Shown piece by piece: positions 1 to 34,605 of a stretch of 34,605 nt of DNA (position 1 is the first letter of the stretch; every line of letters starts with the position of its first letter). The stretch comes from Methanosarcinaceae archaeon. Lineage in GTDB: Archaea; Halobacteriota; Methanosarcinia; Methanosarcinales; Methanosarcinaceae. The position numbers and the translations under genes are program-made. The notes under the pieces are model-generated. The model had not been told where the DNA came from, searched no databases, and saw nothing but the letters and a program-made list of their open reading frames with translations. The stretch lies in NCBI GenBank assembly GCA_021106765.1, contig JAIOTO010000022.1:1-34605 (forward strand), in the 5' to 3' direction.

Positions 1-909
1 CTGGATCAGTTCAACAACACATTTGAAACGTTGGTGAATTGGACAAGCAGCGATACCACTGTCGGAACCATCGATGCAGGCACTGGCATATTTACTGCAC
101 ACAGTATCGGCACGACCGTGGTGACCGCTGTAAATGGGAGTGTGAGTGGCAATGCCACCGCGACAGTGTCCGCTCGTCCTACAGATGATGGTGGTAGCAG
201 TAGTAGCAGTAGCAGTGGTGGCGGAGGTGGCACTTCCGGCGAATCATACGAAAACATTGTGATTAAAGAAGTAGTATCACTCATTATCCGCACTGGTTCC
301 GATATATCCTATACCTTCGATGAAATGGATAACGGTATCACATATGTGAGGTTCACACCCCTGAAGAACGCAGGCAGGATATCTACTACCATTGAGGTAT
401 TGGAGCATGGATCCACTCTGGTAACAAACGAAACGCCAGGTGTGGTATTTCAGCATATGAATATATGGGTTGGTAAGGCCGGATTTGCCACAGAGGGTAA
501 CATTGCAGATCCTGTCATCGGGTTCAGGGTCAACAGATCATGGGTAGTGGACAATGATATAGATGTATCAACAATAATCCTATATCGTAATCATGACGAC
601 GAGTGGGTGTCCCTTCCCACGACCATGCTCTCTGAGGATAAGGGATACATTTATTTTGAGGCATCAACCCCGGGATTCTCACCGTTTGCGATAAGTGGGG
701 AACATATAGAAGATGGACAATTGGTCGAGCAGACCACGACCAACATGACATCCTTTATACAGCAGCCTCCGTCCGAAAATATATCCACCTTTTCTCAATC
801 TGTGGATGGGGATAACTCTGCATTCTGGAATATATGGATTGCAATCGGCATCCTTCTGATGATCCTGAGTATGGTCTACCTGTACAATCACAAAAATGAT
901 ACGAAATAA
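1..909 (+). CDS. PGF-pre-PGF domain surface protein, 5' end missing
   Basis: The frame is already open at base 1, so the N-terminus lies outside the window; the first TTG at 31 is not a convincing start. The visible residues 1-57 look like a bacterial Ig-like (Big_2) domain, with alternating beta strands and a GTTVVTA strand. A Ser/Gly linker follows at about 63-80. A domain of about 150 residues then matches the archaeal PGF-pre-PGF family (TYVRFTPLKNAG, VGFRVNRSWV, TPGFSPFAI). It ends in one hydrophobic segment and a short basic tail (YNHKNDTK), so it is probably anchored in the membrane with its bulk outside the cell. No PGF-CTERM sorting tail is present. The 3' end converges with the radical SAM gene, 16 bases away. 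The domain family call is confident; the function is unknown. Confidence 0.85.
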   Translation: MDQFNNTFETLVNWTSSDTTVGTIDAGTGIFTAHSIGTTVVTAVNGSVSGNATATVSARPTDDGGSSSSSSSGGGGGTSGESYENIVIKEVVSLIIRTGSDISYTFDEMDNGITYVRFTPLKNAGRISTTIEVLEHGSTLVTNETPGVVFQHMNIWVGKAGFATEGNIADPVIGFRVNRSWVVDNDIDVSTIILYRNHDDEWVSLPTTMLSEDKGYIYFEASTPGFSPFAISGEHIEDGQLVEQTTTNMTSFIQQPPSENISTFSQSVDGDNSAFWNIWIAIGILLMILSMVYLYNHKNDTK

Positions 910-925
910 AGGTTTTCGGCCCCCT

Positions 926-1621
926 TTATCCCTCCATCACCACCTTTCCTTTTTCTCCAACAAGTACCACACGCGGTACTGTCCCCAGGATATACTTACC
1001 CAGTTCTTCAAGTTCATCCCAGGGAGGGACCGGTGAACTGTGACCTTTGAATGGGATATCAAACTCAGGGTTGCTCAGGAACTGGTAGAGCATCACTTCT
1101 GTAGCTCCTGTAATGTAAGGTGTGATACGTGGTATTGTATCCATATTCACATATTCGGGAATAACACGTATCCATATCCTTAACCATTTGCTTCTGCTTA
1201 TCTGCAGGGATCGTTCGAGCATATCGATGTACTTATGGACGCGCTTTTCTGATAATCCGGTAAGCTCCATTGTGGCTTCTACATCCTCCAATGGACATTT
1301 CAATTCCAGAACGAAACCATCAGCAAAGGGGAGAACTTCCTGGAGCACCTCGGGTTTCATACCATCAGATTTGAGTATGATATGTTTTCCAAGATTATGC
1401 AGAGCCTCCATCAGAGGCATCAATTCTTTCTGCAGAGTGGGTTCTGCACCTCCCAGAAAGACGTTCGTAGAATCTGAATTTTTAGCCAATTCAACGATCT
1501 CTTCCAGAGAGTGCTCTTTGGACGGTTGTCGTATGTGGATGCAATAGGGACATTTAAGGTTACATCCGGAGAATTCCAGACGTATTTGTCCATTGGAATC
1601 CGATATTTTTATCAAGTGCAT
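926..1621 (-). CDS. Radical SAM protein, PflA-like
   Basis: This is a 231-aa radical SAM enzyme. The cluster motif CxxxCxxC (CNLKCPYC) lies near residues 21-28, followed by the GGAEPTLQ strand typical of the fold, and the protein is about the size of a minimal activase-like member. The chosen ATG at 1621 follows GGAGG with a spacing of about 7. An upstream in-frame ATG at 1642 would place that ribosome site inside the coding region. It resembles the pyruvate-formate-lyase-activating branch (COG1180-like), but the substrate cannot be told. It appears monocistronic and converges with the PGF-pre-PGF gene. There is no C-terminal ferredoxin or SPASM cysteine cluster. Confidence 0.85.
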   Translation of the reverse strand: MHLIKISDSNGQIRLEFSGCNLKCPYCIHIRQPSKEHSLEEIVELAKNSDSTNVFLGGAEPTLQKELMPLMEALHNLGKHIILKSDGMKPEVLQEVLPFADGFVLELKCPLEDVEATMELTGLSEKRVHKYIDMLERSLQISRSKWLRIWIRVIPEYVNMDTIPRITPYITGATEVMLYQFLSNPEFDIPFKGHSSPVPPWDELEELGKYILGTVPRVVLVGEKGKVVMEG

Positions 1622-1828
1622 GTTTCCTTCCTCCGAATACATATTTTATTCATTTGTTGATGATAGGATGGCATTCACATATCAATCTTTGCCAGATGTG
1701 GCGCATGGACTATTTGTCATATCGAAATACTCTCAGATAGTTTCAAATAATCCAAGTCCTTTTATAGGATTCTCGGATTGATACATTTTAAGATAATGAT
1801 CAAATATATAATGTTCAAGGTGATATAA

Positions 1829-2119
1829 ATGGCAAGGAAATTAACACTCGATGATCTCAAGAAACATGGAATAACAGAAGAAGATGGGGACAAGCTCGAG
1901 AATCTGTATGATCTTATAATGCCTCCCGGAACTCCTTCATACATTGTGTATGATATTGTGGAAGAGTTCGATCTTGATCCTCTGGAGCGCAAGATCAACG
2001 TCAATATCGTGGACTGTGATGAAAGAGAACTGATTGTCCTGCGAGGCAATCTCGAAACGGTCAAAGCGGCAGAGAAATACCTACACGACGAATTGAAGGC
2101 ATATGTAAATAGTGATTGA
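1829..2119 (+). CDS. Small conserved-looking protein, unrecognised (96 aa)
   Basis: I do not recognise this family. The 96-aa protein is acidic and soluble, with no Cys and no membrane segment. The first half is helical with a helix-hairpin-like stretch (DDLKKHGITEEDGDKLENL). The second half reads as beta-beta-alpha (INVNIVD, LIVLRGN, then a helix VKAAEKYLHDEL), which is loosely KH- or ferredoxin-fold-like. It has a good ribosome site (AAGGTGAT about 5 bases before ATG) and AT-rich promoter-like DNA upstream (TTTTATAG near 1758, AAATATATAAT near 1804). It converges with the methanogenesis marker 2 gene. Normal codon use and the clear ribosome site make it a real gene; any function would be a guess. 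Confidence 0.8.
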   Translation: MARKLTLDDLKKHGITEEDGDKLENLYDLIMPPGTPSYIVYDIVEEFDLDPLERKINVNIVDCDERELIVLRGNLETVKAAEKYLHDELKAYVNSD

Positions 2120-2166
2120 TCCAGGTAGTCTGTCTTGAAAATATATCCTGTTACACGATAGGTCTA

Positions 2167-3147
2167 TTATTCCAAAATAATACCTGTGATCTTATCGACA
2201 GCAAAATCGAATACTGTTGCCTGTCCGGTCTCATTATATATGTCCAGTTTTTGACTACTGTTCATTTCACCTATTATGGATGCTTCCAGTCCCACATCCT
2301 CGAACGCCCGGATGCATTTCTCTGACAGATCGGGCTTTGCTGTCAATATGTAACCGGTAGCCGGATAGATCTTGAGCCACTGTTCAAGATCGATATTGTC
2401 AGGTTTGGGTATTTTGGTAATATCCACGGACGCACCTACCCCACTGGTCTCACAAAGCATACCCAGGGTTCCGATCGTGCCTGGATTACTGATGTCCTTA
2501 CCGGCAGTGACAAGGCCAGCTTCTCCTATGGTCTGCATCACGAGGAAGCGATCACGCACAGTCTGAGCATCCTTGAAAGATGTGGTATCCCAGCTATAAG
2601 GGGAATTCTTACCCACCCTTCCATCCATATCATAAGCAGCGATGATCACATCACCTGATCGTGCGGTATCACTTCGAATGAGACTGTCCTTCTTTGCGAT
2701 CCCTATGATGGCAACGGCCAGAGAGTTGTAAGGAGTGTCAGGATGCATATGTCCGCCGACCATCGGGACCCCGAACTTGCGCATCCCATCACGGATACCC
2801 CGCATCATCTCCTTTGACACGTCCCTGTCATCGGATGACAGGACGTTCACCATTGCCAGAGGACGCCCCCCCATGGCGGAAATATCGTTCACGTTGACAA
2901 CAACCGAGGTATAGCCAGTCCACCAGGGACTTGCATTGACTATCCTGCCCCATATTCCATCGGCTGCGAACAGGATCACGTCTCCTCCCCCAATGTCGAT
3001 CACAGCTGCATCGTCCCCAATATCGACAACGGTACCACTATATTCGGAGCGTACACTTTCGAACATGTCCACTATATCGGCGATCGGTCCTTTCCGGGTC
3101 ACGCCCTCGAATTCACGGATACTCGTTGCCAACTGTTGCAGGTCCAA
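2167..3147 (-). CDS. Methanogenesis marker protein 2 (AIR synthase/SelD-like)
   Basis: The 326-aa protein belongs to the PurM/SelD superfamily of ATP-dependent AIR-synthase-related enzymes. The N-terminal half carries GDDAAVID, an ATP/metal-binding loop, and NVNDISAMGGRPLAM, the dimer-core signature. The C-terminal half has GEAGLVTAGKDISNPG and GILTAKP-type strands. The sequence fits the methanogen-specific marker 2 family, whose members lack the selenophosphate synthase catalytic Cys/Sec; their reaction is unknown and a role in methanogenesis cofactor assembly is inferred from distribution. The start is a TTG at 3147 with AGGGTG 5 bases upstream. It lies 65 bases downstream of the NifB-like gene on the same strand and may share its transcript. 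Confidence 0.88.
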   Translation of the reverse strand: MDLQQLATSIREFEGVTRKGPIADIVDMFESVRSEYSGTVVDIGDDAAVIDIGGGDVILFAADGIWGRIVNASPWWTGYTSVVVNVNDISAMGGRPLAMVNVLSSDDRDVSKEMMRGIRDGMRKFGVPMVGGHMHPDTPYNSLAVAIIGIAKKDSLIRSDTARSGDVIIAAYDMDGRVGKNSPYSWDTTSFKDAQTVRDRFLVMQTIGEAGLVTAGKDISNPGTIGTLGMLCETSGVGASVDITKIPKPDNIDLEQWLKIYPATGYILTAKPDLSEKCIRAFEDVGLEASIIGEMNSSQKLDIYNETGQATVFDFAVDKITGIILE

Positions 3148-3212
3148 ATTAACACCCTGTTAACATTTGTTTAATCTTGCAGGCATTCACTGATCATGTT
3201 GTATGAGTTTGA

Positions 3213-4154
3213 TCATTTGAATGATTCGGTCTTGATGATGTCCCTGCGGTGATGACTCAGATCCGCTCCCTTCACCTGGCTCAGGTCCTTTCCCAGAAGC
3301 CCGTAGGCATCTGAGCGGCACTGTCGGCAGTGGCGCATCTGTTTCACATATGGCTCACAGGCATCCTGCATTGCTTTTCGTTCTTTGTTCGTAGGCGGTG
3401 TCATGTTGGCAAAGGCAGCCACACAGATCAGGGGCATGATGTTCATGATATATACTCCGAGTTCCCTGACCTTTTTAGCCACATCCAAAATATGTTCGTC
3501 ATTGATGCCTGGGATCAGTACAGTATTGATCTTCACAACAATACCTGCTTCCACAGCAGCCTTGATCCCTTCCAGTTGTTTCTCGATCAGGATCCTGGCA
3601 CCCTCCACACCTCGATAGGTTTTCCCATTATATCGGACATGACCCACGATCCTGGCCTCTATCTCGGGATCAATGGCATTCAGAGTGACGGTCAGTGTGC
3701 TCACACCCAAATTGATGATATCATCCATATGATCAGGAAGGCCCAGGCCATTGGTACTCATACAGAGTGTGACATCCGGCAATTCCTGTTTTATCAGTTC
3801 AAAGGTCTCAAAGGTCTCATCGTTCGCAAGGGGGTCTCCTGGTCCGGCAATAGCCACGACTTCGATGAATGGGTGCTCCTTGAGCACTTCCTTTGTTTTC
3901 TCCAGTGCCTCTACGGGTGTCAGGACCTCACTGGTCACACCGGGGCGGCTTTCGTTGACACAATCGTATTTGCGGTCACAGTAGTTGCACTGGATATTGC
4001 ATTTTGGAGCCACAGCTAGATGTATCCTGCCAAATTTATGCTGTGCATCTTTATTATAGCATGGATGTTTTTCGATCTTACGTAAGACATCGTCACCCAT
4101 TTCATTTGTTGTATCGTTCGCAGTGCAGTTATTCGTATTGTCGGGCAAGATCAT
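3213..4154 (-). CDS. nifB: NifB-type radical SAM protein
   Basis: NifB joins two [4Fe-4S] clusters, sulfide and a SAM-derived carbide into NifB-co, the precursor of nitrogenase cofactor. The hallmark here is HPCYNKDAQHKFGRIHL followed by PKCNIQCNYCDRKYDC, holding the CxxxCxxC motif and extra cluster-ligand Cys; AGPGDPLAN and a late CRQCRSDA complete the family pattern. There is no C-terminal NifX-like domain, as is usual for archaeal NifB. The start is ambiguous. GGAGG sits 1 base before the ATG at 4154 but 7 bases before an in-frame TTG at 4148; a TTG at 4190 is also open. No nifHDK genes are nearby, and NifB homologues also occur in non-fixing methanogens, so nitrogen fixation cannot be concluded. 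Confidence 0.85.
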   Translation of the reverse strand: MILPDNTNNCTANDTTNEMGDDVLRKIEKHPCYNKDAQHKFGRIHLAVAPKCNIQCNYCDRKYDCVNESRPGVTSEVLTPVEALEKTKEVLKEHPFIEVVAIAGPGDPLANDETFETFELIKQELPDVTLCMSTNGLGLPDHMDDIINLGVSTLTVTLNAIDPEIEARIVGHVRYNGKTYRGVEGARILIEKQLEGIKAAVEAGIVVKINTVLIPGINDEHILDVAKKVRELGVYIMNIMPLICVAAFANMTPPTNKERKAMQDACEPYVKQMRHCRQCRSDAYGLLGKDLSQVKGADLSHHRRDIIKTESFK

Positions 4155-4227
4155 TCCTCCAGCATAAAACAGGTCTTTATAGATTTCCAATTCTTATCAT
4201 GTCACATATAGATATAGTTTTTGGAAT

Positions 4228-4578
4228 TTATTCGATCCCATTGATCTCACACCATTTCCCATGCCCTTCCCAGACCCTTACCGACAGGGGTAACGGGATC
4301 TGTTCTGACAGTTGATTGTGTATTTGTTCACAGATGTTCTCGGCACTCGGGAACTCAAGTATATCATTAAGGAGCCGATGATCGTATTCAGCAAGGGTGT
4401 TCTTCACGATTGTTTTGATATCATAGAAGTCCATGACCATGCCGTTTTCCTTTTTCTCACCCTGCAGGACCACTTCCACTTTATAGGTATGTCCGTGGAC
4501 GATACCACATGTCTTGTGTTCTGGCAGATAGTGTGCGCTGTCTATGTATTCGATAATTCCAAGTCTCATTTTCGTCAT
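4228..4578 (-). CDS. queD: 6-carboxytetrahydropterin synthase (QueD)
   Basis: QueD converts dihydroneopterin triphosphate to 6-carboxy-tetrahydropterin, the first committed step to preQ0 and archaeosine. The 116-aa protein has SAHYLP with the first zinc His, then CGIVHGHTY carrying the catalytic Cys and the two other zinc His residues, and the D-F-x-D-I strand (MDFYDIKT) typical of the PTPS fold. The last conserved stretch is RVWEGHGKWCE. Its ATG overlaps the queE stop codon (TAATG), so translation is probably coupled. A GTG at 4593 is an alternative but would start inside queE. It is the last gene of the queC-DUF366-queE-queD run. Confidence 0.93.
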   Translation of the reverse strand: MTKMRLGIIEYIDSAHYLPEHKTCGIVHGHTYKVEVVLQGEKKENGMVMDFYDIKTIVKNTLAEYDHRLLNDILEFPSAENICEQIHNQLSEQIPLPLSVRVWEGHGKWCEINGIE

Positions 4579-5294
4579 TATAAACACCCCCACATTTTAT
4601 GGGTCTGTGGGATTATTAGGGTATTGATGTTCCGTAGCAATCGATCCTGCAGTTCAAGCAAGGACCTGACGTCAGATGCAGCTGTTTTTTGTGTTACGGG
4701 CTGTAATACGGCACAGGATATATAATCAGATATTTCCTCCATGACCTCGTGAATATATTCTGTATCTGTATCTTTTGTTATTACGAGTTTACAGAAGCAA
4801 TCCCGTTCCTTTGTTGTCCGCAGGATCCGGAAGCATTCTATGGTACTATCCATATGGGACCCGATGTCATCCCCTCCAAATTCACCAGGCAGTTTCACGT
4901 CACCAGCAACATAGGATATCTTCTTAGCGATCTGTTTTGCTTTCGAAGGAAGCGTCATGTTCGTTTCAAGATACAGTGGTGGGTGGACGTCGAGCTGTTC
5001 GATGAGATCAGAATGTATAAGTGGTTCGCCGCCGGTCAGGGAAACTGAATGTATGTTCTGGTAGGAGGAGATCATATCTTCTACATTTTTCAGACTGAGG
5101 GGATTTTTGATCGCTTCAAACTGCCCGGACCCCGGTTCTTTTTCGAATTGGCAATGGTTCACATTATCAATGGGTGTGTCGCAGTACGAGCATCTCAGAT
5201 TGCACCCCACAAAGCGTATGAATGCCTGTCGCACGCCGACATAGGGACCTTCTCCCTGGACCGAACAGAACATCTCAGATATTGATGCGAACAT
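4578..5294 (-). CDS. queE: 7-carboxy-7-deazaguanine synthase (QueE)
   Basis: QueE is a radical SAM enzyme that rearranges 6-carboxytetrahydropterin to 7-carboxy-7-deazaguanine. Diagnostic motifs are the N-terminal EMFCSVQGEGPYVGVRQAF, the cluster site CNLRCSYCDTP, and SLTGGEPLIH. At 238 aa the length is normal for an archaeal QueE. Its ATG overlaps the stop of the DUF366 gene (TGATG) and its stop overlaps the queD start (TAATG), so the three genes form one translationally coupled unit. Confidence 0.95.
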   Translation of the reverse strand: MFASISEMFCSVQGEGPYVGVRQAFIRFVGCNLRCSYCDTPIDNVNHCQFEKEPGSGQFEAIKNPLSLKNVEDMISSYQNIHSVSLTGGEPLIHSDLIEQLDVHPPLYLETNMTLPSKAKQIAKKISYVAGDVKLPGEFGGDDIGSHMDSTIECFRILRTTKERDCFCKLVITKDTDTEYIHEVMEEISDYISCAVLQPVTQKTAASDVRSLLELQDRLLRNINTLIIPQTHKMWGCL

Positions 5295-5866
5295 CAGATC
5301 ACAGCCAACGGTCGTGATTTTCGCAGATCCTTCTCGATATCATCGATCTCGGACACATAACGTGTTGCAATGCTGGTCATCATATTATGGATGTCAGTTT
5401 CACTGACCCCTGTCCCCAGGTCTTCCAGATTCCCATAGTAGTTATGGGAAACATTGATCCCAAAATGGATCTTTTGGGAAACTGCAGATGTGCTTGCGAT
5501 GGATACAGTGAGTTTCCTGTCGTCTACGAACAGATCGTCCCCCATACGTTCGGTACGTATGCCAACAGACATCAGTACTTCTGCCACTATAGCTGTGAAT
5601 AGACGTTGTCGAGCATAGATGAGTTTGAGGTCAGTGGAATCAAAGTGTTCGATGATGAAATGTAGCATATCCGGAGACTCGATTGACTCGCCTTCACGTT
5701 TGTCCTCCAGATCGATCATATGCTCGATCTTCACATCGCATTTGCCTCTAAAAGCAATAATGGAATCGTCCTGGACTCCCTGAATGCTATAGCCCCATAG
5801 TGATGATATCTGGCTTCCGTCATAGTCCGTTCTTGTGTTAGGTATGATACATTCCATAATTCTCAC
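5294..5866 (-). CDS. DUF366 family protein in the preQ0 operon
   Basis: The 190-aa protein opens with the DUF366 signature PNTRTDYDGSQISSLWGY. It has no signal peptide, membrane segment or Cys motif. DUF366 is an archaeal family of unproven function that recurs beside queC, queD and queE; lying here between queC and queE with coupled starts supports a role in archaeosine precursor synthesis. The middle part (LKLIYARQRLFTAIVAEVL, then LTVSIAS) suggests an alpha/beta fold. The open frame begins with GTG at 5866; an in-frame ATG at 5857, giving MECIIPNTR, is an equally good start. Confidence 0.85.
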   Translation of the reverse strand: MRIMECIIPNTRTDYDGSQISSLWGYSIQGVQDDSIIAFRGKCDVKIEHMIDLEDKREGESIESPDMLHFIIEHFDSTDLKLIYARQRLFTAIVAEVLMSVGIRTERMGDDLFVDDRKLTVSIASTSAVSQKIHFGINVSHNYYGNLEDLGTGVSETDIHNMMTSIATRYVSEIDDIEKDLRKSRPLAVI

Positions 5867-5878
5867 TGTTGTCCATTG

Positions 5879-6580
5879 TTATTTTGCATCATTCAGCCTC
5901 CTGATCAGAGGGTCTTCCACACCGACTTCCATGAAAGCGCGTGCACGTCGTACACAACTCTCACATACGCCACATGGTCTCTTTCCCCCCTGATAACAGC
6001 TCCAGCTCCATTGCAGAGGTGCGTTTGCATCCAGTGCCTGCCTCACGATGTCTGTTTTGTTGAGCTCGATCAGAGGTGCCAGTATCCGCACGCTATTGCG
6101 GGTCGAGTAGGATAGGCATTTATCGGTGGCATATACGAACTCTTCGGAATTGTCTGGAAATGTCCTGGATTCTTCTCCATTGAACCCTGCAATAACATGG
6201 CCACAGTCCAGGCTTTCGGCAAAACTTGCGGCGATATTGAGCATGACGCCATTACGGTTGGGTACCCAGACGTTCTTTGCAGATTCTTCGGTGATCGGCG
6301 AGGTGGAGGATATATCATCCATTGATAGCTGGGGCATGTCCATTTCGCTGCGAACAAGGGATGTGTTCGTGATACTGCCGAGCCAGTCAAGTCCTATTAC
6401 TCTGTGTTCGATCCCATACCGTTCACAGATGATCTCAGAATATTCTATTTCGTACTTAGCAGAACGCTGTCCGTAATCAAAAGTAAGAGCAAGCACTATA
6501 TCGCCCTGTTCTTTTGCGATCGCCAGGGCTGCAACTGAATCCAACCCGCTGCTAAGGAGTGATATTGATCTCATATTCAT
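5879..6580 (-). CDS. queC: 7-cyano-7-deazaguanine synthase (QueC)
   Basis: QueC uses ATP and ammonia to convert 7-carboxy-7-deazaguanine to preQ0, which archaea insert at G15 of tRNA. The PP-loop SSGLDS is at residues 10-15. [15 protein letters not shown] and the zinc site [18 protein letters not shown] near the C-terminus are all intact. At 233 aa it is full length. It is the promoter-proximal gene of the preQ0 operon, 12 bases before the DUF366 GTG. The start may be 6580 or the in-frame ATG at 6574. Upstream DNA has an AT-rich archaeal promoter shared divergently with the ferritin-like gene. Confidence 0.95.
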
Positions 6581-6611
6581 ATCTATATATAATAAGTATT
6601 CTTCAGGTATT

Positions 6612-6672
6612 CCTCAGATATTATTTATACTTATCGATGAGCTGATCATGTTTGGAATAGGTATATATTGAA
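6612..6672. promoter_or_regulatory. Divergent promoter region, queC / ferritin-like gene
   Basis: The gap between queC and the ferritin-like gene holds a TATA-like box on the minus strand (AAGTATAAATAATA, about 6619-6632), some 25 bases before a plausible queC transcript start near 6598. On the plus strand GGTATATATTGA (6660-6671) lies about 40 bases before the ATG at 6707. Both are read from consensus only. Confidence 0.45.
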
Positions 6673-6706
6673 TCGGTCCGGAAATGGGGTATGGAGGATT
6701 AAACCT

Positions 6707-7189
6707 ATGGTACAGATCAAACAAAAAGAAGTCCTGACATCGCTTCTTCAGAAAGCATATTGGATAGAAGTTGAGATGGAACAACTCGTGGTATGGGAAT
6801 CCCGTATTGAGCTTATGGGTGATGATCATGAGGCACTGGCAATCCTGTCCAATGATTCAGATGGACACAGGTTAATAGTGGAGAAATGGCTCAACAAAGC
6901 GAAGATACCCATTCCAGACAAAACTCCCCCGGGGTTACCTGTAAAACAGTTTGATTTTGCAGGCATGGATTCCAGGGAAATGTTCCGGGAAATAATGAAG
7001 TATGAAATACTTGCGAGGGATACTTATACTGATATCGAAAATGCGGATCCTGCGATCATCTATGAAATGTTTGATGATGAACAGGATAAAGATGACTTTC
7101 TATCTGATATGAATACCCTGGTCAATGATGAGGAAAAACACAGAAAGATATGTGATAACAGGGTAGGCGGGTATAAGACAATATACTGA
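6707..7189 (+). CDS. Ferritin-like / rubrerythrin-type four-helix protein
   Basis: The 160-aa all-helical protein has a carboxylate/histidine pattern that suggests a ferritin-like di-iron fold. Candidate ligands are E21/E23, H54, E100 in KYEILARDTY, and an ExxH at E142-H145 (DEEKHRK). The second half looks intact. In the first half the usual ExxH has become SDGH, so metal binding is uncertain. No rubredoxin domain is present. The ATG at 6707 follows GGAGG with 9 bases between; the longer frame from 6668 starts upstream of the ribosome site. It is monocistronic and divergent from queC. A role in oxidative-stress defence or iron handling would be inference from the fold alone. Confidence 0.7.
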   Translation: MVQIKQKEVLTSLLQKAYWIEVEMEQLVVWESRIELMGDDHEALAILSNDSDGHRLIVEKWLNKAKIPIPDKTPPGLPVKQFDFAGMDSREMFREIMKYEILARDTYTDIENADPAIIYEMFDDEQDKDDFLSDMNTLVNDEEKHRKICDNRVGGYKTIY

Positions 7190-7266
7190 AAACCAGGATG
7201 TGTCAAAAAAAAGAATGTTATACCGGGTGGTTGATGGAACCAATCACCCAGTAATCGATTTGTCTG

Positions 7267-7395
7267 TTAGTATGTATTATCCATGCTGGAAGATTCCAGA
7301 CATCCGATCGTACAGTACATATGTTCCTTCACATAACTGTCGTATATATGGATATCCTTCCCACAGTGCTCACATTTGATCTCGATCAGTTCCAT
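7267..7395 (-). CDS. 42-aa zinc-finger microprotein
   Basis: This short gene encodes 42 residues with a four-cysteine site, C8-x2-C11-x16-C28-x3-C32 (KCEHCGKD and YCTIGC), which should bind one zinc ion, with two His nearby. The start is well supported: GAGGTGA lies 7 bases before the ATG at 7395 and overlaps the stop codon of the PEF-CTERM gene, so the two genes should share a transcript with 11 bases between them. The partner and function are unknown. Treble-clef or TRASH-like metal binding is possible. Confidence 0.75.
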   Translation of the reverse strand: MELIEIKCEHCGKDIHIYDSYVKEHMYCTIGCLESSSMDNTY

Positions 7396-7406
7396 ATTCG
7401 TTCACC

Positions 7407-8173
7407 TCACTCCAATCTCTTTCTCTGCAGGATGAACATCATTCCAATGATACTCAATATAGGCAGCGCGATCGTCGGGAACTCCGGTATCTCTTCAGTT
7501 TCAGTCACAGTTACCTCGATATTATCGGTAGTCATATCAACACCAATACCGTTGGCTACTGTGAGTGACACCGTATATGTCCCTGCCGACGTGTATGTGT
7601 GCGCCGGGTTTGATTCCCAGGTATCCTCGCTACCATCACCATTCAGATCCCATGATCTCGAGGTCGCATTCGTAGAGATATCTGTGAAGTTCACGGTTAG
7701 TGGAGCTACCCCAGTCGTCACATCGCAAGTGAAGGCCGCAATTGGTAGTCCATCGTCCCCATCATCAGACTCGTCTCCATCATCAGACTCATCCCCATCA
7801 TCGGACTCATCCCCATCATCGGACTCATCCCCGTCATCAGACTCGTCTCCATCATCAGACTCGTCTCCATCATCAGACTCGTCTCCATCATCGGACTCAT
7901 CCCCGTCATCAGACTCGTCTCCATCATCAGACTCATCCCCGTCATCGGACTCATCCCCGTCATCAGACTCGTCACCGTCTCCAGACGATATTCGAATTGT
8001 GAATCGGTCTTCACCTGCAATGTTATAGTTCACATCGCTCCAGCTCCCCCAATCGTTCATATTTGATCCATTATATGTGTCGTTGTTGAGATCTGGTCTG
8101 ACATGACCACAGCACCACTTAGCAAAAGGGCAACCGAGATCATCAACATTAATGATTTTAATACAGTTTTCAT
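7407..8173 (-). CDS. PKD-domain PEF-CTERM surface protein, signal peptide out of frame
   Basis: The main frame (open from 8186) encodes a short N-terminal region (NDWGSWSDVNYNIAGEDRF), a 12-copy acidic repeat, one PKD domain (PIAAFTCDVTTGVAPLTVNF to GTYTVSLTV), and a C-terminal PEF-CTERM tail: PEFPTIALP, a hydrophobic stretch, then QRKRLE. PEF-CTERM tails are archaeosortase-type sorting signals in Methanosarcinales. The main frame starts with MVVRYENC, which is no signal peptide. In another frame, an ATG at 8173 after GGTGGT begins MKTVLKSLMLMISVALLLSG, an excellent secretion signal that stops at 8057. Inserting one base between about 8060 and 8150 would fuse the two. Either the gene is broken, the sequence has a one-base error, or a -1 frameshift occurs. 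Confidence 0.8.
7754..7984 (-). repeat. 18-bp tandem repeat coding (GDESDD)12
   Basis: Twelve consecutive 18-bp units, plus a degenerate thirteenth, encode the hexapeptide GDESDD between the N-terminal part and the PKD domain of the surface protein. Units come in a few variants (CGT/CAT, CCA/CCC/CCG, CAG/CGG third-base changes) that occur in a mosaic order, as expected from slippage or unequal exchange. The unit is a multiple of three, so copy-number change keeps frame. The product is a highly acidic extended linker that could bind Ca2+ or serve as a wall spacer. Confidence 0.95.
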
Positions 8174-8234
8174 ATCGTACCACCAAAAGTAAATTATTGT
8201 TTAGTATTAATCGTCCTACAATTCATATATCATA

Positions 8235-8250
8235 CTTTATAATATATAAG
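8235..8250 (-). promoter_or_regulatory. TATA box for the PEF-CTERM gene
   Basis: On the minus strand, CTTATATATTATAAAG lies about 65-75 bases before the signal-peptide ATG at 8173, inside a very AT-rich stretch. It supports 8173 as the native start of the gene downstream. Confidence 0.5.
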
Positions 8251-8362
8251 TATATTTATTCAACTCAATATAATACTCATTATTATCATACACTGTCTCG
8301 AGAACTGATATGTAACACTCATAAGACAATACTCTGAAAAACACAATCATCAATCAATTTGT

Positions 8363-9343
8363 CTAAAACAGATCAAGTCTTTTGCCAATACCACCATGTA
8401 AAGCTTTTCTATAGATCATATAAGCAGTTGCAACATCCTGAATTGCAAGGCCGGTTGAGTCGAAGATCGTAATATCGTCAGGTTCATTTCGTCCAGTTTT
8501 GATGCCCGCTATAACCTCCCCAAGCATGCAGTGGATATCCTTCTCTGAGATCAGCCCCTTCGAGAACGGTACGTTCACCTCTCCTGAATGAGATGCCTGT
8601 GCAATGTCATCGACCACGATCTTTCCTTTCCTCAGGATATTTACATCCAATTCTTCCTTTCCCTTTGCATCAGCACCAATAGCATTTATGTGTGTTCCGG
8701 GTCGTATCCATTCTGATCTCACCAGAGGGTTTCGAACAGGCGTGGTGGTAACAAGGATGTCGCATTCACAGACCTCTTCAGGCGTATCCTTTACAACAAT
8801 ATCACAACCAATGATCTCTTCCATCCGTTTACTAAAGCTATAGCTATGTTCCTTGTTGTGGCTGTAAACCTTCACTATTTCTATGTCGAATACATGGGAG
8901 AGGGCAAGTAGTTGGGTGTGGGCCTGGGTACCACAGCCCACCATTCCCACAATATGTGAATCCGGCCTTGCGAGGTATTTAGCAGCTAATCCCCCTGCGG
9001 CACCTGTTCGTATGGCGGTGAGATAGGTCCCATCCATTAGTGCTATGGGAGCGCCGGTCGTTGTTGAGTTGAGGACAACGAGTGCCATAACTGTGGGTAA
9101 TCCTACGTTATGATTGTCCGGATGGACGTTCACGATCTTGACGCCTGCAATATCCTCATCCTCAAGGCAGGCAGGCATGGTTCGCAGATCTCCATTGTGG
9201 CTATCGAAATACAGGTATGATTTGGGAGGCATCTGTACCATTTTGCGACCGTGCTGTGCAAATGCTGATTCAACTGCATCCATTGCAGAAGGCATATCAA
9301 GTAATGTTCTCACATCATTCTGATCCAACCATAGAATATCCAT
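8363..9343 (-). CDS. Ornithine cyclodeaminase / alanine dehydrogenase family protein
   Basis: The 326-aa protein belongs to the OCD/mu-crystallin family of NAD(P)-dependent enzymes. Substrate-side motifs come first (KSYLYFD, GDLRTMPA, GVKIVNVHP), then the conserved RTGAAGGLAAKYLA, the dinucleotide loop GMVGCGTQAHTQ, and HINAIGADAKGKEELD with the catalytic Asp. FDSTGLAIQDVATA closes the pattern. Family members either convert ornithine to proline or interconvert alanine and pyruvate; archaeal alanine dehydrogenase is in this family, and sequence alone does not decide. The ATG at 9343 is preferred over an adjacent TTG at 9346; GGGTGATC lies just upstream. It diverges from the DUF434 gene. Confidence 0.88.
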   Translation of the reverse strand: MDILWLDQNDVRTLLDMPSAMDAVESAFAQHGRKMVQMPPKSYLYFDSHNGDLRTMPACLEDEDIAGVKIVNVHPDNHNVGLPTVMALVVLNSTTTGAPIALMDGTYLTAIRTGAAGGLAAKYLARPDSHIVGMVGCGTQAHTQLLALSHVFDIEIVKVYSHNKEHSYSFSKRMEEIIGCDIVVKDTPEEVCECDILVTTTPVRNPLVRSEWIRPGTHINAIGADAKGKEELDVNILRKGKIVVDDIAQASHSGEVNVPFSKGLISEKDIHCMLGEVIAGIKTGRNEPDDITIFDSTGLAIQDVATAYMIYRKALHGGIGKRLDLF

Positions 9344-9407
9344 CAATGATCACCCTGTCAGATTATGTTGCGATATGTATAAATCTTGCTGCTACTAACT
9401 ATTCGTA

Positions 9408-10091
9408 ATGTCTATTACATGCGATGATAGGGAAATCGATCTGAAAGATCAGCTCATTCAACCGGCACATGACATCCGGTATCTGCTGTCAAGGGGTTAC
9501 CCAAAGACAGGTGCCATACAATTTGTTTGTGATCATTATCGTCTAACTGTACATCAACGACACGTTCTGACACGGATTGTAATGGTGCCTGAACTTGTGG
9601 GACCGAGGATATCAAAGAGGGTTTCCTGCAGTGATCTTGAGAATTGCAGTGTGGCAGTTGATGGGTATAATGTGCTGATAGCCGTTGAAAGTATACTCAA
9701 AGGATACTGCATGTGGCTTGGGGACGATGGGTATGTCCGGGATACCAGGGGGATATTCAGAAAGTTCAAGATGACAGACAATACATTCCAGGCAGTGGAT
9801 ATCGTATTGAGATTACTTAATGCACAAAATGTAAGATATGTACATATCATCCTTGATTCTCAGATGAGCCAAAGTGGAAAGCTTGCAGCCCACCTTCTGA
9901 CGGTGTTGGCAAAATATCAACTGGACGGGGATACCATAACTTCTAAACAGGCTGATCATGATCTGAAAATGGGTAATTCTGATGTCGTAGCAACTGCGGA
10001 CGGTGTGATCATAGATGCAGTGGATCATGTAGTAGACATCCCTGCCTGTATCATGGACATGATGGGTATAATACCCGCTACAATTCCATAA
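9408..10091 (+). CDS. DUF434-family protein with NYN/PIN-like motif
   Basis: The 227-aa protein begins with an alpha-helical DUF434-type domain (about 15-65, DIRYLLSRGYPKTGAIQFVCDHY). A second domain follows, beginning VAVDGYNVLIAVES and continuing through DDGYVRDTRGIFRKFK and VHIILDSQMSQSGK. The VDGYNVL strand, with an Asp at the end of a first beta strand and later acidic residues (TADGVIIDAVDHVVD), recalls NYN/PIN-type ribonucleases. That link is my inference; the family's function is not established. The ATG lies close to an AT-rich promoter with no clear ribosome site. It is a single gene divergent from the OCD homologue. Confidence 0.78.
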   Translation: MSITCDDREIDLKDQLIQPAHDIRYLLSRGYPKTGAIQFVCDHYRLTVHQRHVLTRIVMVPELVGPRISKRVSCSDLENCSVAVDGYNVLIAVESILKGYCMWLGDDGYVRDTRGIFRKFKMTDNTFQAVDIVLRLLNAQNVRYVHIILDSQMSQSGKLAAHLLTVLAKYQLDGDTITSKQADHDLKMGNSDVVATADGVIIDAVDHVVDIPACIMDMMGIIPATIP

Positions 10092-10213
10092 GTTGCTGAT
10101 CTCATACAGCCTTATTTTCAGTCAAGTATCTTCGATATTATAATTTATCAGAAATCTCATCATCCAGAATACTCGATAATTTGATGTATCTTGAGCATCC
10201 ATTCTTTCTGATG

Positions 10214-11122
10214 ACCAACATAGGTATCATAATGACCGATCCTGATGACTGGACCACACAAGCATTATTGTCTGCCTGTCAAAAGAAAGGCCTGACCCCG
10301 CAGTTGATATGCCTTGGAGATGCCGAGGTCAATATCGTGGAAGATCTCACCTGCAGTGCAGGATGTATGGACCTCTACGACCTTGACGTTGTTGTTGTGC
10401 GGGATGTGGGAGCTGGTACATTTGAAGGTATATCATTCCGGTTTGATATTCTCAGACAGCTGGAACTGAACGGTGCAATGCTCGTTAATTCTCCGGGATC
10501 TATTCAAAATGCAGCCAATAAATACCATTCATCCTATCTTCTGGCAAGAAAAGGTATACCTATTCCACGAACGTTCGCAGTCCAATCTGGGGAAAGGGCA
10601 ATGGATGTATTTGACAAGGTTCCGGATGCTGTGATAAAACCCATATTCGGGTATAAGGGACGTGGGATCCTCCGGGTGCAGGAGGGGAGTGTGATAGACC
10701 CCGATGGATCTGTGTCCAGTGTTCTCGTGGAAGATGCGGTCGATGAGGTACTGTTGCGTCGGGGGATGTTATATATTCAGGAGTTCGTTGAAAATCCCGG
10801 ACGTGACGTACGTGCATTCGTTATCGGTGATCGTGTTGCCGGTGCGATATATCGCAATGCTCAGGATGGTTACTGGCTTAATAATCTCAGTCAGGGGGGG
10901 ATGGCATCAGCATGTGTATTGTCCCCTGAACAGGAAGAGATATGTCTGAAAGCCTCAGAAGCGATGGGTACTGTCTTCTCAGGAGTTGACCTGATAGAGT
11001 CACCGTCCGGACCACTGGTGCTTGAGGTCAATGGGACTCCGTCTGGAGCAGGTATTTATAGTGTATGGGGAATAAATGGTGCTGAGATGATCATAGATCA
11101 CATCCTGGCAGAGATTGGGTGA
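10214..11122 (+). CDS. RimK-type ATP-grasp glutamate ligase, MptN/CofF-like
   Basis: This is an ATP-grasp ligase of the RimK family, about 302 aa from this start. It has an N-terminal substrate domain (NIGIIMTDPDDWTTQALL), NSPGSIQNAANKYHSS, the ATP-binding strands AVIKPIFGYKGRG and YIQEFVENPGRDVRAFVIG, and a metal-binding end LVLEVNGTPSGAG. In methanogens such ligases add alpha-linked glutamate to tetrahydromethanopterin (MptN, giving tetrahydrosarcinapterin) or cap F420 (CofF); MptN-like is my preference, not proven. The frame is open from TTG 10181 and ATG 10184, but those add a hydrophobic tail unlike the family, so the ATG at 10214 is chosen. No ribosome site is visible. A TATA-like run is at 10136-10149. 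Confidence 0.75.
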   Translation, partial: TNIGIIMTDPDDWTTQALLSACQKKGLTPQLICLGDAEVNIVEDLTCSAGCMDLYDLDVVVVRDVGAGTFEGISFRFDILRQLELNGAMLVNSPGSIQNAANKYHSSYLLARKGIPIPRTFAVQSGERAMDVFDKVPDAVIKPIFGYKGRGILRVQEGSVIDPDGSVSSVLVEDAVDEVLLRRGMLYIQEFVENPGRDVRAFVIGDRVAGAIYRNAQDGYWLNNLSQGGMASACVLSPEQEEICLKASEAMGTVFSGVDLIESPSGPLVLEVNGTPSGAGIYSVWGINGAEMIIDHILAEIG

Positions 11123-11157
11123 GATGTGGTCAGGTTGTGACGCAGAGGTACTATCAA

Positions 11158-11505
11158 ATGGTAGAATATAAACAGTGCATCATAATACGTGATGATCTGA
11201 AGCTTTCAAAGGGCAAACTTGCAGTACAGGTAGCTCATGCTGCTGTTTCTGCATCTGAATGGGCTGATAGGTCCACACTTGAGATATGGAAGGATGGCGG
11301 TCAGAAAAAGGTTGTATTGAGAGTGGGAACCGTACGTGACCTGTTCGAACTGAAGGAAGATGCAAGACGCCTGGACATTCCTACGGCACTGATCACGGAT
11401 GCTGGTCTTACCCAGATCCCACCTGGAACTGTGACTGTGCTTGGTATCGGTCCGGCCAGGGCAGATACGCTCGACAAGATCACTGGTTCATTGAAATTAG
11501 TGTGA
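11158..11505 (+). CDS. pth2: Peptidyl-tRNA hydrolase, archaeal type
   Basis: Pth2 frees tRNA from stalled peptidyl-tRNA in the cytosol. From the ATG at 11158 the product is 115 aa, the family's usual length. It holds the family signature: QCIIIRDDLKLSKGKLAVQVAHA, the KKVVLRV strand, the helix ARRLDIPTALITDAG, and the terminal TVTVLGIGPARADTLDKITG. GAGGT lies 8 bases before this ATG; the longer frame from 11119 adds an unrelated tail overlapping the ligase stop. It heads a run with the transglutaminase-like gene and truD. Confidence 0.95.
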   Translation: MVEYKQCIIIRDDLKLSKGKLAVQVAHAAVSASEWADRSTLEIWKDGGQKKVVLRVGTVRDLFELKEDARRLDIPTALITDAGLTQIPPGTVTVLGIGPARADTLDKITGSLKLV

Positions 11506-11528
11506 TATCCTGACCATCGGAGGGCTTC

Positions 11529-12704
11529 ATGAAGATCTTCACATCTCTGTATAAGCTTCTGTTGCTAATCCTTCTGATCCTTCTGGTATTTTCATTATCC
11601 ATTTATCTGTCAGGACCGATCGGTGACCTCGGACAACAGATACGTTCCTCCACACCGTTTGCAGAACACACCGATGAACAGTATTACCTACAGAATGATT
11701 CCCTGACAGTGCCGGCAGTGCCCGGATATTCGCCACATGAGACGGAGGCTATCCCTGATGCGGATTCGATGATGCCGCCTGGCTTTGAGATCGTCAGTAA
11801 GTATGTCCATGGCACTTTCTATCAGGATGGTACGGCAGTGGTCGAGTTCCTAGTTGAGAACACAGGCGATACAACGATATTCGTATATAGTTATGGGATC
11901 GAACTGCCACCTGATAACACATTCATTGGACATGATACAGGATATACGATCAAGCCCGGCGAGGAACAACTTGTTGGACTGGTCAACGTGGAGGTTCCCC
12001 CTGGTGACGACGAACTTACGCTGAAGCCTGGACTGGGAGTGCTGGCAAAGTCTTCCTCGCGTGGTTGGTATGATTATAATGTTCAATTCTTTGAGGAATT
12101 CACCGTGGATGTCAGTCCATTACCAACAGTAACGAATCCCGATTATCGATCGAATCCACCACAGCTATTCAGTATGACAAATCTCAAGGTAAATTCATCA
12201 TCCCCCAGTGTGCGAGCGGTTGCAGCAGTCCCTGCGAGAAAATATGCTGGAGCATATAATATATATCAGGTCTGTGCACTGTTCGATCATACTCAGGATA
12301 ACATCAACTATATTAGTGATCCTCGTGGCGATGATCATTGGGCAGATCCGGACGAGACGCTCATGATCGGAGCTGGTGACTGTGATGATTATGCCATACT
12401 CCTATCCTCCCTCATTGAAGCGATAGGTGGTACTACCCGTATCTATACCACCGATACTCATGCATTTTGTGCTGTCTATGTCGGGGACGCAGGACAATCG
12501 GAGGATGTCGCTGAGGCGGTGCAGAACTATTATGGGCATGTACCGATATATTATGCTACTGATGAATATGGTTCATGGTTGCTGCTAGATCCCACATCCG
12601 GGTTGTATGCAGGCGATCTGCCTGCAGGGGCTGTGCCCACGGCAGATGGATGGGAATATGTGAACACAACGACAGTGAATGTTATCGATATCTTGCCTGA
12701 ATGA
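11529..12704 (+). CDS. Membrane-anchored transglutaminase-like protein
   Basis: The 391-aa protein has an N-terminal membrane segment (about residues 8-28) after two Lys and a Tyr, so the rest is probably extracytoplasmic. A beta-rich domain at 90-195 with a conserved-looking FYQDGTAVVEFLVENTG comes next. The C-terminal transglutaminase/protease-like domain has the Cys-His-Asp triad in order: C285 (GAGDCDDYAILL), H311 (TDTHAFCAVYV) and D354 (WLLLDPTSG). Such enzymes act as proteases or cross-linkers; the substrate is unknown. GGAGG is 5 bases before the ATG. The stop overlaps an ATG of the next frame (ATGA), linking it to pth2 and truD. Confidence 0.85.
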   Translation: MKIFTSLYKLLLLILLILLVFSLSIYLSGPIGDLGQQIRSSTPFAEHTDEQYYLQNDSLTVPAVPGYSPHETEAIPDADSMMPPGFEIVSKYVHGTFYQDGTAVVEFLVENTGDTTIFVYSYGIELPPDNTFIGHDTGYTIKPGEEQLVGLVNVEVPPGDDELTLKPGLGVLAKSSSRGWYDYNVQFFEEFTVDVSPLPTVTNPDYRSNPPQLFSMTNLKVNSSSPSVRAVAAVPARKYAGAYNIYQVCALFDHTQDNINYISDPRGDDHWADPDETLMIGAGDCDDYAILLSSLIEAIGGTTRIYTTDTHAFCAVYVGDAGQSEDVAEAVQNYYGHVPIYYATDEYGSWLLLDPTSGLYAGDLPAGAVPTADGWEYVNTTTVNVIDILPE

Positions 12705-12718
12705 AGGAGTTGTACGAC

Positions 12719-14035
12719 ATGAAAATACCATTGATCGAAGAACAGATCGGAATCGACCGGTACAGCACTACTGTTGATGGTGTTGGTGGCGTACTACGTC
12801 AGCAGATCTCTGATTTCATTGTGAGGGAGATCACGAACCGCCAGGAAGGGGATGACGGTAAACATCTTGTTATTGAGCTTACGAAACACAACTGGGAACT
12901 ACACCATCTGATCCGTGATATCTCACGCATCCTTCGTATCAGCAATAAGCGTATCGGATTCGCGGGTACAAAGGATAAACGCGCGATCACGACGCAGAAG
13001 ATCAGTATCTATGATATAAATGAAGAGGATATTGAGACGATCCATTTAAAGGATATGGAGCTGAGTGTGATCGGGAGGTCTAACAGGTCAGTTGGTCTTG
13101 GTGATCTTTATGGCAATGAGTTCGAGATCACTGTCCGTGATATTGATCTTGATGAGGATGAACTTTCCACACAATTGGAGAGTATTACGACCACCATCCA
13201 TGCAAATGGTGGTGTACCCAATTTCTTCGGGATCCAGCGATTTGGTGCCTTCCGTCCTATTACACATCTGGTAGGCGAATCGCTTGTTCGTGGCGATATC
13301 GAAAAGGCTGCGATCGATTATATTGCCAAGTCTTTCCAGGGTGAGCCTGAGGAGACTCAAATAGTGCGTGATCGTGTGTTCGAAACACGGGAATATGTGG
13401 AAGGACTGAAACAATACCCGGTGCAGCTTCGCTATGAACGTGCTATGATGCACCATCTGGTATCCAATCCTGATGATTTTGTAGGTGCTTTTGGTGTATT
13501 GTCGAAGAACCTGCAAAAGATGTTTGTGCATGCCTATCAGTCATATATATTCAATAAGGTGATCTGCACCCGAATGTATGAGGGTCTGCCTCTGGACCAT
13601 GCCGTGGAAGGCGATATCGTCTGTTTCAAGAATAAAGAAGGGCTTCCGGACGCATCCAGGACCCAGAGAGTGACAGAGGAGAATGTTGACGGCATGAATA
13701 ATCTGATCAGACGCAGTCGGGCATTTGTGACTGCCCCTCTGGTGGGATATGATACGGAGATCGCATCCGGGATACCGGGAGAGATCGAACGCCGGGTGCT
13801 GGATGAGTTGTGTGTACCGATCGAGGGATTCAGACTTCCACAGATGTCAAAGTTGGGTTCAAGGGGTCTGCGGCGTGAGATCCTGCTACAAACCGATCCT
13901 ACCTACAGAATAGGTGAGGACGAGCTAAATCCTGGCAAACAGAAAGCAGTGCTTGAGTTCAGTCTCCCAAAGGGGAGTTATGCAACAATGGTTCTGCGTG
14001 AATACATGAAAGTAGAGCCTTCAAAAATGAGTTGA
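12719..14035 (+). CDS. truD: tRNA pseudouridine synthase D (TruD)
   Basis: TruD makes pseudouridine at position 13 of tRNA. The 438-aa protein has the N-terminal DFIVREI strand, the catalytic loop GFAGTKDKRAITTQ with D86, RFG-type NFFGIQRFGAFRP, and the insertion and C-terminal stretch RRRSRAF-like to SLPKGSYATMVLREYM. The length matches archaeal members. The ATG at 12719 follows AGGAG with about 9 bases between and matches the usual N-terminus; an ATG at 12701, overlapping the upstream stop, is the alternative. It is the last gene of the pth2 run. Confidence 0.95.
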   Translation: MKIPLIEEQIGIDRYSTTVDGVGGVLRQQISDFIVREITNRQEGDDGKHLVIELTKHNWELHHLIRDISRILRISNKRIGFAGTKDKRAITTQKISIYDINEEDIETIHLKDMELSVIGRSNRSVGLGDLYGNEFEITVRDIDLDEDELSTQLESITTTIHANGGVPNFFGIQRFGAFRPITHLVGESLVRGDIEKAAIDYIAKSFQGEPEETQIVRDRVFETREYVEGLKQYPVQLRYERAMMHHLVSNPDDFVGAFGVLSKNLQKMFVHAYQSYIFNKVICTRMYEGLPLDHAVEGDIVCFKNKEGLPDASRTQRVTEENVDGMNNLIRRSRAFVTAPLVGYDTEIASGIPGEIERRVLDELCVPIEGFRLPQMSKLGSRGLRREILLQTDPTYRIGEDELNPGKQKAVLEFSLPKGSYATMVLREYMKVEPSKMS

Positions 14036-14142
14036 ATGGACCTGAGCCCGGATCGATAAGTTCAGTACTTCAATATTTATAAATGATAACTTATGGCGCT
14101 TTTCGATGAATTAATATGTGTTGAAAACACCGCCTCATGCCC

Positions 14143-14150
14143 TTTATATT
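14143..14150 (+). promoter_or_regulatory. TATA box upstream of the candidate RNA
   Basis: TTTATATT lies about 27 bases before the first base of the hairpin cluster and is not positioned for the DtxR gene, which has its own TATA. This spacing is the archaeal norm for a transcript beginning near 14170. Confidence 0.5.
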
Positions 14151-14169
14151 TACAAATAATATGAATGTG

Positions 14170-14286
14170 AAGTTGGAATCAAAGGATTGTGATTCTGGTG
14201 CCCCCGAGTTGCCAGCCCCCGAGTCGCGCCTCGGGAGGGCGCGTCCGTTTCGCTAGCGCTCAAGCGGACTAAATGTTGTTTTTTTT
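14170..14286 (+). ncRNA. Candidate GC-rich three-hairpin RNA
   Basis: A GC-rich island in AT-rich intergenic DNA. Hairpin 1 is GAATCA (14176-14181) with TGATTC (14190-14195). Hairpin 2 is CCCGAG (14218-14223) with CTCGGG (14230-14235); a second copy of CCCCCGAGT at 14201 can replace the first arm, and CGCGCC (14225-14230) can pair instead with GGCGCG (14238-14243). Hairpin 3 is GTCCGTTT (14243-14250) with AAGCGGAC (14262-14269), whose loop holds the self-complementary CGCTAGCG. A U8 tract (14279-14286) follows. A TATA box sits about 27 bases before the predicted start. No open frame explains it. It could be a small RNA gene or a dispersed palindromic element; the strand is inferred from the TATA and U-tract. 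Confidence 0.55.
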
Positions 14287-14308
14287 ACAGATCCCCGCAC
14301 ACACAAAT

Positions 14309-14318
14309 CTTAAATATC
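14309..14318 (+). promoter_or_regulatory. TATA box for a leaderless DtxR-type transcript
   Basis: CTTAAATATC ends about 21 bases before the ATG at 14339, the spacing expected when transcription starts at the start codon itself. No ribosome site precedes that ATG, which agrees with a leaderless transcript. Confidence 0.5.
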
Positions 14319-14338
14319 GTTCCAAAGCTAGTTCCTAT

Positions 14339-14767
14339 ATGCAGAAGATCACCGGTATGGAAATCTCGCCCAGGAAGATCGAGTACATGAAGTTCCTTCT
14401 TGAACGTGGCGATACTGTGCGCACCAGTCAGATGGCGTCCCATCTGGGAGTGGATCCTTCCACGGCTACGAAGACCATCAATGAACTTGCGGATGCAGGA
14501 TATGTGAAACATACGCCGTATCGAGGTGTTAGCCTGACGGATAGGGGAGAGGAGTATGCTGAGTTCCTTGTGAAGCGCCATCGTATACTAAGCCTGATGC
14601 TGAATCATTATGGGCTCTCGTCTGAGGAAGCATGTCAGGAAGTGGGCAGGTTCGAAGGGTATGTGTCACGTTATGTCATTGACCGCATATGCAGTTCGAT
14701 GGGACATCCTACTGTGGGGGTCTGCGGACTGATCGCACATGATGGGTGCGATATGCCGGAGAAGTAA
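14339..14767 (+). CDS. DtxR/MntR-family metal-dependent regulator
   Basis: The 142-aa protein has an N-terminal winged helix (SPRKIEYMKFLLERGD, then QMASHLGVDPSTATKTINEL with the recognition helix, and the wing GVSLTDRGEEYAE) and the start of the DtxR dimerisation domain (RHRILSLMLNHYGLSSEEACQEVGRFEGYVS). DtxR proteins repress metal-uptake genes when bound to Fe2+ or Mn2+. Canonical ligand positions are only partly recognisable: E in EEACQEV, and a C-terminal Cys-rich end (ICSSMGH, VCGLIAHDGC). No SH3-like third domain is present. The frame is open from 14273, but the ATG at 14339 fits the TATA position. It converges with tfuA, 5 bases apart. Confidence 0.82.
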   Translation: MQKITGMEISPRKIEYMKFLLERGDTVRTSQMASHLGVDPSTATKTINELADAGYVKHTPYRGVSLTDRGEEYAEFLVKRHRILSLMLNHYGLSSEEACQEVGRFEGYVSRYVIDRICSSMGHPTVGVCGLIAHDGCDMPEK

Positions 14768-14772
14768 TCGGT

Positions 14773-15441
14773 TCAGTCATCCCCAAGGAACTGTTTTATA
14801 CTCTCAAGCACAGCGATGGCATCGGTTCGTTTGATGTCAACTTCGTGATTTTTACAGAATGCTGTAATTGCGTCTGCATCGTGGGAGGAGAGTATATCCA
14901 TATTCATTGCATCCTTGATGATACCCAGATAGCTGCGTTGTGGATAATGGGTATGTTGTGCGATCCCGAGCAGGCGCTGTGTGAGGGTGTGGTCGATAAG
15001 ACCCACAGTCTGTGCGGCATTGAGAGTTTGCCTTATGTTGACCAGGGGGGTTGAGACAGGTTCATGCGTCTCGGGATTGGTGGTGACCGCTACCTCATCG
15101 TCGGCCTCGAGAACACCATCACGGTACCATTCATAGACCTGCCCCACACCGATCATCCCGTGGCGATCCAGCTCCGAGGCACGCAGTGCACCCATGCTGC
15201 CCCCTCCTATCACTTTTATCCCTTTTTTCATCGCTGCCAGGATCTCACGGTGTGCGACTGCAGCCCTTTCAAAGAACACACCATCAATGATACCTATGAC
15301 ATCAAACCCCTGCCCTGTGACCTTTGCCACATCGCCCCGGCGTACCGGCGGGAGATAGGTGGCATCCAGGAACTGACGGGCATCGCTATGGTTGATGCTT
15401 GTGCCTGTGAATATCACTGCTCGTGGTCCTGTGTCACTCAT
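14773..15441 (-). CDS. tfuA: TfuA-like partner for McrA glycine thioamidation
   Basis: TfuA proteins work with YcaO to convert Gly to thioglycine in the active-site peptide of methyl-coenzyme M reductase alpha subunit; TfuA probably delivers or activates the sulfur. The 222-aa protein shows the family start AVIFTGTSINHSDARQFLDA, the GDVAK strand, GIIDGVFFERAAVAHREIL, and GGGSMGALRASELDRHGMIG. Its ATG overlaps the ycaO stop (ATGA, 15438-15441), so the two are translated together. The general pair in methanogens is established; assignment here is by motif. Confidence 0.93.
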   Translation of the reverse strand: MSDTGPRAVIFTGTSINHSDARQFLDATYLPPVRRGDVAKVTGQGFDVIGIIDGVFFERAAVAHREILAAMKKGIKVIGGGSMGALRASELDRHGMIGVGQVYEWYRDGVLEADDEVAVTTNPETHEPVSTPLVNIRQTLNAAQTVGLIDHTLTQRLLGIAQHTHYPQRSYLGIIKDAMNMDILSSHDADAITAFCKNHEVDIKRTDAIAVLESIKQFLGDD

Positions 15442-16715
15442 ATTTTCGGCCTGCGTTTCCAGGGTTTTTCTGTGCTGAGGTTCTGTTTGCGTAATATCTT
15501 CATACGTTTGCCCACACGCTCGCGGTCCAGCGTGTACAGCTCGAATCCGGGTATCAGGACGCGCACCACCGGTATAGCGATACTATTACGTGACAGATCA
15601 ACAACAATGGCACTGTCTGTTATCTTGCGTAGCTCGGACAGCACATGCTCGATATTCTCGGCAGGAGAAAGCGACGAGTAGTCTGCCAGTTCTGAAAGGC
15701 TGACGTTACCATTATCTTCCTCATACCAGAACCGGTTCATTCGTTTCATCCGTTCATACCCGATCTGACGCACGAACTCCTCGCGAGCCGTATCTTCGCG
15801 GGCCCCGTGTATCTGAACCACACGGGACTGTGCAACCTCGGTGATCGCCCTCATGACCGCGATCTCGGGCTTGAGGTGAGAACCTGCACCCATGACCAGC
15901 AGAGCCGGGTCTTCAAGTTGTATATCGTCAGTGGACGCGACCACTGTGGTTATATCGGTGTCGTGTGACAGTACCCACAGTTTGATATCCACATCCTTGT
16001 CCTTGAACTTCTGCACCAGTTCGTAATTGATACCATCCTCGGGCGTGAGGATCAGTTCTCTGCCGCTGTTACGATTGAACTCAGCCATACTCAGGGCATC
16101 ACGCTCGATAACCTCAAGCAGACCGTGGAGGATGGCCTCCTCCATGACACTACCAGCAGCCAATCCATTCGTATTACTCCTGAACAATTTTGCAGACTGC
16201 CCGGGCGCATCGTATGGATGATAGACTGCATTGGACGGTACGAAGACCTCTCTGTTCTGAAGAAGATCATATCCCAGGGTCCATTCAACCAGGGCATCCT
16301 CTGCCAGTGGTTCGGGCAGCAGGAGCGTGGCCGGATCGAGTGCATAATGGTCCATTGCAGCTTCCTTACACGTACCTATGATCTCCGGAACAGAGACATT
16401 CTCGGTCACATCCAAATTAACGCCATTGCGCTCGGCAAGACAACGCTCGAACCCTTCCATGATCGCAGAGATACGTGCCTGTGGTTCAGTGGCGCCCTTT
16501 CCTGAGTAAATAGATATGGCCCCTTCTGCAGCACTGGGGCGGATAGTCGAGAAAATGGGGATACTGATCCGGTCAAGGTCTGTGATACTGGCCACCCTGG
16601 TGATCCCGATCTCCTCCAGATGGTCCTGAACATTATTCAGCGAAGTGCTCTCATCCAGTACACGCTGTGTACCTTCCATGTAACGCAACGATCGATCAAT
16701 GATAATCTCTGACAT
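15438..16715 (-). CDS. ycaO: YcaO-type McrA glycine thioamidation enzyme
   Basis: YcaO enzymes use ATP to activate an amide backbone; with TfuA this one installs thioglycine in McrA. The 425-aa protein has the YcaO signatures in order: SIYSGKGATEPQARISAIME with the ATP/Mg-binding Glu (GFERCLAE), NGLAAG, EAILHGLLEVIERDALS, and the C-terminal PVVRVLIPGFE. No RBS precedes the ATG. AGTAATATAA on the minus strand lies 26-35 bases before it, which suggests a leaderless transcript. It ends within the first codon of tfuA. The divergent neighbour is the small protein and SufS-type desulfurase, a possible sulfur source. Confidence 0.93.
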   Translation of the reverse strand: MSEIIIDRSLRYMEGTQRVLDESTSLNNVQDHLEEIGITRVASITDLDRISIPIFSTIRPSAAEGAISIYSGKGATEPQARISAIMEGFERCLAERNGVNLDVTENVSVPEIIGTCKEAAMDHYALDPATLLLPEPLAEDALVEWTLGYDLLQNREVFVPSNAVYHPYDAPGQSAKLFRSNTNGLAAGSVMEEAILHGLLEVIERDALSMAEFNRNSGRELILTPEDGINYELVQKFKDKDVDIKLWVLSHDTDITTVVASTDDIQLEDPALLVMGAGSHLKPEIAVMRAITEVAQSRVVQIHGAREDTAREEFVRQIGYERMKRMNRFWYEEDNGNVSLSELADYSSLSPAENIEHVLSELRKITDSAIVVDLSRNSIAIPVVRVLIPGFELYTLDRERVGKRMKILRKQNLSTEKPWKRRPKI

Positions 16716-16740
16716 GAGTATCGGGAATCTTTTGCATGCG

Positions 16741-16750
16741 TTATATTACT
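16741..16750 (-). promoter_or_regulatory. TATA box for leaderless ycaO-tfuA transcript
   Basis: On the minus strand AGTAATATAA is 26-35 bases before the ycaO ATG, and no ribosome site lies between. On the plus strand of the same gap, CTATAAATATC (about 16788-16798) is a TATA candidate for the 50-aa gene and desulfurase. Confidence 0.5.
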
Positions 16751-16911
16751 TACGATTATATTGGCATAATCTACCACACTGCACAAACTATAAATATCAT
16801 CGATGCATAATAGTACGTTCAGCATCCTGCCAACAGGTAATATCTGAGGGGATATGAATGCCAGGCAGACGTTGTTTTTGGATAGCTATTGAAGAGACAG
16901 GAGGACATAAT

Positions 16912-17064
16912 ATGAGAAATACTGTAAAGGTCTACGATATATACGACCGTAAAAAAGGAGAAACAGTTTATCATTCCATAGTCGATGGACAAACGGGAGA
17001 TGAACTGGACGCCGAGGAACTTGAACTATACAAGTTCATAGTTGGCGGCATGCAGGCCAAATGA
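16912..17064 (+). CDS. Small acidic protein before sufS (50 aa), unrecognised
   Basis: I do not recognise this 50-aa protein. It has a beta start (RNTVKVYDIYDR), GQTGDELDAEELELYKF and a short Gly-rich end. It lacks Cys, membrane segments and a Gly-Gly sulfur-carrier tail. GGAGG lies 7 bases before the ATG at 16912. A longer form from ATG 16858 (68 aa) also has a fair ribosome site, GAGGGG 6 bases upstream, so two starts are possible. It is separated by 43 bases from the SufS-type desulfurase, which has its own TATA-like TTTTATACTA. A shared role in sulfur transfer is only an inference from position. Confidence 0.65.
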   Translation: MRNTVKVYDIYDRKKGETVYHSIVDGQTGDELDAEELELYKFIVGGMQAK

Positions 17065-17107
17065 CCTGCAAAACCTATTTTATACTATAATTTCATACAT
17101 CTAGTGC

Positions 17108-18289
17108 ATGTATGATGTTCATTCCGTTCGAAAGGATTTTCCAGTGGTAGAGTCACTTATTTATCTTGACAATGCTGCAACGACCCAGACACCGTTGCCT
17201 GCTGTCGATGCCATGACAGAGTATTTCACCAGATATGCCGGTAACCATGGGCGCGGTGCTCACAGACTCGCACGTCAGACCACCGATCATTATGAGAATG
17301 CCAGAGAGACCGTTGCGCATTTCCTCAATGTGGAAGAGGAACATACGATATTTACGAAGAACGCTACTGAGAGCATTAATATGGTGGCCTGTGGTATGAA
17401 GTGGACAGAGGGGGATCACATCATCACAACCCTTGTTGAACACCACTCGAACCTGCTCCCCTGGATACGCCTGCGGGAGCAGGGGGTGGAGGTCACGGTG
17501 ATCGAGTCCGACAACGAAGGGAACATCGAGCCCCAGCAGTTCGAGGATGCGATACAGGATCGAACGCGCCTGCTGGTTGTTAATCATGTGTCCAACGTGT
17601 TTGGATCTGAGAGGGATATCAAACGTATCACCCGGATGGCACACAATCAGGATGCACTGGCATTGGTGGACGGATCACAGTCTGCCGGTCACATGTTTGT
17701 GGATGTGAAGGATATTGGATGCGATTTCTTTGTGACACCGGGACACAAGGGACTTCTCGGCCCACAGGGGACCGGGGTGCTATGTGTGAGGGATCCGGAA
17801 CTCCTCGAGCCGACATATATTGGTGGTGGAGCCGTCCATACGGTCACCGCAACAGGGTTCGAACTGGAACCAAGCCCGGGAAAATTTGAGGCCGGGACCC
17901 CGAACATACCGGGTGTCATCGGGCTGGGCCGTGCTGTGGAGTATGTGAAGGAGATCGGTGTGTCGGATATCGATGCACATGAGAAGGAACTTGCCCGGGA
18001 CACCGCACGTCGTCTATCAGAGATCAACGGGGTGCATGTGTATGGTCCGAAAAACAGGACCTCAGTGGTGCCATTCAATGTGGAAGGCATGAATCCTCAC
18101 GATGTTGCCATGATATTGGATGAAACAAAGGGGATATGTGTGCGCAGTGGATATCACTGTGCCATGCCCGGGATCACACATCTTGGACTTGAAGGTACGG
18201 TCAGGGCATCCTTTGCCCTGTACAATACCACTGACGAAGTAAACATGCTGGTGGATACGGTCGCACAGATCGCATCGCTCACAAAGTGA
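17108..18289 (+). CDS. sufS: SufS-type cysteine desulfurase
   Basis: The 393-aa PLP enzyme is a class V aminotransferase that removes sulfur from cysteine as a persulfide. Key residues are visible: H112 in VEHHSN, D188 and Q191 in LVDGSQSAGH, PLP lysine K214 in TPGHKG, and the persulfide-forming C351 in SGYHCAMP. The RSGYHC context and compact loop mark the SufS/CsdA group, unlike the NifS/IscS enzyme farther on in this window. No sufB or sufC lies beside it. The ATG at 17108 has no ribosome site and sits about 20 bases after a TATA-like run, so it may be leaderless. It lies divergent from ycaO-tfuA and converges with purL. Confidence 0.9.
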   Translation: MYDVHSVRKDFPVVESLIYLDNAATTQTPLPAVDAMTEYFTRYAGNHGRGAHRLARQTTDHYENARETVAHFLNVEEEHTIFTKNATESINMVACGMKWTEGDHIITTLVEHHSNLLPWIRLREQGVEVTVIESDNEGNIEPQQFEDAIQDRTRLLVVNHVSNVFGSERDIKRITRMAHNQDALALVDGSQSAGHMFVDVKDIGCDFFVTPGHKGLLGPQGTGVLCVRDPELLEPTYIGGGAVHTVTATGFELEPSPGKFEAGTPNIPGVIGLGRAVEYVKEIGVSDIDAHEKELARDTARRLSEINGVHVYGPKNRTSVVPFNVEGMNPHDVAMILDETKGICVRSGYHCAMPGITHLGLEGTVRASFALYNTTDEVNMLVDTVAQIASLTK

Positions 18290-18323
18290 AGCAACCGATC
18301 CGCGGGGGGTTCAGTTCGTCAGA

Positions 18324-20471
18324 TCATTCCATCATAAGTCTGGTCAGGCTTGCTCTGGCCTCTATGATCTCCATAATGGAGAATGTGATATCAATATCCC
18401 TGCCTCGCAGTTGCAATGAATCTCCTCCAACAGTACCGACCACGGTATGCGGTACGTCGCCGAGCAGTTCACACACAGACTTCGGATCAGCGGTGGTGAG
18501 GATCGCTCTTGCGTGGGATTCTGAAAACAGGAGGTCGTCCGAACGCAGGTCTGCACCCACATCACCCAGATCTATGCTGGCTCCGATGTCGTCACACATC
18601 TCACACAGTGCGATCGCCAGTCCACCCAGGGACACATCATGGGATGATGTTACCTTGCCACCCTCCACAGTCCTGATCATCGAATCGATGATCGACGTTG
18701 CGTTGTCCGGCACCATCGGCACATGACCGTCCTTTGCTTTGTCGAGTAGGGAATAGTATTCCGAGCCGCCCATCTCGTCGGCAGTCACACCCACAAGAAT
18801 AATGGTATCGTGCTCGTTCACGAACGTGCTTGGAGGAACGGTGCTCATATCTTTTACCATACCGATCAGACCGATCGAGGGAGTCGGCACTATTGCCGTA
18901 CCGTGTTCCCCGCTCTCATTGTAGAGGGAAACGTTGCCGCCTACCACCGGGATGGATAGATCACGTGCTTCATCACCAAGACCCAGGATCGCCTGTTTGA
19001 ACTCCCAGTAAATATCGGGTTTCTCAGGATTGCCAAAGTTCAGGCAATCTACAAGGGCGATCCCCTGTCCGCCTTTGACCGCGATGTTCATGGCATTCTC
19101 TATCAGAGTGCCCCTGCCGCCCTGGTAGGGGTCCAGATAGGTATGCCTGGGATTACACCCACAGGACATGGCAAGACCCATGTTCCCGGATATGCGAAGC
19201 ACAGCTGCGTCGCCGCCCGGTTTGGCCACGGTACGGGTTTGTACTTCATGATCGTACTGACGGTAGATCCATTCCCGGGATGCCACATTGTAAGAGGAAA
19301 GTACGTCCAGCACCGCCTGCTTCAGGTCGTCCGGAGAGGGGGGCTTCTCTCCCACATCACGTGCGGGAGGTGTTGTTGAGGGACGCTCAAAGGTGGGAGC
19401 TCCTTCGGTGAGTAGCTTGATAGGAATATCGCAAACAATCTCATCCTTGAAATCAATGGTGAAGTTCAGGCGCTCGGTGAATTCCCCGATCACACTGGCA
19501 TGGAGGTCGTATTTGTCCGCTACCGCGAGTATGGCATCAACGTTCCCGGGTTCAACCTCCAGCAGGATACGTTCCTGGGATTCTGAGATGAGGATCTCAA
19601 AGGCCGTCATCCCCGTCTCCCGGAGAGTAACATTGTCTGCCACGATGTGAATGCCCAGATCACCCTTGGCTGCCATTTCTGAACTGGCACCTGCAAGACC
19701 TGCCGCTCCCAGGTCCCTGCAGGATAATACATGCCCGGTCCCTATGCTTTCAAGGGTTGCTTCGATGAGCAGTTTTTCCGTAAATGGGTCGCCGATCTGT
19801 ATACTGGGTCGGTCCTCGGCCTCGGACGATTCCGAAAGGTCCCGGGATGCGAACGATGCACCACCCAACCCGTCACGACCGGTTGTGGAACCTATGAGGA
19901 TGACCTTGTTCCCTGCCTTCTGCGCACAGGCGGTCACGATCATGTCCTCACGAGCAAGTCCGACACAGACAACATTGACGAGGGGATTGCCGCTATATGT
20001 TTCGTCAAAGAAGGTCTCTCCTCCGACCACGGGGACTCCGATACAGTTCCCATAGCTGGAAATGCCTTCGATTATGTGTTCGAACAGATAGAGGTTCTTG
20101 GGAGTGTCCAGCGGTCCGAAATATAGCGGGTCCATCAGGGCAATGGGCCGGGCACCCATGGAGATGATGTCACGCACGATCCCGCCAACACCGGTAGCTG
20201 AACCATTATAGGGATCAACGTACGAGGGGTGGTTGTGACTCTCCATGCCGATCGCCAGGGCCCAACCGTCCCCAAAACCAATGATCGCGGCATCGTCTCC
20301 GGGTCCGATTACCACCCGGTCGCCTGTGGACGTGAAGGTGCGGAGCAGGGGCGCACTTGAGCGATATGAGCAATGCTCACTCCAGAGATTCAGGAAACAG
20401 CCCTGCTCAACAAGGTTGGGTTCTCTATTCATCTTTTCTATTATGATCGTCAGGTCATCTTCGGGTAGCAT
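18324..20471 (-). CDS. purL: Phosphoribosylformylglycinamidine synthase large subunit (PurL)
   Basis: PurL catalyses the ATP-dependent amidation of FGAR to FGAM in purine synthesis, using ammonia from the PurQ subunit. The 715-aa protein is the small archaeal/Bacillus-type enzyme. Motifs are [46 protein letters not shown], and in the second half NVSLYNESG and the ATP site [21 protein letters not shown] lies about 8 bases before the ATG. purQ and purS are not in the window. The gene follows DUF192 by 93 bases on the same strand. Confidence 0.97.
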
Positions 20472-20564
20472 CCATGCGCCTCATGTTGTCTGGAAGTATA
20501 ATTATGTTATTATTGTTTGTGTCATTAATACACCATAATTAGATAAACATTTCTTAACCTGATG

Positions 20565-20918
20565 TCAGGTTTCCTCAAAGACTATCTGATCACCCACTGA
20601 CAAACTATGCTTGTATATTGCCCCTGCTGGCATCTCTATTACATATTTTGCCTTTTCATCTGATGTGGTTAGACCTGTCCAGGCGCGCAGGTAGGCGCTC
20701 TTTACAATGCGTTTATTTGCATCTAAAAATAGTACATCAATGGGAAATGGTACAAAAAGCATGTGGAGGGATATTTTTCGGGAAGAGGGGAACACGAACA
20801 CCAGGGCATAGCTAGCGGGAAGTTCCCTCCTGAACATCAATCCCCTGACCTGACCGATCAGACTCCTGGCGAACTCCACATCAGATGCAATAACCTCACC
20901 ATTAGCTTTTAATACCAT
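20565..20918 (-). CDS. DUF192 family protein
   Basis: The 117-aa protein matches DUF192: FARSLIGQVRGLMFRRELP, then YALVFVFPSS, HMLFVPFPIDVLFLDANKRIVK, and VIEMPAGAIYKHSLSVGDQI. These are compact beta proteins of unknown function; bacterial members often carry a signal peptide, while this one has none. AGGAG lies 9 bases before the ATG. It is divergent from the aIF1 gene across a short AT-rich promoter region. Confidence 0.9.
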   Translation of the reverse strand: MVLKANGEVIASDVEFARSLIGQVRGLMFRRELPASYALVFVFPSSRKISLHMLFVPFPIDVLFLDANKRIVKSAYLRAWTGLTTSDEKAKYVIEMPAGAIYKHSLSVGDQIVFEET

Positions 20919-20996
20919 TGTTGATTACTCCTTATACCTGTTTGTAATTATATAAACGCTATCAATAGATAACTATACCGGAGGAAATACCCGAAG

Positions 20997-21305
20997 ATGA
21001 GTTCAGAAATGTGTCCAGTTTGCGGATTGCCAAAAGAGCTTTGTATCTGCGAAGAAGTGGCTAAAGAACAACAGAGGATCACAGTGAAGGTCAACAGACG
21101 AAGATATGGTAAGGAAGTTACCGTCGTCGAGGGCTTCGATGCGAATGAGATCGACCTTCATGAGCTGTCAACATACTTAAAATCGAAATTTGCCTGTGGC
21201 GGCACTGTGAAAGGAAGCGCTGTGGAATTGCAGGGCAATCATCTAAGTCGGATGAAAGCTGTGTTGATCAAAAAGGGATTCTCTCCTGATCAGATAAAGG
21301 ACTAA
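20997..21305 (+). CDS. Translation initiation factor aIF1 (SUI1 family)
   Basis: aIF1 helps the small ribosomal subunit choose the start codon. The 102-aa protein has a zinc-binding-like start [13 protein letters not shown] and the SUI1 fold: [38 protein letters not shown], the [14 protein letters not shown] end. GGAGG is 12 bases before the ATG, a long spacing. The TATA AATTATATAAACGC at about 20946-20959 implies a leader of about 20 bases. It is monocistronic. Confidence 0.93.
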
Positions 21306-21326
21306 TAATCATTTGTAGAATAACTA

Positions 21327-21350
21327 TCCTATATGTAAACTATGTAAACG
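21327..21350 (+). promoter_or_regulatory. isc promoter with tandem 9-bp repeat
   Basis: A TATA candidate CCTATATG (about 21328-21335) overlaps a tandem repeat ATGTAAACT (21333-21341) and ATGTAAACG (21342-21350). The repeat covers the stretch between the TATA box and the expected transcript start, so a protein bound there should repress the desulfurase operon. The HTH protein encoded in the same operon is one possible binder, by inference only. Confidence 0.4.
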
Positions 21351-21404
21351 ATCTGCTGCCGGTTAACGTCATCCTGAGAGATGGCGAGACCGGGGAGTTT
21401 GTAC

Positions 21405-22559
21405 ATGAAGCCTATATACATGGACCATGGTTCCACGACCGCTGTCGATCCCGACGTGGTTAGGGCCATGACCCCATATTTCACCGAGATCTTTGGTAAT
21501 GCTTCGAGCCTCCATTCATATGGGGAACAGGCAACCGTAGGATTAAATGCCTCACGGCAAATCGTAGCCAGTGCTATCGGTGCCCATCCGGATGAGATCA
21601 TATTCACATCAGGTGGTACCGAGTCCGACAATCTGGCGATCAAGGGTATCGCATACCGAAACCAGGATCGTGGAAGGCATATCATCACATCCAACATCGA
21701 ACATCCTGCAGTCCTTAATACCTGTGCATATCTTGAGAAACATGGTTTTGAGGTCACGTATGTCCCGGTCAATGATCGTGGACTGCTTGATGTGGAATCA
21801 GTTAAGGAAGCTGTCAGGGACGATACGATACTCATCACGGTCATGCATGCCAACAATGAGATAGGGACCATACAACCTATTGAGGAGATATGTATCCTGG
21901 CCCGGGATAAGGGTATATATGTCCACACGGATGCAGTCCAGTCCATTGGTAAAGTGCCTATAGACGTGAACCGGATTGGAGTGGACCTGCTGTCCATATC
22001 CTCACACAAGATATATGGTCCAAAGGGCGTAGGAGCCCTGTATATCAGGAAAGGCACTAACATCGAGGCTATCTCGCACGGCGGATCTCATGAACGGGGA
22101 ATACGTGCCGGCACGGAGAACATTTCCGGTATTGTTGGATTCGCCAGGGCGATGGAACTTGCACAGGCCCGGTTCGATGGGGACTGCGAACATCTCCGAT
22201 CCCTCAGGGACCGGATGATAGGAAATATCCTGAAGTCCATTGATCATTCATACCTTAATGGTGACCTTGAACAACGATTGGTGAACAATGTTAACATACG
22301 TTTCAGTTATGTGGAGGGGGAAGCGATGCTTCTTTTACTCAATAATAAAGGTATAGCCGTCTCCACAGGATCGGCATGTTCGTCCAAATCCCTTAAGCCT
22401 TCCCATGTGCTTGAAGCCCTGGGTCTTGCACCTGAAGAAATGCATGGCTCGTTGAGGATCACACTTGGCAGGGAGAATACTGAAGCAGAGGCTGATCGGG
22501 TGGTCGAGGCACTGATCGAGATCATAGGGAAGCTCAGGGCCATGTCTCCTCTTGCATAA
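21405..22559 (+). CDS. iscS: NifS/IscS-type cysteine desulfurase
   Basis: The 384-aa PLP enzyme provides persulfide sulfur for Fe-S assembly. Visible features are MDHGSTT near the N-terminus, H100 in SNIEHPA, D176 and Q179 in HTDAVQS, PLP lysine K202 in SSHKIYGPKG, and the catalytic C325 on the flexible loop STGSACSS. The long loop marks the IscS/NifS group. The ATG at 21405 follows GGGGAG with about 8 bases between; the frame is open from 21381. It is the first gene of iscS-iscU-HTH-nre, with iscU beginning 19 bases after its stop. Confidence 0.93.
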   Translation: MKPIYMDHGSTTAVDPDVVRAMTPYFTEIFGNASSLHSYGEQATVGLNASRQIVASAIGAHPDEIIFTSGGTESDNLAIKGIAYRNQDRGRHIITSNIEHPAVLNTCAYLEKHGFEVTYVPVNDRGLLDVESVKEAVRDDTILITVMHANNEIGTIQPIEEICILARDKGIYVHTDAVQSIGKVPIDVNRIGVDLLSISSHKIYGPKGVGALYIRKGTNIEAISHGGSHERGIRAGTENISGIVGFARAMELAQARFDGDCEHLRSLRDRMIGNILKSIDHSYLNGDLEQRLVNNVNIRFSYVEGEAMLLLLNNKGIAVSTGSACSSKSLKPSHVLEALGLAPEEMHGSLRITLGRENTEAEADRVVEALIEIIGKLRAMSPLA

Positions 22560-22578
22560 TGATCCGGAGAATAACATC

Positions 22579-22950
22579 ATGATGTATAATGAGAAAGTGA
22601 TGGACCATTTTACCAATCCTCGCAATGTTGGGGATATCGAGGATGCTGATGGTGTGGGTGAGGTGGGGAATCCTACGTGTGGAGATATGATGACCATATA
22701 CATCAAGGTTAAAGACGATATACTGACGAATATCAAGTTCAAGACCTTCGGGTGTGGTGCTGCGATCGCCACGTCCAGCATGGTCACCGAAATGGGGATC
22801 GGTAAGACGCTGGAAGAAGCGCTTAAGATAACGCGGGATGATGTCGCGGATGAACTTGGTGGACTGCCACCGATCAAACTACATTGTTCGAACCTTGCCG
22901 CCGATGCTCTTCATAAAGCGATCGAGGATCATATGAGAAAGAAACAATGA
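22579..22950 (+). CDS. iscU: Fe-S cluster scaffold (IscU/NifU N-domain type)
   Basis: IscU is the scaffold on which [2Fe-2S] and [4Fe-4S] clusters are built from IscS sulfur. The 123-aa protein has the three ligand cysteines and their partner Asp: C34 and D36 in NPTCGD, C59 in FGCGAAIATSS, C103 in KLHCSNLA. LPPIK is the HscA-recognition-like loop. The ATG at 22579, 9 bases after GGAGA, is preferred; the next codon is also ATG. No NifU C-terminal domain is fused. Confidence 0.95.
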   Translation: MMYNEKVMDHFTNPRNVGDIEDADGVGEVGNPTCGDMMTIYIKVKDDILTNIKFKTFGCGAAIATSSMVTEMGIGKTLEEALKITRDDVADELGGLPPIKLHCSNLAADALHKAIEDHMRKKQ

Positions 22951-22977
22951 TCGAGAAACACATTTGATAATCAATTC

Positions 22978-23340
22978 ATGAGAACTACATGTGAGATCAT
23001 GGTACAGAAGGTACTGCCTTCTATCAGGGCTGAACTGGCACGGACCCTGATGTGCGAACATAGTTGTACGCAGCAGGAAGTCGCGGAGATCCTTGGACTA
23101 TCAAGAGCCGCAGTGTCCCAGTACGTGAGCGAGAAACGTGGGGCAGAGGTCACATTTTCCAAAGAGACCCAGGATGAGATCGGTAAGTTCGCTTCTGAAC
23201 TCCTGAAAGGACTTACACCGGATGACGAGGTCAGGGGAATGTGTGAGGTGTGTAAGTACGTCCAGCGGTCCGGTTGGCTCTTCAAGAATGCACCGGATGC
23301 AGGATATTGTATTCTGTACGGGGACAGCGAAGGCACTTGA
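22978..23340 (+). CDS. Cys-rich helix-turn-helix regulator (COG2522-like)
   Basis: The 120-aa protein has a lambda/Xre-like HTH (about 15-55, TQQEVAEILGLSRAAVSQYVS) within an archaeal COG2522-type sequence beginning TTCEIMVQKVLPSIRAELAR. Six cysteines occur: C5, C26, C30, C89, C92 (CEVC) and C111 near the end. The C-terminal CxxC-x18-C set looks like a metal or Fe-S site. Lying directly after iscU, it may sense Fe-S status and control this operon, similar in logic to bacterial IscR but of a different family; this is inference. No strong ribosome site precedes its ATG. Its stop overlaps the TTG start of nre. Confidence 0.8.
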   Translation: MRTTCEIMVQKVLPSIRAELARTLMCEHSCTQQEVAEILGLSRAAVSQYVSEKRGAEVTFSKETQDEIGKFASELLKGLTPDDEVRGMCEVCKYVQRSGWLFKNAPDAGYCILYGDSEGT

Positions 23341-24554
23341 AACGAAATATCTGTATCAACTGCAAAGGTAAAGGTCTCTGCGGGAGATCCCTCTGCCCGA
23401 TACTTGAGAAGTTCAGGACCATGGAGTCCGTCTCGTCCGCAGTTTCTTCCGATGGCACGATCTTTGGTGCCTCGCCACCGGCGGTCTTTGTTGGACGATA
23501 TGGATATCCGCAGGTACGTGCCGGACCCATGATCCCTCCTGAGATGGATGCTGCCGCAGCGCAGGTCCTGGAGGATCCAAAACAGTTGCTGAACATGGAT
23601 ATTCAGGATGTTATCGCAGAGCGTAGCAGACTTGTCCGGGCCAGTACTACCCTTAACATCAGGGGATCATTTGAGAACAAATTGCTCCTGAAATCACAGG
23701 AGCTCGCCCTTTCGAGGAGTGCCGTTGATACGGAAGCAAAATTGAGTAAACCGTTATCCTGCAAACTGAAGTTCGATGATGTACTGACGCCTATGGGTCC
23801 TGTTGGAGAGCTAAAGGATTTTGATCTTGCTGAGAATCCAAAAGTGCCACGAAAAGTGGATTATCTTGGGTATGATACCGATGCTCTGACAAAGGATGCT
23901 GTATCCGAGTTGTTTGGTGGTGGAGTTGATTGCCAGCACATCACGCGCCTGTTGTCTATCGGATTGCTGGGACAGGACCGCAGGCTTGTACCGACCCGAT
24001 GGTCCATTACCGCCACCGATGATATGATCGGGAAGGATTTCATAGACAAGATCAGGGACTACCAGCCTATTAAGGAGATCTCGGTCTTTAGTGGAGGGTG
24101 TTTTGGAAACTATTTCGAGATCCTTCTTGTGCCACGCATATATTCCTTCGAACTGCTGGAAATATGGATGGAAAAGTCTGTCTGGTCGGGCAATTCCTCA
24201 TGGATCGGTCAGGACATGGAAGGACTTGATGGTAAGAAAGGATACTCCAACCTGACCGGGGGATATTATGCGGCCCGACTGCCAGCTCTGGAATACCTTG
24301 CCCGAATACGCAAACAGGCCACAGTGTTCATGATACGTGAGATCACACCTGAATACTGGGCTCCACTGGGTGTATGGGTGGTACGTGAGGCTGTCCGCAA
24401 AGCCCTGGGAAACTCACCACGTATATTCGATACTGTGGAGCAGGCACTGGATGACATGGCCACCCGAGTCCGTACCCCTGCAAAAGAATGGAAGCCAAGC
24501 TCACGATTATTGGATGATCTTAAGTTCCAGACAACTCTGGATGCTTTTCTATAA
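23337..24554 (+). CDS. nre: Archaeal Nre DNA-repair protein with PIP box
   Basis: Nre proteins act in archaeal repair of DNA damage and bind the PCNA clamp. The 405-aa protein carries an N-terminal zinc site C-x2-C-x5-C-x4-C (CINCKGKGLCGRSLC), the Nre N-domain (SPPAVFVGRYGYPQVRAGPM), and the C-domain (FSGGCFGNYFEILLVPR, TGGYYAARLPALEYL). It ends with QTTLDAFL, a textbook PCNA-interacting box (QxxLxxFL) at the extreme C-terminus. The likely start is TTG at 23337, overlapping the upstream stop (TTGA), because later ATGs would remove the zinc site; no perfect ribosome site is visible. It is co-transcribed with iscS-iscU-HTH. Confidence 0.9.
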   Translation: MKRNICINCKGKGLCGRSLCPILEKFRTMESVSSAVSSDGTIFGASPPAVFVGRYGYPQVRAGPMIPPEMDAAAAQVLEDPKQLLNMDIQDVIAERSRLVRASTTLNIRGSFENKLLLKSQELALSRSAVDTEAKLSKPLSCKLKFDDVLTPMGPVGELKDFDLAENPKVPRKVDYLGYDTDALTKDAVSELFGGGVDCQHITRLLSIGLLGQDRRLVPTRWSITATDDMIGKDFIDKIRDYQPIKEISVFSGGCFGNYFEILLVPRIYSFELLEIWMEKSVWSGNSSWIGQDMEGLDGKKGYSNLTGGYYAARLPALEYLARIRKQATVFMIREITPEYWAPLGVWVVREAVRKALGNSPRIFDTVEQALDDMATRVRTPAKEWKPSSRLLDDLKFQTTLDAFL

Positions 24555-24612
24555 GTAATATAAATAATATAAATAAAATAATACAATATGATCTACAGGA
24601 GAACTAGTAGGT

Positions 24613-25596
24613 ATGACTGAAAAATGTATGGCTGAAAATGCAGATAGACAATTGATAGATGTACTGATCGAGAAGACACAACTGCTCCTGAAGGCAAAAC
24701 AGTATGATCAGGCAGCGGATGTTGCTGAGAAGGCAGTGAAACATGCTCCGGGATCGGAGGATGCGTGGCTTGTCCGTGCTCACACCCTGATCGCAACGAA
24801 CGATAAACAGGCAGCACTTGAATCCCTCGAACAGGCGCTTTCCATACAATCGGACCTGATCCCGGCCCTCAAGCTTAAGGGGAGCCTGCTGGTACAGCAG
24901 GACGATATGCAGGGTGCTCTGGAGGTATTCACCAAATTATCGGAGCTAGATCCTACTGAAATGGTGGCCTGGTTCTCCAAAGCCAGTGTGCTTGGTGAGA
25001 TGGGGGATTATATCCGGGCACTTGAAGCACTGGACCGTGCGATCGAGATCGATCCGGAATGGCCGGAAACATGGTTCAACCGGGGACTGATACTATACAA
25101 AAGTGAGCAATATGAGGATGCCATTACAGCATTCGAGAAGGCGATGGAACTTGTGGACGGGTACATTGAACCCATATATTTCAAGGGTCTTGCTCACCAT
25201 GAACTCAGACAGGAGAAGGAGGCACAAGAGAGTCTATATACTGCTGCTGAAATGTGGTATATGAAAGGGCTGTTCAGCGATGACGGATCCGATTACCAGA
25301 ATGCACTTGCAGCAGTGGAATCTGCACTGGACATTGACGTGAGCAATATGGATCTGTGGATATTGCGCGGGAAATTGCTTTTCAAACTAGGATTCGCAAA
25401 GGATGGTGCAGAGGTATTGTTCATGACGGCGGGCGTCTGTATGCAGAGCGATGATCCGGAGAATGCCCTGCGAGTCTATGATGTCCTGCTCGAACTACAA
25501 CCAGATAACAAGCAGGCCTGGAATGACCGTGGAATGATCCTGGAGATGCTGGATCGTTTTGATGAAGCTGAAGTTGCATTCAAAAAGGTTGAATGA
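24613..25596 (+). CDS. Tetratricopeptide repeat protein
   Basis: The 327-aa protein is built of about eight TPR units, each with W/Y-x-L-G-A-Y-A-P type spacing. Clear copies start at VRAHTLIATNDKQAALES, FSKASVLGEMGDYIRALEA, FNRGLILYKSEQYEDAITA, and the last at NDRGMILEMLDRFDEAEVA. It has no signal peptide or other domain, so it is a cytosolic protein-binding scaffold with unknown partners. AGGAG lies upstream of the ATG at 24613, with an in-frame ATG at 24628 as alternative. An AT-rich stretch after nre suggests its own promoter. Confidence 0.9.
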   Translation: MTEKCMAENADRQLIDVLIEKTQLLLKAKQYDQAADVAEKAVKHAPGSEDAWLVRAHTLIATNDKQAALESLEQALSIQSDLIPALKLKGSLLVQQDDMQGALEVFTKLSELDPTEMVAWFSKASVLGEMGDYIRALEALDRAIEIDPEWPETWFNRGLILYKSEQYEDAITAFEKAMELVDGYIEPIYFKGLAHHELRQEKEAQESLYTAAEMWYMKGLFSDDGSDYQNALAAVESALDIDVSNMDLWILRGKLLFKLGFAKDGAEVLFMTAGVCMQSDDPENALRVYDVLLELQPDNKQAWNDRGMILEMLDRFDEAEVAFKKVE

Positions 25597-25693
25597 TAGG
25601 TATATTAATCATAAGGGATATCAGCCTTTTAAGATTCAAATTGAGTCAGGAATAATAGTTAATTCATGAATAAATAATGGAGTTAGCATAACA

Positions 25694-26731
25694 ATGGACG
25701 TTTTTAATCCCTTGATCGTACTACTTGTACTTGCCGGACTGTACATGGCATGGAACATTGGTGCCAATGACCTTGCCAATGCAATGGGTACATCCGTCGG
25801 CAGTGGAGCATTGTCCCTCAAACAGGTGATTATCGTCGCAGGTGTTTTCGAATTCTTGGGTGCCGTGATGTTCGGGAAACGGGTCACTTCTACCATCGCG
25901 AAAGGTATCATACCTGTCGATTCCATAAAGATGATCGATCCACATATCGTTGTCATTGGTATGCTTGCCGCTATCCTGGCTGCCGGATTTTGGATCACTC
26001 TTGCTACATTGTATAACCTGCCTGTGTCCACCACGCATTCGATCGTGGGAGCAGTACTGGGATTTGGACTGGTTACAGCGTATCAGGGTCTCATTGCCTT
26101 TTCATCTATCGACTGGGGCCTGCTTGGCAAGATCGTGGCAAGCTGGTTGATATCCCCGGTACTGGGAGCGGTGCTGGCATATATTATATTTTCCATTATA
26201 CGGATATTATTCCTTCAAAAAACCGATCATCCATACAATATCGAAAAGAAGTTCGTTAAACTCCAGATACTGACAGCATGTTACATTGCTTTTGCGCATG
26301 GGTCCAATGATGTTGCCAATGCGGTGGGCCCTCTCTATGCAGGACTGGATGCACTCGGTGTCGTTAATACTGTTGTCCCTACTTGGGTGATGGTTGTGGG
26401 AGGCCTTGGTATGGTGATCGGATTGGCTACATGGGGATACCGTGTGATCGAGACCATTGGGACCCGGATCACCGAACTGACGCCAACTCGTGGCTTCTCT
26501 GCGGAATTTGCGACCGCAACCGTTGTTGTGCTGCACAGTTTCAGTTCGCTTCCCATATCCACGACCCATACTCTTGTGGGTTCCGTTATCGGGGTGGGAC
26601 TGGCTGGCGGTCTTGCCGCAGTGGATCTGAGTGTTATATGGAAGATCGTAGCGTCATGGGTCGTTACCGTACCTGCAGCTGCACTGACATCTGCAGTGCT
26701 ATTTGTTGGATTAATGGGGATTGGATTATGA
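25694..26731 (+). CDS. pit: PiT-family inorganic phosphate permease
   Basis: The 345-aa integral membrane protein transports phosphate with a cation. It has the duplicated family signature, [18 protein letters not shown] at about residues 24-41 and [13 protein letters not shown] in the second half, plus paired [12 protein letters not shown] and [12 protein letters not shown] motifs. About ten hydrophobic segments are visible. GGAG precedes the ATG by 11 bases. The stop overlaps the start of the DUF47 gene (ATGA). A 10-bp palindrome ATTCATGAAT (25662-25671) lies upstream and could be an operator. Confidence 0.95.
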
Positions 26732-27420
26732 AAAAACTCGAATATATAAGATCTGTTCTGAATGTCTTTGCAAAATCTCCGTTCAAACCGCTGGCAATAC
26801 ATGCGAGTAAAGGGACAGAAGCCGTACTGAAGCTCAGCGAGGCAATGGATGCCTACTTTGAAGGGGATATGGATCGGGTGATGGTTCTCAGTGAAGAGAT
26901 CGACATGATCGAACATGAGGCTGATGTGATCAAACAGGCGATCCGCTCCCAGCTATCCTCGTCCATAATGCTACCGGTCAATGCAGAAGACCTGCTCAAT
27001 TTCCTCAAGCCACAGGATTCCATTGCTGATGTAACCCAGGATGTTGCTTACTGGCTGACCCTTCAGCATAATGAGATCCCGGATGATATCAAAGAAGGAA
27101 TGCTTGATATCATGAGCAAGACTGTCGAAACCGCAAAGACGTATGAGGAGCTTGTAGGTACGTTGAGTGATCTACTGGAAACATCGTTTAGCAAAAAAGA
27201 GGTCGAAGAGGCGCTTTCGATAGTACCTCGTGTGGAGGAATTGGAACATGAGGTTGATGTTATCGAAAAGCGGCTGGTCAGGCTCCTGTTCAAAGAACAG
27301 GATCAACTGGGCGGTACTGGTGTGTACCACCTGACAGAGCTGATATTCACGCTGGGTAAAATTGCTGATAAGGCCGAAAACGCATCTGATCGATTAAGAA
27401 CGATGATTCTCAGGCGCTAA
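26728..27420 (+). CDS. DUF47/TIGR00153 PhoU-like accessory protein
   Basis: The 230-aa helical protein matches the DUF47 family, which pairs with PiT transporters and is thought to control them. PhoU-like acidic helices are visible: [20 protein letters not shown], then [20 protein letters not shown], each with the ExxxD pattern that binds metal clusters in PhoU. The ATG overlaps the last bases of the permease gene (ATGA), so translation is coupled. The open frame extends far upstream inside pit but that part is a shadow. Confidence 0.93.
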
Positions 27421-27426
27421 TACTTC

Positions 27427-28875
27427 TTAGTACAATCTGTTGTCTTCACTGAGCACCCTTAGTAGTTCGATGACCGAATAGGCTGCACGTGTGATCCCCA
27501 TACTGCGTCGGTCGGTATCCGTGCCGACCACGTAGAGGCTATTTATGGGAGTTCGAATATCCGCAAATTTGCCATCAATTGTGACCGCTGCTTTTTCGGG
27601 TACAAGGATCTGCTCATGTTTCATTTCCACATGGCCCTCCAGGTCCGGATGAGCACGGTATATGGTCTGATAGGCATTTTTGATAGCCCTGTCATCCTTG
27701 TCCTGTTCGTCGATAACGAACGCGAATCCCACAAGCTGTTTGCCATCGGGAGCCAGGGACGCATCGTAGTTGCTGATGGGCATAGCCCAGTAGGGCGTAT
27801 CCTTGAACCATATCTCTGAACCGGTGTAGTTGAATTCTTCCATGACATCATCGATGCCCAGCCAGATCGTCAGGCTCTTCGTATGGTCGATCCCTGCAAG
27901 CATGTCCAGATAAGGGGAAGGAAGGTCGCCCACCATGTCCGGGAGACTGGTAGCAAAGCCTGTGTAGACAACCATATCAGAGTGATATATCTCGTCTGCT
28001 TCAACTCCAACCGCTTTACCGTCCTTTTCTATAATGCGTTTCACCGGGCACCGGGTCTTGATCTCCACTGAGGACGGAAGGGAATACAGTATGGTATTAA
28101 GTACGGATTTCAGTCCTCTTCGGGGATAAGCCTGTGAAATACCAACACGATTCGTTGCCAATCGGCTCAGGGATGTGAACGGATGTGCCACAGAATCGAT
28201 CCTTGTGCGTAGGGACGTATGCAGATTGGTGGACAACACTGATTCGAGTATGGACTCGGTCCGTATGACCGGTTCGTTCTGATCGATGAGGTTCTCGAAA
28301 TGTTCCTGGGTCACGGTGTCCCTTACAAAACTACTGCCTGCCAGTACACGCTGAGCTGAGGTTTCGTACATGGAGCGGCCGGACAGGAAAAATGAAATAG
28401 CGTTCGCGAAATCGTAGGTATCCTTTGACAGGGTTTCAGGAAGGTAGTCATATACTGACTGGGCGGAAAGGTCCATGCCGAAGGCAGAAAATGTTAGGGC
28501 CTTGGTGATGGTCTGGGTAATAGCAAGACGATCCCTGCGGGGAAATATCTCAAAGGTGGCGAATTCCCTGATGGTGGAAGGGATCTTCATGAAGCGGTCT
28601 TCTGTTCTGACATAATAATGTCCGTAATCCTCAAAGACCGGCAGATAATCAAAATAGTTATCCATAAGACGTTTTAAGGGTCCCTCCTCAAGATGGGTGA
28701 TAGCATGGGGCCCGGTGTCCACCTGAAAACCATCTACCAGGTAGCTATTGCAGTTGCCCCCCACATGATCCTCTTTCTCAAGGACCAGCACTTTCTTGCC
28801 GTGTTTGGAGAGGGTTAGTGCCGCTAACAGGCCGCTAACCCCACCTCCAACCACTATTACATCATACTGGTCCAT
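27427..28875 (-). CDS. FAD-dependent oxidoreductase, CrtI/phytoene-desaturase-like
   Basis: The 482-aa flavoprotein begins with the dinucleotide-binding motif VIVVGGGVSGLLAALTL and continues VLVLEKEDHVGGNCNSY, DTGPHAI. It ends with a FAD-binding GTDTDRRSMGITRAAYS. This layout fits the CrtI-type carotenoid desaturase/isomerase group, also related to isoprenoid saturases. In an archaeon without visible carotenoid genes the substrate is more likely an isoprenoid lipid or quinone-like carrier, but that is inference. GAGGT is about 7 bases before the ATG at 28875. It lies 15 bases downstream of purC on the same strand. Its stop converges with the DUF47 gene, 6 bases away. Confidence 0.85.
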   Translation of the reverse strand: MDQYDVIVVGGGVSGLLAALTLSKHGKKVLVLEKEDHVGGNCNSYLVDGFQVDTGPHAITHLEEGPLKRLMDNYFDYLPVFEDYGHYYVRTEDRFMKIPSTIREFATFEIFPRRDRLAITQTITKALTFSAFGMDLSAQSVYDYLPETLSKDTYDFANAISFFLSGRSMYETSAQRVLAGSSFVRDTVTQEHFENLIDQNEPVIRTESILESVLSTNLHTSLRTRIDSVAHPFTSLSRLATNRVGISQAYPRRGLKSVLNTILYSLPSSVEIKTRCPVKRIIEKDGKAVGVEADEIYHSDMVVYTGFATSLPDMVGDLPSPYLDMLAGIDHTKSLTIWLGIDDVMEEFNYTGSEIWFKDTPYWAMPISNYDASLAPDGKQLVGFAFVIDEQDKDDRAIKNAYQTIYRAHPDLEGHVEMKHEQILVPEKAAVTIDGKFADIRTPINSLYVVGTDTDRRSMGITRAAYSVIELLRVLSEDNRLY

Positions 28876-28890
28876 TGCTTCTACCTCTTA

Positions 28891-29601
28891 TCAGAATATC
28901 TCTGGCACGAGACGTCTGGCGACCTCTTCATAGGTGCTGGTGACATCGCCGCCCCCGAACCTGAACACGTCTTTGTCCAGGGATTTACCTGTAGTCTTGT
29001 CCCACAGGCGGCAGGTGTCACAGGATATCTCGTCCGCAAGCACGATCTCGCCATCCTTGCGTCCGAACTCGAGCTTGAAGTCTACCAGGATCAAGTCCTT
29101 ACTATACAGGTAATCCGTCAGCAGGGCATTGATCTTCAGGGCCATTTCCCGGATATGGGCGATCTCTTCGTAGGTTGCGATTCCCATGGTAACAGCGATG
29201 TCCTCATTAAGCATGGGGTCGCCATGTTCATCACTCTTGTAGTCCAACACAATAACGGGTTTCTCAAAACGGGTGCCTTCCTTTATAGGATATGTTCTCG
29301 TGATCGAGCCAGCGGCGATGTTACGGGGAATTACCTCTATAAGAATGATCTCAAGAGCATCCACAAGCATCTCTGTGTCGGATACCATATCTATGTAATG
29401 GGTCCTGATACCTTCAGCTTCCAGCATCTCGAACAGCTTGCGGGATATCTGGGCGTTGTAATAGCCTTTTTTGGAAGCTTCACTTTTCTTCTTGCCGTCG
29501 AATGCAGTGAGACTGTCCCTGAAATCCGCGATCATCTGTTCCGGATTATCTGTTCGGTAGATCGTCTTAGCCTTTCCTGAATACAGTTCTTTTGTTTTCA
29601 T
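28891..29601 (-). CDS. purC: SAICAR synthetase (PurC)
   Basis: PurC joins aspartate to CAIR with ATP in purine synthesis. The 236-aa protein has the family motifs: [14 protein letters not shown] at the N-terminus, [18 protein letters not shown] with the substrate-binding R-N, and [37 protein letters not shown] is 8 bases before the ATG at 29601. It is first in a two-gene unit with the FAD oxidoreductase and divergent from nikR. The minus-strand TATA candidate is ATTATACATATTA (near 29637-29649), with CCCTAATA direct repeats just below it. Confidence 0.97.
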
Positions 29602-29686
29602 ACAAGTAACTCCATTAATTGAATTAGGGTATTAGGGGTAATATGTATAATATGCATAATAAAGCTATCACACAAATACTTTGATC

Positions 29687-29738
29687 GTATGCTTTGCATA
29701 CATCACGGATACTAAAAAGGGTGTTTATCACAGATAAA
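29687..29738. promoter_or_regulatory. Two 15-bp palindromes between purC and nikR
   Basis: GTATGC-TTT-GCATAC (29687-29701) and TTTATC-ACA-GATAAA (29724-29738) are both perfect inverted repeats with 6-bp arms and a 3-bp spacer, and their starts are 37 bases apart. The gap has TATA candidates for both genes to either side. The first resembles half-sites of known NikR operators (GTATGA) only partly. Autoregulation by NikR or control of purine genes is an inference. Confidence 0.5.
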
Positions 29739-29800
29739 GTATGCAGTTCAATACAAAATCTTATTACCTTTTAAGCATATTCCTCTACAGGTGATTTAAA

Positions 29801-30223
29801 ATGGAACAGGAACTTATGCGAATCGGAGTATCCCTGCCTGACAATCTGTTGACAAAGTTCGATTCGATCATTAAGGAACGAGGATATTCCTCTCGATCAG
29901 AGGGCATAAGGGATGCCATACGCAGCTACATCACATACTATGAATGGATGGGCGACATCCGCGGCCGGCGCGTAGGCACCATCACCCTGATCTATGATCA
30001 TACCAAACGTGGATTATCCAATGCTATTGCGGATGCGCAACATGAATATACAAGCCTGATCAAGTCATCCATCCATCTGCATATGGATCATCAGAACTGC
30101 CTCGAAGTGATCATTCTTGATGGTGAGGCAGAGGACATCAGGAAACTGGATGAAAAACTAATGTCCCTGAAGGGTGTGAAGTTCGTCAAACTCAACACGG
30201 CACCACCTGCCGAGAAACTGTGA
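29801..30223 (+). CDS. nikR: Nickel-responsive regulator NikR
   Basis: NikR represses nickel uptake when Ni2+ binds. The 140-aa protein has the ribbon-helix-helix (residues 5-45: [30 protein letters not shown]) and an ACT-like metal domain. The square-planar nickel ligands are at the exact E. coli spacing: H81, H92, H94 and C100, as in [16 protein letters not shown] lies about 7 bases before the ATG. It is divergent from purC. No nickel transporter gene is in the window, so its targets lie elsewhere; methanogens need Ni for F430, CODH/ACS and hydrogenases. Confidence 0.95.
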
Positions 30224-30283
30224 ATAGGAAATTGGTTTAGATAAGTAACTCATGTGACCGGGGCTATGGTCCGGAATGCTAGT

Positions 30284-30389
30284 GTGATAATAAGAAGCTA
30301 TCGGAAAATCGGATGTTGTGTACTGCTGCAATAATGACTGTTCAGCACAATATTATCACCTTCAGACCAAGATCTCAACACACTTTTTT
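30284..30389 (+). ncRNA. Candidate structured RNA downstream of nikR
   Basis: The 303-base gap after nikR has no convincing gene but holds an RNA-like fold. GTGATAATA (30284-30292) pairs exactly with TATTATCAC (30351-30359). On the 3' side this is directly followed inward by CAGCACAA (30343-30350), which pairs with TTGTG-TA-CTG (30316-30325), a two-base bulge apart. The result is about 17 bp with a 23-base one-sided bulge and a 17-base loop. A T6 tract at 30384-30389 could end the RNA. No clean TATA box lies upstream (TTTAGATAAG at 30236 is weak), so it may be the 3' end of the nikR mRNA instead. Confidence 0.35.
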
Positions 30390-30497
30390 CGATAGATATC
30401 ACGAGTTATAGTTGTAACCTTTGATCTGCATATTATGAATATATTCAAACCCGGTTAGTCATCAGGTTTTTTCAACATGTTTTCTTTAATACATATG

Positions 30498-30505
30498 TTT
30501 ATACC
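30498..30505 (+). promoter_or_regulatory. TATA box for leaderless YwbE-like transcript
   Basis: GTTTATAC, about 25 bases before the ATG at 30527, with no ribosome site between, is the archaeal layout for a leaderless transcript. A second TATA-like run, TTTTATAC, lies closer (30516-30523). Confidence 0.45.
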
Positions 30506-30526
30506 ATCAGATACTTTTATACAATT

Positions 30527-30724
30527 ATGAGCAACGGTACTATCAGGAAAAATATTAAAATAGGATCAAGTGTGGGAATTGTTTTAAAGAAAGATCAGAG
30601 AAGTGGAACAATAACTCATGGGATCGTGAAAAGAATTTTAACGAAATCATCATTGCACCCACACGGGATAAAAGTTCAACTAGAAGATGGTCAGGTTGGA
30701 AGGGTCAAGGAAATAAAACCATAA
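30527..30724 (+). CDS. YwbE-like small protein (DUF2196)
   Basis: The 65-aa protein fits the YwbE family: IKIGSSVGIVLKKDQRSGTITHGIVKRILTKSS followed by HPHGIKVQLEDGQVGRVKEI. It is a basic, SH3-like all-beta protein; the function of the family is unknown, and a nucleic-acid role is a reasonable guess. It has its own TATA and no ribosome site, so it is probably a leaderless single gene. Confidence 0.85.
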   Translation: MSNGTIRKNIKIGSSVGIVLKKDQRSGTITHGIVKRILTKSSLHPHGIKVQLEDGQVGRVKEIKP

Positions 30725-30784
30725 ATTCTGAGGCTTATACTTGTGATCAATGAATGATACGTTGTTGTTTTTCGAATCCTCCTT

Positions 30785-30928
30785 TTAATTTAGTATCAGA
30801 TTTTCCATAATCCAAATGATCGCACCACCCATAAAGATCACAAAGAATCCTTTTAAAAATTTTATCATCAATCGTCTTGTTCTTGGATTCATTCTTTTTT
30901 TCATTCTTGGTTTTATCTTTTTAGTCAT
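30785..30928 (-). CDS. 47-aa basic single-pass membrane microprotein
   Basis: The minus-strand frame codes MTKKIKPRMKKRMNPRTRRL, then a single hydrophobic helix (FFVIFMGGAIIW) and a short acidic end. A strongly positive N-terminus followed by one membrane segment is a natural small membrane protein layout with the N-terminus inside. GAGG lies about 10 bases before its ATG. An overlapping plus-strand frame (30816-31004, 62 aa) also has a membrane-like stretch but no ribosome site, so I prefer the minus strand; neither is certain. I do not recognise the family. Confidence 0.5.
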   Translation of the reverse strand: MTKKIKPRMKKRMNPRTRRLMIKFLKGFFVIFMGGAIIWIMENLILN

Positions 30929-31115
30929 CAGATCACTTCCTCAGGTTAGTCAGACCGCTTCAAATATGATTACACAACGAGTATCAGAAGATAGGCAGGT
31001 ATGATAATTGTTTTTCCCTTTCTTATACAGCACTGCCACAACGATTGTCCGATATGATCGCTAACTTATAAGATGTGGCCGTTCCATAACACATTTTCAT
31101 CAATTGAACATCATT

Positions 31116-32084
31116 TTATTTCTGGTAAGCAACATAAATATCCGCTTCTATCATTTCACCATTTTCATAGAAATGATGAACAAAGTAAACATTTCCTTCT
31201 TTATCTAACGTTGGTTCACCTGCGAATCTGGAGAGGATCAGTTCAGCCTCTTGCCATTGGTTATCTACCCTTTGGGACCTATAAATAGCCGGTGTACCCA
31301 TATACTGGCGATTGAACCATAATTCATTCCCATCTGCTGTGATATATGGCATTCCTTCATTCTCTTCTGAATTCAAAACTCCGATATTTATGGGATCTTT
31401 CCATTCTCCTTCAATATTAGTCAGCATCCAGATATCTGATCCGCCTTTTCCACCTTCCTTTAGAGAATGGTAATAAAGCTCATCCCTATGAATATGCAGT
31501 TCTCCTACTTCATATGATGGGTCAAAATCTGCATTCACCCAGTTCGTCCATGTCCCATCGTTGTACTCTGCTGAAAACCAATGGAGTCCGGTATAACCCT
31601 CTCTTGCCGAACAGAACAACATTGTGTTGTCCTGTACAAACCCACAACCGTCCAGAGACAATTTGTCTGAATTTTGTAGTATTACTCTTTTAGGTTCTTG
31701 AAATATACCGTTAATATTCTTTGAAATATATATTCCGGTTACGCCGTCAAGGATCTGTTTTTCCACAGGTACTCTTACATCGGGTGTAAAGAATAGATAA
31801 AGTTCATCCCTGTCAAGAGGTATAAACGGGGAATCTTCAGCGCCTGCTGTATTTATTACTGCTAAAGGAACGGGTTGTTCATATTCATCGGAATGCAATT
31901 GTGGTGGATATTTATCATTTTCCTGAGTCACTTTGACAATATCAAGTGGTATTTTGCTGTGTCTGTCCACTTCAGGCAGTTGTTCTGGTTCTGTAATGCA
32001 TCCGCTAAATAGGATCATAAGAAGCAAAACCAAAAATAAGATCGTTGTCTTAATTTTGAGATCATTTATTTGAGGTCCAACCAT
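31116..32084 (-). CDS. Lipoprotein with WD40-like (PD40) propeller
   Basis: The 322-aa protein has a lipoprotein signal: hydrophobic core TTILFLVLLLMI and lipobox LFSGC, with C29 the lipidation site. The mature part is a set of repeated beta blades with the PD40/TolB-like pattern, ending with stretches such as SDIWMLTNIEGEWKDPINIG, TADGNELWFNRQ and TLDKEGNVYFVHHF. It should be an exported membrane-bound propeller for ligand or sugar binding; function unknown. AGGTG is about 9 bases before the ATG at 32084. It is on the same strand as the rhomboid gene, but a gap of about 240 bases separates them. Confidence 0.85.
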   Translation of the reverse strand: MVGPQINDLKIKTTILFLVLLLMILFSGCITEPEQLPEVDRHSKIPLDIVKVTQENDKYPPQLHSDEYEQPVPLAVINTAGAEDSPFIPLDRDELYLFFTPDVRVPVEKQILDGVTGIYISKNINGIFQEPKRVILQNSDKLSLDGCGFVQDNTMLFCSAREGYTGLHWFSAEYNDGTWTNWVNADFDPSYEVGELHIHRDELYYHSLKEGGKGGSDIWMLTNIEGEWKDPINIGVLNSEENEGMPYITADGNELWFNRQYMGTPAIYRSQRVDNQWQEAELILSRFAGEPTLDKEGNVYFVHHFYENGEMIEADIYVAYQK

Positions 32085-32328
32085 AGATCATACACCTTTT
32101 TTTGTTCCATCTGCTTGTTTAGATCAATAGTTCATGTTTCCAGAGCAAAAACGCTTCCGCCAAATCCTCTGAAATATCGATCTCACGCAATAAGATCCAA
32201 TTAACAATAGTGTCCCCTGTCGGGTATAAAATTACCTGTATCCATAACTCATGTATCCTTAATTGATAAATACTTATTTCCTGCGAACAAATCCTTATCA
32301 ATATGGATCAATTTTGATAACTACAATC
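32085..32328. other. AT-rich gap with possible gene remnant
   Basis: A minus-strand frame at 32119-32301 (60 aa from a TTG) ends in a protein-like stretch, VNWILLREIDISEDLAEAF then LLWKHELLI. It has no in-frame ATG and no ribosome site. Another frame, with an ATG preceded by AAGGA, reads MDTGNFIPDRGHYC and then stops at the point where the first frame takes over. This could be a decayed or frameshifted short gene; I see nothing firm in the gap. Confidence 0.25.
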
Positions 32329-33174
32329 TCAATAACGACCCATCGTTCGGGAATACACATGCTCAACGATCAGCAGAGGCACAAATATTCCAAAAATATA
32401 GCCAATGTAATGAACAAAGATGTTCGTAACCATTCCCTCAGCAGAGACAATATTGATGGGGAATAGGGAGAGTGATATCCCAAACAAATATATGAACATG
32501 AGTAGGAAAGCTTCTAATTCTAAAAAGTCCCGGAATTTGCTATTATGTGAGTTTTTACAGCATTCATAGTTTCTCGCAATCCTCCGAAGGATATGTTGTA
32601 TCCCATCCTTGCTGAAATATACATTAACAATAGTGAGTATGCTGAGCACTACTGTTACTTTTAGCCAGTGATAGGTCAGCGACAGTATCAACAGGTTGAA
32701 TATACACACGAAATAGACGAAACAGTTGTTAAGGGATATCTTCCATTCACGTTTCACAAAATCATAGACCGAATAGAGCAGATAACCCATCAGTCCAGCA
32801 CAAATTCCTGATAGTCCCATCCCGTAGCCGGAAAGTGGATGGTAGATCACTGATAATGTTGAGAGCACGACAGGTAACACCACAAAGATCAGACACATGT
32901 TGATGTAGAACTTCATCCGATCGTTCCTCAGGGTGAAGATGAGGAGGATGGTAATATAGTACCCAAGAAGATTTTTAACTATGTGTCCAACTGATACATG
33001 TGTGTAACTGGATGCTATCAGACTGAGTGGGGTCGGATCCTGGTAGTTCAATGCAAGGGAAAATATGAGTTGTGGATATTTCTGGACGAGCAGGAAGATC
33101 ATTATGATCAGAAGAGGGATGAAGAGGAAGAATAATAAACAATCCAATTTCGGATTACGTGGATCCCTTAGCAT
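32329..33174 (-). CDS. Rhomboid-family intramembrane serine protease
   Basis: Rhomboids cut membrane helices inside the bilayer. The 281-aa protein has about seven hydrophobic segments. The family residues are present: HxxxN in the second segment (H64, N68 in VGHIVKNLL), the nucleophile S122 in GLSG, and the general base H255 in HYIGYIFG, which also holds the GxxxG helix contact. A Cys-rich cytosolic loop (YECCKNSHNS) lies about residues 203-212 and is not usual. GAGG is about 8 bases before the ATG. No substrate is evident; the lipoprotein downstream has no cleavable internal helix. Confidence 0.85.
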   Translation of the reverse strand: MLRDPRNPKLDCLLFFLFIPLLIIMIFLLVQKYPQLIFSLALNYQDPTPLSLIASSYTHVSVGHIVKNLLGYYITILLIFTLRNDRMKFYINMCLIFVVLPVVLSTLSVIYHPLSGYGMGLSGICAGLMGYLLYSVYDFVKREWKISLNNCFVYFVCIFNLLILSLTYHWLKVTVVLSILTIVNVYFSKDGIQHILRRIARNYECCKNSHNSKFRDFLELEAFLLMFIYLFGISLSLFPINIVSAEGMVTNIFVHYIGYIFGIFVPLLIVEHVYSRTMGRY

Positions 33175-33275
33175 ATATTATTCCTCTTACAATCTTAACA
33201 GTCTTACAGGTTATTATCGGTTACATGACCGTACCTGATCTGTGAGTGGATAACGATCAGCATGTTCATTATTTC

Positions 33276-33773
33276 TCAGTATCCTTTCATTTGAATTTTA
33301 ATGTCAAGGATCGGACTTCCATTTATAGCATCAAACTGCTTTACAAAGAGAGTTGTTCCTTTGATATCAACCAATTCCACGTTCTTGACCGCAAGTCTCG
33401 AAAGTCTATCAGGGGTACGGGAAGCGAAGATACCTACTTCTTTTCCATCCATTCCTCGCTTAAATACCGATCTGACCATTCTGGATTCATGGAGCTGATA
33501 GATGATCATCAGGTGTTTTTCGTCCTCTAATCTATACATGAATGGTTTCTGCGAATCAAACAATTCGATCATTGAGATCTCTTCTTTTCCTTCCAGTCCA
33601 AAGTTATCTCCTCGGGTTTGTTTATTGCGGACAAAACCAATGGGGAATACCTCAAATGGTTCATGTCCCTGATACATGCAGTTCACACATATGTGGTTAT
33701 TATCAACAACACATACATTCTTTTCTTCGACAAGCTTACCACATTTAACACATGTATATTGATTTTTGGTCAT
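33276..33773 (-). CDS. Zinc-ribbon/TrmO-like tRNA methyltransferase fusion
   Basis: TrmO methylates t6A37 of tRNA with SAM. The C-terminal part (about 115 aa) carries the family core: PIGFVRN, KHLMIIYQLHES, GIFASRTPDRLSRLAV and VDIKGTTLFVKQFDAINGSP, then ILDIKI. Ahead of it lies a zinc ribbon of two CxxC knuckles (CVKC and CVNC), giving a domain fusion not seen in E. coli TrmO. The SRTPDR loop has RLSRLAV where PNPIGLS is common, so the substrate could differ. Starts at 33809, 33788 and 33773 are all in frame; 33773 gives MTKNQYTCVKC directly before the zinc ribbon. Confidence 0.8.
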   Translation of the reverse strand: MTKNQYTCVKCGKLVEEKNVCVVDNNHICVNCMYQGHEPFEVFPIGFVRNKQTRGDNFGLEGKEEISMIELFDSQKPFMYRLEDEKHLMIIYQLHESRMVRSVFKRGMDGKEVGIFASRTPDRLSRLAVKNVELVDIKGTTLFVKQFDAINGSPILDIKIQMKGY

Positions 33774-33875
33774 ATCTCTATCACTCATTTTTATGTATTT
33801 ACTACCCATTTGTCCAGTCAGTCGGGTTAGTGTCTTTATTTTGTTGTAGATCTACATTCCAAATGTCTTCATCCC

Positions 33876-34565
33876 TTAGTCTTCTTCTATACTAAGTGCA
33901 TCCCGGGGACATTCATAAACACATTTGAAACAGCTTATGCAGGTTTTGTCTTCAACCACATCTTTTTTTGACACATTTATCCACATGGGGCAGACCCTGT
34001 CACATATACCGCAGGAATCACACAAAGAACTATTCCGTTTTATTTTTTTGAGTATTACCAGATTTATCAGAGATGCCGCAGCACCATCTTTACAAAAGTA
34101 TTTGCATGCTGCCCTGTCCACAAAGAAAGAGAGTAATATGGAAATTACCATTATTGCGATCAGTCCATCTACTATTGCAGATTCCAGGGACTCACCGACT
34201 ATCTGTAATTCATATAGTACAACGGTTACCAATACGAATATCATAATTATGTAACGGAAGTATCTCAGTCGGTTGTGAACTTCTTTCGGGATCAGCTTGT
34301 TGTATCGCTTACCAAGAACTTTTCTTCCCATCAAACCTGCGAGATCCTGGAACATGCCTCTTGGACACATCCATCCACAGTAGACCGGACCTACCAGTAA
34401 TGCCAGGGGAATGGTCAGAAGGATCACATAGATTGTTGATTCCATGCCGAAATACATAAAGATTGATAGTCCCACAAGCTGCAGAACTGACCTATAGGTA
34501 TTAATTCTCTTAATGTTTTTAAGTTTTGATGTGATAGTTTCTGCTTTATTCAAACGGATACCCAT
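33876..34565 (-). CDS. NapH/CcoG-like membrane [4Fe-4S] protein
   Basis: The 229-aa protein has about four membrane segments with the NapH-type motifs YCGWMCPRG and CKYFCKDGA on the cytosolic faces. It ends with two classic [4Fe-4S] sites: CDSCGICDRVCP and CISCFKCVYECP. It should pass electrons between the membrane and a soluble partner; its redox partner is not in the window. An in-frame TGA upstream of the ATG at 34565 shows the gene is complete. An AAGG lies next to the start but the spacing is short. It is the last gene in the window, on the same strand as the TrmO-like gene. Confidence 0.88.
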   Translation of the reverse strand: MGIRLNKAETITSKLKNIKRINTYRSVLQLVGLSIFMYFGMESTIYVILLTIPLALLVGPVYCGWMCPRGMFQDLAGLMGRKVLGKRYNKLIPKEVHNRLRYFRYIIMIFVLVTVVLYELQIVGESLESAIVDGLIAIMVISILLSFFVDRAACKYFCKDGAAASLINLVILKKIKRNSSLCDSCGICDRVCPMWINVSKKDVVEDKTCISCFKCVYECPRDALSIEED

Positions 34566-34605
34566 CCTTTGTTCCAGACTTCATATTATTGGAAGTACTA
34601 TTTGA

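Follow-up and report, generated by a model that had tools for sequence, protein, structure and literature searches.

What occupies the intergenic DNA between truD and a DtxR-type gene in this Methanosarcinaceae archaeon, where several hairpins stand in a row on the strand of both genes? The window, i.e. the whole stretch of DNA analysed, comprises 34,605 nucleotides (contig JAIOTO010000022.1). The earlier note had described hairpins, a TATA box, a U8 tract, a doubled hairpin arm and a third possible pairing at 14143–14286, and all of these are in place: the TATA-like TTTATATT (14143–14150), the hairpin arms GAATCA/TGATTC (14177–14182/14191–14196), CCCGAG/CTCGGG (14218–14223/14230–14235) and GTCCGTTT/AAGCGGAC (14243–14250/14262–14269, one U-G pair), the self-complementary CGCTAGCG in the loop of the last hairpin (14251–14258), two copies of CCCCCGAGT (at 14201 and 14216), and CGCGCC (14225–14230) with GGCGCG (14238–14243). 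Taken alone, this single copy holds nothing beyond chance. Its folding energy does not differ significantly from that of shuffled sequence (z = -1.26 for 14170–14286, z = -0.65 for 14201–14272), TTTATATW occurs five times in the window (2.4 expected) and T8 twice (0.9 expected), and a tRNA/tmRNA search of the window returned none. The element stands above chance because 14201–14272 recurs in its own and related genomes, with E-values down to 4e-25, and because its helices covary. This segment is the only part found in other copies and is the actual repeat unit, in place of the longer 14143–14286 first delimited. The parts of the window copy and its flanks are as follows.

14201–14215, + strand: left tandem half-unit CCCCCGAGTTGCCAG, an extra 5' arm plus loop of hairpin A
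14218–14235, + strand: hairpin A (helix S1), CCCGAG, loop TCGCGC, CTCGGG; conserved and covarying
14226–14228, + strand: loop strand GCG of the pseudoknot, partner of 14240–14242; G-C/C-G/U-A covariation, 1.18 bits
14240–14242, + strand: linker strand CGC of the pseudoknot, partner of 14226–14228; G-C/C-G/U-A covariation, 1.18 bits
14243–14269, + strand: hairpin B, GTCCGTTT, loop CGCTAGCGCTC, AAGCGGAC; covarying, with a conserved U-G pair
14270–14272, + strand: TAA, with which the conserved tail TAATTTATGG begins (T 94%, A 71%, A 71% among copies)
14143–14196, + strand: outside the element, TATA-like motif and GAATCA/TGATTC hairpin; absent from other copies
14279–14286, + strand: outside the element, T8 tract; absent from other copies, and T8 is near its chance rate

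Little of the tail is retained in the window copy. The doubled CCCCCGAGT, previously read as two arms competing for one partner, is real as a duplication and is explained as one left tandem unit plus the core; a CCCCCGAGTTGCCAG-type unit also precedes hairpin A in another copy (L002), and relatives have it in arrays.

Matches to 14143–14286 were found at three further places in the 1.74-Mb draft genome of the same organism, only over approximately 14201–14272. Copy numbers rest on covariance-model and pattern searches. The covariance model R1, which covers hairpins A and B, recovered four clear copies in this genome and matches in 77 of the 186 genomes of the order Methanosarcinales; the order-wide scan scored 30 candidates per genome, a number that most Methanosarcina genomes reach, so that their counts are to be read as at least 30. 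By the two kinds of search, Methanosarcina genomes carry tens of copies. Dispersed copies were the outcome that the earlier note had set against its RNA gene, and it is the one observed, both here and in the relatives. Among the matches listed are Methanosarcina, other Methanosarcinaceae, MAGs named only Euryarchaeota and one Methanococcoides. Of 394 genomes of the phylum, 21 had a strict hairpin-A pattern (reversed control, 0); all 21 belong to Methanosarcinales, with 40 matches in genome G159 and 25 in another genome, and clusters reach a density of ~14–25 per Mb (400 kb of G159, 285 kb of G174, 220 kb of G162, 280 kb of G171). Carriage by viruses was rejected, as the hairpin-B pattern had no match in 2.9 million viral contigs. 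Rfam gave no match for the window at the gathering threshold, nor for eight copy-bearing loci at a permissive threshold, and the open-access literature yielded no paper on such a Methanosarcina repeat and none containing pieces of its sequence; the family appears undescribed in Rfam and the searched open literature.

The consensus is CCCGAR-TTGCGC-YTCGGG-AGTA-CGCG-GTCCKTTTCGCT(n)CGCTCAAGMGGAC-TAATTTATGG, with a core unit of about 51–57 nt in which hairpin A, with its pseudoknot, is directly followed by hairpin B. The paired substitutions in the stems that the earlier note had proposed as a check are present among the copies; related sequences share changes, and covariation counts are therefore not counts of independent events. 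Helix S1 shows double changes, e.g. C-G to G-C and C-G to A-U, whose number is inflated in alignment A3, which probably has a few rows with the model placed on the hairpin of an optional module. The S1 loop pairs with the linker before hairpin B, and the variable pair of this helix occurs as G-C, C-G and U-A (mutual information 1.18 bits, 93% paired). The same pairing is intact in 97.8% of the cells of alignment A2, whose filter required pairing in S1 and in B but not in the pseudoknot, and in 39 of 39 model-chosen copies. As judged from these sequence comparisons, the loop–linker pairing, which corresponds to the CGCGCC/GGCGCG alternative noticed earlier, is an H-type pseudoknot. In hairpin B, two to three pairs covary. 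Its U-G pair is kept in 45 of 45 distinct model-found copies, with the loci behind the listing of named organisms chosen with the U-G letters fixed, and is C-G in the own-genome copy L003 by reading of its sequence. Since the opposite strand would have a C-A mismatch in place of U-G, the + strand of the window is the folding strand. Position 6 of the hairpin A loop also covaries with the linker AGNN (C-A, A-C, G-G and T-A; 0.67 bits); these combinations are not standard pairs and may reflect base triples or shared descent.

Copies differ in the number and kind of their modules. Left of hairpin A there can be 1–7 copies of the 5' arm plus loop unit, left arrays in G159 are also made of copies of hairpin A plus the 5' half of B, and two copies (L186, L200) continue to the right of B with copies of the 3' half of B plus tail. 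A subset has an optional two-hairpin module, ATCACAG AAAATCGGAGATTTTCT GGGA GTTGCACTGCAAGTGCAAC AGCA, between hairpin A and the pseudoknot strand. An origin of the arrays by insertions nested in hairpin loops was considered; it fails for left arrays without matching right halves. Downstream of many copies in G159 (e.g. L185, L187, L192, L195) there is a dispersed sequence, ...GTACAACCTTATTCACT..TCATGTCGTTTTTGTCACGCTCGACGNAGGAGAGCGGCTTTC, possibly an extra module.

Orthologous sites differ in occupancy. At one locus (L028), G159, G174 and G161 have the element, with unequal unit numbers in G159 and G174, and the nine other Methanosarcina genomes fetched there do not; at three more orthologous sites, some species carry it and at least one other lacks it. 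The cleanest site is empty in G159 (TTTAAT/GAAGAGCAG) and filled in G174 (TCTAATT-[CCCGAG...GAGGAC]-GAAGGCAG), where the insertion lies two bases past the gene's own stop codon, and no target duplication is visible at this single site. Only one empty site is this clean, and some sites may represent loss rather than gain. The left ends have no fixed target motif beyond seeming remnants of older units and stop codons. No gene family adjoining the copies is specifically linked to them; the recurrent ones, such as a nucleotidyltransferase/HEPN-like pair identified by reading sequences, are simply common.

With genes called by open reading frame only, the copy begins 0–4 nt past a same-strand stop codon in 22 of 136 independent flanks (12 TAA, 10 TGA, no TAG), as compared to 0–5 copies in equal-size windows farther from stop codons. 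Random intergenic placement at the same loci predicts 1.07 of 124 independent copies at 0–5 nt after a same-strand stop, against 19 found, and the maximum in 200,000 random placements was 8. The window's own genome supplies an example in L003 (...GAGTTC TAA AAG CCCGAG). Facing genes on the opposite strand are equally close less often (5 vs 25, raw counts), a weaker contrast, since the element has a less clear-cut right end. Most copies do not adjoin a stop codon, and the adjacency that exists is either an insertion preference or the result of selection. One copy (L010, G015:C14:944589-944640) begins a few bases past the 3' end of a putative tRNA gene, and the preference may therefore be for gene ends in general.

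We consider it likely that this feature of the window belongs to a family of modular, non-autonomous repeats, dispersed in Methanosarcinales, which are mobile and, when transcribed, fold in 3' UTRs. An enzyme provided in trans would insert such a repeat into intergenic DNA, with selection for folding of one strand (+ in the window), whether as single-stranded DNA in transit or as RNA; either a single-stranded-DNA (REP-like) route or an RNA route would fit a one-strand fold. Many copies would land, or be kept, right after a stop codon in sense orientation, where they would form the start of the 3' UTR, fold in the mRNA and plausibly act on termination, on 3'-end decay or on the release of ribosomes, effects that have been proposed for REPs of bacteria. 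Counting against this reading are the lack of a mobilising enzyme and of a target duplication, the mere four copies in the own genome, and the strong stop-codon adjacency, which could point to a host function rather than mere dispersal. Y1 transposases, TnpB and reverse transcriptases are common in Methanosarcina; none scored above the cut-off in the window's own genome (draft, 95% complete by estimate), they are rarely near copies, and a copy lies within the fetched flank at 3–4 of 30 Y1 loci. As none of the three is consistently linked to copies, all were rejected as mobilisers in cis.

REPs and BIMEs (GTAG and CGTC families) are short folded intergenic repeats located mostly downstream of coding regions, and a share of those in E. 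coli, found no more than 15 nt past a stop codon, are reported to stall ribosomes (PMC3733652, PMC12306157). A REP is defined as a palindrome of 20–40 bp with a terminal GTAG or CGTC, and in GTAG families only, a RAYT (Y1) gene is flanked by the repeats (PMC3733652, PMC12306157). The archaeal element resembles REPs in its many intergenic copies, mostly downstream of coding regions, and perhaps in how it behaves, but has two hairpins and a pseudoknot on 51–57 nt instead of one palindrome, a consensus CCCGAR...GGACTAA without terminal GTAG or CGTC, no linked RAYT, half-unit arrays and an archaeal host. It is not a MITE by its ends, as the CCCGAR start and the GGAC end are not inverted repeats, and there is no duplication at the single clean site. 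BOX elements of Streptococcus pneumoniae are modular with a variable number of inner modules, structured if transcribed and slow in turnover, and their mobilising enzyme is unknown (PMC3049150). Left and right half-unit arrays, the optional module and the lack of a known enzyme are similar in the archaeal element, which has a presumably different sequence, another host domain and another module logic, its arrays repeating hairpin halves, and which shows a sharp stop-codon adjacency. Because of these likenesses to REP and BOX and the absence of an Rfam match or paper, we file the family under small dispersed structured repeats and not under small RNA genes. It is a modular repeat with a pseudoknot in model methanogens, and its marked stop-codon adjacency parallels that of REPs in E. 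coli, across the boundary between domains of life; the tractable genetics of Methanosarcina makes any effect of such repeats on translation termination or mRNA decay, and their mover, directly testable.

In a bolder version, which we entertain only tentatively, a selfish RNA-structured repeat would target stop codons or be kept at them, form a functional unit with the stop and spread by a new folded-strand route; the pseudoknot, 0–4 nt past a sense-strand TAA or TGA, would then stall ribosomes, alter termination or protect the 3' end. We know of no selfish stop-codon-targeting pseudoknot repeat described in archaea. Viral readthrough pseudoknots, e.g. at murine leukaemia virus gag-pol, are H-type and lie behind a stop codon at a spacer of about 8 nt. 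The archaeal element is likewise an H-type pseudoknot on the sense strand just past the stop; in contrast, its spacer is 0–4 nt, the stops are TAA or TGA with no TAG among 22, and it is a dispersed repeat that is mostly not stop-adjacent.

A more specific form of the dispersed-repeat explanation is a miniature IS200/IS605-type element, in other words a true REP that a Y1 (RAYT-like) transposase would move in the form of single-stranded DNA. The strand-specific hairpins, the one clean empty site without visible target duplication, and the common Y1 genes of Methanosarcina, with three copies near one, would suit it, but we regard it as unlikely given an own genome without Y1 or TnpB above the cut-off, an element found at hardly any Y1 or TnpB locus, a consensus without the GTAG/CGTC tag and a left end without a fixed target motif. 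It is similarly doubtful that the element is no selfish repeat at all and was selected behind stop codons as a 3'-UTR element beneficial to the host: sense-strand adjacency and the conserved pseudoknot are what this predicts, yet most copies lie away from stop codons, their orientation is mixed, and orthologous sites lack conservation from species to species.

It is very unlikely that the element serves the downstream DtxR-type gene as a cis-regulatory leader or attenuator, or truD as a terminator. It lies between both genes on their strand with a stable hairpin ahead of T8, but was found upstream of none of 29 DtxR-type orthologues, though the gene itself is conserved, while other copies adjoin unrelated genes in both orientations and the U-tract is not conserved. 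Regulation of DtxR was rejected on the 29 orthologues, which together with the mixed gene orientation around copies argue against a gene-specific role and make the window copy most simply a lineage-specific insertion. Its place between truD and the DtxR-type gene is probably neutral, and accidental effects of this single copy on either gene may occur. The independent small-RNA gene of ~117 nt proposed in the earlier note, with a TATA box of its own and a U tract as terminator, is highly improbable: the TATA is at a suitable distance, a T8 is present and the fold is RNA-like and covarying, but the TATA, first hairpin and T8 are local flank of a dispersed repeat and absent from all other copies, so that promoter and terminator are not kept in homologues, both motifs are near their chance rate, and orthologous loci show no conservation. 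Unannotated copies will confound small-RNA and terminator predictions in host genomes.

Hairpin A also occurs in other settings. At two loci of the window's own genome (L367, G000:C40:38297-38356; L368, C70:39052-39101), the second hairpins that come after hairpin A and its pseudoknot strand are different ones, for example GAAGTATC...GATACTTC enclosing the same CGCTACGCTC loop, and module A is therefore common to several repeat families. In G030 and G038, from another family of the order (L011, L013, L017, L019, L022), hairpin A forms part of a longer element, likewise dispersed, whose hairpins are of the ACGTATGCC/GGCATACGT type and which lies between the flanks AACCGCAGATGAACG and GATGAACGCAGATT; the CCCAGAG/CTCTGG variants are compensatory. 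At G157:C1:400341-400439, hairpin A and the pseudoknot strand are repeated four times in tandem with a spacing of exactly 25 bp.
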